Virus record (IMG/VR): IMGVR_UViG_3300048838_000199
Coordinates: 1 to 56,969 of that record
DNA: 56,969 nucleotides
Direction: 5' to 3' (one strand)
DNA from: a virus
Shown: piece after piece, positions 1-56,969 of the stretch
Layout: every line of letters begins with the position of its first letter
Position numbering within the stretch: the first letter of the stretch is position 1
Notes under the pieces: generated by a model
The model's database searches: none
What the model saw: only the letters and a program-made list of their open reading frames with translations
What the model was told of the DNA's origin: nothing
Made by a program: the position numbers and the translations under genes

Positions 1-179
1 TCGGACAGCCTGCCCTGCTCGATCGTTGGCGCGTCGTTCGGGGCCATCAGCATGCCGGCCACCGCTGCGCCGATCTGGAACCCCTGCCACGCCGTCAGCG
101 CATTGATGCCCAGACTGGCCCCAGGGATGCCGGCCAACGCCACGCCCAGGATGCCACCAAGAACTTCGCCCTTACTCAT
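1..179 (-). CDS. Tail-tip protein, N-terminal half (cut by window end)
   Basis: The start is the ATG at 179, overlapping the stop of the NlpC/P60 gene (ATGA). The 59 visible residues hold glycine/alanine-rich hydrophobic segments (GGILGVALAG, IGAAVAGMLM) and end in EQGRLSD. In phage and gene-transfer-agent tail-tip proteins an RLSDL-V-S motif is followed by PIPxVYG. That second motif is the first thing visible on the minus strand at the other window end (56842-56969). The gene is therefore one cistron split by the window ends. Joining the ends directly is out of frame, so a few bases (2 modulo 3, perhaps 11) are missing. Function from family: tail-tip/baseplate hub assembly. Confidence 0.7.
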   Translation of the reverse strand, partial: MSKGEVLGGILGVALAGIPGASLGINALTAWQGFQIGAAVAGMLMAPNDAPTIEQGRLS

Positions 180-616
180 TCATCACCCGTATACCTTGGC
201 CGCCAGACCTGGCCCAGCGTGTGCCGGTGGTCGTCGGTCAGCCGATGCTTGACTATGCGCAGCCAGTCCTCGCTGTGAACGATTCCCAGGCCGCCGCGCT
301 CGTGGTCGTACAGCACGCCCATGTGCATGCTGCCGGCACCCTTGTGGAACGTCACCACGTCGCCGGCCTGCAGGTCGTCGGTCGTGCCTTCATCGAACCA
401 GCTGGGCAGATGCTCGTGCGACAGTGCCACCAAGTCGGTGCGCCTCGAATAGTCGCGCACGTCCCAATCTGCCGGCAGGTAGCCGGTCGCATGGCCAGCC
501 CCAACAATCAGCCCCCAGCAGTCGACACCACCTTGGCTGCCCTTGCTTCGCCCTTGCCACTTGAAGGGTGTGCCCACCCAGTCCAGAACCTCTGCCACCC
601 ACTGCTTACGTGTCAT
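176..616 (-). CDS. NlpC/P60-family tail cysteine peptidase
   Basis: 146 residues. The N-terminal catalytic cysteine lies in VDCWGLI (Cys33). The histidine lies in GSMHMGVL (His98), with a further His in IVHSED near residue 115. This is the Cys-His layout of the NlpC/P60 proteins that sit between DUF2163 and the tail-tip protein in gene-transfer-agent-like tails, where they are thought to cut peptidoglycan stem peptides during DNA entry. The start ATG (616) overlaps the stop of the DUF2163 gene (TAATG) and the stop overlaps the next ATG, so the three tail-tip genes look translationally coupled. The family call is strong; substrate and role in infection are inferred. Confidence 0.85.
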   Translation of the reverse strand: MTRKQWVAEVLDWVGTPFKWQGRSKGSQGGVDCWGLIVGAGHATGYLPADWDVRDYSRRTDLVALSHEHLPSWFDEGTTDDLQAGDVVTFHKGAGSMHMGVLYDHERGGLGIVHSEDWLRIVKHRLTDDHRHTLGQVWRPRYTGDE

Positions 617-1482
617 TACCCTGCCCTCACGATTCTGAGCATGACGTCGTTGCCCGGTATGTCGGGTTCACCGTCAAAGTTCAGAATGTTGTTCACGCCG
701 CTGGCGTTGGACTTCAGCTTGCAGGCCGCCCGCGTCTTGGCGCAGCCCTCGTACACCGTGAACTCGTCGCCCACCTCGATCGGGATGGCCGCATCGGTCA
801 CCAGCAGTATAGAACCGTTGGCCTGGTCATAGTGCCGCACGTCGTGCCGCAGCCCTGCGTTGCTGCCGGCAGTCCACACGATGTACCCGTAATCGAACAG
901 GCCATCAGCGAACGCGCCCACCAAGTCGGTGCTGCTGAACAGCTTGCGCGAATCCACGCCTGTCACCTCGGCAGCTTGCGATTCCTGGATGGCCTTGCAC
1001 TGCACGGGGTCACCGAATGCCGCCCGGCACGTCGCCTGGGTCAGTGGCACGATGTTGGCCGCCAGCCACTGGCTGCCCCCACGCATTTCAGCATTGAACT
1101 GGTTCTCGGCCCGCACCTGCACCTCGCCCAGCACGCCCCAGATAAGTCGCACCTGGTCGCCGTCGGGGTCGTCGTAGTTCACCAAGAACTTGTACACGGT
1201 CGCGCCGTCAAACAGGCCAGCCCGCAGCTGCTCGGCCTCGATGATGCCAGGCCGCACGAATCCCACCACCTCGCTGTTGTCCACGGCCAGGCCAGCCGAA
1301 CATTCCACGCTTGTGGGTTCCATGCCGCTGTTGGCGTAGTAGGTCAGGCCGTCGATTACCAGGTCCCTGCTGCAGCTCGTGAACCCGAACTCCTGGCCGG
1401 CCTGGGTGACCAGACGCCAGCACACCGCCAAGGTCGTGGTGGTCTGCTGCACGTGCGTCGCCAAGGTGCCGATGTTCCGCAT
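616..1482 (-). CDS. Tail protein, DUF2163/BR0599 family
   Basis: 288 residues. The N-terminal part has the beta-rich DUF2163 pattern (CWRLVTQAGQEFGFT, then LVIDGLTYYANSGMEPTSVE). The C-terminal part carries the BR0599 signature GCAKTRAACKLK followed by NNILNFDGEPDIPG. Gene-transfer agents and related siphophages have this protein next to DUF2460 and NlpC/P60 tail proteins, exactly as here, where it belongs to the tail tip/hub. The start ATG is one base after the stop of the DUF2460 gene. Confidence 0.85.
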   Translation of the reverse strand: MRNIGTLATHVQQTTTTLAVCWRLVTQAGQEFGFTSCSRDLVIDGLTYYANSGMEPTSVECSAGLAVDNSEVVGFVRPGIIEAEQLRAGLFDGATVYKFLVNYDDPDGDQVRLIWGVLGEVQVRAENQFNAEMRGGSQWLAANIVPLTQATCRAAFGDPVQCKAIQESQAAEVTGVDSRKLFSSTDLVGAFADGLFDYGYIVWTAGSNAGLRHDVRHYDQANGSILLVTDAAIPIEVGDEFTVYEGCAKTRAACKLKSNASGVNNILNFDGEPDIPGNDVMLRIVRAG

Positions 1483-1483
1483 G

Positions 1484-2182
1484 TCAGGCCCCCAGTTCCT
1501 CGATTACCCGCAGCTTCATGTTGGCCGCCTCGGGTGATTCCAGCAGAGCCATGACCATGCTGTCGTCCTGCCACCGCGCATGCACGTCAAACAGCAGCGC
1601 AGCCCTGATGGGGGTGCCGTTGCTTGGTGCGCTTCCAAAGGTCACCACGCCGGTGGACGTGTTCAGCGTGTACTGGCTGGTGTAGGCCTGTAGCGTCGTG
1701 CCCAGCCACACCCTCGGCCCCGTGTACCCTGGATTGTCGCCGGCAGTGTCAGCAGCCCCCCACTTGCATGGCTTGGTGATCTTGCGCCAGGTCGTGATGC
1801 TGCCGAACGTGTACGGCACCCGCAGCTGGAACTGCGTGGTGGTGCCGTCGCCGGTGGCGAATGCCTCGATGCTGGCAGGGGCCAGCGGGGTGATGTCGCC
1901 GGTGCCGCCGTACACGTCGCAGCCTGTCCAGTAGTGCAGCATATCCCTGAACCTGAAGGTGTAGCCCATGCCCCTCAGTGCCAGATAGAACGCCATCAGC
2001 TGGTGCCGCAGGGTGAAGTCCTTCAGGAACGCGCTGGCCTCGTAAACGAAGATGGGGTCGGGCCTGTCCACGTTGGCCTGCGCGTAGCCGCTGCGTGCCC
2101 GCGCGATAGACGTGGCGAAGGTGGGGCCGCCCTGGAACGCCTCGCAGATGCGCTGCGGCATACGGATATCTTGGAACGCCAT
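1484..2182 (-). CDS. Tail protein, DUF2460 (TIGR02217-like)
   Basis: 232 residues. Typical features of the distal-tail-like DUF2460 family are visible: an N-terminal FQDIRMPQRICEAFQGGPTF segment, a central DFTLRHQLMAFYLALRGM with a FRFRDMLHY stretch, and a C-terminal GTPIRAALLFDVHARWQDD. It sits between the tape measure and DUF2163, the conserved position in gene-transfer-agent-like tails. A CATAAT box lies 6 nt before the ATG, so this gene may have its own leaderless transcript. Confidence 0.85.
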   Translation of the reverse strand: MAFQDIRMPQRICEAFQGGPTFATSIARARSGYAQANVDRPDPIFVYEASAFLKDFTLRHQLMAFYLALRGMGYTFRFRDMLHYWTGCDVYGGTGDITPLAPASIEAFATGDGTTTQFQLRVPYTFGSITTWRKITKPCKWGAADTAGDNPGYTGPRVWLGTTLQAYTSQYTLNTSTGVVTFGSAPSNGTPIRAALLFDVHARWQDDSMVMALLESPEAANMKLRVIEELGA

Positions 2183-2188
2183 GCACCG

Positions 2189-2194
2189 ATTATG
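2189..2194 (-). promoter_or_regulatory. -10 box for the DUF2460 gene (leaderless type)
   Basis: CATAAT, 6 nt before the ATG at 2182. The sequence from ATG to -10 (GCACCG spacer, then ATTATGGCGCA on the plus strand) is identical to the one before the portal gene at 26116. No clear -35 box is seen. Transcription would start at or next to the ATG. Confidence 0.5.
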
Positions 2195-2210
2195 GCGCAG
2201 GGGCCGGCAT

Positions 2211-5200
2211 TTACCGGCCCGTGAAGTTTCGCCCGCGCTGCCGGCCTATCGCCGCAGCCATTTCGCTGGCCACCTGGCCGCTGGCCCGCCTGAACCCAAC
2301 GGTGTCGGGTGTGGTGATGTTCTGGGTCACGTGGATGATCGGGGCACCAGACTGCAGCAGCTGCTGGGTCTGGCTGCTGTTGTGCATTCTGCCGCCGCTG
2401 CTTGGTGGCGTCCACAGCTCGGGGCCGTACTCACCAACCAGGACAGGCTGGCCGATCATCGGCACGTCGCCGCCGGCAGCGAACCGCATGCCCTTGAACA
2501 TGCTGGTAAGGAATCCACCCTTACCGAACGCGCCAACCGACGACAGCAGGCCCACGATGCCGATGGCGTCAGTCAGCAGGCTGCGCTTGCGCCCACCACC
2601 GCCGGCCAGCATAGCCACCGACGCCAGCGCGCCAAACATGTCGATGTTGCCGCCGATCTTCATGCCGTTGGGCACCCCGCTGGTTTCGCCCGGCATGATG
2701 GAACTGGCCGCCGCGTCTGGGTTGCCGATGGCTCTGGCCATTTCGCTCGTGGCCCTGGCTGCCGCCTCGGTCGCCCGAACTTGCGCCTGCATCACTTCCA
2801 CCTTGCGCGCGTCGCCGGCACCTAGGACCTGCCCGGCCAGGCCGCCGGCCACCAGCTCTGCATCTGCTTCGCGCTGCGCTTGGAACCTGGCCGACTGTTC
2901 GGCCCGATACCTGCGCAGGTCGCGCCCTTGGAACAGTGGCTCCAGTGAACGCATCAGCTGCGATCTGGCCCACTCCAGGAACATCTGCCGAATGGTCTGC
3001 CGCCAGCCGTCCACCAGGCTGTTCCAGAACCCCTTGAACCCCTTGCCTAGGCCGTCCTCGAATGGCCGCATAAGGATGTCGACCAGGCCGCTGGCCTGCT
3101 GGCGCGCGTCGTCGGCCAGCCGTTCCATGTTGTCGGCCTGCAGCTGCCGCTGCCTGTCCTGGGCTGCCTGCACCTGCTCGGTGCCATGCACTTGGTCACG
3201 AACCAGCCGGCTCTGCTCTATGCGCAGCTTCTCGGCTTCCACCAGCTGCTTCTGCTGCTCGGGGGTGATTTCGCCGCGCGACACTCGGGCCTGTTGTTCC
3301 AGAAGGAACAGCTGCAGCTCCAGTGCGTCGTTCTGGTCCTGAATCAGCCGGTACCGTTCCTGCTCGGTCAGGGCCAGGTTCGCCTGAATCGCATGGATGG
3401 CCTGGTCGTGCTTCAGCTGCTCGGCTGCCGCACTCGTGGCCCCCTGCTTGCCCGCCAGTTCCTCGGCCACACGCTGCCGCTGCTCGGCCTGGAACTTCTC
3501 GTACTCGGCACGCGCCAGGGGTTCCAGCTCGCTGGCCTTCAGGTCTGGCCTGGCCATCATCAGCCGCAGCCTGATGCGTTCCTGCTCGGTGACGGCTTCC
3601 ACCAGCTGCTTCTCTTGCTGCAGCCGGGTGACTTCCTTGGCCAGCTCTGCGCTGCGCTGCTGGACCAGCTGGGTGCGCCGTTCCTCGATCAGCTTGGCCT
3701 TGTCTGCGTCGGTCAGGTCCCTGCGATCGGCCAGGGACAGCTTGAACTGGGCCAGGGCCTTCTCGGTTGGGTCGTTCATGGCCTCGGCTGCGCTGGATTC
3801 GCGCATCCGCTTCAGTTCTCGGTCCACGATCGTGCCCGACAGCATGCCGTGCAGCCGCGCCGCCCGTTCCTTTTCCTCGGGCTTTAGCTGCTTGTATCGG
3901 TCCAGGGTCAGCCCCAGCATGTCGGCATACTTCTGCTGCTCGTCTGTGGCTGCTGCTATGGCCACCTTCACGCGCTGGAATGACTGGTCGACCTCGGCCT
4001 GCTTCTGCTTGGCTTCCTCGATCTGCCGCCGCGCCTCGGCCTCGGCTTCCTTCCACGCCTGCAGGACTGCGCTGTCCTCGGCCCCAACCTTGCCGATGCC
4101 CTTGGCCCCACGCTTGCGCGTGCTGGATGCGTGCAGGTGGTCGTAATGGTTGCCGCCGGCCATGGTGCGCCACAGCACAGCCCGATCCTTGCCACTCTCG
4201 GAGTCAGGGAAGTACCCCATTTCCTGGAGTCGCTTGTCCACCAGGTCTGCCAGTCGCTTGCCCTCGGCTGTGGTCAGTGCGTGGCCGTTGATGGCCGCGA
4301 TGTCCAACGCGCTGCCGATACCGTGCCGGCTGGGTCCCTTCCTGTTCTTGGCGTTTACGCTGTCTGGCCGACGTGCCGACGACACCAGGAACTCCATGCC
4401 GAACTCGTCAGCAATCTGCCCCAGGGTGTCCACCAGGTCTGCGTTGATGCGCCGGCTGTTGCGCCCGTCGGGGCCGTGGTGCGCACGCTCGGAGACTCGA
4501 ATGGCACCGCGCCCGAATCGCTGGAACTGCTGAAGGTCGTAATAGGTCGGTGCGCTGCTGCCGCCCCCTGCCTTGCCACCCTCGGCCTTGGTCAGGTCTG
4601 CCACGCCGCCGTATCCCGCAGCCTTCAGCCGCTTGTCCACCTCGGCCTGGTACTTGGCGTCCTGGATCCTCTGCGCCACGTCCTTCTGGATCTGCGCTTC
4701 TCGAGCCTTGGCTGCCTGTTCCTGCAGGTACTTGGCGTATCCCTCGGGGCCTAGCTTCGCCTTGCGCTGTTCCTCGGCAGCTTCGCGCCGCAGCTTGGCA
4801 CCCTCGGCCAGCGTCTTGCGCAGCTGGTCGTTCAGCTCGGTGGCTGCCCTGATTTCCTCGCGCCTGGCTGCTTCCACCGCTTCGTTGCTGCCCTGCCCTA
4901 TGGCCAGCTTGCGCTCTTCCAGCACCCTGTTCTTGATGGCCTGCAGCAACGGGCCGCGCGGGTCGTCGCCCCAGATGCTGGGGTCGATGTTGAACATGCT
5001 GCCGTTGGTGATGCTCACACCGCGCTGCAGTTCAGACAGTGAACGCCCGGCCCCCATGTCGCGCAGGTCGCTGGCCTTCTGTGCCGCGTCGCTGGCGTCC
5101 ATGATGTTCAGCCGCGCCCTGGCCAGCTGCATCTCCTTCTCGTAATGGTTCTGCGCTTGCCGTGCTGCCTCTGCGTGCGCCTTGGCCACGTCCAAGATGG

Positions 5201-7223
5201 CATCGCCCTGGTTGGTGTACTTCTTGACCAGCTCGGGCATCAGTAGCGACAGCTCGTTGGCCACCGACTGGTACCGCCGCTGTTCGTCGTTGCTGCGCCG
5301 AGTCTTGCCGGCCAGCTGCTCGTATTCGGCCAGCAGGTCCTTGGTCTGCCGCTTCAGTTCCACCTTGGCCTTGGCCGACTCGTACGCCTGGGTGTACTCA
5401 GCCCTGAATGCCCTGGCGTTGGCCTCTGCCTGCTCTGCCTCGGCCACGCTCCACTTGTGCAGGCCGTACAGGGCCGCAGCCAGTGCCAACACCGCGATGG
5501 TCACCAGGCCGACAGGTGACGCCAGCGCAGCCATAGCCGTGCCCAGCAGCCCGGTGCTGCCGGCAGCTGTGGTGGCCGCAGCGGATCCTGCCATGGTCGC
5601 CGTGGCCGCAGCCGATGCCGATGCCGCCACTGCTTGGTTGGCAGCCACTGCCACACCCTTCTGCGCAGCTCCAGTGGCCGCCGCCGCACCGCTTGCCCTC
5701 GATGCCGCTGCCAAGGCAGTCTCCGCAGCTGCAGCCTCGGACGCCGCTACAGCCTCGGCCTGGGTTGCCGTCGCCAGGGCCGCCTCGCTTGCCGTGGCCG
5801 CTGCCGTCGCTGCTACAGCCGCCGTGCGCAGCCCGAACAGGGTAAGCCAGGCCGCCTTTAGCTGGGCCGTCACGATCAGCACCGGGCCAGCTGCAGCTGC
5901 GATGGCTGCCAGCGATAGGATGATGCCCCTGGCCGTTGGGTCCATGTCGGCCATGGCACCCACCAGGCCGGCCACCGATCTGGTCAGTGCTGCCGCCTGG
6001 TTTAGCAGCGGCTCTGCCGACTGCTGCATCAGAGTCTCCCAGGCAGATTTAAGACCATCCAGCGCGCCGGCCAGCCCCTTGTTGCGTGCTGCCGCCAGCT
6101 CTGCAGCTGCACCTTCGTCGGCCAGCTTGGTGGTCATGGCGTCGAAGGCTTCGACACCACCGCCCAGCACCACGTTGGCAGCTCTGATGGCGTCGCTGCC
6201 GAACATCACCGCAAAGGCAGCATTTCGCTGTTCCTGCGTCAGGTGCTGCACCATCGGGGTGAACTCGGCAATGATGTCCCGCATGGACTTCATGCGCCCG
6301 CTGGCGTCGTACACCTCGATGCCGTACGCCTTCATCAGGTCGCGCACCTTGGCGATGCTGTTGCCTTCCTGCAGCCGCAGGAACATCGTTTTGATGCTCG
6401 TGCCCGCGTCCTGGCCGACTATGCCGGCCTTGGCCAGCAAGCTGATGCTGGCCACCGTGTCGTCGATCGTCTGGCCGCTCTGCTTCATCACGGCACTGGC
6501 CTGCTGAAGGGCCAACGCCATGTCCTGGATGGTGCCGGTGCTGCTGTACGTCGCCTTGGCCAGAAGGTCTGCCACTCGGGTGGCCTTGTCGCCTTCCAGC
6601 TGGAATGCCGACAGCGCGCGCGCCTGGATGGTCGCAGCCTCGGCAGCGTCGATGCCGGCAGCAGCCGCCAGCTGCATCGTGCCCCTGGCCGCCTTCAGCA
6701 CGTTGTCGACGGCCAGGCCGCCCTTGGCCAGCGCGTTCATGGCTCGGGCTGCGTCGTTTGCGCTTGTGGCCGGCAGGGTGATGTCGCCACCAAGTGCCAC
6801 GGCCTCGGCCCGCAGCTTGGACATGTCGCGCGTGGTGCCCTGAATGGACGCCTGCAGCACGTCCATGGTCTGCTCGAACTCCATGCCCAGCCGGGCCGAC
6901 TCGCGCGCGAACAGGCCGAACGGCACCGTGATGCCCAGCGACATGGCTGTGCCCACCGCCGTCATGCCTTGGGTCAGCCTCTGCTGGTATTGCGTCTGTG
7001 CGCTGATGGCTTCGTCGTACGCTCTGCGCGCCGCCACGGGCAGTGCGGCATACGCCTGGCCCATCTTGGTGTGTGCTGCCTTTACGCCGGCCTCGGCTTG
7101 GTCCGCAGACGCCTTAATCGCGCGCCCGGCCTCCAGCACCTCGGCCTTGGCCTGCTGCATTCCCTGCTTCAGGTCCTTGCCGTCGTACGTTCCCCTTACT
7201 CGAAGCTCTGACAGTGTTGGCAT
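2211..7223 (-). CDS. Tail tape measure protein with internal M15-like peptidase
   Basis: 1670 residues from the ATG at 7223, which has an AGGTGG ribosome site just upstream; a GTG nine bases further up is less likely. Residues about 60-340 match the TP901-type tape measure core (MEFEQTMDVLQAS, AKGGLAVDNVLKAARG, LAKAGIVGQDAGTS). A long Ala-rich stretch with hydrophobic segments follows (about 430-590), then charged coiled-coil regions. Around residues 930-1035 there is an embedded peptidase-like domain with SRHGIGSALDI and NHYDHLHAS, the metal-binding HxxxxxxD and HxH of M15 D-Ala-D-Ala-type peptidases. The protein sets tail length and probably opens peptidoglycan at DNA entry. Confidence 0.9.
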   Translation of the reverse strand: MPTLSELRVRGTYDGKDLKQGMQQAKAEVLEAGRAIKASADQAEAGVKAAHTKMGQAYAALPVAARRAYDEAISAQTQYQQRLTQGMTAVGTAMSLGITVPFGLFARESARLGMEFEQTMDVLQASIQGTTRDMSKLRAEAVALGGDITLPATSANDAARAMNALAKGGLAVDNVLKAARGTMQLAAAAGIDAAEAATIQARALSAFQLEGDKATRVADLLAKATYSSTGTIQDMALALQQASAVMKQSGQTIDDTVASISLLAKAGIVGQDAGTSIKTMFLRLQEGNSIAKVRDLMKAYGIEVYDASGRMKSMRDIIAEFTPMVQHLTQEQRNAAFAVMFGSDAIRAANVVLGGGVEAFDAMTTKLADEGAAAELAAARNKGLAGALDGLKSAWETLMQQSAEPLLNQAAALTRSVAGLVGAMADMDPTARGIILSLAAIAAAAGPVLIVTAQLKAAWLTLFGLRTAAVAATAAATASEAALATATQAEAVAASEAAAAETALAAASRASGAAAATGAAQKGVAVAANQAVAASASAAATATMAGSAAATTAAGSTGLLGTAMAALASPVGLVTIAVLALAAALYGLHKWSVAEAEQAEANARAFRAEYTQAYESAKAKVELKRQTKDLLAEYEQLAGKTRRSNDEQRRYQSVANELSLLMPELVKKYTNQGDAILDVAKAHAEAARQAQNHYEKEMQLARARLNIMDASDAAQKASDLRDMGAGRSLSELQRGVSITNGSMFNIDPSIWGDDPRGPLLQAIKNRVLEERKLAIGQGSNEAVEAARREEIRAATELNDQLRKTLAEGAKLRREAAEEQRKAKLGPEGYAKYLQEQAAKAREAQIQKDVAQRIQDAKYQAEVDKRLKAAGYGGVADLTKAEGGKAGGGSSAPTYYDLQQFQRFGRGAIRVSERAHHGPDGRNSRRINADLVDTLGQIADEFGMEFLVSSARRPDSVNAKNRKGPSRHGIGSALDIAAINGHALTTAEGKRLADLVDKRLQEMGYFPDSESGKDRAVLWRTMAGGNHYDHLHASSTRKRGAKGIGKVGAEDSAVLQAWKEAEAEARRQIEEAKQKQAEVDQSFQRVKVAIAAATDEQQKYADMLGLTLDRYKQLKPEEKERAARLHGMLSGTIVDRELKRMRESSAAEAMNDPTEKALAQFKLSLADRRDLTDADKAKLIEERRTQLVQQRSAELAKEVTRLQQEKQLVEAVTEQERIRLRLMMARPDLKASELEPLARAEYEKFQAEQRQRVAEELAGKQGATSAAAEQLKHDQAIHAIQANLALTEQERYRLIQDQNDALELQLFLLEQQARVSRGEITPEQQKQLVEAEKLRIEQSRLVRDQVHGTEQVQAAQDRQRQLQADNMERLADDARQQASGLVDILMRPFEDGLGKGFKGFWNSLVDGWRQTIRQMFLEWARSQLMRSLEPLFQGRDLRRYRAEQSARFQAQREADAELVAGGLAGQVLGAGDARKVEVMQAQVRATEAAARATSEMARAIGNPDAAASSIMPGETSGVPNGMKIGGNIDMFGALASVAMLAGGGGRKRSLLTDAIGIVGLLSSVGAFGKGGFLTSMFKGMRFAAGGDVPMIGQPVLVGEYGPELWTPPSSGGRMHNSSQTQQLLQSGAPIIHVTQNITTPDTVGFRRASGQVASEMAAAIGRQRGRNFTGR

Positions 7224-7279
7224 GGTTCCCACCTGGCCGATCGGTCTGGCCCTGCCACCCTGCTGGCTCTAACAGCACG

Positions 7280-7310
7280 AAGGGTACCCGACGCTTCGCC
7301 GGATACCCTT
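7280..7310. terminator. Hairpin between tail chaperone and tape measure genes
   Basis: Seven-base arms AAGGGTA/TACCCTT directly after the TAA of the chaperone gene. On the minus strand it is followed by CGTGCTGTT rather than a clean T run; on the plus strand by TTTATT. A weak or regulatory terminator is likely. The same CGTGCTG tail follows two other hairpins in this genome. Confidence 0.45.
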
Positions 7311-7894
7311 TTATTCACCTAGCGCATCTGCGCCACGTCGTGCAGCTTCTGCTTCGAGTCGGAAGTGGTTGCGCGCTGCGATGTCCACCCGTTCGTATTG
7401 CAGTGCCCAGTTCACCCAACACACCGGCAGCTCGCCTGGCTCGTAATGCAGGCCGGCCATCTTCCAGGGTTCCACCCCGATGTACCGGCCCGCTTGGATG
7501 AATGGCACCCAGTCGGGCAGCTCGCCTAGTTTGCCGCCCGATACGATGTACTCTAGGTGCCGGTCGAAGTCTTCGGCTTTGGGACTGCGTCCTCGTTAAT
7601 GGCCGTCAGGATGGTCTGCACCAGTGCCGTCTCAAGCTGCGCCACGCCCTCGGGGGTGATGGGCACCAGCTGGCCATCGTCGCCCATGATGTCCCAGCCC
7701 TTGACGTATTCCACAATGCGCTCTTCCCACACGTCGTGCAGGGTCTTGTCGCCCATTAGGTCCAGGTCCTGGCTGGCCATGGTGATCTTGCCGGGGTCGT
7801 ACGTGATCTGCACCGGCACGGTCGTGTTGGCGTCGACTGCCCATTCCACCGTGATGGTCCGGGACTTCCTTCGGAGTTCTGCTAGGTTTGGCAT
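7311..7894 (-). CDS. Tail assembly chaperone, long form made by -1 frameshift (gpGT-like)
   Basis: Two overlapping frames. The zero frame (7553-7894) gives a 113-residue protein. At 7577-7583 the minus strand reads C CCA AAG, a perfect X XXY YYZ slippery heptamer. A -1 slip there continues through the second frame to the TAA at 7311, giving a fusion of about 194 residues. The second frame has no credible start of its own. Position just before the tape measure and this signal match the lambda G/GT-type chaperones of siphophages, which bind the tape measure and guide tail tube polymerisation. Confidence 0.8.
7553..7894 (-). CDS. Tail assembly chaperone, short form (gpG-like)
   Basis: 113 residues, starting MPNLAELRRKSRTITVEW and ending in the zero frame at TAG, eight codons after the slippery site. 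A TATAAT box lies 8 nt before the ATG, so a leaderless transcript is expected. The length and the place between major tail protein and tape measure fit the short chaperone of siphophages. The short form should be made in excess over the frameshift product. Confidence 0.8.
   Translation of the reverse strand: MPNLAELRRKSRTITVEWAVDANTTVPVQITYDPGKITMASQDLDLMGDKTLHDVWEERIVEYVKGWDIMGDDGQLVPITPEGVAQLETALVQTILTAINEDAVPKPKTSTGT
7577..7583 (-). promoter_or_regulatory. Slippery heptamer CCCAAAG (-1 ribosomal frameshift)
   Basis: Zero-frame codons are CCA AAG; after a -1 slip the tRNAs re-pair on CCC AAA. The frame then opens without a stop for 88 codons. Lambda uses the similar GGGAAAG at the same genomic position. 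Confidence 0.75.
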
Positions 7895-7902
7895 ACCGCC
7901 GC

Positions 7903-7908
7903 ATTATA
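7903..7908 (-). promoter_or_regulatory. -10 box for tail chaperone gene (leaderless type)
   Basis: Perfect TATAAT, 8 nt before the ATG at 7894, preceded by CGTGCTG. The spacer GCGGCGGT is nearly the same as before the lipoprotein gene at 33678 (GCGGCTGT). Confidence 0.6.
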
Positions 7909-7917
7909 CAGCACGAC

Positions 7918-7978
7918 GGGCCGGGGCATCATCTGCACACCGGCCCGATCGTTCAGCAGCGGGTGTATGTTACCCGCT
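7918..7978. terminator. Two hairpins after the major tail protein gene
   Basis: Hairpin one pairs GGGCCGG (7918-7924) with CCGGCCC (7940-7946). Hairpin two pairs AGCGGGT (7958-7964) with ACCCGCT (7972-7978) and overlaps the tail protein stop. Neither has a T run. They separate the tail protein transcript from the chaperone promoter. Confidence 0.4.
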
Positions 7979-9287
7979 AGTAGCTCACGACGCCGTTCTC
8001 GATCGTCAGCGTGGGTACTTCGCCGTTCGGCCCTTCCACCCATTCGAGTGACCAGGGGTAGATGACTCGGCCATCTTCGTCGCCAAAGTCGGCAGTGTCG
8101 TCCACCTTTACGCACCCCTTCCAGATCATCTTGTGGGGGTCACTGGTCGCGCCGATCATCGGCCCCACGGCCTCGATCATCAGCCACTTGGTCGCGCCGT
8201 TCCGAATGGAGTTCAGCAGGGCCATGCCCGTGCTGTTTGCGCCCACCGTCAGGTTGGCCTTGAACTTGGGGTCCATTTCGGTGGTGTCGGTGAACGTCGT
8301 GGCCGTGCCACGGTCCAGCGTCCAGAATGGGGTGTGCCGGTCTGCGATGTCGAAGCCAGTGGCCGCCACGCCCACCGTCTTGTCCAGCTTGCCGGCAGCT
8401 AGGCCGGCCTCGGTGTCGGCCAGGTACACGTTGATGTGCTGCGGCAGGATGGGCTGCAGCTCGGTGCCGTACTCGGACCAGCCGCCCTTCGTCGCCTGCA
8501 CCACCGTCACCGTCGGGGTGGTTCCACCCGTCAGTGAGTTGTTGGCCAGGTAGACCATGGGCATGTTCTCGCCGGCCAGCGTGCCGCCGAACGTGATGGT
8601 GAACGGCCCGGTGCCGGTCACGACGACGTTGCCAGCCCCGATGCTCGGCAGGGCCTCCAGCGCAGACGTGATGGCCGCCGCGTTCGCATTGAACTGAATG
8701 GCCGCCGTCTCAGCTCCCCTAAACGCCAGCTTGTAAGTGCCGCCGGTGGGGGTGCCGGTGATGGTCATGGTCTGCACTTCGTTCGCGCCGGTAGCCATGG
8801 TGATGCCGTCGGTCATTTTCTGAGCGAACCACGCGCCAGACACCTGGCAGTCCTGGGTGTTGATCTGAATCTGCAGCCCGGTGTGGACCAGATACAGATG
8901 CTGCTGCGCTCGGGTGGTGGTTTCACCACGCTGCACGCTGTACGTCTTGATGGTGCTGCGCTTCCTGTTCTCCAGGTTGTACTGGTGAATGTTGCGCTGC
9001 GCCGCCACGCCGGTGCCCGAATGGACGCCGGCCCCGATGATGGCTTCCAGAACCACCGGCAGCTCGTTGTAATCGGCCAGGCCGCTGATGCTGCCGCTGC
9101 CCCACTCTCGGGTGGGCACAACCACGGCCTGCATCTTTTCGCCCTGGGGTCGGAACTTCTTTACGTTCACGTTGGGCCGGGTTCGGTAGTTCAGCGCGCG
9201 CATGCGCTTGAAGCTGCTGGCGATCGTGCCGGGGGTGCTTTCCACTCCCAGCAGGACGTGTTCGGTTAGGGTTTGTCTCACTGGCAT
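7977..9287 (-). CDS. Major tail (tube) protein, internal start
   Basis: 436 residues from the ATG at 9287 (MPVRQTLTEHVLLG), preceded by AGGAGGG about 11 nt upstream, the best ribosome site in this region. The body has the tail tube pattern (ALNYRTRPNVNVKKFRPQG, then ADYNELPVVLEAIIG). An inserted beta-rich domain (ALEALPSIGAGNVVVTG through TLAGENMPMVYLANN) is of a kind often found inserted in phage structural proteins. It lies in the standard place upstream of the tail chaperones. It shares its frame with the 833-residue reading frame. Confidence 0.7.
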   Translation of the reverse strand: MPVRQTLTEHVLLGVESTPGTIASSFKRMRALNYRTRPNVNVKKFRPQGEKMQAVVVPTREWGSGSISGLADYNELPVVLEAIIGAGVHSGTGVAAQRNIHQYNLENRKRSTIKTYSVQRGETTTRAQQHLYLVHTGLQIQINTQDCQVSGAWFAQKMTDGITMATGANEVQTMTITGTPTGGTYKLAFRGAETAAIQFNANAAAITSALEALPSIGAGNVVVTGTGPFTITFGGTLAGENMPMVYLANNSLTGGTTPTVTVVQATKGGWSEYGTELQPILPQHINVYLADTEAGLAAGKLDKTVGVAATGFDIADRHTPFWTLDRGTATTFTDTTEMDPKFKANLTVGANSTGMALLNSIRNGATKWLMIEAVGPMIGATSDPHKMIWKGCVKVDDTADFGDEDGRVIYPWSLEWVEGPNGEVPTLTIENGVVSY

Positions 9288-10478
9288 TATTAGGGTTCCC
9301 TCCTGGGATATGGTCGTCACGCGCACCCTGGCAGTTGTGACGTACTGCGATAATACCGCCGTTGGCGTGTTGGGCCTACGCACCAAGACGCTAAAGGTGC
9401 CGCTGAAGTTGCTGGGAACCCAGCCGCCCGGCTTCGCCCACAGGTAGGTGGGGCTGCCGCACGTGAACATCTGCACCGTGGTCGTGGTGAACACCACCCA
9501 CGTCTCACCGATCGGGTTCACACCGTCCAGGCTTAGTGCCACCTCCAGGGGGTAGTAATAGCCGGTAGGTGGTGGGGGCAGCACATCATTCAGGGGGCCA
9601 TCGCCGCCAGGCTCTGCTTCCACTTCCTCGGTCACGGTGCCAGGCAGCTCGGGGGTGACTGTCGGAGTGCCGACGACGGGGGTGCTGGTGCCGCGCTCTG
9701 CGTTGGTGCCGATCTGCGTGGCCCATGCCGTGGTTAGTATCGGGTCGCCGCCGGCTGCGTTCGGGTCGTCTGTCCAGGCCGTGATGTCCACCTCGATGCC
9801 CATGATGGTGTCGGTGTTCGGCACAGCTGGGGACCAGGTGTAAATGCGCAGCCAGGGGCTTGGCATGCTGATGTTGCCCGGCAGCTGGCAGTAATCCAGG
9901 TCTGCCTCGGCCATCGGGCTGTACGCCATGTCCATGCGCACCTGGTCCACGTACGCCGTGGTGGTGCTGCTGGCCTGGCCCTGGATGGCGATGCCGATGG
10001 TGCCGCTGGCCACGTCGCTGGCCGTCACCCCAAGGGTGGCCAGGTCTGCATCGGTGAACGTGTAGTACACCGTTTCACTGTTCGCGCCGGCCACCCAGTT
10101 GGTCGCCAGCTTCTTGTCCACCGCAGTCAGCACCGTGCCGGCCTTCACCAGGTACACGTGGAAGTCGACCATGTTGCCGCCCACGTCGCGCCGCCGCCGA
10201 ACCATGAACCGCACGTACTTCAGCGACGCGCCGGCTGCCTGGGGCATGGCTGCGAACTCCACGACCAGCTGGTGCGTGTTGCCGCCGGTCGTGGCCAATA
10301 CCGTGGCCTCGGGGCTGCCCTGGCTCTGGACAGCTGCCAGCAGCGACGGGGTGCCAGTCCATGCGAACGAACCACCGCCGGCCACGCTGCTGGCCGCCGA
10401 TGCTGTGCGCCACTGGCACCATATCAGCCACGGCAGCAGCGCGCTGCGATTCGCCGGCAGAAGGGTGCGCAGCGGCAT
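7977..10478 (-). CDS. 833-residue frame: N-terminal beta-rich tail domain fused in frame to major tail protein
   Basis: The ATG at 10478 overlaps the stop of the gp10-like gene (TGATG). Residues 1 to about 395 are a beta-rich region of unrecognised family with a Pro-rich linker (LPPPPTGYYY). It then runs without a stop into a sequence that looks like a complete major tail protein with its own ribosome site (start at 9287). The +1 frame carries TAATAATG exactly at the junction, the usual stop/start overlap, so the upstream gene may have lost its own stop by a small indel, or the phage makes both a long and a short tail tube protein. The upstream part is probably a tail or virion decoration protein. 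Confidence 0.6.
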   Translation of the reverse strand: MPLRTLLPANRSALLPWLIWCQWRTASAASSVAGGGSFAWTGTPSLLAAVQSQGSPEATVLATTGGNTHQLVVEFAAMPQAAGASLKYVRFMVRRRRDVGGNMVDFHVYLVKAGTVLTAVDKKLATNWVAGANSETVYYTFTDADLATLGVTASDVASGTIGIAIQGQASSTTTAYVDQVRMDMAYSPMAEADLDYCQLPGNISMPSPWLRIYTWSPAVPNTDTIMGIEVDITAWTDDPNAAGGDPILTTAWATQIGTNAERGTSTPVVGTPTVTPELPGTVTEEVEAEPGGDGPLNDVLPPPPTGYYYPLEVALSLDGVNPIGETWVVFTTTTVQMFTCGSPTYLWAKPGGWVPSNFSGTFSVLVRRPNTPTAVLSQYVTTARVRVTTISQEGTLIMPVRQTLTEHVLLGVESTPGTIASSFKRMRALNYRTRPNVNVKKFRPQGEKMQAVVVPTREWGSGSISGLADYNELPVVLEAIIGAGVHSGTGVAAQRNIHQYNLENRKRSTIKTYSVQRGETTTRAQQHLYLVHTGLQIQINTQDCQVSGAWFAQKMTDGITMATGANEVQTMTITGTPTGGTYKLAFRGAETAAIQFNANAAAITSALEALPSIGAGNVVVTGTGPFTITFGGTLAGENMPMVYLANNSLTGGTTPTVTVVQATKGGWSEYGTELQPILPQHINVYLADTEAGLAAGKLDKTVGVAATGFDIADRHTPFWTLDRGTATTFTDTTEMDPKFKANLTVGANSTGMALLNSIRNGATKWLMIEAVGPMIGATSDPHKMIWKGCVKVDDTADFGDEDGRVIYPWSLEWVEGPNGEVPTLTIENGVVSY

Positions 10479-11050
10479 CAGACCAGGCCCTCGCGCTTCA
10501 GGCTGTCGCGCAGCATCCTGTCCATCATCGGCATGACCTCAGCCGCAGCTGGGCCAAGGAACGGCCTGGCGCGCATTCTGAAGGTGCCCATTTCCAGGTA
10601 AATGGCGTACTCGGCACCCACCCGCACCTCGGCCACCAGCGCATCGGGGGCTGGCTGCATCGGGGGCACCGCCGTGCCACTGCCGCCGATCATCACGACA
10701 CGCCCAGGGCTGCTGCCCAAGATGCTGGCCAGCTGGCTGCCCTCGAATCCTGGCGCGCCGGCAATCGGGGCCTGCTCAGCGAACTGGCCGGGCTTGTACT
10801 TCTTGCGCTTCTTGCTGGGTGCGTTGGGGTTGCCTGGCCGCTGCGCGACTTCCTTGCCGTTGGACGCCATGCGCCCGTTCGGGGTGACGGTGTACACGCT
10901 GTTCAGGTTGAAGCCAGTGTCCACCGGGGACGTCTGCTTGGCGCGCTGTTCCACCTCGAATGCCCAGGTGCGCAGCGCGCGATCGGCTGCACGGGCATAC
11001 CGTGCCGGCCCTTCATCGAATGGTTGGGTGTTTACGGTGACCTCGGCCAT
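10478..11050 (-). CDS. HK97 gp10-like tail/neck protein
   Basis: 190 residues. The N-terminal helix has FEVEQRAKQTSPVDTG, and the C-terminal signature EYAIYLEMGTFRMRARPFL is the usual end of HK97 gp10-like proteins, which act at the head-tail interface or in tail completion. It sits between the tail terminator and the tail protein. A CATAAT box lies 5 nt before the ATG, so the start may be leaderless. The middle holds a basic linker (SKKRKKYKPGQ). Confidence 0.8.
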   Translation of the reverse strand: MAEVTVNTQPFDEGPARYARAADRALRTWAFEVEQRAKQTSPVDTGFNLNSVYTVTPNGRMASNGKEVAQRPGNPNAPSKKRKKYKPGQFAEQAPIAGAPGFEGSQLASILGSSPGRVVMIGGSGTAVPPMQPAPDALVAEVRVGAEYAIYLEMGTFRMRARPFLGPAAAEVMPMMDRMLRDSLKREGLV

Positions 11051-11055
11051 GCCCC

Positions 11056-11061
11056 ATTATG
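11056..11061 (-). promoter_or_regulatory. -10 box for gp10-like gene (leaderless type)
   Basis: CATAAT, 5 nt before the ATG at 11050. The flank ATTATGGCGCAGG on the plus strand matches the sites at 2189 and 26123. Confidence 0.45.
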
Positions 11062-11071
11062 GCGCAGGGGG

Positions 11072-11518
11072 TCAGCTTGCCAGAACGTCGGGCTGCACCC
11101 GAATCTCCCACTGGGCACCGTGGTGCCACCGCAGGATCCCCTGGGGGTCACGATCTGGGAACGTCGCCGGCATCATCTGCACCGCCGACAGGATGCGCCC
11201 GCTGCCAAACGTGGTACCGGGCTGGCTGTTGTTGGTTCGCAGGTTGTTCACCACCCACTTGGCCATGGGTCGCAGTGGCTCCAGGTCGTCCACGTTCTCG
11301 GCACCGATGCACAGCACCGACACCGTGAACACCGCGAACATGACGTCGCCGCCCTGCTCGTGGTTGGATGGTGCGCCTGGGATGATCTGGAACCCTATGC
11401 ACGGGGTCTGCTGCTTGGCATCTGCCGGCAAGGGCACCACTGGCCAGTTGCTGGGATTCACCCGCAGCCGGCTGTACAGAAACTCGATCAGGATGCCAGC
11501 TTCGTCGCCTTGGTTCAT
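11072..11518 (-). CDS. Tail terminator-like protein
   Basis: 148 residues. Length, the place between the head-tail stopper and gp10-like genes, and the pattern of a short N-terminal helix (EAGILIEFLYSRLRVNP) followed by strands (DVMFAVFTVSVLCIGAE) fit phage tail terminator/completion proteins. No decisive motif is visible, so the call rests mainly on gene order. The start ATG overlaps the stop of the preceding gene (ATGA). Confidence 0.55.
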   Translation of the reverse strand: MNQGDEAGILIEFLYSRLRVNPSNWPVVPLPADAKQQTPCIGFQIIPGAPSNHEQGGDVMFAVFTVSVLCIGAENVDDLEPLRPMAKWVVNNLRTNNSQPGTTFGSGRILSAVQMMPATFPDRDPQGILRWHHGAQWEIRVQPDVLAS

Positions 11519-11916
11519 GCCGTCACCGTCTGGTATGGCCGATGCACCCGCACCCGTCGCCGTCGGTCGTTGCCCTGCAGTGGGTCCATGTCGGTCGTGG
11601 CCATCCAGTTCTGGCCGTTCATGGTGATGATGTCGCCGCGCCTGATGTCCACGCTGGCGTTGTTGAAGGTCACAGGGAACCAGGCATACCCTCGATCTTC
11701 CAGGCCGGCCAGCTCGGTGGAACTGTCCACCGTGGGGGCCGACTCAGACACTGGCGCGATGTGGCACGGTATCTGGCTGTAAATGGCCGCTGGCGTCTTG
11801 CTTCTGCCGGTGGGGGTGTTGCTGGAAGTGCCGCGCGTCACGTCGGCCTTGCCGTCCAGGATTAGCTGGTCTGTGGCCCGCTGCGCTTCCTTCAGCTGTC
11901 TGTTGCTTAGCTTCAC
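11515..11916 (-). CDS. Head-tail stopper/adaptor-like protein
   Basis: 133 residues with a GTG start that has GGTGGGG just upstream. The stretch ASVDIRRGDIITMNGQNWMA is typical of the small beta-barrel stopper proteins (SPP1 gp16-like) that close the portal channel. The C-terminus (RRRRVRVHRPYQ) is basic. It lies between connector-like genes and the tail terminator, as expected. Confidence 0.6.
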   Translation of the reverse strand: MKLSNRQLKEAQRATDQLILDGKADVTRGTSSNTPTGRSKTPAAIYSQIPCHIAPVSESAPTVDSSTELAGLEDRGYAWFPVTFNNASVDIRRGDIITMNGQNWMATTDMDPLQGNDRRRRVRVHRPYQTVTA

Positions 11917-11934
11917 ACCCCACCGCCTAAATGG

Positions 11935-12282
11935 TTACTTGCTGCCGCCCTTGGCTGGCTTGTCGGCCTTGTCCTCGGCCTGGCCGCCGGCTTCACCCTT
12001 GGGTGCGTCGACTGCCTGTTCGTCCTTGGGTTCCGGTTGCGCGTCGGACTCGTGCGCCGGCTGCTCGGAGGCTTCCTTGGCCACCCATGCGTTCGTTGCT
12101 TCGTCCCAGACCTCGGTGCCCACGTAGGTCACCATGCCCTGCCCTTCCAGTTCCTTGAGTGTCGATTCTGGCACCCTGTCGGTCGTGATGTTCTCGCCGC
12201 CGTTATAAGTGCCGTACTGCCCCAGGGCCGTCCATCGGACTGCCTGGAACACCTTGCGCGTCTGTTGCTTCTGCTTCGCCAT
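11935..12282 (-). CDS. Small acidic structural-region protein, unknown
   Basis: 115 residues from the ATG at 12282, which has GGTGAG just upstream; a GTG at 12294 would overlap the previous gene. The N-terminus is basic (MAKQKQQTRK). A TYNGGENITTDRV and VTYVGTEVWDEATN segment looks like a small beta fold. The C-terminal 50 residues are a charged, disordered-looking tail (Glu, Ala, Lys, Pro). It lies in the connector cluster; I do not recognise a family. Confidence 0.6.
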   Translation of the reverse strand: MAKQKQQTRKVFQAVRWTALGQYGTYNGGENITTDRVPESTLKELEGQGMVTYVGTEVWDEATNAWVAKEASEQPAHESDAQPEPKDEQAVDAPKGEAGGQAEDKADKPAKGGSK

Positions 12283-12287
12283 AGTTC

Positions 12288-12659
12288 TCACCACTCGGGG
12301 CTGTTGCCCACCACAATGCTACCAGGTACCACCTGCTTCACCGGCCCCACCTCGGGGTCTGGAAGGATGCCCTGGTCGGCCTTGGCCTTGATCTGCTTTA
12401 GGCCGTCCAGACGCTGCTGGTGGAACTCATAGGTGGCCCCACCAGCTTCTGACGCGCGCATGACCTCGTTGCCCACCTCGACAATCAGCCGCTGGGCCAT
12501 GACTGCCATGCCCTGCTGCCACCCGAACGTGGCCAAGGTGCTGGTGATGTACGCATCGGTCAGCCTGGCCGTGTCCGCATCGGCTTCGCCAAGCATGGCG
12601 CGTGCCGCGTTGAATGGCTTGCTCTGGTCGTCGGTGTATGCCCACGGGTTCATGGCCAT
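12288..12659 (-). CDS. Head-tail connector-like protein
   Basis: 123 residues, mostly helical: WAYTDDQSKPFNAARAMLGE, DTARLTDAYITSTLATFGW, VMAQRLIVEVGNEVMR. Size, helical character and position resemble the gp6/gp15-type adaptors that bind under the portal, but no family motif is certain. The start ATG follows the previous stop by a few bases; an internal Met at codon 3 is an alternative. Confidence 0.5.
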   Translation of the reverse strand: MAMNPWAYTDDQSKPFNAARAMLGEADADTARLTDAYITSTLATFGWQQGMAVMAQRLIVEVGNEVMRASEAGGATYEFHQQRLDGLKQIKAKADQGILPDPEVGPVKQVVPGSIVVGNSPEW

Positions 12660-12663
12660 GGCT

Positions 12664-13182
12664 TTACTGCTCCAGTAGTGCCAGCTCTGCGTTCACCTGG
12701 TCGCGCTCGGCCTGGTCCAGGATGATCTCCAGTTCGCCGGTCAGACCTCGCAGCTGCGCCACAGTCGTCACGCCGGCAGCCACCAGCTTCTCGCGCGCCG
12801 GGAACCCTGCCGGCAGCTCACCTGGCTGCACTTCCTTGCCGCCGTCGCCCTCGGCCTTCTGGCCTGCTTCGCTCTGCACCGGGGGTGCTGGTGGGGCCGG
12901 TGGCGTCTGGGCTGTCGTGGCTTCCTGCTTGCCTCGGCCCGTGCTGGGCTTCTTGCCGCCGCCCTTGGCTTCCAGGACCTGCTGCAGCTGCTCGGGGGTT
13001 AGCTGGTCAGCCGGCAGCTTCATCAGCTCGGCCACGTCGTCGGTGATGATGGCACCGGGCACGCCATCGTAATGGTTCACCAGAATGTCTGCGATTTCCT
13101 TGGGCACCTCGATCGTGCCGGGGCCGTAGACGGTGCCGCGCACGTCCACGATCTTGTTCAGTGTCACTTGTTGCTTTGCCAT
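12664..13182 (-). CDS. Structural-region protein of unknown function
   Basis: 172 residues. The start at 13182 is supported by AGGAG about 12 nt upstream. The N-terminal 50 residues (TLNKIVDVRGTVYGPGTIEV, then IADILVNHYDG) resemble a small beta domain. The middle is a Pro/Gly/Lys-rich disordered linker, and the C-terminus (LVAAGVTTVAQLRGLTGELE) looks like a helix-hairpin-helix-type segment. It directly follows the major capsid gene, so a head or neck role is likely. Family not recognised. Confidence 0.6.
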   Translation of the reverse strand: MAKQQVTLNKIVDVRGTVYGPGTIEVPKEIADILVNHYDGVPGAIITDDVAELMKLPADQLTPEQLQQVLEAKGGGKKPSTGRGKQEATTAQTPPAPPAPPVQSEAGQKAEGDGGKEVQPGELPAGFPAREKLVAAGVTTVAQLRGLTGELEIILDQAERDQVNAELALLEQ

Positions 13183-13206
13183 GTTGTTCGGAGTCTCCTA
13201 AATGAC

Positions 13207-13241
13207 CAGGCCCGGCAGCCCTTGTGGGGATACCGGGCCTG
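13207..13241. terminator. Hairpin after the major capsid gene
   Basis: Nine-base perfect arms CAGGCCCGG/CCGGGCCTG with a 17-nt loop, between the capsid stop (13268) and the next gene start. No strong T run, so partial termination or RNA 3'-end protection is more likely than full stop. Confidence 0.5.
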
Positions 13242-13267
13242 TGCCCATTATTGCACGCCCTGCGCGC

Positions 13268-14413
13268 TTAGACCATTTCGGTGGTGGTCAGCACGATCTT
13301 GGTGGGGTCCTCGATGATCGGCAGGAAGTTCTCCGCACCGCGTCCAACGAGTCGCCAAGGTTCATCCTGCGGGGTGTACAGCTGCGCCCATCGGCCCATC
13401 TGCCCGCCGCCCTCGATCGTCGGCCCAACGTGCCCATAACCAAGTTCCACGACTGCCGGGGGTGTGGAACCCTGGCCGACCATGTACTGGGTGGACTGGT
13501 TGCGCCCGAAGCTGCCCACGACACCCTTGGGGCAGAACGGAATGCGCAGAGTCTTGCCGGGGTTGGCCAGGTCGTAGACCTCACCTTCCAGGCCGTAAGT
13601 CAGCACCTGCACGGTGTCGTTCGAGTCCGACGTGAACGTGTTGGTGTTGCTGTTGATTCTGCGCCAGATGCGCTGCGACATGTCGGTAGGGTCAGACACC
13701 AGCACGATGTTGTTGGCAGCGTTGTACTGGATCATGTCCGCAGTGTCGGGGTGCATGATGATGGCCGCGATACCCGTGCGCTGCTGCTTGCGATGGAAGC
13801 GGATGTCCGTCCAGAACTTGGACGTGCTGCCGCCATACCCATCGTTGCCAGTGCGCTGCGCCGGCTTGTTGGCCGTCGGGATGCCGTAGTCGACCAGCAG
13901 CCGCTTCTTGTTGAAGGTCCAGTCGATCTGCCCGGTGAACAGCGCGCGCCCCTTCAGGTACTCCTCGGTGTCCATGTGCGCCTGCACGATGATCTTGTCC
14001 AGGAAGTTCAGGGCCTCGGTGACCATCTGGGTGGTGATGGCCTGCTGGTTCACGGTCCCGCCGGCAGCCAGCATGCGCGCCGCCACGAACTGCTGAAGCT
14101 CTCGCAGTTGGGCCTCGTTCAGGCTGGACTTTTGCGCGATCTTGGCCAGCTGCTCGTTGAAGCTGGTGGACTCGATCACGCCGCCCTCGGGGTAATCGCT
14201 GTCCATTCCAACCAGGCCGGCCATCGTGGTGCGGATGGTCATGGAACCAGTGCGCGCCTGATAGTCTGGCCGGTTTCGGTTCGGCAGCAGGGTGTTCAGA
14301 AGGTAGTCGCCCGCTGGCCGCGTTTCGGCAGCCATGTACAGGACGGTGTTGGCGTACCCACCGCTGGGGGTGGCATAGATTTGGCGCAGGGCCTCGGTAA
14401 AGCTGAAGTACAT
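13268..14413 (-). CDS. Major capsid protein (gpE-like)
   Basis: 381 residues. The start at 14413 has GGGAGGA upstream. The order (scaffold, decoration, capsid) is that of lambda-like heads. The C-terminal half has the pattern of major capsid protein E: GIAAIIMHPDTADMI, then LEGEVYDLANPGKTLRIPF, then DEPWRLVGRGAENFLPIIED. The N-terminal part (YLLNTLLPNRNRPDYQARTG) fits the same family. It forms the icosahedral shell around the packaged DNA. Confidence 0.85.
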   Translation of the reverse strand: MYFSFTEALRQIYATPSGGYANTVLYMAAETRPAGDYLLNTLLPNRNRPDYQARTGSMTIRTTMAGLVGMDSDYPEGGVIESTSFNEQLAKIAQKSSLNEAQLRELQQFVAARMLAAGGTVNQQAITTQMVTEALNFLDKIIVQAHMDTEEYLKGRALFTGQIDWTFNKKRLLVDYGIPTANKPAQRTGNDGYGGSTSKFWTDIRFHRKQQRTGIAAIIMHPDTADMIQYNAANNIVLVSDPTDMSQRIWRRINSNTNTFTSDSNDTVQVLTYGLEGEVYDLANPGKTLRIPFCPKGVVGSFGRNQSTQYMVGQGSTPPAVVELGYGHVGPTIEGGGQMGRWAQLYTPQDEPWRLVGRGAENFLPIIEDPTKIVLTTTEMV

Positions 14414-14428
14414 ATCCGTATTCCTCCC

Positions 14429-15361
14429 TTATGCCCTCGTGTCCTGGTACTGCTCGTAAACGAAGCCAGGACCACACAGTGCCAGGGCCGCCTTCTGTGC
14501 GGCAGTGATGACCTTGGGGCTGCCAGTCGCCTCGGGCAGAAGGTTCTCGAACACGTAGCCGCCCACAACCATGCCGTAGCCGGTGCTTGCGTCGGTCAGA
14601 GATCCCTGCGTGGCGTCGCTGTAAATCAGGCCCGCACACTTGCTGCCGTCGCTCTGGGTCACGGTGAACGTGAACTCGTCGCCGGCAATGAAGTCGGTGG
14701 AACCGTCCGCGATCGTGAACGCGATTTGGTTGCTGAAGGCAGTGCCCACAACACCCTCGCCAATCACGACACCGTTGGGGTCCTCAACGATGAAGGTGCC
14801 CAGGTTGCTGGCCGGCTCGATGAACACGATTTTGTACACGCCAGCCTGCCCGCCGGCCACCACTGGGGTGCCTGCAGCTGTCAGGACGCCGTTGCCGGTG
14901 TTGCCTGCCTTGGCCGCCGATGCCGCCGTGTAGGTCGCCGTAATCAGCTTCAGGGGGATGACCTTGCCGCTGGACAGCTCGCCCATGATGGTCATGGCCG
15001 GGATGTACTTGGGGCCGAAGCCACCCACCAAGGCCGTGTCGCCGTTGCTGATGGCAGTTACCAGCGTGTCCACCAGGACGCCCGCTTGGTTCGCACCAGT
15101 TCCAGCGAAGGCTTGGGCCAGTCGCGCAAACTTGCCGCCGCCGAAGTCCAGCACGGTGCCCTTGGCCAGGGTCGTGCCCACGGGGACGTTCAGCGTCATG
15201 TCTGTGGCGTTTTGCAGTGCATTCGCACCGGCTGCAACGGTGACGGCTCCCTGTCGGTAGCTGTCCGGGACTAAATCCCAGTCCACCTGTCGGCCAGTCG
15301 ACTGCACCTTGTAGTTGCCGAAAAGGGCCGCAGGTCGCGTGCCCGTAAACGTGCTTCTCAT
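14429..15361 (-). CDS. Head decoration protein with Ig-like insert
   Basis: 310 residues. The start at 15361 has AAGGAGTT about 9 nt upstream. The N-terminal half resembles head decoration proteins (LVDTLVTAISNGDTALVGGF, then SSGKVIPLKLITATYTAA). Residues about 155-235 form a separable beta domain (NTGNGVLTAAGTPVV, then GTFIVEDPNGVVIGEG, then FIAGDEFTFTVTQ). The same domain type occurs in the tail protein 54409-56841. It should bind the outside of the capsid lattice. Confidence 0.75.
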   Translation of the reverse strand: MRSTFTGTRPAALFGNYKVQSTGRQVDWDLVPDSYRQGAVTVAAGANALQNATDMTLNVPVGTTLAKGTVLDFGGGKFARLAQAFAGTGANQAGVLVDTLVTAISNGDTALVGGFGPKYIPAMTIMGELSSGKVIPLKLITATYTAASAAKAGNTGNGVLTAAGTPVVAGGQAGVYKIVFIEPASNLGTFIVEDPNGVVIGEGVVGTAFSNQIAFTIADGSTDFIAGDEFTFTVTQSDGSKCAGLIYSDATQGSLTDASTGYGMVVGGYVFENLLPEATGSPKVITAAQKAALALCGPGFVYEQYQDTRA

Positions 15362-15482
15362 GGTTTCGTCTAACTCCTTTTATGGTTTCGGTGGCCGTTT
15401 GCCCTGCTCTGGCCGAGTTGCTGCTGCTTCACACTGTACCACGACGTGCCAGCCCTGTGACACGTCGCAGGTCCTTTACGTT

Positions 15483-16433
15483 TTACTGCTGGCCTTGGCC
15501 GGGGGTGTGGGTGCCGGGCTGCCCTTGCACGCCGTTGGCCTGGGTGTTCTGCCCGCCTTGGCCACCGCCGGCTGGTTTCATCAGGGGGTTGGTGCCACCT
15601 CTGCCGGCCATGATGCCTGCCGCGATGTCACCAATGCCGCCCTGCTGTCCACCGCCTTGGCCGCCGCCGGCTTGCCCCTGCTGAATCCATGGCTGCTGCT
15701 GGCCCTGCTGTTGCTGGCCCTGCTGCTGCCCACCTTGGCCACCCTGCCCACCTTGCGCCTGCAGGCTCGGCATGAACGTGCCCCAGTTCTGCTGCGCATA
15801 GGCTGCCAGTTCCGTCTCCTGGCCGTTGGCGTCCTTGATGTACCAGGCCGTGGTGTCCTTGTCGTTCACCTTGATGGTTCGGCTGGTCAGTTCCAGGCCG
15901 CTGTGCATGCCGAACAGCTGGGTAAGGGCCTCGGGGTTGAATCCGACGGCCTTGGCAGCGTCGCCCACCTGCGCAGCTCGGTCACGCTGGGCCAGGCTCT
16001 CTGCCGCCTTCTTGCCTTCCTCGATCGATTTCTCGATGTCGCCGGGCTTGCCCAGTTTCTTGTATGACTCCCACGCCTCGGCTTCCTCTTTGGTCAGCAC
16101 CAGCGTGCCATCCGCCGGCAGCTTTTCCTTCAGCCCTTTGACTTCGGTGCGCAGGTCGCGCCGCTGTTGGCGCAGCTGGAAGTTCTCTTGGTACAGCGTG
16201 CGCGCCACGGTTTCGGCCTTGTCTGCCTTGGCCAGCAGTGCCTCGATACCACGGCCTGGTTCGTCGTCGTCGTCGTCACCGTCGCCGTGTGGCTTGGGCA
16301 GCTTGGCCAGAATGCCGGCCACCGACATGGTTGCTAGTGAAGCCAGCAGCGCGATTCTGGTGCGCCCTGGCACGGGGATGCTTAGAGTGTTGTTCTGCAT
16401 ACGTGTGCCGCCTTGCGGGGTTTTACGTGCCAT
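15483..16433 (-). CDS. Scaffold-like protein
   Basis: 316 residues from the ATG at 16433. A second start at 16400 (MQNNTLSIPVPG) has AAGGCGG upstream and may be the real one. The sequence is low in complexity: an acidic patch (DGDGDDDDDEPG), coiled-coil helices (VARTLYQENFQLRQQRRDL, EVKGLKEKL), then a Gln/Gly-rich tail of about 100 residues. Position directly before decoration and capsid genes, and coiled coil plus disordered ends, fit a scaffolding protein. No protease motif is seen. Confidence 0.65.
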   Translation of the reverse strand: MARKTPQGGTRMQNNTLSIPVPGRTRIALLASLATMSVAGILAKLPKPHGDGDDDDDEPGRGIEALLAKADKAETVARTLYQENFQLRQQRRDLRTEVKGLKEKLPADGTLVLTKEEAEAWESYKKLGKPGDIEKSIEEGKKAAESLAQRDRAAQVGDAAKAVGFNPEALTQLFGMHSGLELTSRTIKVNDKDTTAWYIKDANGQETELAAYAQQNWGTFMPSLQAQGGQGGQGGQQQGQQQQGQQQPWIQQGQAGGGQGGGQQGGIGDIAAGIMAGRGGTNPLMKPAGGGQGGQNTQANGVQGQPGTHTPGQGQQ

Positions 16434-16442
16434 GATGCACGC
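16434..16442. promoter_or_regulatory. Nine-base divergent start region
   Basis: The ATGs of the scaffold-like gene (minus, 16433) and the plus-strand gene (16443) are only 9 bases apart. On the plus strand CATGAT lies 6 nt before the ATG at 16443, the leaderless spacing seen elsewhere. For the minus strand TATGAT lies 18 nt before the ATG. Confidence 0.4.
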
Positions 16443-17126
16443 ATGGCTGTAATCATATCAGAACACGATCGCGTGCAGCACGGAATGGCCAAAGGTTTCG
16501 ACTGGGCCAGCCACCTCGATGGCGTGGCGCGTGCAGCACTTCGCCGGCTGGTGCCTTCCACCTCGGTCGTGGCCGCCACTGGCGCGTGGGGCCGACGTGA
16601 TGGCTGCCAGGGGTCGCAGCTCGTGCTGTACGTTTCCAGCCACCCAGCGCACCTGCCGATCGTGATGGACGAACTGAAGGCCGTGCTGCCGGCTGTCCAC
16701 TTCGCTGTCGACAATCCCGCGCCGCTGATGCGCGCCCACCTGTTGGATGCCCGGCACCTCTGGGGGAATGCCCCACTGCCACCGCCGCCGGTGGGTGACA
16801 CCTTCGCCGCAGAGTGGGCACCCGTGCAGGCCATCGTTCGGGACTCGATGCGCGCCACCGCGCCCGTCGCTGCCTTGGACGACTGGCAGACCTTGCGCGC
16901 TATCTGCACCATCGGCTGCGTGGAACTGCCCGGTGTTTTCGATGCGCCGCAGTGGGTGCAGGATCTGTACGTGGCCAGGAACATGGGGCTGCAGCAGCTG
17001 CCCGATGGCCTGCAGGTGTTTGCTGATGCCCTCGGCCAGCGAATCGCCGCCGATCTTCGCCACCTGGCCCAAGGCACACCGGCTGCGTCTGTGGCTGCCG
17101 CACTGCGTGCCTGGCTGCTCGGTTAG
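16443..17126 (+). CDS. Plus-strand protein of unknown function
   Basis: 227 residues from the ATG at 16443 (MAVIISEHDRVQHGM). It is one of only two plus-strand genes and lies opposite to all morphogenesis genes. The reading frame has the codon bias of the neighbours. Visible features are a mixed alpha/beta N-terminal half (SQLVLYVSSHPAHLPIVMDEL), a proline run (LPPPPV) and a helical C-terminal half. The stop overlaps that of the convergent gene (17123). I recognise no family. Opposite orientation suggests separate timing. Confidence 0.7.
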   Translation: MAVIISEHDRVQHGMAKGFDWASHLDGVARAALRRLVPSTSVVAATGAWGRRDGCQGSQLVLYVSSHPAHLPIVMDELKAVLPAVHFAVDNPAPLMRAHLLDARHLWGNAPLPPPPVGDTFAAEWAPVQAIVRDSMRATAPVAALDDWQTLRAICTIGCVELPGVFDAPQWVQDLYVARNMGLQQLPDGLQVFADALGQRIAADLRHLAQGTPAASVAAALRAWLLG

Positions 17127-17368
17127 GTCAGCGCGTCCACCATGGCCGTGGCCAGGCCCTCGGCCACGTCGACAGGCAGCTGCTTAAACGTTCGCTTGTT
17201 GGGCCGCGCGTCGGCCACGTTCCACGTGCTGATGCACCCCAGAATGGCCAGCGTCTGCGCCTGGTGGTGCCGGTGGTGGTTGCGCAGCTCGGCCTTTACC
17301 TTGTCTGCGCTGAAGGCCACGCGCACGACGGCACCGGCCAGGCTCTGGTACTGCGCGTATCGAATCAC
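17123..17368 (-). CDS. Small hypothetical protein
   Basis: 81 residues from a GTG at 17368 that overlaps the stop of the previous gene (GTGA). Sequence AGAVVRVAFSADKVKAELRN and ILGCISTWNVADARPNKRT suggests a small alpha/beta protein. Its stop codon overlaps the stop of the plus-strand gene. No family recognised. Confidence 0.55.
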   Translation of the reverse strand: MIRYAQYQSLAGAVVRVAFSADKVKAELRNHHRHHQAQTLAILGCISTWNVADARPNKRTFKQLPVDVAEGLATAMVDALT

Positions 17369-17991
17369 TCCACACCGTCTGCTTCCAGCACCTGCAGGGC
17401 CTGGATGCCGGCCACGCCCTCGATGTGCCCGTATGACTTCGGCACCATGCGCAGGTGGTTGGCCAGTGGCTTGTCCATCCACCGCCTGAACGTCGCGCGC
17501 GCCAGCTGCTTGCCGTCCCTGGTCAGGTCCCTGCTGTCGCCCTTCTTAACCATCACCGTCTGGGTGAACAGCACCGACTCCACCACCACCAGGCCGCCGC
17601 GCTCGGCCCACTGCTTCCTGGCGTACGGGCACGCCTCGATCGCCACCAGTGCGCAGCCAGGGCAGCATGGTGGTTCATCACAGGCCAGCAGCTTGTCGGG
17701 GCCGTGCATGGCCATGTGGCCCAGCATGATCTTGTGCCGCATCTTGCGCCCGCAGACTTGGCACAGGCCGTGCGCCATCACCCACCGCTGTCGCTGTGGG
17801 GCCATCTGGCCCAGCAGGACCTTGCCCAGGGTGCCGGCAGTCGCATCAGCTCGGTGGTCACGCACGCCGGTAAACAGCGCACCCATTCCCACCAGGGGGT
17901 CGTGCTGAATGTCTGGCTGCTCGTGTTCCCAGGCTGCCACGAATGGAATGCGCAGGCCCTTCAGGACCAAGTCGAACGGCAGCGCGTTCAC
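17365..17991 (-). CDS. Cysteine-rich hypothetical protein
   Basis: 208 residues from a GTG at 17991 overlapping the stop of the nuclease gene. Cysteines come in clusters: CQVCGRKM near residue 78 and CDEPPCCPGCALVAIEAC near 105-122, a likely zinc or Fe-S site. The C-terminal half is basic (TRDGKQLARATFRRWMDK). Coupling to the Cas4/RecB-like nuclease suggests a nucleic-acid role, but this is inference. Confidence 0.65.
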   Translation of the reverse strand: MNALPFDLVLKGLRIPFVAAWEHEQPDIQHDPLVGMGALFTGVRDHRADATAGTLGKVLLGQMAPQRQRWVMAHGLCQVCGRKMRHKIMLGHMAMHGPDKLLACDEPPCCPGCALVAIEACPYARKQWAERGGLVVVESVLFTQTVMVKKGDSRDLTRDGKQLARATFRRWMDKPLANHLRMVPKSYGHIEGVAGIQALQVLEADGVE

Positions 17992-18725
17992 AGCTGGATC
18001 CTCGCAGCGATGGCTGCAGCGAAGTCTGGCCCCAGCTCGGGGTGCGTGGCGATCTTGTGCAGCAGCGCGTTCATCTTCATGCTGGCCACCTGGTCAGCGT
18101 GCCGGCAGGTATCGCACGCGCCGGCTGCCGGCATGTCCTCGCATGCCAGCATGGTGCCGATGTTTTCCAGCAGCTTCACGAACTTGGGCCTGTCGATGTC
18201 CACGTCTATGCGCGTCAGCTGGCCGGTGTACGCCACGCTGCGCACGTCCTTCGGTGATGTCTTGAACGTCACCGGGGTGAACACCAGAAGGGCCAGCAAG
18301 GTCACCTCCTCGGGCTGCTGGCTGTGTTCGATGGCGTACTGATAGGCCGACATAGCGCGCCAGAACCTGGCCATGTGTTCCACCTTCGGGTGGCTGGTCT
18401 TAAAGTCGATGATGCCCAGGGTGCCATCTTCCAGACGCACGCGCCGATCGGTGTACCCGCTGATGGCCAGCAGGGTGCCGCCGAAGGTTTCGGGCACGCT
18501 GGCCACCTTGTCGCGCCCGATGAACTCAGTGGCCGGGATTCCCATTTCGCGCACGGCCTCGATCGTTATGCCCTGCTTCTGCGCTCGGTCAATATCTCGG
18601 AACACGCCGGGCAGCTTGTCGTCGGGGCCGACGAACCCGCGCAGCTTCAGCCAGTAGCACCGGGGGCATCGGTCATACAGGTACGACAGGTCAGACGGGG
18701 CCAGATACTTCGGCTTGCCACTCAC
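17988..18725 (-). CDS. PD-(D/E)XK nuclease, Cas4/RecB-like with cysteine cluster
   Basis: 245 residues from a GTG at 18725 overlapping the previous stop (GTGA). N-terminal cysteines in YDRCPRCYW (residues 20 and 23). The nuclease core has SGYTDRRV, then LGIIDFKTS (the D...DxK residues) and YQYAIEH. The C-terminal CEDM and CDTCRHAD cysteines could hold an Fe-S cluster as in Cas4/AddB-type exonucleases. It lies upstream of the Cys-rich gene and far from the recombination block, so a role in DNA end processing during packaging or in host DNA degradation is possible. Confidence 0.75.
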   Translation of the reverse strand: MSGKPKYLAPSDLSYLYDRCPRCYWLKLRGFVGPDDKLPGVFRDIDRAQKQGITIEAVREMGIPATEFIGRDKVASVPETFGGTLLAISGYTDRRVRLEDGTLGIIDFKTSHPKVEHMARFWRAMSAYQYAIEHSQQPEEVTLLALLVFTPVTFKTSPKDVRSVAYTGQLTRIDVDIDRPKFVKLLENIGTMLACEDMPAAGACDTCRHADQVASMKMNALLHKIATHPELGPDFAAAIAARIQL

Positions 18726-19045
18726 TTGGACCACTCCAACAGGAAGGCAGCCCAGGCCGCCCGCAGCGCGCGCCACAGCCGTGGGGCCTTTACGATCGGT
18801 CTGGCCGGCATCTGGGTCGTGCCCTGCAGCCGTCCAGTCGGCACCGTGGCCAGCTCATACACAGCGAAGTCTGCCGTGGTGAATGGCAGGCCGATCGTGC
18901 TGCCCTGGGCCTCGATCTTGCACAGCTTCAGCACGTTGGCCCCACTGTTGGGGTTGTGTGCCGTGATGCCCTGGACTTCCAGCAGCTTCGTCTTGGTGCG
19001 CACCATGTCGCCAGGTCGCAGGTCGTTCCAGTCGGTGATGTTCAT
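18722..19045 (-). CDS. Small hypothetical protein
   Basis: 107 residues. The N-terminal part WNDLRPGDMVRTKTKLLEV is typical of small SH3-like barrels. The C-terminal end (LWRALRAAWAAFLLEW) is an amphipathic or membrane-touching helix. The ATG is preceded by GAGGAACC and a CA-rich stretch. A promoter with the genome's palindromic operator lies 27 nt upstream. Confidence 0.6.
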   Translation of the reverse strand: MNITDWNDLRPGDMVRTKTKLLEVQGITAHNPNSGANVLKLCKIEAQGSTIGLPFTTADFAVYELATVPTGRLQGTTQMPARPIVKAPRLWRALRAAWAAFLLEWSK

Positions 19046-19071
19046 GTGGTTGTTGTGGTTCCTCGATGTTG

Positions 19072-19100
19072 GTTATACCGCACCGTGCAGCACGGTGCGG
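19072..19100 (-). promoter_or_regulatory. Promoter with longest operator palindrome (site S1)
   Basis: -10 TATAAC at 19072-19077. Directly upstream lies a 23-bp near-perfect palindrome at 19078-19100, arms CCGCACCGTGC and GCACGGTGCGG around a central A/T. It is the longest member of the RTGCWGCAY family. The gene it serves starts 27 nt downstream, so this mRNA has a short leader. Confidence 0.6.
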
Positions 19101-19119
19101 CAGTGAATCGTGCCAGGTA

Positions 19120-20481
19120 TCAGAACTGGCCGCGTGGTGCCTCTGGTTCCTGCGTCGGTGTCAGCTTGCACCGCTTCAGGAAGTTGGTGGGCAGTTCGCC
19201 GTTGTACTTGTCGGGGCCGTGGCTGTCCACCGTGCCCGTCAGCAGCACCTCCTGGCCGGCCTCGATGCCGTGCCAGTTCGGGCCGATCTGCAGGCCGACG
19301 GCACCGCTGGCCTTCCACTGCAGCAGGTGGCCGGTTTCGGTCGTGAACCGGCAGAAGGTGGTCACGCCATACATGCCGTCCACCGAATGCACGAAGGTCA
19401 CCGTGGCCTTGATGTTTCGCAGTCGGTCGCCAACCTTGCCCAGGTATGGCTCTGCCGGCAGCTCGGCCTTGGCGCGCTTCTTGCTTTCGAGTTCACCCAT
19501 GGCGCGCTGGTGCGCAACCACTGCCGACACTGCGAAGCTGGCCATGCGAAGGTTCACGTACTCGGTGGACAGCGACACCTGCAGGTTATGCTCGTATTCA
19601 CTCAGCTGGCCCTTGCCGCCGAAGTCGCCGCGCACCCATTCCAGGATGGCTGCAGCTCGATCGATGTCTGCCTGCTCGATCTGGCCGACGGCACCGCGTT
19701 CCTTGGCCTTGTCGTACTGGTCCCTGTCGGTCAGCAGCAATACCACCAGCTGGCCAGTGCCCACCTTCAGCTCGGCCTCTGCCTGCTTCTTGCTTACGTA
19801 GCCGTTCAGCCGCACGAACATCACCGCGAACTGCAGCAGCTCGGCCACGCCCAGCATGCGATACCCGCGCCCGCCGCCGCACTTGTCGCTGTCCTCGGCT
19901 TCCTCGGCTGTTCGGCCCAGCTCGGCCAGCACTTCCAGCCAGGACGCCAGGGCATCGGGGCTGCTGTGGCCGGTGAAGTCGCGCAGGCACTGCTTGCCCA
20001 CTTGCATGTATCGGCCATCATCGTGCCGCACCACGTACGTGTCGCGTCGTCGTCGGTAGGTGCCGCAGTGGTCGCAGCCGCTGGCCGATGTTCGGTACTG
20101 CTCGGGCAGGTCCAGGCCGCTGATGTTGCGCACGATGTTGCCGGCCCCTTCGTGCTGCAGCGTGGCCACGAACTGCCAGCCGTTCAGCTTGGGGGATTCG
20201 CCGCCCAGTCGCACCTCGAACCCTTCCAGCACCACCTTCACCTGCTTGCGCTGGTGTCGGCCAGTCTCTGGGTGGTATTCCAGGATGGGCATGCCGTCGC
20301 TGTCCTTGGCCCAGCCGTCGCGCTCTCGGGTCGCTGGTGTGGCCTCGATCGTGATGGCCGGCACGTCCAGACGCTTCGCGCGTCGGTTCAGCTGGTCCAC
20401 CTTGGCAGTCAGCGCGTCCAGGCCGGTCTGCGTCAGGAAGTAAACGGTGGGGGTCTGCTCGGTGGTTGTTGTGGTAACCAT
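19120..20481 (-). CDS. Conserved phage-type zinc-finger protein, unknown function
   Basis: 453 residues from the ATG at 20481, chosen because TATAAT lies 7 nt upstream. It begins MVTTTTTEQ, a start shared with other leaderless genes here. A probable zinc site is ASGCDHCGTYRRRRDTYVV with VGKQCLRDF, around residues 130-165; another possible ligand group is DKCGGGRG. The C-terminal 130 residues look like a beta-rich domain (VTTFCRFTTETGHLLQW, then GQEVLLTGTVDSHG). Similar large cysteine-bearing proteins exist in phages and plasmids, but I cannot name a function. Confidence 0.7.
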   Translation of the reverse strand: MVTTTTTEQTPTVYFLTQTGLDALTAKVDQLNRRAKRLDVPAITIEATPATRERDGWAKDSDGMPILEYHPETGRHQRKQVKVVLEGFEVRLGGESPKLNGWQFVATLQHEGAGNIVRNISGLDLPEQYRTSASGCDHCGTYRRRRDTYVVRHDDGRYMQVGKQCLRDFTGHSSPDALASWLEVLAELGRTAEEAEDSDKCGGGRGYRMLGVAELLQFAVMFVRLNGYVSKKQAEAELKVGTGQLVVLLLTDRDQYDKAKERGAVGQIEQADIDRAAAILEWVRGDFGGKGQLSEYEHNLQVSLSTEYVNLRMASFAVSAVVAHQRAMGELESKKRAKAELPAEPYLGKVGDRLRNIKATVTFVHSVDGMYGVTTFCRFTTETGHLLQWKASGAVGLQIGPNWHGIEAGQEVLLTGTVDSHGPDKYNGELPTNFLKRCKLTPTQEPEAPRGQF

Positions 20482-20488
20482 GCACTGC

Positions 20489-20517
20489 ATTATACAGCAC
20501 TGTGCAGCACGATGCAA
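20489..20517 (-). promoter_or_regulatory. Leaderless promoter with operator (site S2)
   Basis: -35 TTGCAT (20512-20517), 17-bp spacer holding GTGCTGCAC, -10 TATAAT (20489-20494), then 7 nt to the ATG. The upstream TTTTGGTATTGCATCGTGC block recurs at 26590, 29145 and 31330. Confidence 0.7.
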
Positions 20518-20553
20518 TACCAAAACATCATTTTGTTGGCGTCACCGATATGG

Positions 20554-20760
20554 TCAGACCTGGCGCGCCCACACGTAGCTCTTCGGTGAATCCAGAATGA
20601 TGGCCAGCAGCTGCTCGCCGCTTACGCCTGGGTGCCGCCGCTGATGCTCGGCCACCATGGACCTGATGGCCCCAGCCCTCGGCCCTTCGCACTTCAGGCT
20701 GTCGCCCTGGGCTTCCACCGTGCCCCACGTGTCTGCAACGTATCCCACTTCCAGCTTCAT
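20554..20760 (-). CDS. Small hypothetical protein
   Basis: 68 residues; the ATG at 20760 overlaps the stop of the MuF-kinase gene (ATGA), so it is translationally coupled to it. Sequence starts MKLEVGYVADTWGTVEAQGD and ends with a helix (GEQLLAIILDSPKSYVW). Coupling to the fused kinase raises the possibility of a partner or immunity role, but nothing in the sequence shows this. Confidence 0.6.
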   Translation of the reverse strand: MKLEVGYVADTWGTVEAQGDSLKCEGPRAGAIRSMVAEHQRRHPGVSGEQLLAIILDSPKSYVWARQV

Positions 20761-22847
20761 CTGTAAAGGTCCCCCAGTTCCAAGTCGCCGGCATTATCTT
20801 CCAGCAGCTGCCGCAGCTTGTTGATGCGCTGTTCCAGTTCAGCCGTCACCAGGTACCGCTTGCCTGCCGCCTCGATGATCTTGTCCGCGTTGTCCACGAT
20901 GCGCTGGACCTTCGCCCGCGATAGGGTGAACTCCATTTTGTCGGCCCGCGCCTCGGCATCCATGTCGTTCTCGACCATGAAGTGGTAAGAGTCCAGCCGG
21001 CTTAGTGGCTGGAATGCCCTCTCGTGGTCGATCAGCAGCATGCGCCCGGTGGCCAGGTCGCCCAGGACGTTCTGCCCGTGTCGGTCGCCGTTGCCGATAA
21101 CGAAGTCAAACAGCACGATGTCCTCCCTGTCGCCCCTTGCGATGGCAGCCAGCACTTCGTGGGGTCGCTGATTGGTAACGTCCATCTTTTCGTACACCTG
21201 CGCGAACATGCTGTCTAGGCCGTCCTCAAACTTGGCCACGTAAACATCCTTCTGGCCCATGGCCTTGGCCACTTGCTTGCTGAATGCCTCGTAAGACTCT
21301 GGCAGCAGCCTGGCCACACCCATGTGTTCTGCTACCTCGGCAGCTGCGTATTCGCCCAGGCTGCCGCTTATGGTGGAATCCAGAATCTTCACGATGAACT
21401 TTTCGCCGGCAACCTCTGCCACGCCGGTGGTGTTTACGCCGCTTCTGCCATCTGCACCAAGTGGCCGCCATGCCTTGGCCACCTGCTCGGCTGTTGCCTT
21501 CGGGCCGTTGGGTGGTGGGGCTGGCTGCGCTGCCGTCGTCCTGGTCTGGATGGGCCTGCTGCGCGCCTTCGGTGGCTTCTGTGCAGGTGGGGCCGCTGGT
21601 GGCGCAGGTGCCGGTGCCGGGGCTGGTGGGGCTGGCCTCTGAACGATCGGCACCACGTTGGGCACCGCTGCCGCGTTGAATGCCCACACGGGCCGCCTGG
21701 TCGCTGCTATCGCTGCCCTGGCTTCCACGATGTCCTGCCTGGTGATGATGCCCCTGGCTTCCAGGCTGCGCATGCTGGCAGCTCGGCCAACCTGCCCCCA
21801 GTCGGGGTGCTGGTACTGTTCCACCATGTCGCCCAGCTGGAACTTGCCGCGCCGGTACAGTTCGCCCATCGTGTGGCTGCCGAACACTTCGTCCTGTTCC
21901 TCGGGTGACAGGTTGTACAGATACTGCGCGCCGGTAAAGGCTGGCTCTGGCGAGTAGGCCGTGCGTGGCAGGCTGGTGCATCGGCACTGGGGGTGCGTCG
22001 CCATGACCTCGTCGACACTGTGGACGCTGCCATCCATGGCCAGGCAATACGCGCATGTTCTCGGCCCTGGGAATGCCCGCCATTCCCACGATGCCACCAC
22101 GTCCACGTTGGCCTGATACGTCGCCCTCGATGATTCACGGTATGCCCGCAGGGGTTCAGTCCTGGCCACGCGCATCTGCTCGTACAGGGGCCGGTCCAGG
22201 ATCCCGCCGTGCTGGGTGTCGCGCTGCATCTTGGCTGCGATTTCTCGGGGGTTCGTGCCCTTGGCCAGGCCGTCCACCAGCCGCTGCTGGACCTGGCGCA
22301 CCAGCTCTGGCCCCATGTCCCTGAATGCCTTGGGGTGTGGGCCGCCTGGCCCGCTGAATGCGATAATCTGCGCCAGCGCACCCTCGGGCAGCTCGGCAAA
22401 CTGCCGGGGCACCACCAGACCATCATCGCGCACCCTGAACTTCAGCAGCTGCCCGGCATCTTGGCCGCCGGTGATGGCCTCGGCACTGGCGCGCTTGCGC
22501 ACGTGTTCCAGGCTTGTCTCGCTGTACTGGCCGATTTCGCCCTCGATCGTGGCCGCCAGCCTGTCCAGCCGGCCCACCCGATACAGCCAGGACGCGCTGT
22601 ACTCATTCGGGCCGAACTGCCCACCGTAGGGCAGCACCACCGGCACCTTGCCCTGGGCCTGGGCAGCTTCCACCCTTCGGACCATGGCGTCCAGCTCCCT
22701 GGTGATCTGGTCCCGCGCGATGATGTACCTGCGCACGAAGTCGTCCACCGTGGCCTGTTCCCTTGCCAGCAGCTGCTGCCGGTACTGGGCAGACGCCTGG
22801 TACACGTTTAGCTTGTTGGGTGCTGGAAGGTTGCCCGGTGCTGCCAT
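20757..22847 (-). CDS. MuF minor head protein fused to PI3K/HipA-like kinase domain
   Basis: 696 residues from the ATG at 22847 (AATAAT 6 nt upstream). Residues about 215-330 match the phage Mu F-like minor head domain: RVARTEPLRAYRESSRATYQ, then PGPRTCAYCLAMDGSVHS and HPQCRCTSLPRT. A Pro/Ala-rich linker (about 395-445) follows. The C-terminal part has kinase features: GEKFIVKILDS (Lys), SLGEYAAAEVAEHMG (helix C-like Glu), DFVIGNGDRHGQN near 580-592 (catalytic D-R-H-x-x-N) and LLIDHERAF near 605 (metal-binding D). MuF-toxin fusions are known in phages; here the cargo looks like an active kinase. Packaged with the virion by position next to the portal. Confidence 0.75.
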   Translation of the reverse strand: MAAPGNLPAPNKLNVYQASAQYRQQLLAREQATVDDFVRRYIIARDQITRELDAMVRRVEAAQAQGKVPVVLPYGGQFGPNEYSASWLYRVGRLDRLAATIEGEIGQYSETSLEHVRKRASAEAITGGQDAGQLLKFRVRDDGLVVPRQFAELPEGALAQIIAFSGPGGPHPKAFRDMGPELVRQVQQRLVDGLAKGTNPREIAAKMQRDTQHGGILDRPLYEQMRVARTEPLRAYRESSRATYQANVDVVASWEWRAFPGPRTCAYCLAMDGSVHSVDEVMATHPQCRCTSLPRTAYSPEPAFTGAQYLYNLSPEEQDEVFGSHTMGELYRRGKFQLGDMVEQYQHPDWGQVGRAASMRSLEARGIITRQDIVEARAAIAATRRPVWAFNAAAVPNVVPIVQRPAPPAPAPAPAPPAAPPAQKPPKARSRPIQTRTTAAQPAPPPNGPKATAEQVAKAWRPLGADGRSGVNTTGVAEVAGEKFIVKILDSTISGSLGEYAAAEVAEHMGVARLLPESYEAFSKQVAKAMGQKDVYVAKFEDGLDSMFAQVYEKMDVTNQRPHEVLAAIARGDREDIVLFDFVIGNGDRHGQNVLGDLATGRMLLIDHERAFQPLSRLDSYHFMVENDMDAEARADKMEFTLSRAKVQRIVDNADKIIEAAGKRYLVTAELEQRINKLRQLLEDNAGDLELGDLYR

Positions 22848-22853
22848 GGGTGG

Positions 22854-22859
22854 ATTATT
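22854..22859 (-). promoter_or_regulatory. -10 box before MuF-kinase gene
   Basis: AATAAT, 6 nt before the ATG at 22847, overlapping the AAGGA that follows the methyltransferase stop; that AAGGA could also act as a weak ribosome site. Confidence 0.35.
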
Positions 22860-22861
22860 CC

Positions 22862-23653
22862 TTAGAACTCCATCACGTTCTGCGCCAGTCGCTGCACGGC
22901 AGTCTGGCAGTGTTCGGGCCTGGCCTCGATCATGATGCACCGCCGGCCCTCGGCCTTACACGCCACCGCCGTGGCACCCGCGCCGCCAAACGGGTCGACA
23001 ATCAGGTCACCCTTGGACGACACCACACGCAGCAGCTTCTGCATCAGCGCGACAGGCTTGGGGCTTGGGTGGAACTCGTTGCTGTCCCTCGGGTTGTCCA
23101 GCACGTTGCCGGCTTCCTCGTGCTGCCATGGGCCTGGGTCTGGGGCCATCTTGATGATGTTGCCGGTGCCTCGGTCGTCTGGGTCGCACGTGCCCTGGCT
23201 GGCGTGCAGAATCAGCTCGTGCTGCGCTCTGAACCCGTTGCCCAGGCCCATGCTTAGCTTGTCCCACACCACCATGTTGTTCACGCGCAGGTTGCAGGTT
23301 TCGACTGCGCCCACCAGGTTCGGCCACTGCCGCCAGTCGATGAACGACAGCACGTTGCCGCTGTCCACCAGCGTCGGCCTGGCCAGCAGCAGCGTCTGCC
23401 GCATCAGCCAGATGAACCCTGTGGTGGTCATTTGGTCGTTCTCGATGGGCTTGCTGGCCCACCTCTGCCCGCGCAGCATGGCACCGCTGGTGGCCTTGGC
23501 CGCCTCAGTGCGCGCGCCCGACGCATAAGGTGGGTCTGTCACGATGGCCTGGACCTTGCCGGCCAGCTCGGGCACGATGGCTGCCAGCACCTGCAGCGTG
23601 TCGCCGCAGTAGATGGTGATGCCGGCAGCTTCGTCGTGGTGGTACGGGTTCAT
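22862..23653 (-). CDS. DNA methyltransferase (N6-adenine or N4-cytosine)
   Basis: 263 residues. The catalytic motif IV is AIVTDPPYASG (DPPY at residues 40-43) and the AdoMet-binding motif DPFGGAGATAVACKAEGR lies near residue 221, the order of class beta enzymes. VDSGNVLSFIDWRQW and NNMVVWDKLSMGLG fill the core. It probably protects phage DNA from host restriction. The start overlaps the stop of the preceding small gene (ATGA), and CATAAT lies 8 nt upstream. Confidence 0.85.
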   Translation of the reverse strand: MNPYHHDEAAGITIYCGDTLQVLAAIVPELAGKVQAIVTDPPYASGARTEAAKATSGAMLRGQRWASKPIENDQMTTTGFIWLMRQTLLLARPTLVDSGNVLSFIDWRQWPNLVGAVETCNLRVNNMVVWDKLSMGLGNGFRAQHELILHASQGTCDPDDRGTGNIIKMAPDPGPWQHEEAGNVLDNPRDSNEFHPSPKPVALMQKLLRVVSSKGDLIVDPFGGAGATAVACKAEGRRCIMIEARPEHCQTAVQRLAQNVMEF

Positions 23654-23922
23654 GGTGCTGCATTATGACACGCCGATGCACGCCGCGCCCGTTTCCCATC
23701 CTCGGCCACCTCGATGCCCACCGCATACTTCTGCAGCAGGGTGGCCTGCCACTTCTTGACGGGCTGCCACTCGGTGCCGATCTTCGCCGCCAGCTGCTCG
23801 GCTGCGCGCTGGCCCTGCGCTTCCCTGGCCGCTGTGCAGCTTGCATGCTCGGCCAGCTTGCCGTTCTGAATCACCGGCCCCTTGCTGTCGTCGGCAGGCT
23901 TGCCGCACCACGCGCAGCGCAT
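23650..23922 (-). CDS. Small zinc-ribbon-like protein
   Basis: 90 residues from an ATG overlapping the previous stop (TGATG). MRCAWCGKPADDSKG and a later EHASC give a three- or four-ligand zinc site, followed by a helical segment (AREAQGQRAAEQLAAKIG). It is coupled to the methyltransferase. Function unknown. Confidence 0.6.
   Translation of the reverse strand: MRCAWCGKPADDSKGPVIQNGKLAEHASCTAAREAQGQRAAEQLAAKIGTEWQPVKKWQATLLQKYAVGIEVAEDGKRARRASACHNAAP
23662..23667 (-). promoter_or_regulatory. -10 box before methyltransferase gene (leaderless type)
   Basis: CATAAT, 8 nt before the ATG at 23653, inside the end of the preceding gene. Confidence 0.4.
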
Positions 23923-24266
23923 CACTTCGCTAGGTCCCGCAGCTTGGCCGCCGCTTGGTCCAGGGCCTCGGCAGCTGCGATGGCCTTGGCTGCCACGTCG
24001 CCCTTGGTGGCCGACTTCGCCGGCTGTGCCTCGGCTGCCTCTGCCTTGGCCTTGGGCACCCGCAGCGATATGGGCCGCTGGCACTTGGGGCACACGAACC
24101 CGCGCAGCTCGGTGGGGGCATCCTTGCCGGCCAGGTCGCTATCGAGCAGCTGCTGCGCCCAGTCCAGCACTTGCTTGCGCGTGGCCTTCTGCTTCTTGCC
24201 AGTCAAACGTTGGCCAAGGGCCAGCAGCTGGGCATCGTCCAGAACGATCTTCATGGTTGTGGTCAT
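23922..24266 (-). CDS. Small protein with CxxC motif, unknown
   Basis: 114 residues if started at the ATG at 24266 (MTTTMKIVLDD), which has GAGGA upstream. A GTG at 24299 lies exactly 6 nt after a TATAAC box and would add 11 residues by leaderless start. The body is helical and basic (GKKQKATRKQVLDWAQQLL), with FVCPKCQRPISL and an Ala/Lys-rich C-terminal coiled coil. It lies between portal and methyltransferase. No family recognised. Confidence 0.55.
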   Translation of the reverse strand: MTTTMKIVLDDAQLLALGQRLTGKKQKATRKQVLDWAQQLLDSDLAGKDAPTELRGFVCPKCQRPISLRVPKAKAEAAEAQPAKSATKGDVAAKAIAAAEALDQAAAKLRDLAK

Positions 24267-24278
24267 GTGGTTGTCCTC

Positions 24279-24297
24279 GGCCACCAAAACGGTGGCC
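24279..24297 (-). promoter_or_regulatory. Leader hairpin upstream of ATG 24266
   Basis: Perfect 7-base arms GGCCACC/GGTGGCC around a 5-base loop. The hairpin starts just inside the predicted mRNA 5' end and ends 12 nt before the ATG at 24266. It could block one of two alternative starts (GTG 24299 or ATG 24266). Confidence 0.4.
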
Positions 24298-24305
24298 ACA
24301 CCCTA

Positions 24306-24334
24306 GTTATACCACAATCATGCAGCATGATGCA
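24306..24334 (-). promoter_or_regulatory. Promoter with operator (site S3)
   Basis: -10 TATAAC (24306-24311). Upstream lies ATCATGCAGCATGAT, a near-perfect palindrome of the operator family, at 24317-24331. The portal stop is only about 5 bases further. Confidence 0.55.
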
Positions 24335-24337
24335 GTT

Positions 24338-26116
24338 CTATTCTGTGGGGTTCTGGTCTGCCGGTGGCTGGTCCTGCGGATTCAGTGCCCTGTCGCGCGC
24401 TTGCGCAGCCGATGCCCTCAGCTGCTGGTTCGAGTCGTGGTTGGCCTTCAGCTGCGCCAGCTGCTCGGGGGTGACAGTCAGGCCGGCCCGCTGCATCAGC
24501 GTCGCCACCTGCTCGGGCAGCAGCTCGATGCCCAAGGCCGCCAGGTCGTCCAGGCCGACGGGGTTGCTGGGCTTTTCGCCAACGATGCGCTGGAACTCTG
24601 CGTCGGGGTCGTCCACACCCAGCAGCACCATGGCCGTCTCCCTGGCCCGCAGGCCCTTCTCGTACTGGGTGGTGATGGCTTCACGCTCGGCATCGGTCAG
24701 GGGGCCGCTGTTCACGTTCGCCTGGACGGTGGGCCGCAGGTTGTCGTACTTCGTCGCGCTGCCACTGAACAGCGCGCCGAGTTTGGCCAGCACAGCCAGC
24801 AGCCACCTGTACGCACCCTCGGCAGCCACCGTGGTGTCGCGCAGGCTTAACTCGAAGCCAGCGCGCAGGTGTACCCTCGATGCGCCCGATATGCTGCCAT
24901 CACCCTGGGCCAGCAGGTGCCCCTGCTTCGTTTCCATGTACATGGCCGCCCGATACTCGGCCAGCGTCGCCGTGTACGCCTCGGGGCTGCTCGGGTCCCT
25001 AAACCATGGCTTGGGTTCGGTGTATCCGGTGATCTTGCCGTCGTCGTCGCGCACCGGCTGGCCAGTCAGGTAAACCGTCGCGCCTGGGCCGCCTGGGTAC
25101 TTGTCCAGGGCCTTGAACACCTTGCCGCCCTTGCCGTCGTCCTCATACGTGCCCGGCAGCTGCGCGTTGGTGATGATGCGTTCCATAAATCCCGCGTTGG
25201 CGTTGTTGTTGCCCATGGCCGTCAGCGCGAAGTTCAGGCCGCGCTGCAGCTGCATCAGCTGGTCCGTCACGATCGGCTTGCCGTCCATGGTGTGCATCAG
25301 CAGCAGACCGCCCAGGTCCAGCTCTAACGGGGTCGACTCGGTCGTGCCCGTCCAGCTGCGCAGCACCGTCTTGGACTTCCTGCCGTTGCGCTCGGTGAAC
25401 TGCAGCTCCAGCCTGTCGACTGTCTGCTGGCCACCGCCCTGCTGGACCTTCTCAGACCACAGCACGTACGCACCCTGCGCCATGGTGTTCTTGTCGCACG
25501 CCGTGCCGCCCTTGTCGGGGTCCACCTTCTCGATGTACACCAGGTCCAGGGCCGCCTCCAGGTCCAGGCCGCTGGGGATGCCGCCCGATTCCAGCAGGCC
25601 GGGTGGAATGAACAGCCGCACGCTGCCCTTGCCCGTGGTGGCATAGTCGGCAGCTGCTTGCTGAATGAACTGGTGCGCGTTGCGCTTGTCTACCCAGTTC
25701 GTGATGGCCGCCTCGATCTCGGTAACCTCGGGGGCCTTGGCCGGCTTCTTGGCTTCCTTGCCAGGCTCTGGCACCTCGGGGCCTTCCTCGGCACCCTCTG
25801 GCGCGTTCAGGGGCACGAACTGCCAGCCAGGGGGCCGGCCCATCACCGCAGACACGTGCCGGTCCACAACCTCGGCCAGGACGTTGCTGCTGGTGAATGC
25901 CTTCTCTACCTTCAGCATGAACGCAGTAACATCTGCCGCCTTCGTGGTCAGTGGGTCAGGACTCGGCCCGCCCCAGCCAAGGCCGCCCTGCCAGTGGTCG
26001 CCCTGGTAGTACAGCAGGGCCTTCTTGCCCATGTCAGACAGCTGGCCGCCGGCTGCTGCCTTCACCGTGTTGATGTCCCACTGCCTGAATGGGGTGCCCG
26101 TCAGATACTGCGCCAT
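24338..26116 (-). CDS. Portal protein
   Basis: 592 residues from the ATG at 26116 (MAQYLTGTPFRQWD), which has CATAAT 6 nt upstream. Typical portal features are an N-terminal clip/wing part (YYQGDHWQGGLGWGGP), a VEKAFTSSNVLAEVVDRHVS stem, a DLVYIEKVDPD strand, and a C-terminal half with LRDTTVAAEGAYRWLLAVL and ITTQYEKGLRARETAM. It stands upstream of the MuF gene as in many phages, but four small or accessory genes intervene. It forms the dodecameric DNA gate. Confidence 0.8.
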   Translation of the reverse strand: MAQYLTGTPFRQWDINTVKAAAGGQLSDMGKKALLYYQGDHWQGGLGWGGPSPDPLTTKAADVTAFMLKVEKAFTSSNVLAEVVDRHVSAVMGRPPGWQFVPLNAPEGAEEGPEVPEPGKEAKKPAKAPEVTEIEAAITNWVDKRNAHQFIQQAAADYATTGKGSVRLFIPPGLLESGGIPSGLDLEAALDLVYIEKVDPDKGGTACDKNTMAQGAYVLWSEKVQQGGGQQTVDRLELQFTERNGRKSKTVLRSWTGTTESTPLELDLGGLLLMHTMDGKPIVTDQLMQLQRGLNFALTAMGNNNANAGFMERIITNAQLPGTYEDDGKGGKVFKALDKYPGGPGATVYLTGQPVRDDDGKITGYTEPKPWFRDPSSPEAYTATLAEYRAAMYMETKQGHLLAQGDGSISGASRVHLRAGFELSLRDTTVAAEGAYRWLLAVLAKLGALFSGSATKYDNLRPTVQANVNSGPLTDAEREAITTQYEKGLRARETAMVLLGVDDPDAEFQRIVGEKPSNPVGLDDLAALGIELLPEQVATLMQRAGLTVTPEQLAQLKANHDSNQQLRASAAQARDRALNPQDQPPADQNPTE

Positions 26117-26122
26117 GCACCG

Positions 26123-26128
26123 ATTATG
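26123..26128 (-). promoter_or_regulatory. -10 box for portal gene (leaderless type)
   Basis: CATAAT, 6 nt before the ATG at 26116. The block from ATG through the -10 is identical to the one before the DUF2460 tail gene (2180-2198). Confidence 0.5.
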
Positions 26129-26186
26129 GCGCAACAAAACGGGGCAGCCAGTCCATGCCAGCTGCCCCTGATTCGATGCCTGGCCG

Positions 26187-26555
26187 TTAGGCCATCGGGG
26201 GTACGTCGTATTCCAGCATGAACTCGCGCATGATGCGCGCCACCTGCGACAGCAGCCCGCTGATGGTGGTGGCTGCCGTGTGGCCCAGTTCCTCGATGGC
26301 CGTGGCCAGGACGTTGGCGCGCTGGTCCAGGTTGTTGCCGCCGGCCTTCAGGATGTCGGCATCCTGCCAGCTCTGGCCCTTGCCGCCCCAGGCCACGCCG
26401 AAGGTCGCACGGTCGTCGCCCATGACCTTGAAGTACACGCTGCCGCTTTTGCCTTGCTCGGTGATGAACGCCAGGGGCAGCTGCTGAATGGCGCGCGTCA
26501 GCTGCTCGGCTGTCAGGTCGTTGGTGATGATTCGGGTGGCTGTTGTGGTAACCAT
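26187..26555 (-). CDS. Hypothetical protein with leaderless start
   Basis: 122 residues from the ATG at 26555. It begins MVTTTATRIITNDL, like the zinc-finger gene at 20481. The rest is alpha/beta (LPLAFITEQGKSGSVYFKV, then NVLATAIEELGHTAATTI). It is a single-gene unit with its own promoter and an upstream terminator. No family recognised. Confidence 0.65.
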   Translation of the reverse strand: MVTTTATRIITNDLTAEQLTRAIQQLPLAFITEQGKSGSVYFKVMGDDRATFGVAWGGKGQSWQDADILKAGGNNLDQRANVLATAIEELGHTAATTISGLLSQVARIMREFMLEYDVPPMA

Positions 26556-26561
26556 GCCAGT

Positions 26562-26590
26562 GTTATACCACACCGTGCAGCACGATGCAA
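26562..26590 (-). promoter_or_regulatory. Leaderless promoter with operator (site S4)
   Basis: TTGCAT (26585-26590), 17-bp spacer with CGTGCTGCACGGTG, TATAAC (26562-26567), 6 nt to the ATG at 26555. It follows directly on a terminator. Confidence 0.7.
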
Positions 26591-26603
26591 TACCAAAACA
26601 CAG

Positions 26604-26641
26604 AAAAGGCAGGGGGCTGCCACAACACAGCACACCCTGCC
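26604..26641 (-). terminator. Intrinsic terminator
   Basis: Arms GGCAGGG/CCCTGCC, with an alternative inner hairpin GGCAG/CTGCC, followed on the minus strand by TTTTCTG. It ends the 31295-26655 group and precedes the S4 promoter. Confidence 0.7.
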
Positions 26642-26654
26642 CGGATAGAAGATT

Positions 26655-27017
26655 TTACTGCAGGCCGTGGACTTCCACGACGTCGTACTGGCCACGCAGG
26701 AACATCTGCCGATCGCGCTGGCAGCCGTCGCACACCAGGACGGTGTGGCACCTGGCACCGATGTATGTGGCTGCGTCGCTGTACGCTACCAGCTCGGTCG
26801 TGGCGTCCTCGATCTGGCACACCTCGCAGCAGTCGGGTACCTTGGGTGCGCACTGGCACTGCAGCCAGCACAGGCCGGCCAGGGCACCCGCGCCCGCCAG
26901 GTACCACCACCCTGCTGGGTCGTTGGGTTCAGTGGCGAAGGCCGCCAACATCAGCACCAACGCGCCAGCGAACGACAGCACGGCAGCCCGTGCGAACCAG
27001 ATGCGCGCGCTGTTCAT
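26655..27017 (-). CDS. Small membrane protein with cysteine-rich C-terminal domain
   Basis: 120 residues. Two N-terminal membrane segments: AAVLSFAGALVLMLAAFA (about 11-28) and WWYLAGAGALAGLCWL (about 37-52). A Cys-rich part follows (CQCAPKVPDCCEVCQIED, later CHTVLVCDGCQRD), a likely zinc site on one side of the membrane. The ATG overlaps the previous stop (ATGA). Function unknown; an inner-membrane exclusion role is one possibility. Confidence 0.65.
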   Translation of the reverse strand: MNSARIWFARAAVLSFAGALVLMLAAFATEPNDPAGWWYLAGAGALAGLCWLQCQCAPKVPDCCEVCQIEDATTELVAYSDAATYIGARCHTVLVCDGCQRDRQMFLRGQYDVVEVHGLQ

Positions 27018-27454
27018 CGGTCGCCACCAGGCCCTTCCAGAACGCCGGCCACAGCCGCCTCTTCTGGGTCGTAAGGCTTCACCACCAGGCTGGTGCCTTC
27101 CAGCAGCTCGGGCCGGCCCTGCACAGCCGCGAACAGCGCAGCGCGTGCGTCCTCGATGAACTCAAACGCAGCCCACTCGGTAGTCAGCCACCCCTCTGCG
27201 TTCATGCTTACACCGTGTGGGTGGGAATCCACCAGCACCAGGAACTGGGCCAGCGCGATGGCCATGGCCGAGTTCTGCGCGTCGTGCTTCTGCTTCCTGG
27301 CCAGCGTGGGGCCAGGCTGCCCGGTGCCGCTGCACTGCTGGCTGCCCGACTGGTGGGGCATCATCTTGCCGGTGGCGTCCACCGTGGCCTTGCGATGGCA
27401 CACGGGGCACCGTTCCTGCTGGCCTGGTATCTGCCGCATGTATGGCTGCCTCAC
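27014..27454 (-). CDS. Zinc-ribbon hypothetical protein
   Basis: 146 residues from a GTG at 27454 overlapping the GHKL gene stop (GTGA). N-terminal site QERCPVCHRKATVD with MMPHQ and QQCSG resembles a CxxC-H-C finger. The C-terminal half (AMAIALAQFLVLVDSHP, then WAAFEFIEDARAALFAAV) is helical. It is coupled to the GHKL-HExxH gene and may work with it, which is inference only. Confidence 0.6.
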   Translation of the reverse strand: MRQPYMRQIPGQQERCPVCHRKATVDATGKMMPHQSGSQQCSGTGQPGPTLARKQKHDAQNSAMAIALAQFLVLVDSHPHGVSMNAEGWLTTEWAAFEFIEDARAALFAAVQGRPELLEGTSLVVKPYDPEEAAVAGVLEGPGGDR

Positions 27455-28716
27455 TTGGACACCCCCAACACCGCCATGCCCAGCCGCCCGGCAATACCGT
27501 CCAGGGCATTCTCGAACGACAGGCTGGCATCGTGCGCGCCACTCATGAAGTGGGCCAGCTCGTGCAGGTACGTGCGCACCAGTTCCTGCTTGTTGCCTTC
27601 CAGGAACAGCTGGGCCGACAGCCACAGCACCATGTCGTCCAGGGCAGCCAGGCCCTTCAGTTCATCGGCCCGCACCTCGAATACCCGCACCGTCACCTTG
27701 GGGGCTGCGATGATCTTGTCCAGCTTGCGCAGCTCGGCCAGCTGCTTCCTGTACTTGCCGATCGGCAGGGCCTTCAGGTCGTACTGCGTGCTGGACACCG
27801 TGGCCGACGACGGCACGCCGGCCTTCAGCAGCGCACCGCGCAGGTCCCTGCTGTCCACTACCACCGGGGTGTATCCCTTGCGCGCTGCCACCTGGTCCAC
27901 TTCGCCGCCCATGGCCACCACCGCACGGTCGCCGTGCTTGTCCTCGAATGCCTGGGCCAGCGATTCCTTCAGCTGGTTGTCGACGTGGTAATCGCCGCAT
28001 GCGTCGGCCTCGATCGTTTCAGCGTGGCACAGCAGCTGCCTGGCGATGTCCACCGTGGCGTTGTCGCGCAGCCACTTGCCGATGGCCCAACCGACTTCAA
28101 ACTCTGACACCGTGGCCCTGTCCCTGTTCAGCGTCACACCTTCGCCGCTGATGTTCCAGTCCCAGATGGCCGTGCCCTTCATGGTCGTGATGTACACACC
28201 CTGAATGTAGACGCGCATGCCCTCTGCCTCTGCCCTCGGCATCGGCCCGATGGGGCACGCCGGCAGGATCCTGCCTTCCAACGCCCTGGCCACGTCCTGC
28301 ATGACCACGCTGGCCGTGAACCCTTCGCCGTTCTGTTCCTTGGTCACCTTGGCGTGCAGTGTTTCGGTGCCCATCACCTTCCTGAACAGGAACTCGATGG
28401 TGCTGTCTGGTGTGCGCAGCACGATCGTGCCGCCGGCACGGGTGGCTGCCAGTGCTGCCATCTTCGCGCCTTCACCGAACTGGCCGATGGTGGGGCCGCC
28501 TGGCCGCTTGGTGCCGTGGCCGACGATCAGCAGCTCGGCCAGCTCGGGCACCGTGTTCGTGCTGATGGTGATGGTGTCGCTGCCCTCGGCCTCGATGCGC
28601 ATGCCCTCGGGGTCTGCGTCGATGGCGTTGCATGCCAGTTCTCGTGCCACTTCCCACGCGCCCCAGTTGGGCACGTACGTCGGGGCCAGGTTCAGGTTGA
28701 TGTACTTGGGTTTCAT
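27451..28716 (-). CDS. GHKL ATPase with C-terminal HExxH metallopeptidase-like motif
   Basis: 421 residues from the ATG at 28716, with CGAGGAAA 8 nt upstream. The Bergerat ATP-binding fold is seen as WEVARELACNAIDAD (N-box E-N-x-x-D, about 22-35) and GHGTKRPGGPTIGQFGEG (G-boxes, about 66-84), then GTIVLRTPDSTIEFLF. The last 60 residues hold YLHELAHFMSGAHDAS (HExxH near 385), a zinc-protease motif. No transducer domain of topoisomerase type is obvious. It is two genes downstream of a Topo VI-A-like protein. ATP-driven substrate remodelling or proteolysis is possible. Confidence 0.75.
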   Translation of the reverse strand: MKPKYINLNLAPTYVPNWGAWEVARELACNAIDADPEGMRIEAEGSDTITISTNTVPELAELLIVGHGTKRPGGPTIGQFGEGAKMAALAATRAGGTIVLRTPDSTIEFLFRKVMGTETLHAKVTKEQNGEGFTASVVMQDVARALEGRILPACPIGPMPRAEAEGMRVYIQGVYITTMKGTAIWDWNISGEGVTLNRDRATVSEFEVGWAIGKWLRDNATVDIARQLLCHAETIEADACGDYHVDNQLKESLAQAFEDKHGDRAVVAMGGEVDQVAARKGYTPVVVDSRDLRGALLKAGVPSSATVSSTQYDLKALPIGKYRKQLAELRKLDKIIAAPKVTVRVFEVRADELKGLAALDDMVLWLSAQLFLEGNKQELVRTYLHELAHFMSGAHDASLSFENALDGIAGRLGMAVLGVSK

Positions 28717-28758
28717 GTTGTGGTTTCCTCGGTTCTGCGTCGTGGGCCGCGCCCCCAT

Positions 28759-29109
28759 TTACAGGGACACCGCCAGGCCGGTCACGGACTCGATCGTGCT
28801 GCGCAGCTGGTCTGCATACAGCCCGTCCAGTTCCTCGATGATGCGCACGTCCATGCCGCGAACCTTTAGGAAGGTCATGGTGTACGTGTCGCTGGGGTTC
28901 AGCGTCACCTTGATGATGCTTACCCGTCGGCAGCCCTTGATTCTGAAGCGAAGGAACGGGCCAGCCCCTTCCTTGGTGTCCAGCCCATACACGAACTCGT
29001 GCGCGCCGATCATGGCGCAGGCTTGTCTGCCGATCTGCTGCACTCTGATGGTTTCAGCGATCTGCTGCAGCTCAAAATCCGAATAGTGGCGTGGTGTTGT
29101 GGTTGCCAT
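28759..29109 (-). CDS. Conserved small phage protein, unknown
   Basis: 116 residues from the ATG at 29109 (MATTTPRHYSD), with TATAAC 6 nt upstream. The pattern ACAMIGAHEFVYG, then FLRFRIKG, then VSIIKVTLNPSDTYTMTFLK and GLYADQLRSTIESVTGL belongs to a small family common in phages and plasmids, with no known function. It lies between the TOPRIM and GHKL genes but has its own promoter. Confidence 0.75.
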   Translation of the reverse strand: MATTTPRHYSDFELQQIAETIRVQQIGRQACAMIGAHEFVYGLDTKEGAGPFLRFRIKGCRRVSIIKVTLNPSDTYTMTFLKVRGMDVRIIEELDGLYADQLRSTIESVTGLAVSL

Positions 29110-29115
29110 GTCAGT

Positions 29116-29145
29116 GTTATACCACAGCGTGCTGCATGATGCAAT
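29116..29145 (-). promoter_or_regulatory. Leaderless promoter with operator (site S5)
   Basis: TTGCAT, 17-bp spacer CATGCAGCACGCTGTGG, TATAAC (29116-29121), 6 nt to the ATG at 29109. Confidence 0.7.
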
Positions 29146-29154
29146 ACCAAAACG

Positions 29155-29188
29155 CAAAATAATCAGGGGCCGGTTCACCCAGCCCCTG
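29155..29188 (-). terminator. Intrinsic terminator
   Basis: Arms CAGGGGC/GCCCCTG (29164-29170 and 29182-29188), followed on the minus strand by ATTATTTTGCGTTTT. It lies after the TOPRIM gene and before promoter S5. Confidence 0.75.
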
Positions 29189-29199
29189 CGTCGTCGGCC

Positions 29200-30285
29200 T
29201 TAGTCGTCGGCCTTGTTGGGGTCGTCGTACACGTGGGCACAGTTCTGGCATTCCAGCTGGCCGGCCTCGGTGTACTGGACGCGCCGGCTGCCGCAGCTCG
29301 GGCACCCTGGCAGGTCCAACATGCCCACGAAGTCGCTGTCGTGCTTCATCAGGTCCACAATCGCGCCTATGCGCCCACGGTGCTGGTCTTGCTCGGCCAC
29401 GGCCTCGTGCCATAGGTCCATGTCCAGCTCGCGCTTGATTCCATCCTCGGCCAGCTGCGCCAGTACCCTCGGTTCCAGCGCGTCCAGCTCCCAGGATTCG
29501 CGCCCGTACCGCCTGATGTAGCCGCCGGCCCTGCTGTCGGTGATCTTGGCCGGGTTGGGTGGTGGGGCATACTGCTGAATCTGCGCCATGGTCAGTGCCA
29601 TGTGCCGCACGGTCAGCTTGTCGTTGCCGTCGTCGTCGGTTTCGTTGTAGCTGTACACCTTCTGGTCGCCCTTGTCGTATTCGCCCAGCTCGGTGAACAG
29701 CAGCAGCCGGTCCTCCACGTCGCGCACCATGTCGATGCCGCTGGGGTCGTGGTCGCCAAAGTACAGAATCACCACGCGCTTGTCGCTGTCCAGGGCATCA
29801 CGCAGCCGCTGGCCGTTCTCGTACATGGCCGACGCGCTGGAATACCCACGGTTGGAAGTGAAGGGCACGTCCCACCGCCTGCAGACGGGTTCCAAGACAC
29901 CCTCCAGGGCCGCCTTTTCCACCATCACCTCGACATGCACCGGCTGCCTGTCCCACAGTCGAATGCGGAACTGCTTGGCGCATGCCGCCACGATGTCTGC
30001 CGGGCTGTCCCAATGGGGGTTCTCGATCGTTTCACGGTTTCGGTCCTCGATCAGGTCCCAGTCGACCAGGCCGGCCAACCTCGCATCGGTCAGCAGGCTG
30101 CCGATGTTCTTGTACGACGTTTCCTTGTTGGGCAGGCCGTGGTGCGCCACCAGCTGGTAATAAACCTGCCGCAGGGATAGCCGGTACCCCTGCGCTGCAT
30201 AGCTGGTGCATATCTCGATGATCTTGCGCACCCACTTCAGGCTGTCAGGCTTGAAGTCCTTCTCGATGTAACAGTGCTTTGCCAT
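29200..30285 (-). CDS. Spo11/Topo VI-A-like protein with TOPRIM domain and zinc ribbon
   Basis: 361 residues. The N-terminal winged-helix part has LSLRQVYYQLV (Arg39, Tyr42, Tyr43), the R-x-x-Y-Y arrangement in which Spo11 and Topo VI-A carry the DNA-cleaving tyrosine. The TOPRIM domain has HVEVMVEKAALEGVL (Glu123) and VVILYFGDHDPSGIDM (Asp178, Asp180), the metal-binding E and DxD. The last 35 residues form a zinc ribbon (CPSCGSRRV, then CQNCAHVY). Small Topo VI-A homologues are known on mobile elements. It starts right after the stop of the previous gene. Activity would be DNA cleavage or relaxation. Confidence 0.7.
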   Translation of the reverse strand: MAKHCYIEKDFKPDSLKWVRKIIEICTSYAAQGYRLSLRQVYYQLVAHHGLPNKETSYKNIGSLLTDARLAGLVDWDLIEDRNRETIENPHWDSPADIVAACAKQFRIRLWDRQPVHVEVMVEKAALEGVLEPVCRRWDVPFTSNRGYSSASAMYENGQRLRDALDSDKRVVILYFGDHDPSGIDMVRDVEDRLLLFTELGEYDKGDQKVYSYNETDDDGNDKLTVRHMALTMAQIQQYAPPPNPAKITDSRAGGYIRRYGRESWELDALEPRVLAQLAEDGIKRELDMDLWHEAVAEQDQHRGRIGAIVDLMKHDSDFVGMLDLPGCPSCGSRRVQYTEAGQLECQNCAHVYDDPNKADD

Positions 30286-30801
30286 TTACTTCACTTCCTC
30301 GCAGTCTGCGCACGCTTCGTGCTGCTGCTTGCCATGGACGCACACGCCGCAGGCCGCTGGGTCCTCGTCTGCTGGCTTGGTCGTCGTTGCCTCGGTCACC
30401 AGGGCCTCGTATCCCTTGCTGCGCTCGGTGCTGGCCAGCTTCGTGGCCAGGTCGTGCCTGCCGCACCAGCCGGCCACCTTCCAAGGCCCTGCTGGGCAGC
30501 CATCGGCCCCTAAGTCGACAAGGGCCTGCAGCTTGTCCACCTGCTCGGTGTAGTGCGCCACCAGCTTGCCGTACGTCCAGCCCTTGGCCGATGACATGGC
30601 ATCAGGGCCGTGGTCGCGCACGTCGGCCTGGTTCATGGCCAGCCGCTCTGCGTTGTACTTCAGGTCCCTGGCTGCCTCTGCGTGGACCTTCTGGCCAGTC
30701 TTGCGTTCCCAGACTGCGTGCGTGTACGTCCTGTTCTCGCTGGTGCGCATGGCCACCTCACCCGTTGCCGGGTGGGTGGTGTAGAACTTCGTGCGTGCCA
30801 T
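30286..30801 (-). CDS. Hypothetical protein with C-terminal zinc finger
   Basis: 171 residues from the ATG at 30801 overlapping the previous stop (TAATG). N-terminal ARTKFYTTHPATGEVAMRTS, a helical middle (LVAHYTEQVDKLQALVDLG), WCGRHDLATKLA, and a C-terminal CGVCVHGKQQHEACADC cluster. It is directly upstream of the Topo VI-A-like gene, with touching codons, so both come from one mRNA. Confidence 0.65.
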   Translation of the reverse strand: MARTKFYTTHPATGEVAMRTSENRTYTHAVWERKTGQKVHAEAARDLKYNAERLAMNQADVRDHGPDAMSSAKGWTYGKLVAHYTEQVDKLQALVDLGADGCPAGPWKVAGWCGRHDLATKLASTERSKGYEALVTEATTTKPADEDPAACGVCVHGKQQHEACADCEEVK

Positions 30802-31295
30802 TACTTGGCACCTTCCAGCCAGGTCACCCTGTACAGGCCGTCCTTCTTGAATCTTCGGCACAGCACCCGCATCAGCGTGCTGGGGTTGTCGAATGCGACG
30901 CTGAACCACTCCATGCGGCTGGACCTGTGCGCCAGGTCATTCAATCGCGCCTGGAACTTGCTGGCCGTGTGAATGCTCAGGAAGTACCGGCTGTGGAATC
31001 CTTCGGCACCCTTGTCGCGCTTCGTGTGAAGGTGGCCGAGTTTGATGGAATCAGCCACCACCTGCACCGTGTTGATGCGTGGAATGGTCAGCTGGTACCC
31101 GTCGGCACAGGTCACTGTGAAGTGGCCAGGGTCGCAGCCTGCGCGCATCCATGCCGGTGCGCTCGTGTCCTCGATCGTGGCCACCTGCATGGCTTGGCCG
31201 TGGTGCATGAACACCATGCCCGGCTGCAGGTCGCGTGCGCTGATGATGCTGGTGCCGCCAGCTGCGGGGTTCTGGGTTGGGGTTGTGGTTCCCAT
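30801..31295 (-). CDS. Hypothetical protein, leaderless first gene of the TOPRIM unit
   Basis: 164 residues from the ATG at 31295 (MGTTTPTQNPAAGG), 7 nt after TATAAT. ISARDLQPGMVFMHHGQAMQ suggests a small SH3-like barrel. The C-terminal part (FQARLNDLAHRSSRMEW, then MRVLCRRFKKDG) is basic and could bind nucleic acid. It is the first gene of the 31295-29200 operon with the zinc-finger and TOPRIM genes. Confidence 0.65.
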   Translation of the reverse strand: MGTTTPTQNPAAGGTSIISARDLQPGMVFMHHGQAMQVATIEDTSAPAWMRAGCDPGHFTVTCADGYQLTIPRINTVQVVADSIKLGHLHTKRDKGAEGFHSRYFLSIHTASKFQARLNDLAHRSSRMEWFSVAFDNPSTLMRVLCRRFKKDGLYRVTWLEGAK

Positions 31296-31302
31296 GCACT
31301 GC

Positions 31303-31330
31303 ATTATACACAACATGCTGCACGATGCAA
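31303..31330 (-). promoter_or_regulatory. Leaderless promoter with operator (site S6)
   Basis: TTGCAT, 16-bp spacer CGTGCAGCATGTTGTG, TATAAT (31303-31308), 7 nt to the ATG at 31295. The upstream TTTTGGTATTGCATCGTGC block matches S2 and S4. Confidence 0.7.
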
Positions 31331-31341
31331 TACCAAAACAG

Positions 31342-31371
31342 CAAAATGGGCAGCATTTTACTGCCGCCCAT
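31342..31371 (-). terminator. Intrinsic terminator after endolysin gene
   Basis: Arms ATGGGCGGCAG/CTGCCCAT (small bulge) with an AT-rich loop, followed on the minus strand by TTTGCTGTTTT. Confidence 0.7.
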
Positions 31372-31396
31372 TCCTGCCGATTCCTTGCCTGGTCGT

Positions 31397-31945
31397 TTAA
31401 TCCAGGTCCACGAACCTGCTAAAGAACCCAGGGTCGCGCACGCGCTCGTACAGCCCGCCGCCGTCGCTCTGGCTTCCTGCCTTGCCCGCGCTGGTGTTGC
31501 CCTCGTACGTGCGCAGCTTGCCGCCGGCCAGGACCTGCGCCACGATGCCGATGTGCCCGGTGCCGTCCTCACGAACGAACAGGCACAGCCGGCCACGCGC
31601 TGGGGTGTTGCTCAGTCGGTTGTTGCTGCTGGCCCAGCTGCGCCACTGCGCCACGCGCGCGCTGTTCGGGTCGCCGGGGCCGATCGTAACACCGGCCACT
31701 TCACAAGCGAACTCGATGCTGGCCGCGCACCAGTTGTACTGCATGTTCCCACTCAGGCCGGTGGACGTCATGATGGCCGACACCCAGGGGCCTCGGTTGT
31801 TGCCGCCGACTTCGCGCACCTTGATGTCGTTGGCCAGGACTGACATGGCCAGCAGGACGCGCTCGCCTGCCTTCTTGGTCGCATAGTCGGGGTATCGCTG
31901 GCTCAGGATGGCCAGCACCTTCTGCTTCGCTTCTTGGGTCGTCAT
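31397..31945 (-). CDS. CHAP-type endolysin (peptidoglycan amidase/endopeptidase)
   Basis: 182 residues with AGGTGA just upstream of the ATG. The catalytic cysteine is in YNWCAASIEF (Cys73), the histidine in DGTGHIGIVAQV (about 131) and the polar third residue in YEGNTSAG (about 148), the C-H-N order of CHAP enzymes. There is no signal peptide or clear cell-wall binding domain. It lies 13 kb from the holin, in a nucleotide-metabolism neighbourhood rather than a lysis cassette. Confidence 0.75.
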   Translation of the reverse strand: MTTQEAKQKVLAILSQRYPDYATKKAGERVLLAMSVLANDIKVREVGGNNRGPWVSAIMTSTGLSGNMQYNWCAASIEFACEVAGVTIGPGDPNSARVAQWRSWASSNNRLSNTPARGRLCLFVREDGTGHIGIVAQVLAGGKLRTYEGNTSAGKAGSQSDGGGLYERVRDPGFFSRFVDLD

Positions 31946-31970
31946 GGTTTCACCTCGCGCCTAGTTTAGT

Positions 31971-32375
31971 TCATTCGCGCCGGTCACGCTCGTAAATAGC
32001 CTGCAGCCTTGCCTTGGCTTCAGCCTGCTCTGGCGTCAGTGCGTCGCCGGCCACCTCGAAACACTGCAGCACGAACAGGGCACTGATGGCCTGGCTGTAC
32101 TCGGTGTTCTCTCGGTCACGATGCAGCAGCCTGCGCTTCAGGTCGTCCACCTCTGCCTGCAGTCCTTCCACCGTCTTAGTTTCGGGGTCGCGCTGCTGAA
32201 TCTCTCGATTCAGATACCAGGCCGCCTTCTTTAGGTCCTCGGTGCCCGCCTTTTCCTTTTCGCGCAGCACGTACTTCACCACGTTGCCCAGGCAGAAGCC
32301 AAGGCCGAACTGCTCGATGATGCGCATTACCGTGTCGCCCTTGTAATGCCCTGGGTTCACTGGGTCGTGTCCCAT
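31971..32375 (-). CDS. DUF3310 family protein
   Basis: 134 residues. The signature is clear: NPGHYKG, then IEQFGLGFCLGNVVKYVLR and GTEDLKKAAWYLNREIQ, as in small phage proteins often annotated as DUF3310 or nucleotide-kinase-like. A coiled-coil C-terminal half follows (GLQAEVDDLKRRLLHRDREN). The ATG overlaps the ThyX stop (TGATG), which fits a role in nucleotide pools. Confidence 0.8.
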   Translation of the reverse strand: MGHDPVNPGHYKGDTVMRIIEQFGLGFCLGNVVKYVLREKEKAGTEDLKKAAWYLNREIQQRDPETKTVEGLQAEVDDLKRRLLHRDRENTEYSQAISALFVLQCFEVAGDALTPEQAEAKARLQAIYERDRRE

Positions 32376-33256
32376 CAGCGTGCCACCACCACGTTCTCGT
32401 TGGCGAAGTCCTTGCGATACTGCCGCCAGCCGGCAAAGTTGCCCCAGTATTCGCGCTCGGTGTCTGGTGTGGCCACGTGTTCAAACGGTGACCAGTGGCC
32501 AGACTTGGCCAACCTGTCGTGCAGCTCGATGTCGGCCAGCACGTCGCGCTTGCCTTCGTGGGTCAGGTAGGACACCCTGGCGCACCGGCCCACCGACACC
32601 TTGGTGACGTACTCGGGCAGCACCATCTCCATGTGGCTGCAGCTGATGCCTTCACCACCGTGGTATGCCGATGAATCCAGGTATGCCTGCACGTCCTGGA
32701 TGTCCTGGTCCTCGATCAGGGGCCAGTGCCACCAGCCTGCCGGCACTTCCTTCGGCTGGCTTGCTTCCATGGCTTCGCGCGCCATGGTCGCCACGGCCTG
32801 GAACGATGGCTCGGCCTCGGGACTGCAGCGCAGGTGCCAGACGTTGGCCCAGTCGGTCGCGCTTACGATGATCGTGCAGAACATCCAAGGCTCCAGCAGC
32901 CGGTTCACGTACTGCTTGTGGATGTTCAGCGTGTGCATCAGCCTGGCCTTGTTTACCGCGTCGTCCCGGCCTTCCAGCCACAGCGTGCGCGCCAGCTCTG
33001 CCTGGTCGTCGTCCAGAACGTCGCCGGCCTGCATGCCCTTCTGGTTCTGCCTGAACTCGGGCACGAACGGGTCGTCCACCACGCGCTGTATCAGCTTCTC
33101 GGTGGGGATGGCCCGGCTGCTGGCCGCGTTCCTGCTAAGCATTCGGTGGGTGTTCACCTCGGCCAGAATGACGCGCGGGAATGTCCATTCCATCGTGGTC
33201 AGTCGCTGGCCCTGTGGACTGATGGAATCACACAGGACGCGCGCGCTGATGGGCAT
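32375..33256 (-). CDS. thyX: Flavin-dependent thymidylate synthase
   Basis: 293 residues. The ThyX motif region is FPRVILAEVNTHRMLSRNAA with SSRAIP (His37-Arg38 to Arg48), and the second conserved block is QYVNRLLEPWMF then TDWANVWHLRCSPEAEPS. It converts dUMP to dTMP with methylenetetrahydrofolate and FAD. The start overlaps the lipoprotein stop (TAATG). With the MazG-like and DUF3310 genes it suggests phage control of thymidine nucleotides. The overall length is longer than typical ThyX by a central insert. Confidence 0.85.
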   Translation of the reverse strand: MPISARVLCDSISPQGQRLTTMEWTFPRVILAEVNTHRMLSRNAASSRAIPTEKLIQRVVDDPFVPEFRQNQKGMQAGDVLDDDQAELARTLWLEGRDDAVNKARLMHTLNIHKQYVNRLLEPWMFCTIIVSATDWANVWHLRCSPEAEPSFQAVATMAREAMEASQPKEVPAGWWHWPLIEDQDIQDVQAYLDSSAYHGGEGISCSHMEMVLPEYVTKVSVGRCARVSYLTHEGKRDVLADIELHDRLAKSGHWSPFEHVATPDTEREYWGNFAGWRQYRKDFANENVVVAR

Positions 33257-33678
33257 TACTTCTGCAGCTCCAGATTCAGCTGCTGCGTCTTGCCGTTGGC
33301 CGACGCATAGACCGTGCCCTCGATCTTGGGGCCAGCGCGCAGGAACAGCTGGCCGGTCACCGTGGCATCCGTGCTGCCGATCTTCAGGGTGCCGACGACG
33401 TTGCCGCTGCCGGACACCGTGCCGCTGCCGGTGAAGTCGGTGCCGGTTCGGTTGTTGTGGCCGGTGGCCGTGAACTTACCGCTGCCCTCGATGGCCATGG
33501 TGATGGGGCCGCTGCCGTTGACAGGTATCTGGTCCTGGAACGTGCCAGACCAGCTGCCGGCATAGGGGCTGCTGCCCCCACCCCCACCACCGCCCGAGCC
33601 AAGGTTGGCACCACCGCCACCGCAGCCGAAGGCAAGAACGACGAAAACGCCCAACAGGGCCATGCGCATGTGTTTCAT
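33256..33678 (-). CDS. Predicted lipoprotein
   Basis: 140 residues. The N-terminus MKHMRMALLGVFVVLAFGC is a lipoprotein signal with lipobox LAFGC; the Cys is followed by a Gly-rich stretch. The mature part is a small beta-rich domain with Thr/Gly-rich strands (SGKFTATGHNNRTGTDF, then SGNVVGTLKIGSTDATV). TATAAT lies 8 nt before the ATG. Phage lipoproteins often block superinfection or act in lysis; the sequence alone does not decide. It heads the transcript with ThyX and DUF3310. Confidence 0.75.
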   Translation of the reverse strand: MKHMRMALLGVFVVLAFGCGGGGANLGSGGGGGGGSSPYAGSWSGTFQDQIPVNGSGPITMAIEGSGKFTATGHNNRTGTDFTGSGTVSGSGNVVGTLKIGSTDATVTGQLFLRAGPKIEGTVYASANGKTQQLNLELQK

Positions 33679-33686
33679 ACAGCCGC

Positions 33687-33715
33687 ATTATAACACAGCA
33701 CCATGCAGCACGCAT
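33687..33715 (-). promoter_or_regulatory. Leaderless promoter with operator (site S7)
   Basis: TATAAT (33687-33692), 8 nt before the ATG at 33678. The spacer carries GCACCATGCAGCACGC. No TTGCAT -35 box. Confidence 0.6.
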
Positions 33716-33761
33716 ACAGCACAACGGGCCGCCGTTTCCAGCAGCCCGTCGACTTGGTTGC

Positions 33762-33866
33762 CTATCGCTTGGCTGGGTGCCGCAGCTGGCCCACGATCAG
33801 CAACCACACCCTGCAGAACCTGAACCGTGGCCGGCCTTGGTGTCTGCTCGGCTGCCGGTGCTTCAC
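33762..33866 (-). CDS. Possible 34-residue basic peptide
   Basis: A GTG at 33866 overlaps the stop of the previous frame (GTGA), the usual coupling in this genome, and opens 34 codons: KHRQPSRHQGRPRFRF then VWLLIVGQLRHPAKR. Very basic with a short hydrophobic stretch. Evidence is only the overlap and the lack of another use for the segment. Confidence 0.3.
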   Translation of the reverse strand: MKHRQPSRHQGRPRFRFCRVWLLIVGQLRHPAKR

Positions 33867-34497
33867 TGCTGGCCTTCCTGGTCCACCACCTGGCGCGCTT
33901 CGTCGTTCAGGGGTTCCACGTTGGTGAACTTCTGCGGCAGACCATGCTGGCCTGGCTGCGTCAGCCACTCGGGGTGCGTGGCTTCCTTCCACCACCTGGC
34001 ATACGTCGGTGTTTGCTCTGCGCGCCACACGCCGGCCAGCACCGGGCTGCGCATGTCGCCCTCGTTCACCACTTCCACCTCGCCGGCCTCGGCTGGCAGC
34101 ATGGTAATGCACCTGTGCTGGGTGATCTCGTGCAGGGCCTGCTCCAGCTCGGCCCGTGTCAGCCCCTTGGCGTTCAGCATCAGCTGCTGCTTGGCGAAGG
34201 TCAGGACGTGGCGCAGCCGCCCCATAATCGCATCGATGTCCTGCTCGGCTGCCTGGGCCTGTGCGTCGTTCTCGGGCACCTGCGCCAGAACCTCGGCCAG
34301 CTTGTCCAAGTCGGCAGTGGCTTCGTCCACCACCTCGATGGTCGCAGCCTCGGCCAGCACGACGCCGGCCTATGGTCGCCCTTCTTGGCCAGCAGCTGGT
34401 GGCTGTCCTTGTCGTCGGGGGCCTCGGCCAGGATGCCCTTGCCGTCCAGTCGCATCCAGATGTCGTGCGGGGCAGTGATGGGCTGCATGGTTGCCAT
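33863..34497 (-). pseudogene. Frameshifted gene or two overlapping frames, unknown function
   Basis: The ATG at 34497 (TAACAT box 7 nt upstream) opens MATMQPITAPHDIWMRLDGK and runs sensibly to KKGDHR near 34370. From there the plausible protein is in the -1 frame (VVLAEAATIEVVDEATADLD to the stop at 33863), which begins right after a TAG and has only a GTG without ribosome site. One inserted base at about 34370 would restore one protein of about 210 residues with acidic helices and a C-terminal VEPLNDEARQVVDQEGQQ. Either a true frameshift mutation, a sequence error, or recoding. Confidence 0.5.
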
Positions 34498-34504
34498 GGC
34501 TCTG

Positions 34505-34510
34505 ATGTTA
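34505..34510 (-). promoter_or_regulatory. -10 box (leaderless type)
   Basis: TAACAT, 7 nt before the ATG at 34497. Confidence 0.35.
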
Positions 34511-34520
34511 CCCGTGGGCA

Positions 34521-34565
34521 AAGTAAAGGCCCCCTACCGCTGCCGTCGCAGACCTCGGGGGCCTT
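34521..34565. terminator. Strong intrinsic terminator
   Basis: Nine-base arms AAGGCCCCC/GGGGGCCTT (34526-34534, 34557-34565), followed on the minus strand by TTTACTTTG. The arms are the same as in the terminator at 53294-53330. It ends the GH16-like transcript. Confidence 0.8.
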
Positions 34566-34631
34566 CCTGGACGACTCGCAGCTCCCACGTCTGGTGCTGC
34601 GCCAGGCTGCGCAGGATTCGCTGGTGTGACT

Positions 34632-35375
34632 TTACCCGCCTCGATCGGTGGCCGCGCCACTCGTGCCTGTCGTCTTGGTCGGTGCCGGCACGAACGACAC
34701 CCGAACATCGAACAGCCGCGCGCCTCTGCTGGCCGAGTCGGTGTACAGATACCCGTCCTTCATCAGCCAGTAGGCCATGCGCAGCTGGTGACCAACCGGG
34801 CACACGTCGGTGGTGCCTCGGCCCACTTCCTTCTTGGTGCCGTCTGGGAACACGCCCCACTGCACGACGTTCGCGCCCTTGGCATGCACTTCCATGGTCA
34901 GCTCGTACTTGTTGAAGGGCCGCGCCAGCTGCTTGAAGCTGGCCACGTTCACCCCTGCCCTGAACGCGCCGCAATACAGCAGGTACGGGTTGTTGGCGTC
35001 GCGCCAGCGCGTGGCTTCCAGCACGTCCACCTCGTCCTTGGTGGCGTCGTCGTACGTCCAGATGGCCCGCACGCCGGCAGGGTCGTCCTGGTCCATTCGG
35101 TTGCGCACCTCGAAGGTGTACGTGCCCAGCTGCACCTTCGGACCCAGGACGCCGGCAGACTCGAATGCGTTGGTGATCTTGAACCGCAGCCACCCCTGGC
35201 TCATGCTCTGCACCAGCTTGGGGTTGTACGGGGCCGCATATCCGACTTCACCGCTGCGCATGGTCCATGCCGTGATGCGAGTGGGTGCCGGGGTGTCGGC
35301 CTGGGTGGTTTCCTTGACTTGGCCAACGGCCAGGACAGCCGCCAGCAGAACGCCGATGATGGTTATGCGTCGCAT
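34632..35375 (-). CDS. Secreted GH16-like (concanavalin-fold) protein
   Basis: 247 residues. Signal peptide MRRITIIGVLLAAVLAVGQ. The jelly-roll core has VQLGTYTFEVRNRMDQDD, RAIWTYDDATKDEVDVLEAT and RPFNKYELTMEVHAKGANVV. E115-V-D117-V-L-E120 fits the GH16 catalytic motif ExDx(x)E with both acids present. GH16 enzymes cut beta-1,3/1,4-glucans and similar polysaccharides. A free, secreted form is unusual for a phage; it could loosen a host capsule or biofilm. TATAGT lies 5 nt before the ATG. Confidence 0.65.
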   Translation of the reverse strand: MRRITIIGVLLAAVLAVGQVKETTQADTPAPTRITAWTMRSGEVGYAAPYNPKLVQSMSQGWLRFKITNAFESAGVLGPKVQLGTYTFEVRNRMDQDDPAGVRAIWTYDDATKDEVDVLEATRWRDANNPYLLYCGAFRAGVNVASFKQLARPFNKYELTMEVHAKGANVVQWGVFPDGTKKEVGRGTTDVCPVGHQLRMAYWLMKDGYLYTDSASRGARLFDVRVSFVPAPTKTTGTSGAATDRGG

Positions 35376-35380
35376 GGCCG

Positions 35381-35386
35381 ACTATA
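35381..35386 (-). promoter_or_regulatory. -10 box for GH16-like gene (leaderless type)
   Basis: TATAGT, 5 nt before the ATG at 35375. Confidence 0.45.
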
Positions 35387-35391
35387 CCGCC

Positions 35392-35601
35392 TTACACGCG
35401 CTGCCGACGGGTGAACAGTGCCACGTACTCGGGCCTGGCCTTGCCCACCATCACCAGGGTGCCCGTGGCCCATTCCTCGCAGACCAGATACCAGCAGCTC
35501 GGGCAGCTGCGCCGCACCACCTTGCCGTTGTCGACCAGCTGGTGGATGGCACCGGGCTGGCCGCATCGGTCGCACTTGGCCAGGTCAGGGTTCCACGCCA
35601 T
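35392..35601 (-). CDS. Small zinc-ribbon protein
   Basis: 69 residues from the ATG at 35601, which overlaps the previous gene by 17 bases. CDRCGQPGAIHQ and CPSCWYLVCEEW give a four-cysteine zinc site. Last gene of the tightly overlapping 38047-35392 operon. Function unknown. Confidence 0.6.
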   Translation of the reverse strand: MAWNPDLAKCDRCGQPGAIHQLVDNGKVVRRSCPSCWYLVCEEWATGTLVMVGKARPEYVALFTRRQRV

Positions 35602-35893
35602 GGGCACACAGGATGCACCGCCGGCCTGGTCGCACGTACCACCCGCGCCTGTGGGTGCGCATCGGCAGGACGTGGCCGCATTCCAGCAGCTCTGCATCGG
35701 GCTGCCTAGCTTGCCAGTGGTCGCCCACCACGTCGTACACCGGGCTGGCGTCCCAGTTCAGCATCGCCCAGTGCCGGCTGCCCTCGATTCGGATGCCGCA
35801 GTCTGGCCAGAACTGCTGCCGTGGCACCTCGATCGTGTGGCCGCCCAGGTCCCAGACGTAAGCCACCACCTGCTGGACGGCCTTGCGCTTCAT
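35585..35893 (-). CDS. Small zinc-binding protein
   Basis: 102 residues. VAYVWDLGGHTIEVPRQQFW looks like a beta sheet. The C-terminal half holds ELLECGHVLPMRTHR and RRCILCAHG, a Cys/His zinc site. The ATG overlaps the previous stop (ATGA). Confidence 0.65.
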   Translation of the reverse strand: MKRKAVQQVVAYVWDLGGHTIEVPRQQFWPDCGIRIEGSRHWAMLNWDASPVYDVVGDHWQARQPDAELLECGHVLPMRTHRRGWYVRPGRRCILCAHGVEP

Positions 35894-36195
35894 GACTGTG
35901 CCCCCTTGCCCCTTGCCGGCACCAGTAACTCGAGACGGTGCAGTGCGCCCTTCCTGGTGTTCAGCGTCGCGCCTCGTGTCGATGGCCGCAGGCAGTCCCT
36001 ATGCAGAACGCGCAGGCTGCCGAACCTGGCTTGTGAGTCGTCAATCACGAACGGCCTGGTGCCGATCGGTTGCCCGCATTCGGGGCACTCCATGGCCGGC
36101 ACCTTGTCCAGGTCGCAGCCGTATGGCCCGATGTTCGCGCCCTCTCGTGGGCAGCACAGCAGGCAGGTGCAGCCGTCGACTGGCTCGTGATTCAC
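35890..36195 (-). CDS. Small cysteine-rich protein
   Basis: 101 residues from a GTG at 36195 overlapping the HAD-like stop. Cysteine groups CTCLLCC and MECPECGQPIGTRPF, then VLHRDCLRPS, suggest two zinc sites. The C-terminal third is basic. Function unknown. Confidence 0.6.
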   Translation of the reverse strand: MNHEPVDGCTCLLCCPREGANIGPYGCDLDKVPAMECPECGQPIGTRPFVIDDSQARFGSLRVLHRDCLRPSTRGATLNTRKGALHRLELLVPARGKGAQS

Positions 36196-36776
36196 TCCAC
36201 CCACCTGCCGAACCAGTTGCCGCGCACTTCCTTCAGCGTCACCGGCTTGGTCAGTAGCTTGGCCAGCTGCTGCACGTGCTGAACGTCCAGGCCCACGTTG
36301 GGATCTGTGCGCACCAGCCGTGGTGCCGGCACTTCCAGGTCGTCCACGATGGCGAAGGCCACCGGCACGCCGTCCATGCTCGGCTGCCGCCTGAACGCCT
36401 GCAGGTGTGCGCCTATCTGCTCGGCCCGCACCCTGGTGCCGTGCTGCTTCAGCCACTCCCAGTATTCGGGTGTGGTCCTGTTGCCCCAGAACTGGCCCTC
36501 GGTCGCATCTTCGTCGCTGGCCGTCACGCTGTGGATGCGCTGGTAACAGTCCAGCCCATGCGTCAGCAGCAGCGTCTCGATGCCGGCCATGGTCATGTTG
36601 CCGTTGTGCAGCTGATACCGCCAGGCCGACGACAGCACCAGCTGCACGTCGGGCATGGCTGCCAGCAGCCGGTTCATCAGGCCGGTGGGGTACGGGTGCA
36701 GGCCGCTGTACCCGTTGGCGTGCCGCTCGTGTCGATTCAGCACGCCATCGATGTCCAAGTACAGCAGCCGCATCAT
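36192..36776 (-). CDS. HAD-superfamily phosphatase-like protein
   Basis: 194 residues from the ATG at 36776 overlapping the MazG-like stop. Motif I is LLYLDIDGVLNRHER (DxDGVLN). Motif II is likely VQLVLSSAWR. The late acidic motif is VAFAIVDDLEVP (about 155-165). These are the HAD catalytic Asp, Ser and Asp pair. Relatives act as nucleotidases or nucleic-acid 3'-phosphatases. It probably works with the adjacent MazG-like enzyme in nucleotide cleansing. Confidence 0.7.
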   Translation of the reverse strand: MMRLLYLDIDGVLNRHERHANGYSGLHPYPTGLMNRLLAAMPDVQLVLSSAWRYQLHNGNMTMAGIETLLLTHGLDCYQRIHSVTASDEDATEGQFWGNRTTPEYWEWLKQHGTRVRAEQIGAHLQAFRRQPSMDGVPVAFAIVDDLEVPAPRLVRTDPNVGLDVQHVQQLAKLLTKPVTLKEVRGNWFGRWVE

Positions 36777-37168
36777 TCTGCGCACCCGCCAAGGCTGCCG
36801 TAAAACGGGCACCGGCCACACTCCAACAGCTCGGGGTGACCTTCTCGGAATCGCAGCTCCCTGCCACACTCTGGGCACACCGGCAGCTCGAGCCTGCCCT
36901 GCTGCCAGCTGTACAGCATGAACTCGGCCACCTTCTGCTTCTTGCGTTCCTTGTGTTCGCCACTGATGGCAGGCAGGTGCTGGCCTTCTTGCAGCATTTC
37001 ATAAACGGCCAGCAGGTCGGCCACTTCGCCCATAATCCTGTCCGCGTTGCTGTGTGGTTGCCCCTGCTGCACTTCGTCCAGCCCGAACCTGGTGGCCTTG
37101 CTGCACCGTTGCGCGACTTCCACGCCTTCCTCGCCCAGGATGCCCAGCAGCATATCCAGCAGCGTCAC
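36773..37168 (-). CDS. MazG-like nucleotide pyrophosphohydrolase with zinc ribbon
   Basis: 131 residues from a GTG at 37168 (GTGA overlap). LGILGEEGVEVAQRCSKATR supplies the EExxE motif and RIMGEVADLLAVYEML the ExxD motif of the all-alpha MazG fold, which hydrolyses NTPs or dNTPs to monophosphates. The C-terminal 40 residues are a zinc ribbon (LPVCPECGRELRF, ELLECGRCPFYG), an unusual addition. Confidence 0.7.
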   Translation of the reverse strand: MTLLDMLLGILGEEGVEVAQRCSKATRFGLDEVQQGQPHSNADRIMGEVADLLAVYEMLQEGQHLPAISGEHKERKKQKVAEFMLYSWQQGRLELPVCPECGRELRFREGHPELLECGRCPFYGSLGGCAE

Positions 37169-37473
37169 TGGTCCCACTCCCTGAGCAGTTCGCCCGTGAA
37201 CGTGATGGTGTTGCCGTCGTCGCCGGCCTGCACTTCCACGTGGGCACCGCTGGCGTTCTTGATGGCCTCGGCCATCTGCTCGGGGGTTGCGTCGTACGGC
37301 AGGGCCTCGGTTTCCCAGCCCTGCACGAACAGCTCGCCCTTCCACCTCGATGGCAGGACGCGCTCCCAGTGGTTGGGCAGCAGCCACGCCACCGCCCTGC
37401 CGATGATGCCGACGGGCACGACGACGCGCCGGCCCATCTGCCCAACCTTGAAGGATCCACCCGTGGCCTTCAC
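37165..37473 (-). CDS. Hypothetical protein
   Basis: 102 residues from a GTG at 37473 overlapping the previous stop. FKVGQMGRRVVVPVGIIGRA, LPSRWKGELFVQGWETEALP, and a C-terminal VEVQAGDDGNTITFTGELL suggest a small beta-rich fold. Part of the overlapping GTGA chain. Confidence 0.6.
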   Translation of the reverse strand: MKATGGSFKVGQMGRRVVVPVGIIGRAVAWLLPNHWERVLPSRWKGELFVQGWETEALPYDATPEQMAEAIKNASGAHVEVQAGDDGNTITFTGELLREWDQ

Positions 37474-37706
37474 AGGTCCAGCCCTCCCTGCCCAGCTGCC
37501 TCGGCCACCATGCGCGCTGCGTGCGCCTTGCCCTGCTCCCTGGCTTCGTCCTCGGTGTCGAATCCCACGGCCATCAGGTCGTCGCCGGTGCCTGTGTCCA
37601 GCGTATACGCCCAGTGGGTGCCGTCCACTTCCTTCCACAGCTCGGCCTTGGGGTGCCCGGTGTGTTCGCACTCGATGCCGGCCCACAGCATGTACTTCGC
37701 CCTCAC
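37470..37706 (-). CDS. Small hypothetical protein
   Basis: 78 residues from a GTG at 37706 overlapping the previous stop. KYMLWAGIECEHTGHPKAEL, then THWAYTLDTGTGDDLMAVGF and a terminal helix (DEAREQGKAHAARMVAEA) look like a small beta-beta-alpha domain. No family recognised. Confidence 0.6.
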   Translation of the reverse strand: MRAKYMLWAGIECEHTGHPKAELWKEVDGTHWAYTLDTGTGDDLMAVGFDTEDEAREQGKAHAARMVAEAAGQGGLDL

Positions 37707-38047
37707 GAGTCGCCCCCTTGCTTCTCGGCCATAACGCCCAGCACAATGCTGCGCACTGCGTCGGGGCAGATGGTCAGGAGGCTGTGCTGTAGCTGGTAGC
37801 GCGCCCGATACTCGCCGCACTTCTCACCGACCTGGTAGCGCGCCCGATACTCGCCGCACTTCTCACCGACTTGTCGACCTTGGTGGTACACCCGCACAGC
37901 GTTGGCCAGCTCTGACTGCGTTGCCTCACCTTCCAGGGTGAACAGCTTGTCGCCCTCGCAGCTGAACACCTCGGTGTGGCCCTGTTCGTTGATGATGCCC
38001 TCGTACACGTCGCCGTTGTACGTGGTGGTGTTGGTTGGTTCGTCCAT
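37703..38047 (-). CDS. Hypothetical protein with a 13-residue tandem duplication
   Basis: 114 residues from the ATG at 38047, 8 nt after a TATACT box; first gene of the chain down to 35392. N-terminal part NGDVYEGIINEQGHTEVF then CEGDKLFTLEG is beta-rich. In the middle QVGEKCGEYRARY occurs twice in direct repeat, from a perfect 39-bp DNA duplication. A single copy would probably suffice, so the duplication looks recent. Confidence 0.65.
   Translation of the reverse strand: MDEPTNTTTYNGDVYEGIINEQGHTEVFSCEGDKLFTLEGEATQSELANAVRVYHQGRQVGEKCGEYRARYQVGEKCGEYRARYQLQHSLLTICPDAVRSIVLGVMAEKQGGDS
37793..37870. repeat. 39-bp perfect tandem duplication
   Basis: Two identical 39-bp units (37793-37831 and 37832-37870), in frame in the gene 37703-38047. 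No imperfect copies flank it, which points to recent slippage or to active variation. Confidence 0.9.
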
Positions 38048-38055
38048 CACCGTGC

Positions 38056-38084
38056 AGTATAGCGCATCATGCAGCACGGTGTGG
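38056..38084 (-). promoter_or_regulatory. Leaderless promoter with operator (site S8)
   Basis: -10 TATACT (38056-38061), 8 nt before the ATG at 38047. The spacer holds CGTGCTGCATGATGC. The -35 position reads CCACAC instead of TTGCAT. Confidence 0.55.
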
Positions 38085-38091
38085 CGTCATT

Positions 38092-38388
38092 TCACCAAAG
38101 TGAATCATGCCAGTCTGGGCACTCGATCGTTTGGCCGGCCATGGCGTGGGGGCAGTCGCTGCAGTATTCGATGCGCCCATCCTTCAGGAACAGGTGGCAC
38201 TTGGTGATGTTCGCACCTTCGCGTGCGCCCACGCGCAGCGATGGCGTGAACGTTGGCCGCTCCAGGTCGCCGTTGAAGTCCCAGCGGGGCACCTCGAATG
38301 GGTGGACGCACTGGCACGCTGGGCAGTAGAAGATGTAACAGGACACCACGCCCGCCTGGTTGTTCAGCCCCTTGATCTTGGCCGCCAT
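38092..38388 (-). CDS. Conserved small phage protein (CxxC, DUF6527-like pattern)
   Basis: 98 residues. CYIFYCPACQCVHPFEV, FNGDLERPTFTPSLRV, CHLFLKDGRIEYCSDCPHAM and AGQTIECPDW match a small zinc-binding family found in many phages, sometimes mis-annotated as ammonia monooxygenase. I believe this is the DUF6527 type but cannot check. It follows the large terminase gene. Confidence 0.65.
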   Translation of the reverse strand: MAAKIKGLNNQAGVVSCYIFYCPACQCVHPFEVPRWDFNGDLERPTFTPSLRVGAREGANITKCHLFLKDGRIEYCSDCPHAMAGQTIECPDWHDSLW

Positions 38389-38398
38389 GCCCTCGATG

Positions 38399-40426
38399 CT
38401 ACCCGCTGGTTGCCACCGAGTGGGCCGAATCCATGGCCGCCGGGTGTGGCGTTGGCGCGAACGACAGCACCAGGCTGTCGGCCTTGTCGGGTGACTTCAC
38501 GCCACGGTCGCGCATGTCCTTCTTGCTTTCCATCTGGACCTTGCCGCTGGGCACCTCGATGGTCAGCACGCTGCACAGTTGGCCGATCAGCTCGGGGTCG
38601 TTCGGGATGCTGATGCACTCGGTGGGGTCGTGGGGCACACCGCCTGGGTCGCCTTGCCGCCACAGCCACAGCTCGTATGCCTTCCTGAACCTTTCGCGCA
38701 CCGTCCAATACAGCTCTGCGCGCATGTTGGTAAACAACTCCTTGGCCGGCTTGTCGCCAAAACGTCGCCCGCTGCACTTGCCGCTGCCGTTCACCGCGTG
38801 CAGCTTAAATGGCCACTGCTTGCCGCCGTTGGCCTCGGGGTGGTATTCGCTGGCCAGTGGGCCGCCATAGCCGCCGCCGGCATCGTAATGCAGCACCCGC
38901 GCACTGACGCTGCTGGTGACCATCAGCATGGCCCTGGCCACCTGCGCCGGCACTGGCCGCACAATCACCTTCTGCAGCACCACGCTGGCCCCTCTGCGCA
39001 TGGTCCACACGTCCACGTCGGCACCGCTGCCCGACAGGTCCGCGCCGCATTCCACGATTTCGCCCATGTCGCCCAGGTCCAAGTTGATGGCCGCCGTCAC
39101 CCACGCGAATGGGAACACCAGCCGATCGCTGGACGCGCTGTAATCGATGTCCACTTCGCGCGCCATCTTCGCCGGGTCTGTAAACCGCTGCTTGGCCTTC
39201 TCGTACCAGGGGTAAATGATGCGCCGGGCACCGATCGTGGCCGGGTCTGGGGATTCGCCCTTGCCCGTGGCGATCGTGTTGCCCTCGGTGTCCAACGCCA
39301 GCCAGGTGTTCTTGCGCGGGTCCTGCTTCCACCGCAGCGACAGCACCGGGTGGTTGCCGCTGAACCGCTTGGTGGCAAACCAGTCGCCGGGGTTGTTCGG
39401 GGTGGACAGCCAGAACTTCACCTCGGCAGTTTCGGACAGCGACGCCTCCACGCTGTCGGGCTTGGCCGTGAATGCAGCCTCGTCAATCAGCACGCGCGTC
39501 GCACGTCCACCGCGCCCGATCTGGTTGCCACCTTCACCCACCAGCAGCGAACCGTTGGCCGGGTTCAGGATGCGCAGCCGCAGGCCGTGCTTGGCTTCGT
39601 CGTATCCCACCGGGGCCATCCAGCTGGGCAGCGTACGTATCATCATGCGCGCCTTGTGCATGATGCTGGACGGGTCGCCCTTGCTGTCCACCAGGGACAC
39701 CTTGCGACTGCAGAACAGGCCGGTGAACTCAGGCTCGAACAGCCAGGACCAGGTGAACCAGGCCACCAGCAGCCAGGTCGCACCCATGTCGCGCGCCTTC
39801 TCGATGATGCCCTCGGCCTGCGCGCCTTCCACCTCGAACAGCCACCGGGCAGCTTCCACCTGGTAGTCGAACGGGATAAACGGCAGCATGCCCTTGTTGG
39901 GTGGCCGTGGCTCGTACGTCCAGCCGTAGAACTCCAGCCAGTACAGGAACCCGTCGACACCGCGCGCCGGGCTGCACTTGTCCAGCTCGGCCTGCTGTTT
40001 GGCCACGTCGCTGTTGGCCTCGGCCAGCAGCTTGCTGCGCTGCTCCAGGTTGGCCAGCTCGACACCGCGCGCCGGGCTGCACTTGTCCAGCTCGGCCTGC
40101 TGTTTGGCCACGTCGCTGTTGGCCTCGGCCAGCAGCTTGCTGCGCTGCTCCAGGTTGGCCAGCTCGACACCGCGCGCCGGGCTGCACTTGTCCAGCTCGG
40201 CCTGCTGTTTGGCCACGTCGCTGTTGGCCTCGGCCAGCAGCTTGCTGCGCTGCTCCAGGTTGGCCAGCATGGTGGGGTTGGTCAGCTTGGCCAGCCCTCG
40301 TATCACCAGGTGCGTGGCCTGGTCAGTGCCCACCTGCTTGCCGTGCCTGGCCAGCTCGTTGCGCACCACCTGCAGCTGTGCCGACTGCCGAACCTTCTGG
40401 AAGGCCAGCCGCGCCGTTCTACCCAT
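38399..40426 (-). CDS. terL: Terminase large subunit (ATPase and nuclease)
   Basis: 675 residues. ATPase: EKARDMGATWLLVAWF (Walker A-like, about 215) and TRVLIDEAAF (Walker B). Nuclease: ADLSGSGADVDVWTMRR (first Asp), VLHYDAGGGYGG, and the C-terminal PDKADSLVLSFA (last Asp). The N-terminal 120 residues hold three perfect copies of a 35-residue unit (LANLEQRSKLLAEANSDVAK then QQAELDKCSPARGVE), absent from normal terminases in this number. The ATG overlaps the previous stop region by 8 bases. It pumps DNA into the prohead and cuts concatemers. Confidence 0.9.
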   Translation of the reverse strand: MGRTARLAFQKVRQSAQLQVVRNELARHGKQVGTDQATHLVIRGLAKLTNPTMLANLEQRSKLLAEANSDVAKQQAELDKCSPARGVELANLEQRSKLLAEANSDVAKQQAELDKCSPARGVELANLEQRSKLLAEANSDVAKQQAELDKCSPARGVDGFLYWLEFYGWTYEPRPPNKGMLPFIPFDYQVEAARWLFEVEGAQAEGIIEKARDMGATWLLVAWFTWSWLFEPEFTGLFCSRKVSLVDSKGDPSSIMHKARMMIRTLPSWMAPVGYDEAKHGLRLRILNPANGSLLVGEGGNQIGRGGRATRVLIDEAAFTAKPDSVEASLSETAEVKFWLSTPNNPGDWFATKRFSGNHPVLSLRWKQDPRKNTWLALDTEGNTIATGKGESPDPATIGARRIIYPWYEKAKQRFTDPAKMAREVDIDYSASSDRLVFPFAWVTAAINLDLGDMGEIVECGADLSGSGADVDVWTMRRGASVVLQKVIVRPVPAQVARAMLMVTSSVSARVLHYDAGGGYGGPLASEYHPEANGGKQWPFKLHAVNGSGKCSGRRFGDKPAKELFTNMRAELYWTVRERFRKAYELWLWRQGDPGGVPHDPTECISIPNDPELIGQLCSVLTIEVPSGKVQMESKKDMRDRGVKSPDKADSLVLSFAPTPHPAAMDSAHSVATSG
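39954..40268. repeat. Three perfect 105-bp tandem repeats inside terL
   Basis: Units 39954-40058, 40059-40163 and 40164-40268 are identical. Each encodes 35 residues of a charged helix ending in KCSPARGV. The unit keeps the frame. The lack of any difference among copies means very recent expansion, strong homogenisation, or an assembly artefact. Confidence 0.9.
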
Positions 40427-40763
40427 TCACCACCCAGTACAGCCCCAGAACCGTCAGCAGGCCGCCGCTGCTGGGCATCGGGTCCCACAGGCTGCCGTCG
40501 ACTTCGCGCACCACCGCGTGGAACGTGCCGCCCTCGATCGTGCCCACCTCGATGTGTCTGCCGATCGGCTGCGCATGCCGCAGCACCTCGATGCCGGCAC
40601 CGTCAGCCACCGACACCATGGCCACCAGCTGCAGCCCCATGGCCTGAAGCCAGCCGGCTGTGTCGGCCAGCCAGAACTCGGGATCCTCGGCCACGAAGTT
40701 CGGCACCAGCTCGTGGGGCACGTCGGCCAGCCTTGCGATGCACCGCCGCCAGCAGTCAGTCAT
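40419..40763 (-). CDS. Papain-fold-like small phage protein
   Basis: 114 residues from the ATG at 40763 overlapping the previous stop (ATGA). The pattern MTDCWRRCIARLADVPHELV, then FWLADTAGWLQAMGL, GGTFHAVVREVDG and LWDPMPSSGGL matches a common phage family with an N-terminal Cys, a central His and a DP motif, suggestive of a cysteine-peptidase fold. Function is not known to me. Confidence 0.6.
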   Translation of the reverse strand: MTDCWRRCIARLADVPHELVPNFVAEDPEFWLADTAGWLQAMGLQLVAMVSVADGAGIEVLRHAQPIGRHIEVGTIEGGTFHAVVREVDGSLWDPMPSSGGLLTVLGLYWVVNG

Positions 40764-40942
40764 GGGTGCCCCTGCCTTCGTCGCCGCACGTATCGCTGCT
40801 GCTTCTTTTCGGGGTCGTTGGCCGTGTGCCAGGCCCTGCAGTCGTCGCACAGGTATGCCACGTGGCCGAGACGCTTGGCCGCACGCTGCGCTGCCTTCTT
40901 GGTGTCATGCTGCAGCTTTCCACTCGGGCAGTCCTCACCCAT
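40760..40942 (-). CDS. Small zinc-finger protein
   Basis: 60 residues. DCPSGKLQHDTKKAAQRAAK, LGHVAYLCDDCRAWHTA is a frequent small phage pattern with one C...CxxC..H site, then a basic tail (QQRYVRRRRQGHP). The ATG overlaps the previous stop. Nucleic-acid binding is plausible. Confidence 0.65.
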   Translation of the reverse strand: MGEDCPSGKLQHDTKKAAQRAAKRLGHVAYLCDDCRAWHTANDPEKKQQRYVRRRRQGHP

Positions 40943-41339
40943 CCACCGCCCCCAGCTCTGGCCTGGTCAGCTGGCGCGCCCAGTCCAACACCACGAAGTC
41001 GGGGCCGTACGCCTGCTGCACGCATGGCACGTGGTTCAGCATGCACACCAGCATGTCCACCCGATTCACCCACGGCCACACGCCGCCGGCCAGGTACCTC
41101 GGCTCTGCTTGGCCTTCCACCTCGGCAATCAGGCAGTGCATCAGCACCCTGTCCCTGGTCAGCGCGCCGATCTGCCGGCCATACCCCATGCCGGCTGCCT
41201 GGACGTAGATGCTGGCGTCGCTGAAGTCGGGCACCAGGCACACCTGCGTGCCGTCGCTGAACTGCACCACCGTGCCGCCAGACACGTCGTACCGCAGCTG
41301 CATGCCGCCGATGTAAATGGTGCCCATCACGGGTGCCAT
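40935..41339 (-). CDS. Hypothetical protein
   Basis: 134 residues; ATG overlaps the previous stop (TGATG). Beta-rich N-terminus (GTIYIGGMQLRYDVSGG, TVVQFSDGTQVCLVP), then a helical part with DMLVCMLNHVPCVQQ. No family recognised. Confidence 0.6.
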   Translation of the reverse strand: MAPVMGTIYIGGMQLRYDVSGGTVVQFSDGTQVCLVPDFSDASIYVQAAGMGYGRQIGALTRDRVLMHCLIAEVEGQAEPRYLAGGVWPWVNRVDMLVCMLNHVPCVQQAYGPDFVVLDWARQLTRPELGAVDG

Positions 41340-41818
41340 CAGCTGCCCCCTTCCTCGGCCAGGGGTTCCACGTCCACGTTGTGCCTAGTGCGCCAGTGCT
41401 TGCCGCTGTACTCGGTCCAGCTGTATCGCATCATCTGCACCAGCAGCACCTTCTCGCGCATGTCGTGCGCTTCCTGCGCCGTGGCCGCTGCCACCTGCCG
41501 CATGCCACCGCCGCTGCACTCGATCAGCCCCCACCCTGCTGGCAGCTCGTGCTTTTCGATGATGCCCCTGGGTGCAGCGTAGTACCTGAAGTTCCCCACG
41601 CCCATGGTGGACAGCCGCCGGTGGGCCTTGTTCCGATCGGCCAGGAAGTCGCTGCGCGATACCTTCACCTCGACAAGCATGGACTGGCCGGCATAGGTCC
41701 ACCCCACCACGTCGGGGGACTCGGGGCAGTGCCACGCCACCACCTCGGTGGCCACCACCACGGCCCCATGGTTCCGCAGCCACGTGGCCGCGCGCTTCAC
41801 CAGCTCGGCATGCGTCAC
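41339..41818 (-). CDS. PD-(D/E)XK nuclease-fold protein (MmcB-like)
   Basis: 159 residues from a GTG at 41818 overlapping the previous stop. The N-terminal helix HAELVKRAATWLRNHGA is followed by PDVVGWTYAGQSMLVEVKVS (D...ExK) and RSDFLADRNKAHR, the layout of MmcB-type nuclease-fold proteins linked to DNA repair. The third of three PD-(D/E)XK proteins in the genome. Confidence 0.65.
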   Translation of the reverse strand: MTHAELVKRAATWLRNHGAVVVATEVVAWHCPESPDVVGWTYAGQSMLVEVKVSRSDFLADRNKAHRRLSTMGVGNFRYYAAPRGIIEKHELPAGWGLIECSGGGMRQVAAATAQEAHDMREKVLLVQMMRYSWTEYSGKHWRTRHNVDVEPLAEEGGS

Positions 41819-42174
41819 CGCCGCCGCCCCTTCACTCGGTTGTCGACGCCCAGGACTTCCACCCGCATGGACTCTGCCCGCGATGGGTGCCCCAGCATGC
41901 CCAGGCCGATGTCAGACAGCTGCCACTCGAAGTATCGGCTGCCCACCCAGGACTTGCTGCGCCTCTCGATCATGCCGGCCTGCGCCATGCCTTCCACCAC
42001 GATGGCTGCCACCTCGATCGTGCCGCCGCCCATCAGCTGGATGGTGGCCACGCCTCGGCCCGTCCAGTTGGGCATGGTGCCCTTGCAGTACAGCAGCTGC
42101 AGGACTTCCATGGGGTTCGGACTGCCTTCCTTCAGCCATGCCTCGAACAGCTGCTCCTTCTGCTCTGCCGTCAT
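41815..42174 (-). CDS. Hypothetical protein
   Basis: 119 residues from an ATG overlapping the small-terminase stop (ATGA). MTAEQKEQLFEAWLKEGSPN and MGGGTIEVAAIVVEGMAQAG, MIERRSKSWVGSRYFEWQLS suggest a small winged-helix-like fold with a basic end (RVKGRRR). Possibly part of the packaging complex by position. Confidence 0.55.
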   Translation of the reverse strand: MTAEQKEQLFEAWLKEGSPNPMEVLQLLYCKGTMPNWTGRGVATIQLMGGGTIEVAAIVVEGMAQAGMIERRSKSWVGSRYFEWQLSDIGLGMLGHPSRAESMRVEVLGVDNRVKGRRR

Positions 42175-42746
42175 GCCTGTGCCACTTCCTGCTGCATCTT
42201 CAGCACGTCGGTGATGCCCAGGGCCAGGGCCTGCGCCTCTGCGCACTTGTCCATGACCTCAGACGCGCCGCGAATGGACGCCACAAGGTTGGCCGACGGC
42301 ACTGGTGGCTCTACACTTTCGGGGTCCTCGGCCTGGTCCACCGCCCGCATGTACGCACGCTCTGCCCAGTCCAGCCGCCTGGTCGCCATGCCCAGCAGCT
42401 TGTTGGCCGCGTCGTGCAAGTTGGCCGCTCGGTTTGCTGCCTGGTGCAGCATGCGCTCGTACGGGTTGCTGGCCTCGATCGGTGCCAGCTCCATGGCCTG
42501 CTGGATTCTATGCGAATCGTACGCCGCTGCCCGGTTCACCCAGTCGAATCGTGCGCGCAGCCTGTCCAGCGATCGGGACGCCAGGCCCGTCGTTTGCGCC
42601 AACGCGCGCGCGCTGCGGGGGGCTGGCATTCGCAGATACGCCGTGAAGGTGGCGAAGTCCTTGTCTGTTTCCTCGGGCAGTCGTTCCCATGGGTGGGGTC
42701 CTTGCGCGCCTGTTGCGCTGGTGTGTGTCTTGGTTGCGTCGTCCAT
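42171..42746 (-). CDS. Small terminase subunit-like protein
   Basis: 191 residues from the ATG at 42746. The N-terminal HTH has FTAYLRMPAPRSARALAQTT, GLASRSLDRLRARFDW, then VNRAAAYDSHRIQQ; the HTH plus W-x-x-R-x-x-x-Y-D pattern is common in phage small terminases. The rest is coiled helical (YERMLHQAANRAANLHDAAN). It begins the transcript that ends with TerL. It should recognise the packaging site. Longer starts to 42821 are possible but lack support. Confidence 0.65.
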   Translation of the reverse strand: MDDATKTHTSATGAQGPHPWERLPEETDKDFATFTAYLRMPAPRSARALAQTTGLASRSLDRLRARFDWVNRAAAYDSHRIQQAMELAPIEASNPYERMLHQAANRAANLHDAANKLLGMATRRLDWAERAYMRAVDQAEDPESVEPPVPSANLVASIRGASEVMDKCAEAQALALGITDVLKMQQEVAQA

Positions 42747-42791
42747 GTGGCCACTTCCCTGCCAGTCCTTGCTGGTCGGCCAGGTGCTTCC

Positions 42792-42797
42792 ATTATC
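42792..42797 (-). promoter_or_regulatory. -10 box for packaging transcript
   Basis: GATAAT, 45 nt before the ATG at 42746, so this mRNA would have a leader with GGGAAG before the start. Weak operator-like CGCTGCACG and CTGCAGCACG lie upstream. Confidence 0.35.
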
Positions 42798-42835
42798 CCA
42801 CGCGCTGCACGCCATGCGCACCCCTCTGCAGCACG

Positions 42836-42872
42836 AAGGGCCAGCTGCACCTTCTTGATGCCTCTGGCCCTT
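42836..42872. terminator. Hairpin upstream of the packaging promoter
   Basis: Nine-base perfect arms AAGGGCCAG/CTGGCCCTT. On the minus strand it is followed by CGTGCTGCAG, similar to the hairpin at 7280-7310. Confidence 0.5.
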
Positions 42873-42902
42873 CTTGGACTTCTTGCGCCTTCCCTGCTTC
42901 CT

Positions 42903-43205
42903 TTACGTGTCCATGTCGCGCACGCGCTGCTCGTACGTCTTGCTTGCACTGGTGTCGGCAGCTAGGACGGCAAGGGCATGCTGCCTGGCTGTCGGGTCGT
43001 CGTACAGCTGCTGCAGGGGTATGCCGGTCGCGCCGGCTGCCTTGGTCAGGACGTACCATACCGGCAGCTCGGCCATGGCCCCCTCGCCTCGGCCCATGGC
43101 TGCGTCGACCAAGACGGCCACACAGTCGGGCAGCTCTGCGCGCATCTGCTCCCAGGATGCCGGCACTATGGCCTGCTTCATGTTCTGGTCGGTCAGGGTG
43201 TCCAC
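42903..43205 (-). CDS. Hypothetical protein
   Basis: 100 residues from a GTG at 43205 with GAGGGGG 5 nt upstream; an ATG at 43223 is an alternative and overlaps the previous gene more. DCVAVLVDAAMGRGEGAMAE, LPVWYVLTKAAGATGIPLQQ, then a C-terminal helix ending RVRDMDT. No family recognised. Confidence 0.6.
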   Translation of the reverse strand: MDTLTDQNMKQAIVPASWEQMRAELPDCVAVLVDAAMGRGEGAMAELPVWYVLTKAAGATGIPLQQLYDDPTARQHALAVLAADTSASKTYEQRVRDMDT

Positions 43206-43636
43206 TCGTGCCCCCTCATACATGTGGGCACGCCTTCCACTGGTTCGCCCTTGGGCCTCGGGTGCTGCATGGCACTGGCCTGGTGTCTTGCCGTCTGCCG
43301 AGTCACCAGCGCGCTGTACACCGCCGCCACGACGACGAACGGCAACATGATCGGCCAGGAGACTGCCATGCCGACGGCCATGGCGTTGTGGTGCTGCTGG
43401 TCCTTGATGTCCACCGCCAGGCAGACGTCGTGCGCCAGCATCTGCATGACTCGCATGCGCCGGTGGTTGAAGTCGCTGCCGACGGGCACCAGCACGTCGT
43501 CGCCAGGTTGTACGGTGTTCTCGGGCACCAGGTTCACCCGCCACAGCTGCGGATGATGCCCCGCGATGAGTAGCACGACGGTCACGACGGCACCCAGCGC
43601 ATAGATGATGGCTGTGCTGTAGGATCCTAAGTTCAT
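43193..43636 (-). CDS. Membrane protein of unknown function
   Basis: 147 residues from the ATG at 43636 overlapping the ASCH stop (ATGA). One membrane segment near the N-terminus (IIYALGAVVTVVLLIAG, about 8-24) and another at about 90-110 (WPIMLPFVVVAAVYSALV), with a soluble beta-rich stretch between (GDDVLVPVGSDFNHRRM). It could act in lysis or exclusion; nothing specific is visible. Confidence 0.65.
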   Translation of the reverse strand: MNLGSYSTAIIYALGAVVTVVLLIAGHHPQLWRVNLVPENTVQPGDDVLVPVGSDFNHRRMRVMQMLAHDVCLAVDIKDQQHHNAMAVGMAVSWPIMLPFVVVAAVYSALVTRQTARHQASAMQHPRPKGEPVEGVPTCMRGHEWTP

Positions 43637-44220
43637 TGGTTCACCTCGACTTGCATGGGCATCATCCACCTAGGGATGTACTCGCGCCAGTCCTCGTGCC
43701 AGTGGCTCTGCTGATTCAGGACCAAGTTGGCCAGGCCGCCCATGGCTGCCGCCTTTTCTATTTCATACGCTTGGAACGTCACCACCTGAACCTCTGCGCC
43801 CGTGTCCCCCTTGGGGTTCAACAGGTGGAAGTATTGCATAAAGGTGTCAACGCCCTCGAATCCCTCGGCCTTGGCGTCGTCCTCGGTGATGCTGTCCAGC
43901 CGTTCCAGCCTGGTGGACTCGATGCGCAGCGCGAACTGGCACAACCAGCTGGGCATGTGTATGGAAGGCTTCAGCACCCAGCCTGCCGGTGGGCTGTATG
44001 CCGGCCTGCCGCCGGTGCCTTGGATGGCCATGGCCACGTGGTGCTTCAGCTCGTGGTAATACCTCGGGTCTGCCTTCATGCCGCGCTGCACGAACCAGTT
44101 GCAGCTGGCCAACACCCACTCGCCCTGCTCGTACTTCCTGGCGTTCATGCGCCTGGTCTGCTTCTTGTCGCCGGCCTCGATCTTGGACAGCATGTAATGC
44201 GTGAAGGGCAGCCGCTTCAC
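43633..44220 (-). CDS. ASCH-domain-like protein
   Basis: 195 residues from a GTG at 44220 overlapping the previous stop (GTGA). LPFTHYMLSKIEAGDKKQTR then RIESTRLERLDSITEDDAKA and EGF match ASCH proteins, RNA-binding-like domains often found in phages. The centre holds a variable insert (PRYYHELKHHVAMAIQ). Likely RNA or modified-base binding. Confidence 0.65.
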   Translation of the reverse strand: MKRLPFTHYMLSKIEAGDKKQTRRMNARKYEQGEWVLASCNWFVQRGMKADPRYYHELKHHVAMAIQGTGGRPAYSPPAGWVLKPSIHMPSWLCQFALRIESTRLERLDSITEDDAKAEGFEGVDTFMQYFHLLNPKGDTGAEVQVVTFQAYEIEKAAAMGGLANLVLNQQSHWHEDWREYIPRWMMPMQVEVNQ

Positions 44221-44471
44221 AGTCGCCCCTCGCTGCACACCTCGGCCCTGCAACGCTCAGCAGCGCGCGCGTCGCCGTACGTGCGCCGGCAGCAGTCGCA
44301 CTGGAAGATGGTAACCAGCTGGAATGCGCCGCACTCGATCGGCTGCCACGGTGTCGAAACTTGGCCGCGCCGCTTGTCCTCGCCGGCCTGGATGGTCAGA
44401 GTGGTGACGCCGTTGTGCGTCGGTGGTGGTGGCACGCCTCGTGCCCTGTATACGCTGTGTGGTTGTGACAT
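44217..44471 (-). CDS. Small zinc-finger-like protein
   Basis: 84 residues. FQCDCCRRTYGDARAAERCR with a later CSEG gives a C-x-C-C...C...C site near the C-terminus. The N-terminal half is Pro-rich and probably disordered. It leads the ASCH/membrane-protein transcript; its leader holds a long inverted repeat. Confidence 0.6.
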   Translation of the reverse strand: MSQPHSVYRARGVPPPPTHNGVTTLTIQAGEDKRRGQVSTPWQPIECGAFQLVTIFQCDCCRRTYGDARAAERCRAEVCSEGRL

Positions 44472-44474
44472 AAG

Positions 44475-44512
44475 AACACCCTGGGGCCGATCAGCTCAGC
44501 CGCCAGGGTGTT
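44475..44512 (-). promoter_or_regulatory. Ten-base inverted repeat in leader, abutting the -10 box
   Basis: Perfect arms AACACCCTGG (44475-44484) and CCAGGGTGTT (44503-44512), loop 18 nt. The outer arm touches the TATAAT (44513-44518) and would include the transcription start; the other arm ends 3 bases before the ATG at 44471. It could be an operator or a leader hairpin controlling translation. Confidence 0.55.
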
Positions 44513-44538
44513 ATTATAGCACCGTGCTGCACGGTGCA
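44513..44538 (-). promoter_or_regulatory. Promoter with perfect-type operator (site S9)
   Basis: TATAAT at 44513-44518 preceded by GCACCGTGCTGCACGGTGC, a 19-bp near-perfect palindrome (44519-44537) of the RTGCWGCAY family. Confidence 0.65.
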
Positions 44539-44545
44539 GCCCGTT

Positions 44546-45049
44546 TTACTCGGGGTCCTCGAAGTTTCGATCGGCCAGGGATTCCACGAACTCCACCAGC
44601 TCCTCGGTCGCAGCTTCGCGCGCAGCCAGGACTTCCTGGAAGTCTGCGCCGGTCTTGTCGCAGATGGCCTTTACAGCCGATCGGGGCACGGTCAGCGCGC
44701 GCTGCAGGGTATCACGCCCAAACGCACGATAGACCAGGACGCCCAGTTCGATCAGGCTGGTGTTCAGCTGCGGCAGCTTCGTGGCCTTCTGCCTGCCGAT
44801 GATGCCAAGGTCCTCGGCCACCTGGTCGCCCACCTGGTCGTCGGGAATGTCGGCCAGGGCCTCGATGAACGCCACCCACGCCTTGGCCGCTTCGTTGCGT
44901 TCCTCTAGGGCCAGCTCGGGATCCGCGCCGGTCTTCTTGCAGATGCTTCGCACCCAGTTCTCGGGTGGGGTCAGGGCACGCTGGACAGCGGCTTCGCCTT
45001 GGGTGACCAAGATGGCCAAGGCTAGGGTGATGATGGTGTGGGTCTTCAT
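44546..45049 (-). CDS. Secreted protein with two internal repeats
   Basis: 167 residues. Signal peptide MKTHTIITLALAILVTQGEA. The mature chain is built from two related blocks: LTPPENWVRSICKKTGADPE with helix AKAWVAFIEALADIPDD, and LTVPRSAVKAICDKTGADFQ with helix TEELVEFVESLADR. Each has one Cys in the same place (ICxKTGAD), which could pair. TAGAAT lies 9 nt before the ATG. No family recognised; a periplasmic or surface role is inferred. Confidence 0.65.
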   Translation of the reverse strand: MKTHTIITLALAILVTQGEAAVQRALTPPENWVRSICKKTGADPELALEERNEAAKAWVAFIEALADIPDDQVGDQVAEDLGIIGRQKATKLPQLNTSLIELGVLVYRAFGRDTLQRALTVPRSAVKAICDKTGADFQEVLAAREAATEELVEFVESLADRNFEDPE

Positions 45050-45058
45050 TTCAGCCCG

Positions 45059-45064
45059 ATTCTA
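45059..45064 (-). promoter_or_regulatory. -10 box for secreted repeat protein (leaderless type)
   Basis: TAGAAT, 9 nt before the ATG at 45049, overlapping the inverted repeat at 45062-45130. Confidence 0.4.
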
Positions 45065-45130
45065 CCCACCGGCAGGTCTGGGGATGGCCAACCACAACCA
45101 GAACTCCGCCCCGTCGCTGCCGGTGGGTAG
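45062..45130. repeat. 14-bp perfect inverted repeat between holin and secreted protein
   Basis: Arms CTACCCACCGGCAG (45062-45075) and CTGCCGGTGGGTAG (45117-45130) separated by 41 bases. One arm overlaps the -10 box, the other lies just after the holin stop. It could fold as a terminator-like stem in the holin mRNA or bind a protein at two sites. Confidence 0.7.
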
Positions 45131-45138
45131 TCGCCGGG

Positions 45139-45561
45139 CTATTGTGCCGGCTTGTCGTCGTCCCTGCTGTCGATGTAGTGCCGCACGATGGCCAGGGATT
45201 CGCGCACGCGCTTGGGTATCGGGATGCCTAGAACTGCCGCGTGTTCGGTGATGCTCAGCAGCTCATTCACCAGCCACCAGACGGCAGCCAGGCCGCCGAA
45301 CGTGATGGTGACCTCGAACCCCAGCACCGAAAAGTTCACCGCCAGCAGCAGCCCATCGAACAGGCACGCCAGCAGCACCGTGAACGCCATCAGCATCTTG
45401 CGCATGATGCCTGCTCTGCTGATGCTGCTGGCCGCCTTCTTGTGTGCGAACGCTACAGCCAGCCCGAACAGGAAGTCGCTAAACGTGGCCGCAAGATACA
45501 AAACCATAAAGGGCAGCGTGATCTGCCAGTCAGTCCTAAGTGCTTCCTTGAATGTGTCCAT
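45139..45561 (-). CDS. Holin (phage holin family 4-like)
   Basis: 140 residues. Membrane segments: LPFMVLYLAATFSDFLFGLA (about 16-35), AFTVLLACLFDGLLLAVNFS (about 59-78) and FGGLAAVWWLVNELLSIT (about 88-105). The patterns FSDFLFGLAVAFAHKKAASS and SRAGIMRKMLMAF, together with a charged C-terminal tail, match toxin-secretion/phage-lysis holins. It makes membrane holes for endolysin export. No ribosome site is strong; GGTAGG lies upstream. Confidence 0.8.
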   Translation of the reverse strand: MDTFKEALRTDWQITLPFMVLYLAATFSDFLFGLAVAFAHKKAASSISRAGIMRKMLMAFTVLLACLFDGLLLAVNFSVLGFEVTITFGGLAAVWWLVNELLSITEHAAVLGIPIPKRVRESLAIVRHYIDSRDDDKPAQ

Positions 45562-45613
45562 GGGGTTGCCTACCGTTTGGTACTGCCGCCCCTGGCTGCA
45601 GCTGCATCAGAAT

Positions 45614-46390
45614 CTACCCTCCAGCAGCTGCAGACGTGGTGCCCTGTTCCTCGATCTTGCGCCGAATCACTTCCATGCCCATGATGTTGCGCGCCTCGGC
45701 CTGCCGATCTGCCGGCAGCGATGCCACGAACTTGTCGCGCTGTTCGCGCCTGGCCTTGGCTGCCTCGGCATGCACTTGCAGCTCTTGCTCGATCTGCTTG
45801 CGCTGCTCCAGGTCCAGCGATGGCTTGGGGGCTGTCGATGCCGGCAGTGCCTTTACTGCGCCATCTATGCGCGCCTCGATCGTGGCCGCCAGCTGCTTCA
45901 GCGTCGTGCCCTCGGGCAGGGGTGACGGTCGTCGTCGCAGGCCGTTGTCATACTCGCAGTCCAGCATGCTGGCCCAGTAGGGCAGGCCCTTGTTGATGGC
46001 GTTGCGCCGGCTGGTCACGCACACCCTGCCATCCTCGCAGACATACACCGGGTCGTTTATCACCCCTGGGGGGTTGCGCTTGTGCTTCAGCGCGCGCATG
46101 GCGTTCACCAGCTCGGCACTCGATGGGAACCACCGCAGTGATCTGCGCACCTCGTGGCCGTCGGCCATCACGTCGCCCAGCTCGATGCCCGCGTCGGCCA
46201 GGTCCATCACGTACAGGCCGACGGTTTCAGGGTCCTGCAAGTCGAACCCGCGCAGCCGCTCGGAAGGCATGGGCAGGCCGGCCTTCATCATCAGCAACAG
46301 CATGGCGTCGACGGCAGCCCACAGTTGTGGGTTCCTTGCATAAACGCCGTCGTACCATTCCTGCTGCACCTTCTCAGGCTTCTGACTCAT
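45614..46390 (-). CDS. Replication-module protein, possibly helicase loader
   Basis: 258 residues. The start ATG overlaps the initiator gene by 17 bases. EVRRSLRWFPSSAELVNAMR resembles the FPP/FPS segment of small helicase loaders, and it stands directly after an initiator as in lambda O-P. A GRVCVTSRRNAINKGLPYW segment and a long C-terminal coiled coil (EQRKQIEQELQVHAEAAKAR) follow. There is no Walker motif. The loader role is inference from order. Confidence 0.5.
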   Translation of the reverse strand: MSQKPEKVQQEWYDGVYARNPQLWAAVDAMLLLMMKAGLPMPSERLRGFDLQDPETVGLYVMDLADAGIELGDVMADGHEVRRSLRWFPSSAELVNAMRALKHKRNPPGVINDPVYVCEDGRVCVTSRRNAINKGLPYWASMLDCEYDNGLRRRPSPLPEGTTLKQLAATIEARIDGAVKALPASTAPKPSLDLEQRKQIEQELQVHAEAAKARREQRDKFVASLPADRQAEARNIMGMEVIRRKIEEQGTTSAAAGG

Positions 46391-47318
46391 TACCAGCTCC
46401 CAGCGCGTGTGCCTGGCCGTTTTGGGCCGCAGCTGCTCGTATCATCTGCTGCCGTTGTTCCATGGTCTGCACCATAGTCTGCACGCCATGCCGCACGCTC
46501 TTACCATTTACAGACGCTGCAGAACCGGGTTCTGGTTTCCATTCGCGCGCCACGTCCTCGATGATGCCCTGCCACTGGCCGCCGGCAGCCCTCTGAACGG
46601 CATGCACGACAGCCGCCAGTGGGTACTTGTCCCACCAACCGCAGTTAGTCACGCGCAGCCCGTAGACGGTGGGCATGCCCTTGCGCTTGTCGGCCTTGCG
46701 CGCCTTCACCCACTCGATCATGGCTTCGCGAAGCTCGGGGCAGCTGGCATACGGTTCGCGCACCTCATAATCGCCATCCTTCACGTGCAGCGTAGGCCAG
46801 TCCTTTGCGAAGTCGGGCACAACAATCGCCGCAGATGCAGCCAGGTCGCCCTCTTGTCTGTCTGATGGATGTTCTGATGTATGTTCTGATGTATTGGGTG
46901 GCGTGGTGCCGCACCCCCCTGCGGCATCAGGCCGCACCCCCCTGCGGTCTGTCGTCGCACCCCCTGCGGCATGGTGCCGCACCCCCTCTGCCGGGGTGTG
47001 GCATGGTGCCGCACCCTGTTCGGTGGGTTGGTCTGGGCCGTCGGCCAGCTGCTTCAGCCGCTGCACGTCCAGCCTGTAGACGCTCGGGAACCCTATGCGC
47101 TCGGCCACCAGAACCAGCACGCGCTGCTCCTCCAGTTTCGCCATGATGCGCTGAACCGTGCGCCTGTCCAGGCAGCAGCGTGTTGCTATGGTGCCCTTCG
47201 CTGGCCGCACGTTGTTGCCTTCGTCGTCGGCACGATCGGCCAAGGCCAGCAGGATCAGCTTCTCGGCTGGGGTGTCGGTGGGAATGTCCCAGACCTGGCT
47301 CATAAGTCTGATGCTCAT
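46374..47318 (-). CDS. Winged-helix replication initiator-like protein
   Basis: 314 residues. N-terminal winged helix: AEKLILLALADRADDEGNN, VRPAKGTIATRCCLDRRTVQ, RIMAKLEEQRVLVLV. A Gly/His/Pro-rich linker (about 100-155) is encoded by a DNA repeat array. The C-terminal domain has AMIEWVKARKADKRKGMPTV, GLRVTNCGWWDKYPLAAVVH. The layout (HTH, iteron-bearing linker, C-terminal domain) is that of lambda O-type initiators, which bind the origin inside their own gene. A 190-nt structured leader precedes it. Confidence 0.65.
   Translation of the reverse strand: MSIRLMSQVWDIPTDTPAEKLILLALADRADDEGNNVRPAKGTIATRCCLDRRTVQRIMAKLEEQRVLVLVAERIGFPSVYRLDVQRLKQLADGPDQPTEQGAAPCHTPAEGVRHHAAGGATTDRRGVRPDAAGGCGTTPPNTSEHTSEHPSDRQEGDLAASAAIVVPDFAKDWPTLHVKDGDYEVREPYASCPELREAMIEWVKARKADKRKGMPTVYGLRVTNCGWWDKYPLAAVVHAVQRAAGGQWQGIIEDVAREWKPEPGSAASVNGKSVRHGVQTMVQTMEQRQQMIRAAAAQNGQAHALGAGNESEA
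46861..47023. other. Candidate replication origin: iteron array with direct-repeat AT-richer side
   Basis: Five related units with core GCCGCACCCCC-TGCGGC at 46908-46925, 46931-46948, 46954-46970, 46976-46994 and 47008-47023. Starts are 23, 23, 22 and 32 bases apart. Because the spacing is not a multiple of three, the peptide is not repeated, so the DNA itself is under selection. Each unit is also a small palindrome (GCCGCA/TGCGGC). Next to it lie two copies of ATGTTCTGATGT (46869-46880, 46881-46892), the least GC-rich part, a possible unwinding element. Confidence 0.6.
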
Positions 47319-47548
47319 GCCAGGGCCTCGGGTTGTTGAAGATGTCGCCGGCCTCGTGCCAGCTGGGTGTGTCGGGTAACTGCCATTTTGTCGTTTTGTC
47401 TTGTGGTCGTTCCAGCCCTCACTGCGCGGACTTGCACGGCCTATGGCAGTTACCCGTCTAAGGTATGGCCAGCAGCCGCGCAGTGAAGTGTTCTCTGGTT
47501 CGTTGGGTTCTATTATAGACGTTTACGCCTGCCACAGCGTGCTGCCCA
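47319..47548. other. 230-bp non-coding region before the initiator gene
   Basis: The longest gap in the genome. It holds the interleaved inverted repeats, a minus-strand promoter (47512-47517), an operator-like CCACAGCGTGCTGC (47532-47545, same 14 bases as site S5) and a second TATAAT (47548-47553) overlapping the RusA-like stop. No credible gene is seen in it. Confidence 0.65.
47373..47486 (-). ncRNA. Interleaved inverted repeats, possible pseudoknotted leader RNA
   Basis: Arm A1 CGGGTAACTGCCAT (47373-47386) pairs with A2 (47443-47456), 14 bp perfect. Arm B1 TCACTGCGCGG (47419-47429) pairs with B2 (47476-47486), 11 bp perfect. The order A1-B1-A2-B2 is interleaved, so both stems together make a pseudoknot. 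A TATAAT at 47512-47517 would start an RNA that contains all arms and runs into the initiator gene at 47318. It may be a leader RNA controlling the initiator or a DNA structure for replication. Confidence 0.55.
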
Positions 47549-47553
47549 TTATA
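47512..47553 (-). promoter_or_regulatory. Initiator promoter region with operator (site S11)
   Basis: Two TATAAT boxes, 47512-47517 and 47548-47553, with GGGCAGCACGCTGTGG between them. The first would give a leader of about 185 nt before the ATG at 47318. Confidence 0.5.
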
Positions 47554-48130
47554 ACCTGAAGGGTTTCACCTCCTGCGCTGGCACGATCTGCACGAACAGC
47601 CTGGCCCTGATGTTGTCAGGCTTGCCAGCTGCGCCGCCGGTGATGGCCACGTGTTCGGCCCTGGTCAGGTACCAGGTGCGCCAGCCCTTGATGCTGCGCA
47701 CGTCGTCGGTGCCATCCTTGGGTTCATCGCCCTTCTTGGCAGGTGGTGGCTTGGGCAGCACGCCGGTGTCGACCAGCACGTCGCCCACGCACTTCTGCAC
47801 GTTGTCCCAGTCGCGCGACTCGATGAAGCCACGGCCACCGAACACCCACAGATACACCACCACCGGGCCATCGAACTGGCCGGCCTGATACTTCTGCAGG
47901 ATGGCCTTGGCGGCCCGTTGTGCCCAGGCCGTGTATTCCTTGGTTGGGAACGTCTGCACCCACAGCCGCAGCTTGCCCTTGCACCTCGGGCACACCTGGC
48001 CAGGCTGCGACGGTGGTGCCGGCTGGCACTGCACGCGCTGCTGGTTCCGATGGTTGCCACTTGGCACCAGGTTGTACTTGTCGCCTTCCTTGCCGGCCAT
48101 CCAGCCGAATAGTTCCACCGCGTCCTTCAC
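47549..48130 (-). CDS. RusA-like Holliday-junction resolvase
   Basis: 193 residues from a GTG at 48130 overlapping the previous stop. The RusA pattern is GPVVVYLWVFGGRGFIESRD then WDNVQKCVGDVLVDTGVLP and DGTDDVRSIKG, giving DxDN-K-D-DD. An unusual N-terminal insert has CPRCKGKLRLWVQTF (zinc knuckle). It should cut recombination or replication junctions before packaging. Confidence 0.7.
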   Translation of the reverse strand: MKDAVELFGWMAGKEGDKYNLVPSGNHRNQQRVQCQPAPPSQPGQVCPRCKGKLRLWVQTFPTKEYTAWAQRAAKAILQKYQAGQFDGPVVVYLWVFGGRGFIESRDWDNVQKCVGDVLVDTGVLPKPPPAKKGDEPKDGTDDVRSIKGWRTWYLTRAEHVAITGGAAGKPDNIRARLFVQIVPAQEVKPFRL

Positions 48131-48555
48131 GATCGTGTTGCCCTCGTGGTAAAGAACCCATCCAGGTCTGGCTCGTTCTGGTGAATCAGCCGCGCATAGT
48201 ACGCCCGGTGGTTGTTGGACAGCTTGAAGGGGAGGCCGTCGGTGTCGGTCGTGGTCAGGCTCTGATACCTCAGAACCTCCCACAGGGCAGCGATGCCATA
48301 CCGCTGCACGCCTCGGCTGCGCAGCTCCCTGGCCATGGCCACCAGCCGCCGGTACACCTGCGGGTTGGCCTCGTGGTAGACGGTGAACCGCTGCTGTAGT
48401 GTCTGCTTGGGCCGTTTCGGTCGCCGCTTGTTGCGCGCCTCGATGCCCTTGCGAATGTGCCGGGTGTGGCTCCGAACGACGACGACAGCAGCCTCTGGAA
48501 TCTGCCCAGGTGCTGGCTGCTGCGCTTCGCCACCGAACAGGCTGCCCTGTGTCAC
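48127..48555 (-). CDS. Conserved phage protein, unknown
   Basis: 142 residues from a GTG at 48555 overlapping the DUF5131 stop. After a basic stretch (ARNKRRPKRPKQTLQQ) come FTVYHEANPQVYRRLVAMAR, GVQRYGIAALWEVLRYQSL and FKLSNNHRAYYARLIHQNEP, DLDGFFTTR. This pattern is frequent in phages of actinobacteria and others; function unknown, DNA binding likely. Confidence 0.7.
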   Translation of the reverse strand: MTQGSLFGGEAQQPAPGQIPEAAVVVVRSHTRHIRKGIEARNKRRPKRPKQTLQQRFTVYHEANPQVYRRLVAMARELRSRGVQRYGIAALWEVLRYQSLTTTDTDGLPFKLSNNHRAYYARLIHQNEPDLDGFFTTRATRS

Positions 48556-49376
48556 GGCACCAGCTCCAGCAGCCGAGTCGCCGGCAGTTCCCTGCAGATT
48601 TCGCCGGCCAGGTCGCCGTCGACCTTCTTGCCCACGAACACCATGCCACCGTTGCCATCGGGCACGTGGTTGCCCCACTGCTTCCACCAGAAGGCTGCGC
48701 CGTAATCTCGGCACGCCTGCCTGATTCGCAAGGCCCACTCGAACTGCATGGGCCGCGCCTGGTCACGGGCACCCGATTCGCCGCCAACAATCGCCCAGTG
48801 AATCTGCCCAGTGGCCAGCCACTTGCCGATGTCCACCAAGTCGCCCACCAGTGGCTCGCAGGACAGGCCACGCACGCGCGCCGGCAGGTCCAGCAGCACG
48901 CTGCACCGCTCATTTAGCCGTGGGTTGTTCTCAGCCGACACCATGGCCCATGCGTTGGCCGGCCAACCGTCAGCCATCCAGTGGCCATACCCGCATTCAT
49001 CCAGCAGACGGGCTGCCAGCTCGGGCCGCTTGGTCAGCAGCAGGAAGTCCAGGCTGGTGCATGATTCCACCAGGGCCAGCATCCTGGCGCGATGGTCGCG
49101 CAGCTCGGGCCGATCTTCCCAGATGTCACCGAACGACATGCAGAACACCCGCCGCCGTTCGCCTGCATCGATGGCCGCCTGGTTCCACTTGGGCACCTGC
49201 TTCCAATACGCCTCTGCGCGCAGCTGCCGGCTGGCCTTGGGGCCAAACACGTCCAGGCCGTACCGCTTGGTGTCGCGCTCTGCATAGCAGAACTTACAGC
49301 CCTCGGACACCTTCGTGCAGCCACTCCAAGGGTTCACGGTGTGATGGCACCAGCTGATGCCTGTTACTTCGCCCAT
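48552..49376 (-). CDS. DUF5131 (phage Gp37/Gp68-like) Fe-S protein
   Basis: 274 residues; ATG overlaps the previous stop (TAATG). TVNPWSGCTKVSEGCKFCYA gives Cys20-x6-Cys27-x2-Cys30, the cysteine triad of this radical-SAM-like family. RRVFCMSFGDIWEDRPELRD, LDFLLLTKRPEL and WAIVGGESGARDQARPM are family blocks. Many phages carry it; the reaction is unknown to me, perhaps a nucleic-acid or nucleotide modification. Confidence 0.85.
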   Translation of the reverse strand: MGEVTGISWCHHTVNPWSGCTKVSEGCKFCYAERDTKRYGLDVFGPKASRQLRAEAYWKQVPKWNQAAIDAGERRRVFCMSFGDIWEDRPELRDHRARMLALVESCTSLDFLLLTKRPELAARLLDECGYGHWMADGWPANAWAMVSAENNPRLNERCSVLLDLPARVRGLSCEPLVGDLVDIGKWLATGQIHWAIVGGESGARDQARPMQFEWALRIRQACRDYGAAFWWKQWGNHVPDGNGGMVFVGKKVDGDLAGEICRELPATRLLELVP

Positions 49377-49864
49377 TACTTTCCACTCCAAGGCAGGGCC
49401 AGGTTGCCAGGGGCTTGCCCCTTCTCGATGGCCTGCATGACCTGGGGTAGTGCAACCTCTGCCAGCGTCTGGCCTTGGCTGCCCACCACGATATCGCCCA
49501 CGAACGCCTGCTCCACAGTCTGGATGCCTTCCTCGATGGCCACCAGCCTGGCCTTAATCAGCGCGCCCAACGCACGCATGCGCCGGGCCATTTCCTGCTT
49601 CACCTTGTCGGCCTGCTGCTCTGCCGTCGCCGGCTTCCAGCTCGTGGCGTTCACCTTCACGCGCGTGAATCGCTCCTCGTTGGGGTCTGGCTTGGGCACG
49701 CTCAGCCGGTAGGCCACGCCGTTCACGACGAAGGCCACCACGAACTGGGCAGTGTCCTGCATGGTCATTTGCTGGGTGACACCGATGCCACCCAGCATGC
49801 CGCCGATCTCGGCCAACGTGCGCTCGATCGGCACCTCGGTGCCTTCTGCATACCGCCTGCTCAT
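49376..49864 (-). CDS. Hypothetical protein
   Basis: 162 residues; ATG overlaps the gp3-like stop (ATGA). VPIERTLAEIGGMLGGIGVT, FVVAFVVNGVAYRLSVPKPD, then long helices (QQADKVKQEMARRMRALGAL, KARLVAIEEGIQ). Seen next to nuclease and gp3-like genes in phages; probably part of the recombination set. Confidence 0.65.
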   Translation of the reverse strand: MSRRYAEGTEVPIERTLAEIGGMLGGIGVTQQMTMQDTAQFVVAFVVNGVAYRLSVPKPDPNEERFTRVKVNATSWKPATAEQQADKVKQEMARRMRALGALIKARLVAIEEGIQTVEQAFVGDIVVGSQGQTLAEVALPQVMQAIEKGQAPGNLALPWSGK

Positions 49865-50754
49865 TCGTCCCCCCAGTCGCCAAGGTTGGGCTGCTGGCCA
49901 GGCTCGTGCGCACTGGTTGCCGGCAGTGCCTGGACGGTCGCCGCCGGCAGTGCCTGCTGCGCGTCGTCCTCGGTCACCATCGTGCCGTCCACCACCTTCA
50001 TCGGTATGCCCAGCTTAAATGCCACTTGCGCCATCTTGTCTGCCCCTTCCAGGGCCTTCATCTTCTCGAAGTGGTCCATGGCCAGCGCGCGCAGTTCGTC
50101 GTTGCTCTGGTCCAGCCGAACGGCCAGCACGGGGTACGTCTTGCCGCCGCCCTTCCTGATGTCGATGGCCAGCCGCGCGCGAATGTGGGCACCCATCTGG
50201 GCCAGGGCCTCGATGCCGTCCATGATGGCCGGCACTTCCTGCGCTGCATAGAAGCTGCCCGTGGTCACTTGCCACAGGCCGACGTCGGGCAGGTTGGGAA
50301 TGCGCACGAACAGCCGGCACGACAGGCTGCAGACGTTGCTGCCCTTCAGTTTGGCCTTGGCCGCCCTCTCGATCGGGTCACGTGGGCAGACGCAGGGGCC
50401 GCCACGTTCCACGCCTTCCACGATCGTGCAGCCGTCACACCGTCGCACGCACTGCTTGCTGCCCTTGCCGCCCACCTGCGCCCACAGCTCGTACTGGGTG
50501 CTGGCTGCTACGTTGCTTATCTCGATCGGCAGTTCGTTCGTCTTGGTGATGATCTGCCACGCCTGGCTGCCACCTGGCCACGGCACCACCTGGCCGCCGA
50601 ATATCTGGGCAGCTCGGTCCAGCGCGCGCTTGTCGTTGCTGGTCAGCCTGAACGTGGCCAGCCGCTTGCCGACGCTGTTGGGGCCGGCAGACTGTTCGCC
50701 CAGCCTGATGATGCCGCACCGCTTCATCTTGGCCTGAATGTCTAGGACTCTCAC
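49861..50754 (-). CDS. phiC31 gp3-like zinc-binding protein
   Basis: 297 residues from a GTG at 50754 (GTGA overlap). It follows the gp3-like pattern closely: MRVLDIQAKMKRCGIIRLGE, DRAAQIFGGQVVPW, VRRCDGCTIVEGVERGGPC, VCPRDPIERAAKAK, NVCSLSCRLFVRIPNLPDVG, LWQVTTGSFYAAQEVP. phiC31 gp3 is a recombination directionality factor, but many relatives sit in recombination operons without an integrase, as here. A single-strand-DNA or recombination accessory role is more likely. Confidence 0.7.
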   Translation of the reverse strand: MRVLDIQAKMKRCGIIRLGEQSAGPNSVGKRLATFRLTSNDKRALDRAAQIFGGQVVPWPGGSQAWQIITKTNELPIEISNVAASTQYELWAQVGGKGSKQCVRRCDGCTIVEGVERGGPCVCPRDPIERAAKAKLKGSNVCSLSCRLFVRIPNLPDVGLWQVTTGSFYAAQEVPAIMDGIEALAQMGAHIRARLAIDIRKGGGKTYPVLAVRLDQSNDELRALAMDHFEKMKALEGADKMAQVAFKLGIPMKVVDGTMVTEDDAQQALPAATVQALPATSAHEPGQQPNLGDWGDE

Positions 50755-51830
50755 TTCGCACCACCTTCCACCAGCTTCAGCGGCAGGCCGGGCTGGTTGG
50801 GGTCCACCTTGCGCACGGGCACGCCCTTCATCGTCTTGGGATGCTCGGGCTGGAACATGGCCTCCCACAGAACACGCGCATACAGGAAGGCCCGCATGGG
50901 TTCGCAGTCGTGTGGGTCGTCGCACTTGCGGATCCTCGGCCAGTGCCGCAGCTTCACGCCATCGGGCTGCACGTACAGGTTGGCCATCCAATCCAGTTCA
51001 ACCATCGGCACCCGCTCTGCCGTGTTGGGCACGCCAATGTGTTCAGCGTAGAAGTAGGCCGCGCCCTGCAGCTCGTGGCTGGGCTGGTCTGACTTGCTGC
51101 CCTTGGCGTCCACCATGCCCACCGGCCCGATGGCGTCCAGCTCGGGGTACCCCTGCAGCTTCAGCACGGTGTCCAGCGTGCCGGCATAGTTGTACGTGTC
51201 GCTCATTACCACGGCCTCGGCCATCAGAACATCAGCCACGTGGCGATCGCACCACAGCAGCAGCTGCCGCACGTACTGGTCGCAGTAGTCGGGTGTCAGG
51301 GTGAACCCCTTGGCCTGAATCAGCCCCTGGGTGTAGTCGGTGACTTCGTTGGAACTGATGCGCAGGCCATACGCCCATTCCTCTAGTGCGCCGTGCAGGA
51401 TGCTGCCACGGTTGGCGCGCTTCCTCATTTCCCTGGGGCCGGCCTTCTTAATCCAGTGCATGCCGAAGTTCTTGGGCCAGCTCGGTGGCTGCAGCTTGTT
51501 CAGTAGCAAGTCGATGGCCGCCACTTCCACGGTTTCGCCGCCGTCCTCGTTGTCGGTGTCCACCCACACGGGCACGGGTGTCTTGGTTCTGGCTGCCTCG
51601 GCCAGGAAGTTCACGTACTCGGCAGTGAACCAGTGTTCAGCGTGCCGCATGCCGCCTGCCATGAACTCGTCCAGCACCGTAGTCACCGATGGGTACATGG
51701 TCACGGCCTCGGGGTTCTCGGCCAGGGTTGGGTGTGGCCATCGGTAAATGCCGGTGGCGTCGTCGCGCAGGTCCGTGCCGTGCTTCCACGTCGGCTGCCC
51801 TTCAGTTTGCTGTGTGTTGGTTGGTTTCAT
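50751..51830 (-). CDS. PD-(D/E)XK exonuclease-like protein
   Basis: 359 residues from the ATG at 51830 (MKPTNTQQTEG). RGSILHGALEEWAYG (His and Glu), VMSDTYNYAGTLDTVLKLQG (Asp), GPVGMVDAKGSKSDQPSHEL (DxK), QGAAYFYAEHIG are RecB/Cas4-type nuclease motifs. Next to the gp3-like gene it probably makes the recombination exonuclease. The ATG is preceded by a CA-rich stretch without a strong ribosome site. Confidence 0.75.
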   Translation of the reverse strand: MKPTNTQQTEGQPTWKHGTDLRDDATGIYRWPHPTLAENPEAVTMYPSVTTVLDEFMAGGMRHAEHWFTAEYVNFLAEAARTKTPVPVWVDTDNEDGGETVEVAAIDLLLNKLQPPSWPKNFGMHWIKKAGPREMRKRANRGSILHGALEEWAYGLRISSNEVTDYTQGLIQAKGFTLTPDYCDQYVRQLLLWCDRHVADVLMAEAVVMSDTYNYAGTLDTVLKLQGYPELDAIGPVGMVDAKGSKSDQPSHELQGAAYFYAEHIGVPNTAERVPMVELDWMANLYVQPDGVKLRHWPRIRKCDDPHDCEPMRAFLYARVLWEAMFQPEHPKTMKGVPVRKVDPNQPGLPLKLVEGGAK

Positions 51831-51852
51831 GGGGTTGTGGTTGGGTTGGTCC

Positions 51853-52107
51853 TTAGTCGTCGCGCCCAAGTGCTTCCAGCTTCGTGGGCTGTTCTTGGTC
51901 CTGCGCGTCGCCTGGCAGTTCACCGTTGGCACTTTGCCACCGTCGCTGCATCGTTTCGTGGAACAGGTTGGGGTACGCCTCGGCCAGCCGTGGGCTGTCG
52001 TCGTCGTCCACCAGAATGGCCGCCATGATGAACACGCGCGCCGGGATGCCCTGGTCTGCCAATGCCTTGGCGTCCAGGTAATGCAGCTGCCGCACGTTCT
52101 CGGGCAT
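51853..52107 (-). CDS. Small hypothetical protein
   Basis: 84 residues; ATG overlaps the previous stop (TGATG). VRQLHYLDAKALADQGIPAR, VFIMAAILVDDDDSPRLAEA, then AYPNLFHETMQRRW. Mixed alpha/beta with an acidic patch. No family recognised. Confidence 0.6.
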   Translation of the reverse strand: MPENVRQLHYLDAKALADQGIPARVFIMAAILVDDDDSPRLAEAYPNLFHETMQRRWQSANGELPGDAQDQEQPTKLEALGRDD

Positions 52108-52382
52108 CAGCTGGCCGCCTCGATCGGCTGCAGCTCCTTGGCCCACTTCACCCACTTGAACAGGGTGCGATCGCTCGGCATGTGCTTGCCCCACTTCTTG
52201 CGCAGCTCTGCAGTGGTCAATGCCTGGCCCGCTTCGTTCTCGCCGCGAACGTCGCCAACGAACTCGTGCCGCTTCTTGATGGGCACGGCAGGCTTGGACC
52301 CCCCGCCGTGCGTGTCGCCTGGCCAAGCCAGATCATAAGTTCTACCGGCATGGGTCGTGCCGGTGATGGGTTTCTGTTCCAT
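52107..52382 (-). CDS. Small HTH-like protein, first gene of the early operon
   Basis: 91 residues from the ATG at 52382, 9 nt after TATAAT. The C-terminal half TTAELRKKWGKHMPSDRTLF, KWVKWAKELQ has helix-turn-helix character with basic residues in the second helix. The N-terminal half is Gly/Pro-rich (GRTYDLAWPGDTHGGGS). It is next to the divergent control region and is a candidate regulator of the RTGCWGCAY sites; this is inference. Confidence 0.6.
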   Translation of the reverse strand: MEQKPITGTTHAGRTYDLAWPGDTHGGGSKPAVPIKKRHEFVGDVRGENEAGQALTTAELRKKWGKHMPSDRTLFKWVKWAKELQPIEAAS

Positions 52383-52450
52383 ACGCACGGCATTATACTG
52401 CATGATGCGCGCCGATGGTGCAGCACGGTGAAGTTTATGGTAGGATTCCA
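52383..52450. promoter_or_regulatory. Divergent control region with operator (site S10)
   Basis: Minus-strand TATAAT at 52392-52397 serves the HTH-like gene. An operator GATGGTGCAGCACGGTG lies at 52414-52430. On the plus strand TAGGAT (52441-52446) is a possible -10 for the gene at 52539. One bound protein could affect both directions. Confidence 0.5.
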
Positions 52451-52538
52451 AAACGGCCAGCGCGCACCGCCTCGATCATCACCACCACCCACGCGCGCAG
52501 GTGGTCACAACCACGCACCCCAGGGGGGCACCTCGTAA

Positions 52539-53273
52539 ATGAACCAAGAACTGTACAAGCTCGAAAACACTGTCCGCAAGGCAGAATCGGCTTGGGATAG
52601 GCAGATGAAACGAGACGGGCACCTAAAGAAGGAATCCCGCGACATTTCCACCTGCACCCCGGCCACCATGTCACCCACCGCGCGCGCTTTCTATCACGAA
52701 TACACCGCCGCCAAGACGAAGCTGGACGACGAAGCCAACCGCACCAACCTGTTCGGAGGCAGTCCTGCCGCCCCGAACGACGGCCTGGACGACGACGACA
52801 CCGACGACGACGAACAGCAGCCCCGTGGTCGCAGGGGCAAGGGCAAGGCCAGCCACCTCCAGGTGGTCACGCCGGCAGCAACACCCGAAAACGTGCAGAC
52901 GCCCGACGGCATGCCCGTGAAGGTCGTGGCACCCCAGCTGCTCGATGACTGGCGCGCCCTGTGCGCTGCCGAGTCGCTGGGCAAAAAGAACCCCACCGCC
53001 AAGGTGATCGTGCTGGAAGGTGGCACCTGGGTCTGCACCCAGGTCGGTGAAGGCTTCGCTGTGCTTACCCGCTGCGTCACCGAACACGAATACGAAGGTG
53101 AACGCCACGACAGCATGGAAGGCAGGGACCCCGACGACACCGCCGGCTTGGTGTTCCGCTCTGGCCCTGGTCGTTCGCCGCAGTATGTCCTGATGAACTC
53201 GGGGCAATCTGTCGCTGCTGTTGCTGGGGACCCTCTGCAGAACGTTCAGCTGCAGACGGGCACCGACGAATAA
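52539..53273 (+). CDS. Plus-strand protein with acidic linker, unknown function
   Basis: 244 residues. AGGGGGG lies 9-15 nt before the ATG. The N-terminal half is helical (LYKLENTVRKAESAWDRQMK, SPTARAFYHEYTAAKTKLDD). A very acidic linker (GLDDDDTDDDEQQ) follows, then a basic patch (RGRRGKGKASH). The C-terminal half is a compact beta-rich domain (AKVIVLEGGTWVCTQVGEGF, AGLVFRSGPGRSPQYVLM). No family recognised. It ends before a two-way terminator and faces the whole genome. Confidence 0.7.
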   Translation: MNQELYKLENTVRKAESAWDRQMKRDGHLKKESRDISTCTPATMSPTARAFYHEYTAAKTKLDDEANRTNLFGGSPAAPNDGLDDDDTDDDEQQPRGRRGKGKASHLQVVTPAATPENVQTPDGMPVKVVAPQLLDDWRALCAAESLGKKNPTAKVIVLEGGTWVCTQVGEGFAVLTRCVTEHEYEGERHDSMEGRDPDDTAGLVFRSGPGRSPQYVLMNSGQSVAAVAGDPLQNVQLQTGTDE

Positions 53274-53293
53274 GCCACCGCCGGCAGGCACAG

Positions 53294-53330
53294 AAAAGGC
53301 CCCCGCCCTTGATCTGGGTGGGGGCCTTCT
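53294..53330. terminator. Strong bidirectional terminator
   Basis: Arms AAGGCCCCC/GGGGGCCTT with an inner CCC/GGG pair, loop about 7 nt. On the minus strand TTTTCTG follows; on the plus strand CTCGTTTG. It lies between convergent genes ending at 53273 and 53344. Confidence 0.85.
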
Positions 53331-53343
53331 CGTTTGTTGGGCA

Positions 53344-54387
53344 TCAGCTCACGACGCGATACCTGAACCCCATCATGGGCCGCATCAGCTGGTCGCTGCC
53401 GAACTGCTGGCCGGTCGTCGGGTTGCTGCCTGGCGTGTACGGGAATGCCTGCGCGCCTGCGCTTAGTTTCTTCATCTGGTAGCCCAGGGTTGGCCGGCCT
53501 TGGTCAGCACACTGGCCAGCACTCCAAGTGCCCTCGATGTGGACGCCCAGGAAGTACCACGTGTGCGCCTTGAACACGCGCCTGGCCGCCGTCGTCTTGG
53601 TGGCGATGCCCCAGCTGATACTGCCGGGTGATGCTATCACGTCGTTGTTGGTCACCCTGGTGTGGCCGGTGCCCTGGCCCACGATGTCCTCGACTGCGCC
53701 GCTGAACATGATCGGGCCGACTTGCCCAGTGCTGGCCATTTCGTGGAACCATGTGCGGATCCTCGCAGTGGTGGCGTCGCTGCTCGGCAGCTGGGGGCCG
53801 AACACAAAAATAACCTGGTCCACGCTGGCGTTGTGCGTGAACATGAACGGGATGTACCCAGGGGTCTGGTTCCCGCTCGTGGGCAGCGCGATGGCGTTGG
53901 TGACGCTCACAGGGTTGCCCAGCAGCAGCTGCTGCGTGTTCACGAACTGGTCGACGCTGCCGATGACGCCATAGCTGCGCAGCGTCCAGTATCCCGTCGA
54001 CGTGTACACCACCTCGATCCATGCGCCAGGCAGGACCAGCACCGCGCTGCCGGCAGTCACACCGTCAAGATTCACGCCGCCAGGGGCCGCCAGGGTGATG
54101 TTGTTCACGCCTGCGTTGCCAGACACGTCGCGCACAATGAACCGCTGGCCGATCTTGGGCACCACGCCAGCACCAGTGCCTGGCAGGGTGTAGGTCGCAG
54201 CTGCCGAGTGATTCGACAGAATGACGCCCTCAGTCTTCAGAAGGGTGGCCGTGGCCGTCTTGGTGGTGACTGCCAGCAGGCCGGCTGCAAAGTCGTCCAG
54301 CAGCGTCATGTTGCCGTTGATGGTGACTTCCTTCTGGTTCTGGCCGGGGTCCAGGTTGGTCAGTCCTAGCGTCGCAGTGGTGGACAT
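53344..54387 (-). CDS. Tail fibre-like protein
   Basis: 347 residues from the ATG at 54387 with TATTAT 6 nt upstream. The N-terminal LGLTNLDPGQNQKEVTINGN then MTLLDDF is typical of tail-fibre anchors (DUF2793-like). The middle has repeated beta strands (AATYTLPGTGAGVVPKIGQR, FIVRDVSGNAGVNNITLAAP). The C-terminal half is probably the receptor or polysaccharide-binding tip (VIFVFGPQLPSSDATTAR, TWYFLGVHIEGTWS). It is the last gene of the late block, as expected for the host-range fibre. Confidence 0.7.
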   Translation of the reverse strand: MSTTATLGLTNLDPGQNQKEVTINGNMTLLDDFAAGLLAVTTKTATATLLKTEGVILSNHSAAATYTLPGTGAGVVPKIGQRFIVRDVSGNAGVNNITLAAPGGVNLDGVTAGSAVLVLPGAWIEVVYTSTGYWTLRSYGVIGSVDQFVNTQQLLLGNPVSVTNAIALPTSGNQTPGYIPFMFTHNASVDQVIFVFGPQLPSSDATTARIRTWFHEMASTGQVGPIMFSGAVEDIVGQGTGHTRVTNNDVIASPGSISWGIATKTTAARRVFKAHTWYFLGVHIEGTWSAGQCADQGRPTLGYQMKKLSAGAQAFPYTPGSNPTTGQQFGSDQLMRPMMGFRYRVVS

Positions 54388-54393
54388 GGCCAG

Positions 54394-54399
54394 ATAATA
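54394..54399 (-). promoter_or_regulatory. -10 box for fibre gene (leaderless type)
   Basis: TATTAT, 6 nt before the ATG at 54387. Confidence 0.45.
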
Positions 54400-54408
54400 C
54401 CGCCAGCC

Positions 54409-56841
54409 CTACACAGGGCCGACGGTTTCAATGGTGGGGTGACCTCGGCCAACCAACGGGGACACCTGGTACAGCTTGATGCCCAGGGTGCTGGGCACGT
54501 CTATCATGTCGGTGGCTTGCATGGCTGCCGTGTAGGTCCACGTTGGGCTGGTCAGGCCCGTGGCCGATCGTATCAGGGTGGTGTACGTGTCGTCCCACAC
54601 CTCGATGTCGTACAGCTCGATGGACTCACCCAGGGGCACCGTGCCGCTGCCGCCGTTGGCCAGTTCGTCGCCCCACCTCGATCGGTATTTCCAAGTGAAC
54701 ACCAGGTCGCTGTTGGCTTGCCGTGCCACGGCCAGGTTGCCCGGCCCCCACGGTTTCCGCGCGTTGCCGACTAGCTGCACGCTTGTGGTGGGGGTGTTGG
54801 TGTAGTCTGCGCCGGCCTTGCCCACGTCGAATGCGTGCAGCGTCTTGGTGCCGCCAACCTCTGACAGGTTGGCCTTGAATCTCAGGGCCGTGTCCTCGGT
54901 CAGAAGTGCCACCATGGTGCCGGCTGCCTTCACCTCGCGCGCCAGGTATTCGGTGCCGCGTCGCCCTCGCAGCAGCCTGGTCAGCTGGTACGTGTCGTTG
55001 CCCAGGTCCAGGGCACTGACATACTGCACAATCTCACCGCCAACCACCAGGACGTTCGCGCCATTCAGCACGTCCAGGTCCGTCGCGCCGGCAGGTGGGG
55101 TGCCCTTGACGCCGCCCACCTCGGCCACGGTGATGGTGAAGCTGTCGCCGTTCACGAACGCCGTGCTGCCTGCCGTGATCTTGAACCGCACCTCGTTGCT
55201 GAACACCGTGCCGACAGTTCCCGGGCCCACGGTAACGCCCAGGGGGTCGTACACCCTGAACGACGTGGCCGACAGCATCAGCACCGAATAGTTGCCGGTC
55301 AGCACGCCGCTGGCCGTCGTCGGGTCCTGCATTTCCAGGATGCCGTTGCCGGTGTTCGCGCCGGCTGCCGTGCCGTACGCCCCATAAACCCGTTCCAGCT
55401 GGAAGGTCAGCACGCTGGTGGTGTCCCAGACATTCGGGCCGGTGTACGCTGCCAGCGTGCCGGTCAGCCTGCCGATGGTCCCACGCACTGCGTGGCTGTT
55501 GATCTGGGTCTGCAGCTGGCCGCCGATGTCTCGAATGCCGGCCTGGTTCATCACCTTGGCACCTGGCCAGCCCGTGCGCGCCGTGGCCACCACTGTAATC
55601 AGGCTGCAGCCATCGAACGACGCATCGGACGTGGGCACCAGGGCATTCAGGTCGCCGGCATAAATCACGGGTGCGTACGCCTCGGTGACGCCCCCACCGC
55701 CGCCGTTTGGTGGCGCAGAACCGTCGCCCGTCAGGGTGTAGATGTCTGGGTCGTCGGGCACCATGGTGAACTCGATATGACCAAACAGACCCACCAGCTG
55801 CTTCACGATCTTGAACCGCTGCACAACGCCCGACGGCATGGGCATGTTCACCACGTCGGTGGGGGTCCATGCGATGTATCGCCACGGCAGGCACACCTTC
55901 ATGGTGTCGCGCTGCAGCTGCCGCATGGCCAGGTACCTGCGCGCGATGGCCATGGCGTTGGTTTCGGTCATTACCACCGGCAGGGGCAGCTGCTCGGCCT
56001 TGCGCACCAACGTGGCCTCCCTGCTTGTTGACTGGGTGAAGGTCTGGAAGTCGATGGCCTGCGAGTGGTACACCACGTCCACCTTCTGCGGGGTTTCCAG
56101 CTGCTGGCCTCGTGTCAACTGGAACAGGTCAGCCTGCGGATCTGGAGTTCCTGCCCCCAGGTGGCTCGTGTCGATCGTGCCGACAGGGTTGCCGCCTCGC
56201 AGCACCGCCTTCAGCTTGTAATCCACGTCCACGAAGTCGAACATGTACGCATCCTGAAGGGTGGCCAGGTGCTGCCGCGCCTCTGCGCGCTGGCTCAGCA
56301 CCATGCCGTCGACCTTCAGGCCGGCCAAGGCTGTCAGGTCACGGTTGCCGGCAGGAATGCCAGGGATGCCTGCGCTGGGGTCGCCGGCCTGGTCCATGAT
56401 GTCGTTCACCACGTCGTCCAGGTCCATGCGCCCGTTGGCGTCGGTGCCCTCGCTTTCCACCTCGAACGACATGCTGGGGGCACGCCCGCCGAACTTGTGG
56501 ATGGGCAGGTCCTTGAACACCACCAGGACACGGCCACGGTAGGCCGGGCAGTCGTCGGTGCCGATCAGTGCTTCCAGGGTGGGGCTGGCGTCTTGCGTCT
56601 GGGTCCCCAGGTACACCTCGATGTTGGCCAGGACCAGGTACGCCGCCAAGGATGGCCTGCGCCCGTCTGCCGTGGCTGGCCGGCCAGACCAGCCTGCCTG
56701 CTCGGGCCGATCATCATACACCACGCCGTTGTCGAACCAGATGCGCCTGATGCGCTTTACAGGGCCTCGGGACACCACCACCGCGATGGTCTGGTAATAC
56801 TCGTACCCGTTGATGTTGGCAGTGGGTTGGCTCTTGCCCAT
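54409..56841 (-). CDS. Tail-tip/baseplate hub protein (large part)
   Basis: 810 residues; the ATG directly follows the stop of the preceding half gene. ANINGYEYYQTIAVVVSRGP, VKRIRRIWFDNGVVYDDRPE and CPAYRGRVLVVFKDLPIHKF, GGRAPSMSFEVES are signatures of phage tail-tip proteins of the gene-transfer-agent type. Residues about 470-570 hold an Ig-like insert (NTGNGILEMQDPTTASGVLT, FVNGDSFTITVAEVGG) related to the one in the head decoration protein. A C-terminal fibronectin-like part (DLVFTWKYRSRWGDELANGG) follows. Confidence 0.8.
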   Translation of the reverse strand: MGKSQPTANINGYEYYQTIAVVVSRGPVKRIRRIWFDNGVVYDDRPEQAGWSGRPATADGRRPSLAAYLVLANIEVYLGTQTQDASPTLEALIGTDDCPAYRGRVLVVFKDLPIHKFGGRAPSMSFEVESEGTDANGRMDLDDVVNDIMDQAGDPSAGIPGIPAGNRDLTALAGLKVDGMVLSQRAEARQHLATLQDAYMFDFVDVDYKLKAVLRGGNPVGTIDTSHLGAGTPDPQADLFQLTRGQQLETPQKVDVVYHSQAIDFQTFTQSTSREATLVRKAEQLPLPVVMTETNAMAIARRYLAMRQLQRDTMKVCLPWRYIAWTPTDVVNMPMPSGVVQRFKIVKQLVGLFGHIEFTMVPDDPDIYTLTGDGSAPPNGGGGGVTEAYAPVIYAGDLNALVPTSDASFDGCSLITVVATARTGWPGAKVMNQAGIRDIGGQLQTQINSHAVRGTIGRLTGTLAAYTGPNVWDTTSVLTFQLERVYGAYGTAAGANTGNGILEMQDPTTASGVLTGNYSVLMLSATSFRVYDPLGVTVGPGTVGTVFSNEVRFKITAGSTAFVNGDSFTITVAEVGGVKGTPPAGATDLDVLNGANVLVVGGEIVQYVSALDLGNDTYQLTRLLRGRRGTEYLAREVKAAGTMVALLTEDTALRFKANLSEVGGTKTLHAFDVGKAGADYTNTPTTSVQLVGNARKPWGPGNLAVARQANSDLVFTWKYRSRWGDELANGGSGTVPLGESIELYDIEVWDDTYTTLIRSATGLTSPTWTYTAAMQATDMIDVPSTLGIKLYQVSPLVGRGHPTIETVGPV

Positions 56842-56969
56842 TTACTTCTTGCCCCCGCCGCCGCCGCCTTGGTTCACAATGACCTCGCGCACGTCGCCAG
56901 CATAGACCACGACGCACCCAACACGTTCGCGCCCGTACACCGTCGGAATCGGCACCCCTTGGCTGGAAC
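56842..56969 (-). CDS. Tail-tip protein, C-terminal half (cut by window end)
   Basis: 42 residues: SSQGVPIPTVYGRERVGCVV, VYAGDVREVIVNQ, then a Gly run and KK before TAA. This is the second half of the gene that begins at 179 on the minus strand. In relatives the Gly-rich segment is an internal linker and the chain continues into what is here the separate gene 54409-56841, so the ancestral protein is split in two at the linker. Confidence 0.7.
   Translation of the reverse strand, partial: SSQGVPIPTVYGRERVGCVVVYAGDVREVIVNQGGGGGGKK

Follow-up and report, generated by a model that had tools for sequence, protein, structure and literature searches.

The locus described here raises the question of whether a viral GHKL ATPase gene that ends in a zinc-protease motif, and lies close to a Topo VI-A-like gene, encodes one half of a topoisomerase or an enzyme of its own. 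In the present study, the whole stretch of 56,969 nucleotides that was analysed is called the window. The open frame that the first-pass annotation had placed at 27451-28716 is present on the minus strand, and the gene is real. From ATG 28716, which has GAGGAA just before it, the protein is 421 aa long, and from ATG 28758 it is 435 aa long; all residue numbers refer to the 435-aa form, P0001. The following features were assigned to it.

27451..28716, minus strand: coding sequence of the GHKL-minigluzincin protein (open frame; PHROG 6077 match, E 2.7e-37)
28279..28707, minus strand: GHKL ATPase domain, residues ~18-160 (AF2 model, column counts, Foldseek)
28027..28248, minus strand: transducer-like beta/alpha segment, residues ~171-244, with the invariant R212-D213-R214 (AF2, column counts)
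27466..27762, minus strand: minigluzincin (zincin) domain, residues ~333-431 (AF2, Foldseek, profile matches)
27550..27564, minus strand: HELAH, the predicted zinc-binding and catalytic motif, residues 399-403 (sequence)

The ATPase and its minigluzincin tail

The GHKL identity proposed for this protein was borne out. P0001 has the N-box Glu/Asn and GxxGxG lid of the superfamily, namely E40, N44 and D47 in the N-box and GQFGEGAK in the lid, and its match to the PHROG 6077 profile is significant and covers residues 18-309. Among 61 homologs, the N-box and the GxFGEGxK lid are invariant or nearly so, since column counts gave E40, D47, G92, G95-E96-G97, K99 and R212-D213-R214 in 61/61 and N44 in 60. 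The adenine-contacting aspartate of DxGxG was not found in most members; position 67, in a register that is our own reading, is S, N or T in 57 of the 61 (T in P0001) and D in 4, so that ATP binding itself is something we infer. The AF2 model of the whole protein is confident (pLDDT 92.5, pTM 0.80), and Foldseek with the ATPase part returned HtpG/Hsp90, Topo VI-B, MORC4 and Topo II, at TM values that are low over the full length (0.2-0.35). Hsp90/HtpG and MORC, which are among the best solved matches of this portion, have to our knowledge no intrinsic protease domain.

It had been stated that no transducer is visible and that the tail stands in its place. This description needs correction, as a transducer-like segment, probably of the S5/transducer fold, stands between the GHKL domain and the zincin, which is an extra domain behind it. 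In a protein of an Aneurinibacillus megaplasmid, several GHKL-transducer modules stand in series before one HExxH tail, as is expected if GHKL modules pair; the tandem modules in L180 are the sole hint of such pairing.

The HExxH motif reported near the C-terminus is HELAH at residues 399-403. Folded alone, the tail gave a pLDDT of 94.8 and a pTM of 0.88, and its predicted fold follows the minigluzincin plan of a helix, a three-stranded sheet, the HExxH helix and a C-terminal helix. Its best solved matches in Foldseek were abylysin, jannalysin, selecase, Wss1 and Spartan. By sequence, single-protein searches of solved structures gave zero matches and profile searches gave weak ones, with Wss1, Spartan, MJ1213 and proabylysin near the top of the list for a tail profile at sub-threshold E values of 0.015-0.3; the scores against WLM (PF08325, 17.7 bits) and SprT-like (PF10263, 12 bits) lie below the Pfam gathering cut-offs of 26 and 25.6. 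Candidates for the third ligand are D410, which is nearly invariant after HExxH at a varying spacing, and positions 415/416, which are H-V or F-E. Wss1, Spartan/SprT and abylysin/selecase have the fold and HExxH in common with the C-terminal 110 residues of P0001, but unlike P0001 they are not reported as GHKL fusions in the literature searched.

Relation to the mini-A gene

The neighbouring genes and intergenic sites are as follows.

29200..30285, minus strand: gene for P0002, a Topo VI-A-like TOPRIM protein of the mini-A type whose C-terminus carries an additional zinc-ribbon-like tail (PHROG 6247)
29164..29188, minus strand: terminator-like hairpin with a T-rich tail, after mini-A (sequence)
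29114..29148, minus strand: promoter-like repeat (TTGCAT-17-TATAAC) in the gap that separates the GHKL unit from mini-A (sequence repeat)
28759..29109, minus strand: PHROG 9437 gene, function unassigned, which opens the apparent transcription unit of the GHKL gene (PHROG match)
27014..27454, minus strand: downstream ORF with a GTG start and one CPVC pair, overlapping the GHKL stop (GTGA)

P0002 matches PHROG 6247, 'DNA topoisomerase', at E 2e-106 and has the conserved motifs of mini-A/type IIB topoisomerase A proteins (RQxYYQ, TOPRIM EK and GDHDPSGID); a profile search of solved structures with it did not recover Topo VI-A. Its gene was said to lie about 500 bases away, and is indeed 484 bases upstream of the GHKL gene on the same strand. 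This distance and the Topo VI-B structures among the Foldseek matches of the GHKL part both favour P0001 as a divergent Topo VI-B subunit and partner of the adjacent mini-A protein, which we nevertheless regard as highly improbable. Like P0001, Topo VI subunit B has the GHKL fold, but P0001 differs from it in its protease tail, in giving no match to PF09239 (Topo-VIb_trans) and in the absence of A-subunit linkage in same-family relatives. PF09239 was absent from the 61 homologs and from the window, and archaeal positive controls matched it. Mini-A was found in 0/50 records and 0/80 flanks of P0001's GHKL family, and this family in 0/50 mini-A records; a second set of 36 mini-A records held it only as a permuted relative, in 1 record. 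In the published classification, Mini-A is grouped with Topo VIII enzymes, which are mostly homodimers, and is given no separate B partner (PMC8185306), which also speaks against a B subunit here.

The intergenic sites point in the same direction, as the terminator-like and promoter-like sites separate mini-A from the GHKL gene. Terminator-like sites in this region are not more frequent than in shuffled sequence. The repeat, which may work as a promoter, has similar copies at ~31330, 26590, 20517 and 19100, and the gene at 28759..29109 has its start codon just past the -10-like hexamer. Judged from these sites, the two genes apparently occupy separate transcription units.

There is a circularly permuted sister family whose tails mostly read EExxH (59/83 frames scanned), and of its records 6/50 contain mini-A, mostly from one clade. 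In four contigs (L184/L185, L196 and L200), two of which are twins, mini-A is followed 0.2-0.6 kb downstream by the GHKL-EExxH gene, and a more sensitive profile search picked up a permuted relative beside mini-A in L173. Phage YuA gp29 and M6 ORF071 are permuted homologs as well. The sister genes next to mini-A leave the Topo VI-B reading a small probability. For P0001's own family it is unsupported, because a transducer-like segment is present, PF09239 is absent, mini-A is found in 0/50 records and the transcription units appear separate. The co-occurrence of GHKL-HExxH and TOPRIM genes in other genomes, which had been proposed as a check, was seen in none of the 50 GHKL or 50 mini-A records, the permuted sister family being the exception. 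The GHKL-minigluzincin family has no stable tie to mini-A, and mini-A is probably a neighbour and not part of the machine.

The third gene of the proposed module fared no better. The GTGA overlap with the GHKL stop agrees with the coupling claimed for 27014-27454, but its description as a zinc-ribbon gene found no profile match in a search made with the 203-aa ORF that contains it. It has no family match, and a search next to the related GHKL genes turned up no homolog of it. The three-gene module is unsupported.

Distribution of the family and alternative functions

Related loci were recovered with alignment queries, single-protein queries having returned nothing, and a scan of genome contigs for the GHKL family gave at least one locus. 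A C-terminal HExxH (last 75 residues) was present in 23/88 sampled homologs, compared with a mean of 0.2 and a maximum of 3 after shuffling, and in these 23 members it is strictly kept across diverse lineages. Chance occurrence of the motif was ruled out by shuffling and conservation. The fusion is deeply conserved, and the arrangement is kept in many unrelated phages, usually without mini-A nearby. However, L011, at 36% identity the next homolog after the closest, has lost HExxH and reads LNLAD instead, L061 has EELAH at this position, and the short class, which makes up most of the GHKL family, has no protease tail, so the family's core function is not proteolysis. These changes in L011 and L061, together with EExxH in most members of the permuted sister family, would also suit a zincin-like tail that is a pseudo-enzyme or binding module, with the ATPase as the working part. 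We consider this rather improbable, since a purely structural role does not demand the strict HExxH of 23 diverse members.

PHROG 6077 proteins, such as Pseudomonas Ab18 ORF34 and those of Seunavirus EC152 and Vibrio 1.122 ('histidine kinase-like ATPase'), all without an assigned function, have the same GHKL and transducer core; unlike P0001, most sampled members are ~343-400 aa long without a C-terminal protease domain. AYP68649 of Exiguobacterium phage vB_EalM-132 (Herelleviridae), annotated as hypothetical, is homologous to P0001 from end to end at 25-26% identity with a C-terminal HETIH, and differs in the third-ligand region. The top BFVD match of P0001, a 437-aa protein at TM 0.75, is probably this same protein.

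After the family itself, the next BFVD structural matches are RIIA proteins, and some family members carry an RIIA annotation. T4 RIIA and its orthologs resemble P0001 in having GHKL at the N-terminus and a variable C-terminus (PMC7824862); T4 RIIA is 725 aa long, and the text consulted describes no zincin for its orthologs. With the patchy distribution of the tail and its losses, this likeness would fit an RIIA-like effector of counter-defence or host takeover, in which the variable C-terminus, as a protease, would cut a protein of host defence or regulation. Such a role seems unlikely, as the PHROG RIIA profiles (612, 2979, 3661 and others) recognise T4 RIIA but not P0001, and hhalign of the P0001 profile with T4 RIIA aligned only part of the GHKL domain, at a probability of 33%. 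PADLOC defence models gave zero matches for P0001 or P0002, and weak TmtA matches in the GHKL region of two relatives only.

The likeness of the tail fold to Wss1 and Spartan raises another possibility, the clearing of DNA-protein crosslinks, in which a GHKL clamp, by analogy with MutL, MORC and type II topoisomerases, would encircle DNA while the tail digests stuck proteins, possibly trapped mini-A adducts. Proteins attached to DNA, Top1 adducts among them, are targets of the Wss1/Spartan family (PMC4559962), in keeping with this possibility. The genes next to the closest relatives (L010/L011) encode UvrD, SNF2 and DnaB/RepA-type ATPases, a helicase and replication setting that also suits it, and mini-A is a neighbour both in the window and in one clade of the permuted family. 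On the other hand, nearly all carriers lack mini-A, no DNA-binding element was found in P0001, and some proteases that share the minigluzincin fold act on other targets, so we hold this role to be unlikely as well. Apart from generic helicases, no gene partner conserved with the GHKL family was found.

A possible ATP-gated protease

Among the alternatives offered earlier, the evidence most favours an independent ATP-driven protease, as the architecture of ATPase and minigluzincin is conserved across divergent phages. The arrangement in many unrelated phages, usually without mini-A, points to a possible ATP-controlled protease and not to half a topoisomerase. The domain order, the intact N-box, lid and HExxH motifs and the confident predicted fold are in line with P0001 being most likely an independent ATP-gated protease, the protease activity itself being putative. 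In its full form, our proposal is a self-contained enzyme of the phage. It joins a GHKL ATPase of the Hsp90/MutL type, together with its transducer-like segment, to a minigluzincin, and an ATP-driven clamp would feed the protease; we judge the chances for and against this to be evenly balanced. On ATP binding, P0001 would dimerise through its GHKL domains; opening and closing of the clamp, driven by ATP, would capture a protein target, possibly a DNA-bound one, and the clamp would either present this target to the zinc protease or unblock the protease. The enzyme would act in the early or replication programme of the phage, independently of mini-A. ATP hydrolysis, dimerisation, zinc binding, proteolysis, the coupling of the domains and the kind of target are all presumed in this scheme.

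The earlier remark that no described system with this combination was known agrees with the literature searched, in which no GHKL-zincin fusion was described. The nearest described kinds are RIIA-like phage GHKL proteins with variable C-termini and Wss1/SprT-type minigluzincins. We suggest only tentatively, and with some doubt, that a GHKL clamp fused to a minigluzincin represents a class of ATP-dependent protease undescribed before and widespread in phages, with tandem and permuted versions. The ATP-dependent proteases known to us all use AAA+ motors, and a GHKL clamp with a protease would, if this is true, be a different way to spend ATP on proteolysis. The phage family supplies many small (~420 aa) and sequence-diverse members for testing, and the proposal would give an activity to part of a large phage family of 'unknown function' that is related to RIIA in architecture.

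Organisation of the GHKL locus

The window, an IMG/VR virus record of 56,969 bases, was identified as tailed phage genome DNA from PHROG matches to tape measure, major head protein, terminase large subunit, thymidylate synthase, replication initiation protein and endolysin. An open frame was confirmed where the first-pass annotation had placed a GHKL gene (27451-28716); it lies on the minus strand, and a longer frame begins at 28758. The features of the region are as follows.

near 31330, 26590, 20517 and 19100, minus: further copies of a promoter-like element
30285-29200, minus: P0002 (mini-A), Topo VI-A-like TOPRIM gene, 484 bases upstream of P0001; PHROG 6247 'DNA topoisomerase', E 2e-106
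29221-29304, minus: zinc-ribbon-like tail CPSC...CQNC at the end of P0002, residues about 328-355
29188-29164, minus: terminator-like hairpin between mini-A and the GHKL unit
29148-29114, minus: the repeated promoter-like element (copy near 29144), between mini-A and the GHKL unit
28758-27451, minus: P0001, the GHKL ATPase frame, 435 aa (numbering used here)
28716, minus: internal ATG with GAGGAA just before it, start of the shorter 421-aa form seen in the first pass
44539; 38062 (plus strand): weaker copies of the promoter-like element

In the alignment, P0002 and its relatives share the motifs RQxYYQ, EK and GDHDPSGID, and the zinc-ribbon-like tail of P0002 is absent from all eight aligned relatives. 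The repeats follow the pattern TTTTGGTATTGCATC(A/G)TGC(A/T)GCAC..GTGGTATAA, and in four copies an ATGG..ACCACAAC start lies only a few bases past the -10-like hexamer. Their sequence suggests phage promoters that are near-leaderless and overlapped by a palindrome.

GHKL core and predicted minigluzincin tail

Residues 18-309 of P0001 match PHROG 6077, a family without assigned function. The homolog set consisted of 80 loci from viral contigs, obtained by family-alignment search, and phage records. Among 61 aligned members, E40, D47, G92, G95-E96-G97, K99 and R212-D213-R214 never vary, and 60 retain N44. Across the family, the DxGxG aspartate common in GHKL proteins is mostly replaced by S, N or T. 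AlphaFold2 with the family alignment gave a model with mean pLDDT 92.5 and pTM 0.80, divided as follows.

residues about 18-160: GHKL domain
residues about 171-244: beta/alpha segment with the invariant RDR
between this segment and the C-terminal domain: mixed linker region
residues 333-431: C-terminal domain (helix, three strands, HELAH helix, last helix)

Foldseek matched P0001 to HtpG/Hsp90, Topo VI-B, MORC4 and Topo II, with low full-length TM-scores. The RDR-bearing segment occupies the transducer position of other GHKL ATPases, and from this position, its conservation and the Foldseek hits we infer that it is the transducer. The earlier proposal that the tail stands in place of a transducer was thus not borne out, since a transducer-like segment sits at the usual place, between the GHKL domain and the tail. 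The archaeal filamentous virus Sulfolobales Beppu filamentous phage 1 also encodes a 595-aa protein (BFVD A0A3Q8Q6V3) that matches P0001 strongly in structure (E 1.6e-13), although its annotation is putative structural protein.

Modelling the P0001 tail by itself, with 24 homologous tails, gave pLDDT 94.8 and pTM 0.88. Its top Foldseek matches were proabylysin, jannalysin, selecase and yeast Wss1, with Spartan lower (best E 3e-4, TM about 0.5-0.64). Wss1, Spartan, MJ1213 and proabylysin were among the top sequence-profile matches at E 0.015-0.3, which is below significance, and the tail scored under both the Pfam WLM and SprT-like cut-offs. Wss1 and Spartan are classed as minigluzincins (PMC4559962), and by predicted fold the P0001 tail is a minigluzincin. 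Candidates for the third zinc ligand follow HExxH: an aspartate (D410 in P0001) is almost always present in the family, at variable spacing, and five residues past it members carry either H-V or F-E.

HExxH occurred within the last 75 residues of 23 of 88 sampled homologs (shuffled mean 0.2, maximum 3); the C-terminal motif is not due to chance. The fusion is old: the ATPase-core tree needs four tailed/untailed changes versus 20.6 with shuffled labels, and the tailed form may be ancestral, the tree being unrooted. In the relative L011 (36% identity) LNLAD stands where P0001 has HELAH, and in L061 EELAH replaces it, which appears from sequence to be decay or change of the motif. In the mostly open-access literature searched, neither a GHKL-zincin fusion nor a circularly permuted GHKL domain was found described.

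Relation to mini-A and a permuted sister family

The first-pass annotation had raised P0001 and mini-A as a possible two-part machine, with co-occurrence of the families elsewhere as a check. Mini-A was found in 0/50 whole records and 0/80 flanks of the P0001 family, and the P0001 family in 0/50 mini-A records; in a second mini-A set of 36 records, P0001-type GHKL appeared only as a permuted relative, in one. Furthermore, a Topo VI-B transducer profile that matches four archaeal controls had no match in family members or any window frame. For this family, P0001 as half of a topoisomerase with mini-A is not supported by these records, flanks and profile results. The terminator-like and promoter-like sites separating the two genes are supporting and not decisive, because terminator-like sites in the region are no commoner than in shuffles.

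Profile search of mini-A loci revealed a second GHKL family related to that of P0001 (L173:9442-10857; also L184, L185, L194-L271), with phage M6 ORF071 (Yuavirus; L186:3998-5176), YuA gp29 and a Synechococcus phage protein as members. Matches to the family profile come first at the lid region, then at the N-box and then at the transducer, and the lid motif precedes the N-box in 66/66 frames where both could be placed; the GHKL domain is apparently circularly permuted. The zincin-like C-terminus carries EExxH, not HExxH, in 59/83 frames.

Mini-A occurs in 6/50 sister-family records. The GHKL gene lies about 0.2-0.6 kb downstream of it in the twins L184/L185, L196 and L200; the distance is larger in L195, and a helicase-like gene intervenes in the more distant L270. 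By identity (58-100% to L173), five of the six belong to a single clade in which several long members lack mini-A; M6 and the Synechococcus phage lack it too. The comparison of 6/50 with 0/50 is suggestive and not strong, because the carriers share ancestry. We read the arrangement as recurrent co-location in early/replication modules, and mini-A and the sister GHKL-EExxH protein may be functionally related. GHKL proteins of a different type, with a KGKAFAVFELIQNGWD-like start, were observed near GHKL-zincin genes (L076:10426-11943, L195:5668-7119); therefore, some phages carry two GHKL kinds.

Proposed action and target

The action of the GHKL superfamily is established for Hsp90, MutL and type II topoisomerases. 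By analogy, ATP would close a dimer clamp of P0001 GHKL domains and its hydrolysis would reopen it, and the minigluzincin joined to it would work on what the clamp has captured. P0001 is a putative zinc-binding, ATP-hydrolysing protease. WP_272443548, from a non-phage Aneurinibacillus megaplasmid (L180:1-6250, NZ_CP116888.1), bears three tandem GHKL-transducer modules, two complete and one partial, with a single C-terminal HEQVH tail, which fits a mechanism of paired GHKL modules. The start of its first module is missing from the annotated CDS and was found further upstream, with a group II intron reverse transcriptase gene between this N-terminal part and the CDS.

PMC7824862 describes the C-terminal domains of RIIA orthologs as highly variable, and its text names no zincin among them; by analogy, this comparison would favour a conflict role for P0001. 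The neighbours of its nearest relatives, L010 and L011, include UvrD, SNF2 and DnaB/RepA-type ATPases and point to a possible function in or close to DNA replication, and DNA-bound proteins are therefore a leading candidate target.

Follow-up and report, generated by a model that had tools for sequence, protein, structure and literature searches.

A phage-borne Mini-A protein of the Topo VI-A/Spo11 kind without a conserved ATPase partner

In Topo VI, the tyrosine works together with the TOPRIM domain of the partner subunit (PMC13040014). Truncated Top6A homologues from archaeoviruses and bacteriophages are known as Mini-A (PMC7614492), which is also referred to as an ancient topo VI-A/Spo11 homologue of viruses (PMC11302465). 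Mini-A was described by Takahashi et al. 2020, cited in PMC7614492, PMC8185306, PMC8084294 and PMC11302465, and a figure legend gives Pseudomonas phage NP1 as an example (PMC7614492). The passages on Mini-A in two of these papers state that its function is unknown (PMC8084294) and that Mini-A from archaea is uncharacterised (PMC8185306), and the titles and abstract openings of newer literature offered nothing on Mini-A function.

Here we describe a member of this family from a virus record of 56,969 bases, the whole of which was analysed and is referred to as the window. The window encodes large terminase, head-morphogenesis and tail genes, an O-like replication protein and an exonuclease. The same phage carries, all on the minus strand, a DNA methyltransferase (22862-23653), the thymidylate synthase ThyX (32375-33256) and a CHAP endolysin (31397-31945). 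The open reading frame of interest starts with an ATG at 30285 (Table 1) and matches PHROG 6247, named "DNA topoisomerase", over residues 2-317. A tblastn search of 50,697 phage records found homologues in 76, none reaching 60% identity and with phages of Pseudomonas and Salmonella among them; of 72,556 plasmid records, 41 have one. The homologue in Pseudomonas phage NP1 is 44.2% identical over residues 3-311 (E 6e-74). Single-sequence searches of viral contigs gave no match, while a viral profile scan recovered at least 569 relatives among 599 candidate stretches, and the scan of prokaryote genome contigs recovered 206 among 212 stretches, including two with archaeal titles (L263, L266). Judged by its sequence, the protein is of no new kind but belongs to Mini-A, a phage family that is already on record. 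The first-pass annotation of this DNA had noted that small Topo VI-A homologues of open function occur on mobile elements. That description fits Mini-A, whose function is given as unknown in the review passages cited above, with the correction that the window protein itself belongs to this family.

Table 1. Coordinates of the Mini-A gene, its predicted parts and the surrounding features in the window
Feature	Position	Strand	Basis
GHKL ATPase with C-terminal HELAH metalloprotease-like motif; judged to lie outside the Mini-A system	27451..28716	-	phrog_6077, E 2.7e-37; fold
Second operator (putative), before the separate GHKL-containing unit	29124..29142	.	repeat and palindrome counts
Terminator-like hairpin just after Mini-A	29164..29188	-	weak
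Mini-A (Topo VI-A/Spo11-like) gene, 361 aa	29200..30285	-	PHROG 6247, E 2e-106; 76 phage records
Predicted C-terminal zinc ribbon, CxxC-x14-CxxC, C328-C349	29239..29304	-	sequence; Pfam zinc-ribbon matches under cut-off
TOPRIM domain, residues 116-286, with E123 and D178-H-D180	29428..29940	-	VIA-align to Topo VI-A, MksG, JetD, Spo11 and small TOPRIM proteins
N-terminal helical, winged-helix-like part, residues 1-110, with R39-x-x-Y42-Y43	29956..30285	-	model helices 13-31, 38-49, 55-70; alignment to Tyr region of archaeal Topo VI-A
Tyr43 codon, predicted catalytic tyrosine	30157..30159	-	81/81 rows of alignment A2
Operon gene 2, 171 aa	30286..30801	-	TAATG overlap with gene 1; abuts Mini-A ATG
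Operon gene 1, 164 aa	30801..31295	-	no PHROG match; ATG just after -10-like box
Putative promoter/operator: TATAAT, 16 nt, TTGCAT, with palindrome 31310-31328 between the boxes	31303..31330	-	sequence; not called by sigma-70 scan
Terminator-like hairpin upstream of operon	31343..31374	-	hairpin scan

The residue positions and length given in the first-pass annotation (Tyr42/Tyr43, Glu123 and D178-H-D180 in a chain of 361 residues) were all found as described. The protein carries R39-Q-V-Y42-Y43, with the tyrosine pair encoded at 30157-30162, followed by E123 and G177-D178-H179-D180. In an alignment of 14 rows (A1), R39, Y42, Y43, E123, D178, H179 and D180 are all invariant. The larger alignment of 81 rows (A2) keeps R39, Y43, E123 and D178-H-D180 in 81/81 and lets Y42 vary; three viral members read RQLFYQ, where the first tyrosine has become Phe. 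Four divergent plasmid relatives carry RQVMY or RQVFY and retain only the arginine and the second tyrosine of the motif (4/4 read). As Y42 varies (Phe in viruses, Met or Phe in plasmids) while Y43 stays, Tyr43 is the constrained tyrosine. The same plasmid subfamily (L327, L328 and L330 from Streptomyces, L329 from Rubrobacter) has GDFD for GDHD in three of its four members. R-x-x-[YF]-Y stands in frame in 176 of the 177 homologues collected, window included, and in another frame in the one exception (L011); residue counts cover 174 of these 177, a set chosen by the motif itself, with L011 (split frames) and L069 and L264 (RQLYYR) dropped. Most of 60 archaeal Topo VI-A sequences have R-x-x-Y-Y at the equivalent place, and seven have RDVFY. 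Gene structure varies at individual loci. In Roseobacter phage RDJL Phi 1 (L011, 5923-6905), Mini-A lies in two frames with an opposite-strand gene annotated over its first part, reflecting either a real break or a sequencing error, and in Clavibacter phage 33 (L014, 5998-6987) it has a direct duplication of about 37 TOPRIM residues that includes the catalytic Glu.

We then compared the family with Topo VI-A by profile and by fold. Alignment with hhalign of 174 Mini-A sequences against the 60 archaeal Topo VI-A sequences, which represent two archaeal groups and include two without the motif pattern used, placed R-x-x-Y-Y, E123, GDHD and the next motif in register and in order. The score was 29.8 (P 0.0046), compared with 14.4 for reversed Topo VI-A and 19.5 for an unrelated GHKL alignment; because the probability assigned by hhalign is only 7.6%, this is support and not proof. 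Sequence searches of the PDB gave no match with either the single protein (phmmer) or the A2 profile (hmmsearch). Pfam matches within A2 were weak, with TP6A_N in 6 of 81 members (best E 0.041), TOP6A-Spo11_Toprim in 2, DUF2399 in 8 (best E 0.006) and JetD_C in 2.

The structure model of the window protein (mean pLDDT 89.3) has three helices at its N-terminus and a TOPRIM-like fold, and fold matches cover mainly residues 82-315. Foldseek ranks Topo VI A of M. mazei first among its PDB matches (E 0.018, TM 0.25), and the global superposition is poor. In VIA-align, the TOPRIM half matches the Topo VI-A structure 1d3y with Z 9.6 over 143 residues at 3.6 Å, followed by 9o0g (9.0), MksG 8b7f (9.0), JetD 7til (8.8), 2zbk (8.5) and Spo11 8urq (7.5), where rows less than 1 Z apart are tied. 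Small TOPRIM proteins reach Z 8.2-8.3 and two designed Rossmann proteins 9.6-9.8. Because designed proteins score as high, the fold result indicates a TOPRIM-like core and does not by itself indicate Topo VI identity. A search of BFVD yielded one short model (E 2.6e-4). The best matches could have fallen to OLD-type or primase TOPRIM families, the outcome named beforehand as contrary to a Topo VI-A assignment; instead, Topo VI A takes first place in Foldseek, and 1d3y leads the natural proteins in VIA-align, with primase rows ranking under Topo VI-A and MksG, in a ranking where a missing row excludes nothing. Homologues, profile comparison and fold search agree with the initial reading of a Spo11/Topo VI-A-like protein with R-x-x-Y-Y and TOPRIM, which was largely right.

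The C-terminus carries the cysteine pattern C328-x2-C331-x14-C346-x2-C349, consistent with the zinc ribbon proposed in the first-pass annotation. Pfam zinc-ribbon models reach this segment only under their own cut-offs (best E 0.0055), and the structure model places a beta-hairpin there. A pattern search found no such ribbon in the other homologues from viral, phage and genome loci, nor does it occur in the four plasmid members read. The predicted ribbon is unusual within Mini-A, among the homologues examined. Directly downstream of Mini-A, two other loci have a short cysteine-rich, zinc-finger-like open reading frame (L022 after 3896, L200 after 5891), possibly a split counterpart of the ribbon that is fused in the window protein.

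Mini-A is the last of three abutting or overlapping genes. The first has no PHROG match, and a longer open reading frame of the second has weak PHROG matches (E 2.3e-5 and 1.5e-4). A palindromic repeat and a TATAAT lie about 7 nt from the first ATG. Across 26000-33800 the sigma-70 scan called 0 promoters by its own criteria, since the hexamer at the -35-like position is only TTGCAT. Direct repeats of 75 nt precede three units, namely the Mini-A operon, the GHKL-containing unit and a third unit. The operator palindrome is enriched in the window, with 22 matches against 6.75 in shuffles and 20 against 5.55 in Markov sequences. Palindromes around GCACCGTGCAGCACGGTGC stand beside TATA-like boxes at 19080-19098, 20497-20515, 26570-26588, 29124-29142, 31310-31328, 38064-38082 and 44519-44537, which suggests that one phage regulator may control many leaderless promoters. 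We therefore take the operator-controlled leaderless operon with two other genes, as described earlier, to be inferred from sequence, with the direct repeats and both palindrome counts in support of the operator. Terminator-like hairpins in the region show no clear excess (7 found, 5.6 in shuffles).

We sought a partner for Mini-A, beginning with the neighbouring GHKL gene. The model of its product (pLDDT 93.1) resembles the ATPase regions of Hsp90/TRAP1, GyrB/ParE and topoisomerase II with Z 10-11, and the match extends into the part after the ATPase. Its C-terminal metalloprotease-like segment matches WLM at E 0.0039, below the cut-off, and HExxH was found by simple pattern in 22 of 86 GHKL relatives scanned. 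Distantly related proteins of Exiguobacterium and Moorella phages (L100, L105) show the same fusion of GHKL with HExxH. A GHKL relative occurs in 0/49 other Mini-A records, whether sought by family profile or with the protein itself, and Mini-A occurs in 0/49 records with GHKL relatives, including the two nearest (L106 and L107, 38 and 36% identity). There are 96 other viral and phage Mini-A loci and 86 GHKL loci, and these comparisons cover 49 of each; because many of the records are fragments, absence in single records means little, yet the pattern as a whole is clear. With co-occurrence lacking in both directions among these records, the GHKL protein is rejected as the B subunit of the family. 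The link between the two proteins implied in the first-pass annotation is unsupported by co-occurrence. The GHKL gene belongs to a separate, similarly regulated unit. The Topo VI-B transducer (Topo-VIb_trans) was found in 0/50 records, window included. A search with HATPase_c_3 likewise gave 0/50, yet it missed the GHKL gene of the window itself and is given no weight.

Nor did the wider neighbourhood reveal a partner. Open reading frames of at least 80 aa around 176 Mini-A loci were compared all against all by BLAST. The six largest clusters comprise 176, 139, 57, 42, 24 and 21 loci, and we read them as Mini-A itself and overlapping frames. Outside these, the most widespread family is present at 12 loci, followed by families at 10, 9 and 9 and six at 8, under thresholds (E 1e-6, 50% coverage) that could split a diverged partner. 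These lesser families, recognised by eye, are presumably primase, helicases, recombinase, SSB and polymerase. Annotated neighbours of Mini-A include a Sak4-like annealing protein, a Cas4-domain exonuclease, ligase and primase in PaMx25, a Cas4 exonuclease and a recombinase in Fizzles, ThyX in Delta and a polymerase in RDJL1. No dedicated ATPase partner is conserved with the Mini-A family, and the chain itself contains no GHKL part in its 361-residue sequence, Pfam matches or model, leaving a small A-like protein without a fused ATPase.

Taken together, we think it probable that Mini-A is a partnerless, dimeric Tyr/TOPRIM DNA-cleaving enzyme of a replication-recombination module, corresponding to a type IIB topoisomerase reduced to its cutting half, with the ATPase half absent. 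The protein would most likely act as a homodimer, with Tyr43 from one subunit attacking DNA at the TOPRIM metal site of the other (E123, D178, D180), giving tyrosine-linked and possibly staggered breaks. Since the family is not accompanied by an ATPase partner of its own, cutting of DNA, and perhaps resealing, most likely proceeds with no strand passage driven by ATP. The phage's replication-recombination module would be the setting for this activity, and the zinc ribbon would help to hold DNA or a partner protein.

The fold comparison also accommodates a TOPRIM nuclease that resembles MksG/JetD and depends on metal. Its tyrosine would be structural, water would cut the strands and no covalent intermediate would form. 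MksG and JetD tie with Topo VI-A in VIA-align, and the weak DUF2399 and JetD_C matches described above point the same way. However, neither R39 nor Tyr43 varies in A2, both line up with the segment of Topo VI-A around its catalytic Tyr, and Tyr43 persists even in the divergent plasmid relatives that have lost Tyr42; we consider such a nuclease unlikely, though deserving of serious consideration. A further proposal is that the protein binds DNA without cutting by itself, for example as a regulator or as a decoy subunit acting on a host enzyme. For some members from actinophages, DNA binding protein is the sole annotation, and the C-terminal zinc ribbon would suit this role, but the complete set of catalytic residues is strictly conserved, and we regard a non-cutting role as quite unlikely.

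Two further proposals assign a part to the GHKL neighbour. In this phage the GHKL/metalloprotease protein could serve as a B-like subunit, the pair forming a split type IIB topoisomerase or a break-making machine. Both genes follow copies of the same repeat, and the modelled GHKL protein resembles the ATPase regions of topoisomerase II, GyrB and Hsp90 together with the part after the ATPase. This arrangement is nevertheless very unlikely given the separate transcription unit, the lack of co-occurrence in either set of 49 records and the lack of a Topo-VIb transducer match in all 50. We can also imagine a self-contained break machine, in which Mini-A would make tyrosine-linked double-strand breaks, the co-regulated GHKL part would act as a gate and the WLM/SprT-like protease would trim the covalent adduct so that recombination starts; this is extremely unlikely.

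The TOPRIM fold of Mini-A matches the MksG/JetD nucleases of MksBEFG/Wadjet equally well, but SMC-type partner genes are not named beside Mini-A in the annotated neighbourhoods read, and MksG and JetD are not known to carry the R-x-x-Y-Y tyrosine. Topo VIII has its own ATPase part, which the window Mini-A lacks. The two are alike in that Topo VIII is described as having a type IIB A-like cutting part carried on mobile elements (PMC7614492). With Topo VI A and Spo11, the window protein shares the TOPRIM fold and the succession of R-x-x-Y-Y, the TOPRIM Glu and DxD; in contrast, its N-terminus is shorter, the sequence similarity is weak and the window has no Topo VI-B transducer match. The closest known system is Mini-A: the window protein is directly homologous to the member in phage NP1 and, like Mini-A in general, is a truncated Topo VI-A homologue that is carried by a phage and lacks a B subunit, while differing from most relatives in the C-terminal zinc ribbon and in an insert near residues 199-222. 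The family is common, with the viral relatives counted above, and a small partnerless Spo11 relative could make the cutting chemistry testable. The member described here adds a zinc ribbon to Mini-A and leaves the overall picture of the family unchanged.

Follow-up and report, generated by a model that had tools for sequence, protein, structure and literature searches.

In plasmids of the IncI-alpha type, a pseudoknot activates expression of the replication initiator. For the IncI-alpha pseudoknot leader, a passage of PMC10724649 cites Asano and Mizobuchi (1998), and a coupled leader peptide has been described in plasmid replication leaders (PMC5304414). In phage T4, gene 32 has a pseudoknot 67 nt upstream that is bound by gp32, an ssDNA-binding protein, and the 2010 review that describes it considers gene 32 to be possibly the only case of viral translational autoregulation by a pseudoknot (PMC3014915).

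The window analysed here is a whole virus record of 56,969 bp. In its 230-nt gap 5' of an O-like initiator gene, the initial annotation had reported two perfect inverted repeats of 14 and 11 bp in the order A1-B1-A2-B2, and both were confirmed exactly as described: the arms of the first lie at 47373-47386 and 47443-47456 (CGGGTAACTGCCAT, 14 bp), those of the second at 47419-47429 and 47476-47486 (TCACTGCGCGG, 11 bp), and the two repeats are therefore interleaved. In the sense RNA, stem B is extended to 13 bp (47476-47488 with 47417-47429) by an added U-G and an added C-G pair. The corresponding H-type pseudoknot would have a stem 1 of 11-13 bp, a stem 2 of 14 bp, and loops of 19, 13 and 30-32 nt. 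The features of the locus, read along the minus strand, are the following.

47549 to 48130, minus strand: upstream gene, RusA-like Holliday junction resolvase, with a presumed GTG start
47548 to 47553, minus strand: second TATAAT element, overlapping the RusA stop codon
47535 to 47548, minus strand: GCAGCACGCTGTGG-type sequence, common to the phage promoter/operator family; the same motif is present in the copy at 29116
47512 to 47517, minus strand: TATAAT, a -10 element without consensus -35; expected start of transcription at about 47505
47476 to 47488, minus strand: 5' arm of stem 1 (B; CTTCACTGCGCGG), perfect core 47476-47486, from the repeat search and sense-RNA pairing
47443 to 47456, minus strand: 5' arm of stem 2 (A; CGGGTAACTGCCAT), from the repeat search
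47417 to 47429, minus strand: 3' arm of stem 1 (B'; CCGCGCAGTGAGG), core 47419-47429, from the repeat search and sense-RNA pairing
47387 to 47416, minus strand: loop 3; its 3' part is A/C-rich, predicted to be unpaired, and lies directly 5' of the stem-2 AUG
47373 to 47386, minus strand: 3' arm of stem 2 (A'; ATGGCAGTTACCCG), which begins with the A of the AUG
47315 to 47386, minus strand: putative 23-codon leader ORF (MAVTRHTQLARGRRHLQQPEALA), without a Shine-Dalgarno sequence
46374 to 47318, minus strand: O-like replication initiator, 314 aa (phrog_1032, HTH_36)
46897 to 47016, no strand assigned: five 20-nt palindromic repeats (spacing of about 22 nt) inside the initiator gene

A and B are unique in the 57-kb window, as no other two repeats interleave within 160 nt with arms of 10 bp or longer in both; 0.15 pairs of that kind and 0.05 repeats of at least 14 bp are expected per window. 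When the 230-nt gap was shuffled 20,000 times (first-order Markov), their combined length of 25 bp was never reached, the shuffle maximum being 21 bp. These figures bear out the initial claim that such an arrangement is unlikely to arise by chance. Nested folding of the leader favours hairpin B alone (p 0.99, -73.4); a rough hand estimate for the pseudoknot is -62 to -72, and the gap to hairpin B is within error. When G-U pairs are allowed, two coding segments of the window, which is GC-rich, reach almost the same score (-56.5 and -55.7), and therefore the distinguishing feature of the locus is perfect pairing in non-coding DNA, not energy alone.

The leader, which had been called non-coding, is not wholly so: a putative 23-codon ORF starts in the downstream arm of repeat A, which opens with the ATG of this ORF (47386, minus strand). 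The TGA stop codon of the ORF overlaps the ATG of the initiator (ATGA). Such an overlap is automatic, because O-like proteins begin with Met-Ser, encoded as ATG-AGC or ATG-AGT; considering this and the absence of a Shine-Dalgarno sequence, this ORF alone is weak evidence. A plasmid-like logic is plausible, in which translation of the initiator would be coupled to that of a leader ORF. The locus resembles the leaders of IncI-alpha, IncB and IncL-M plasmids (repY-repZ type) in having pseudoknot-capable interleaved stems 5' of the initiator and a short, putatively coupled upstream ORF. It differs from them in that no antisense RNA promoter was found near the leader, in that the initiator is a phage O-like HTH protein (not the RepZ or RepA of IncI-alpha and IncB), and in that the plasmid pseudoknot activates, whereas stem 2 of the window would bury a start codon. 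Because a consensus scan gave no antisense RNA promoter and the initiator is different, the leader is not a member of the IncI-alpha type.

The locus resembles gene 32 of T4, T2 and RB69 in its association with a phage replication gene and in its predicted 5' pseudoknot, after which the RNA is mostly free of structure up to the translation start. In contrast to T4 gene 32, its stems are longer, the AUG is located in stem 2, no RNA-binding protein is known, and the leader precedes an HTH initiator, for which autogenous binding is a guess. The likeness to lambda-type O lies in an HTH initiator with palindromic repeats inside the coding sequence; however, most of the O-like genes examined abut the upstream gene, while the initiator of the window sits behind a long leader in which promoter-like elements are present. 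The leader would most likely work like the IncI-alpha or T4 gene 32 leaders, and it probably belongs to neither group. The initiator matches phrog_1032/391 with an O-like N-terminal domain, and the repeats at 46897-47016 are probably iterons of the replication origin, by analogy with lambda O. In L189 (1339-1441), another O-like initiator gene contains palindromic repeats as well, four in number and 22 nt long (CCCAACGGCGTTGGG type).

Transcription of the leader had been predicted to start at about 47505. The TATAAT at 47517-47512 agrees with this position, but a good -35 was not found. TATAAT or TATAAC elements occur 13 times on the minus strand of the window and twice on the plus strand (total expected, 2.4), and most of those on the minus strand belong to a recurrent promoter carrying the palindrome CACCGTGCWGCACGGTG. 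Since the two TATAAT elements in the 230-nt gap adjoin a fragment of this palindrome, but have no consensus -35, transcription from about 47505 is plausible. The recurrent minus-strand promoters are found at 19072, 20489, 26562, 29116, 31302, 38056 and 44511, the best copies reading TTGCAT-17-TATAAY; the palindrome is placed between their -35 and -10 elements, and they probably form one operator family. Other TATAAT elements with partial palindromes are present at 24311, 33692 and 52397.

DNA and protein searches (with the initiator, RusA-like, DUF5131-type and tail proteins) in collections of phages, plasmids and viral contigs that may lack near relatives returned no close kin, and topoisomerase, the best marker, showed at most 54% identity to others. 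A 14-mer scan yielded 74 contigs, in which the matching inverted partner never went beyond 10 of 14 positions, and no comparable leader was found in G005 (L189), which has a distantly related initiator.

The architecture was compared in about 4 Mb of other phage DNA, whose loci are labelled L###. The top match of a first, strand-neutral scan of this DNA for interleaved perfect repeats was L143, in which repeats of 10 and 24 bp immediately precede an O-like initiator; 5' of these repeats are a TTGACA-17-TAAGAT promoter and a terminator. L143 and the window carry replication genes of the same types: Gp3-like, O-like initiator, RusA-like, DUF5131-type and topoisomerase. A sense-strand scan of O-like leaders, with G-U pairs allowed, gave L212 and L198. 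The former, which also precedes an O-like initiator, has stems of 13 and 14 bp that were matched in 0 of 40 and later 0 of 1,500 shuffles; they include four G-U pairs, and the fold is therefore specific to the sense RNA (score -55.4, vs -35.4 for the antisense). The latter is a weaker version (-39.8, 0 of 200 shuffles) from a relative with a neighbourhood resembling that of L212, and has TTTT 3' of stem 2. A later scan across all loci added L171 and L219 and again gave L123. In L171, a pseudoknot lies between TTGACT-17-TATAAT and an HTH gene (no family match), which is followed by DnaC-, DnaB- and primase-like genes.

Two further leaders place translation signals inside the fold. In L219 (1472-1613), an HNH gene and an O-like initiator overlap (ATGA), and a pseudoknot of 21 + 11 bp covers the start of the former; stem 2 of this fold consists of the first 11 bases of the HNH gene and starts exactly on the AUG, so that here, as in the window, the AUG opens the 3' arm of stem 2. 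In L123 (5235-5337), TTGACT-16-TATAAT is followed by a pseudoknot of 17 + 12 bp, and the 3' arm of stem 2 holds the Shine-Dalgarno sequence of an unknown gene of 110 aa. The sense strand scored better than the antisense in all seven leaders tabulated. The arm sequences are unrelated among the window and the other phage replication leaders, while the architecture is alike. The initial reading of an RNA pseudoknot in the initiator leader is strengthened by this like architecture before other replication genes and by the G-U pairs of L212.

Among about 100 O-like initiator leaders examined, most do not have a pseudoknot leader, commonly because the upstream gene abuts. Another 1.15 Mb, when scanned, yielded a single convincing leader, L384 (3147-3220), a compact pseudoknot of 8 + 18 bp with loops of 15, 2 and 5 nt, placed 19 nt 5' of a 204-aa gene with a good Shine-Dalgarno sequence that is, as far as seen, no replication gene. 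L384 and L123 show that the architecture also occurs outside initiator leaders. In a stricter scan, no segment out of 7,350 reached -55 with both stems at -20; the looser scan across all loci gave about a dozen segments that scored -55 or better, including two in other parts of the window. In GC-rich coding DNA, the energy score thus lacks specificity. Since initiator loci are over-represented in the sample and the window was itself ascertained, we claim no formal p-value for enrichment. A strong score in L292 was set aside because it looks like a dispersed repeat, as were matches in L133 and L215, which are located in iteron-like repeats; some of the remaining high scores, which stem from G-U pairs in GC-rich coding DNA, were discounted.

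Our favoured explanation, at about even odds, is that the repeats form the two stems of a pseudoknot in the sense RNA and that this fold keeps initiator translation in check. In this scheme, for which we infer transcription, folding, short-ORF translation, repression and trigger, stem 1 would be the first to fold, giving a 5' hairpin whose loop contains half of stem 2. As the rest of the RNA emerges, stem 2 would close over the AUG of the short ORF, which would be translationally coupled to the initiator via the ATGA overlap. The folded leader would hold initiator translation low until a ribosome or a bound protein unfolds it and translation is allowed; autogenous binding by the initiator is a first guess for the trigger. 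In the window and L219 the coupled AUG would be buried, and in the other leaders the approach to the start site would be obstructed; simple AUG burial does not fit all cases, because the pseudoknots of L143, L212, L198 and L171 end 16-22 nt 5' of the start codon.

More tentatively, and with doubt prevailing, it may be proposed that unrelated phage lineages have independently put large pseudoknots with no shared sequence at the 5' end of initiator operons as translational governors, including a sub-type whose stem 2 ends precisely on an initiator-coupled AUG when it closes. If this is true, phage replication would be under a widespread, undescribed RNA control that is invisible to homology and covariation methods. 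Should the leaders work as proposed above, replication genes of different phages would repeatedly be controlled by pseudoknots in which the structure is kept and the sequence is free. The dosing of the initiator by the phage would become testable, and interleaved long stems between a promoter and a replication operon would provide a homology-free search rule.

The strongest rival, which we consider unlikely, is that the fold is a 5'-terminal mRNA stabiliser or an RNase III processing site and does not gate a start codon: with coaxial stems of 20-35 bp close to where the transcript begins, the message could be protected, or cleavage could set its lifetime. The closeness of stem 1 to the predicted transcription start (about 4-10 nt in L143 and L212, about 17 nt in the window) agrees with this explanation, as do the four leaders in which the structure ends before the gene and no start codon is buried. 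However, a plain hairpin would suffice for such a role and the interleaving is left unexplained, as is the presence of the AUG (window, L219) or the Shine-Dalgarno sequence (L123) inside stem 2.

An element acting at the DNA level, be it a set of operator sites, sites for looping, a cruciform or a structure connected with replication, appears quite improbable. The interleaved repeats are about 360 bp from the iterons and their arms have GCAGTKA half-sites in common, but the similarity is weak and its spacing irregular, one protein is not expected to need two different perfect arm pairs, and L212 pairs as sense RNA only. The cruciform or protein-site option of the initial annotation is a poor fit to L212.

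The likeness to plasmid copy-number control, also raised initially, is plausible as far as the coupled-ORF logic is concerned. Full control of that type, in which an antisense RNA would bind the hairpin and block pseudoknot formation or leader-ORF translation, is very unlikely, even though a putatively coupled short ORF and interleaved repeats stand 5' of the initiator as in plasmid leaders: a consensus scan found no plus-strand promoter into the leader nearby, the sole plus-strand TATAAT-type element in the vicinity (47550) is directed away from it, and the initiator is O-like and not a plasmid Rep. That the leader promoter drives a distinct small non-coding RNA, functionally apart from the initiator mRNA, is slightly less probable still. 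Promoter-like elements of its own, a compact structure and the TTTT of L198 would suit such an RNA, but no terminator was found 3' of the structure in the window, and the position 5' of replication genes recurs. Moreover, Rfam 15 gave no match above the gathering score in the window, L123, L143, L171, L198, L212 or L219 (best sub-threshold match, 17.3 bits vs 60); a match to Atu_At1 was rejected as being on the wrong strand and far below threshold. Chance, the least credible origin, could appeal to the similar-scoring, G-U-rich pseudoknots of GC-rich coding DNA, but is opposed by the perfect pairing in non-coding DNA, by the shuffles and by recurrence before replication genes.

Elsewhere in the window, the terminase large-subunit gene contains three identical tandem 105-nt copies (39954-40268), which represent either a recent expansion or an assembly artefact.
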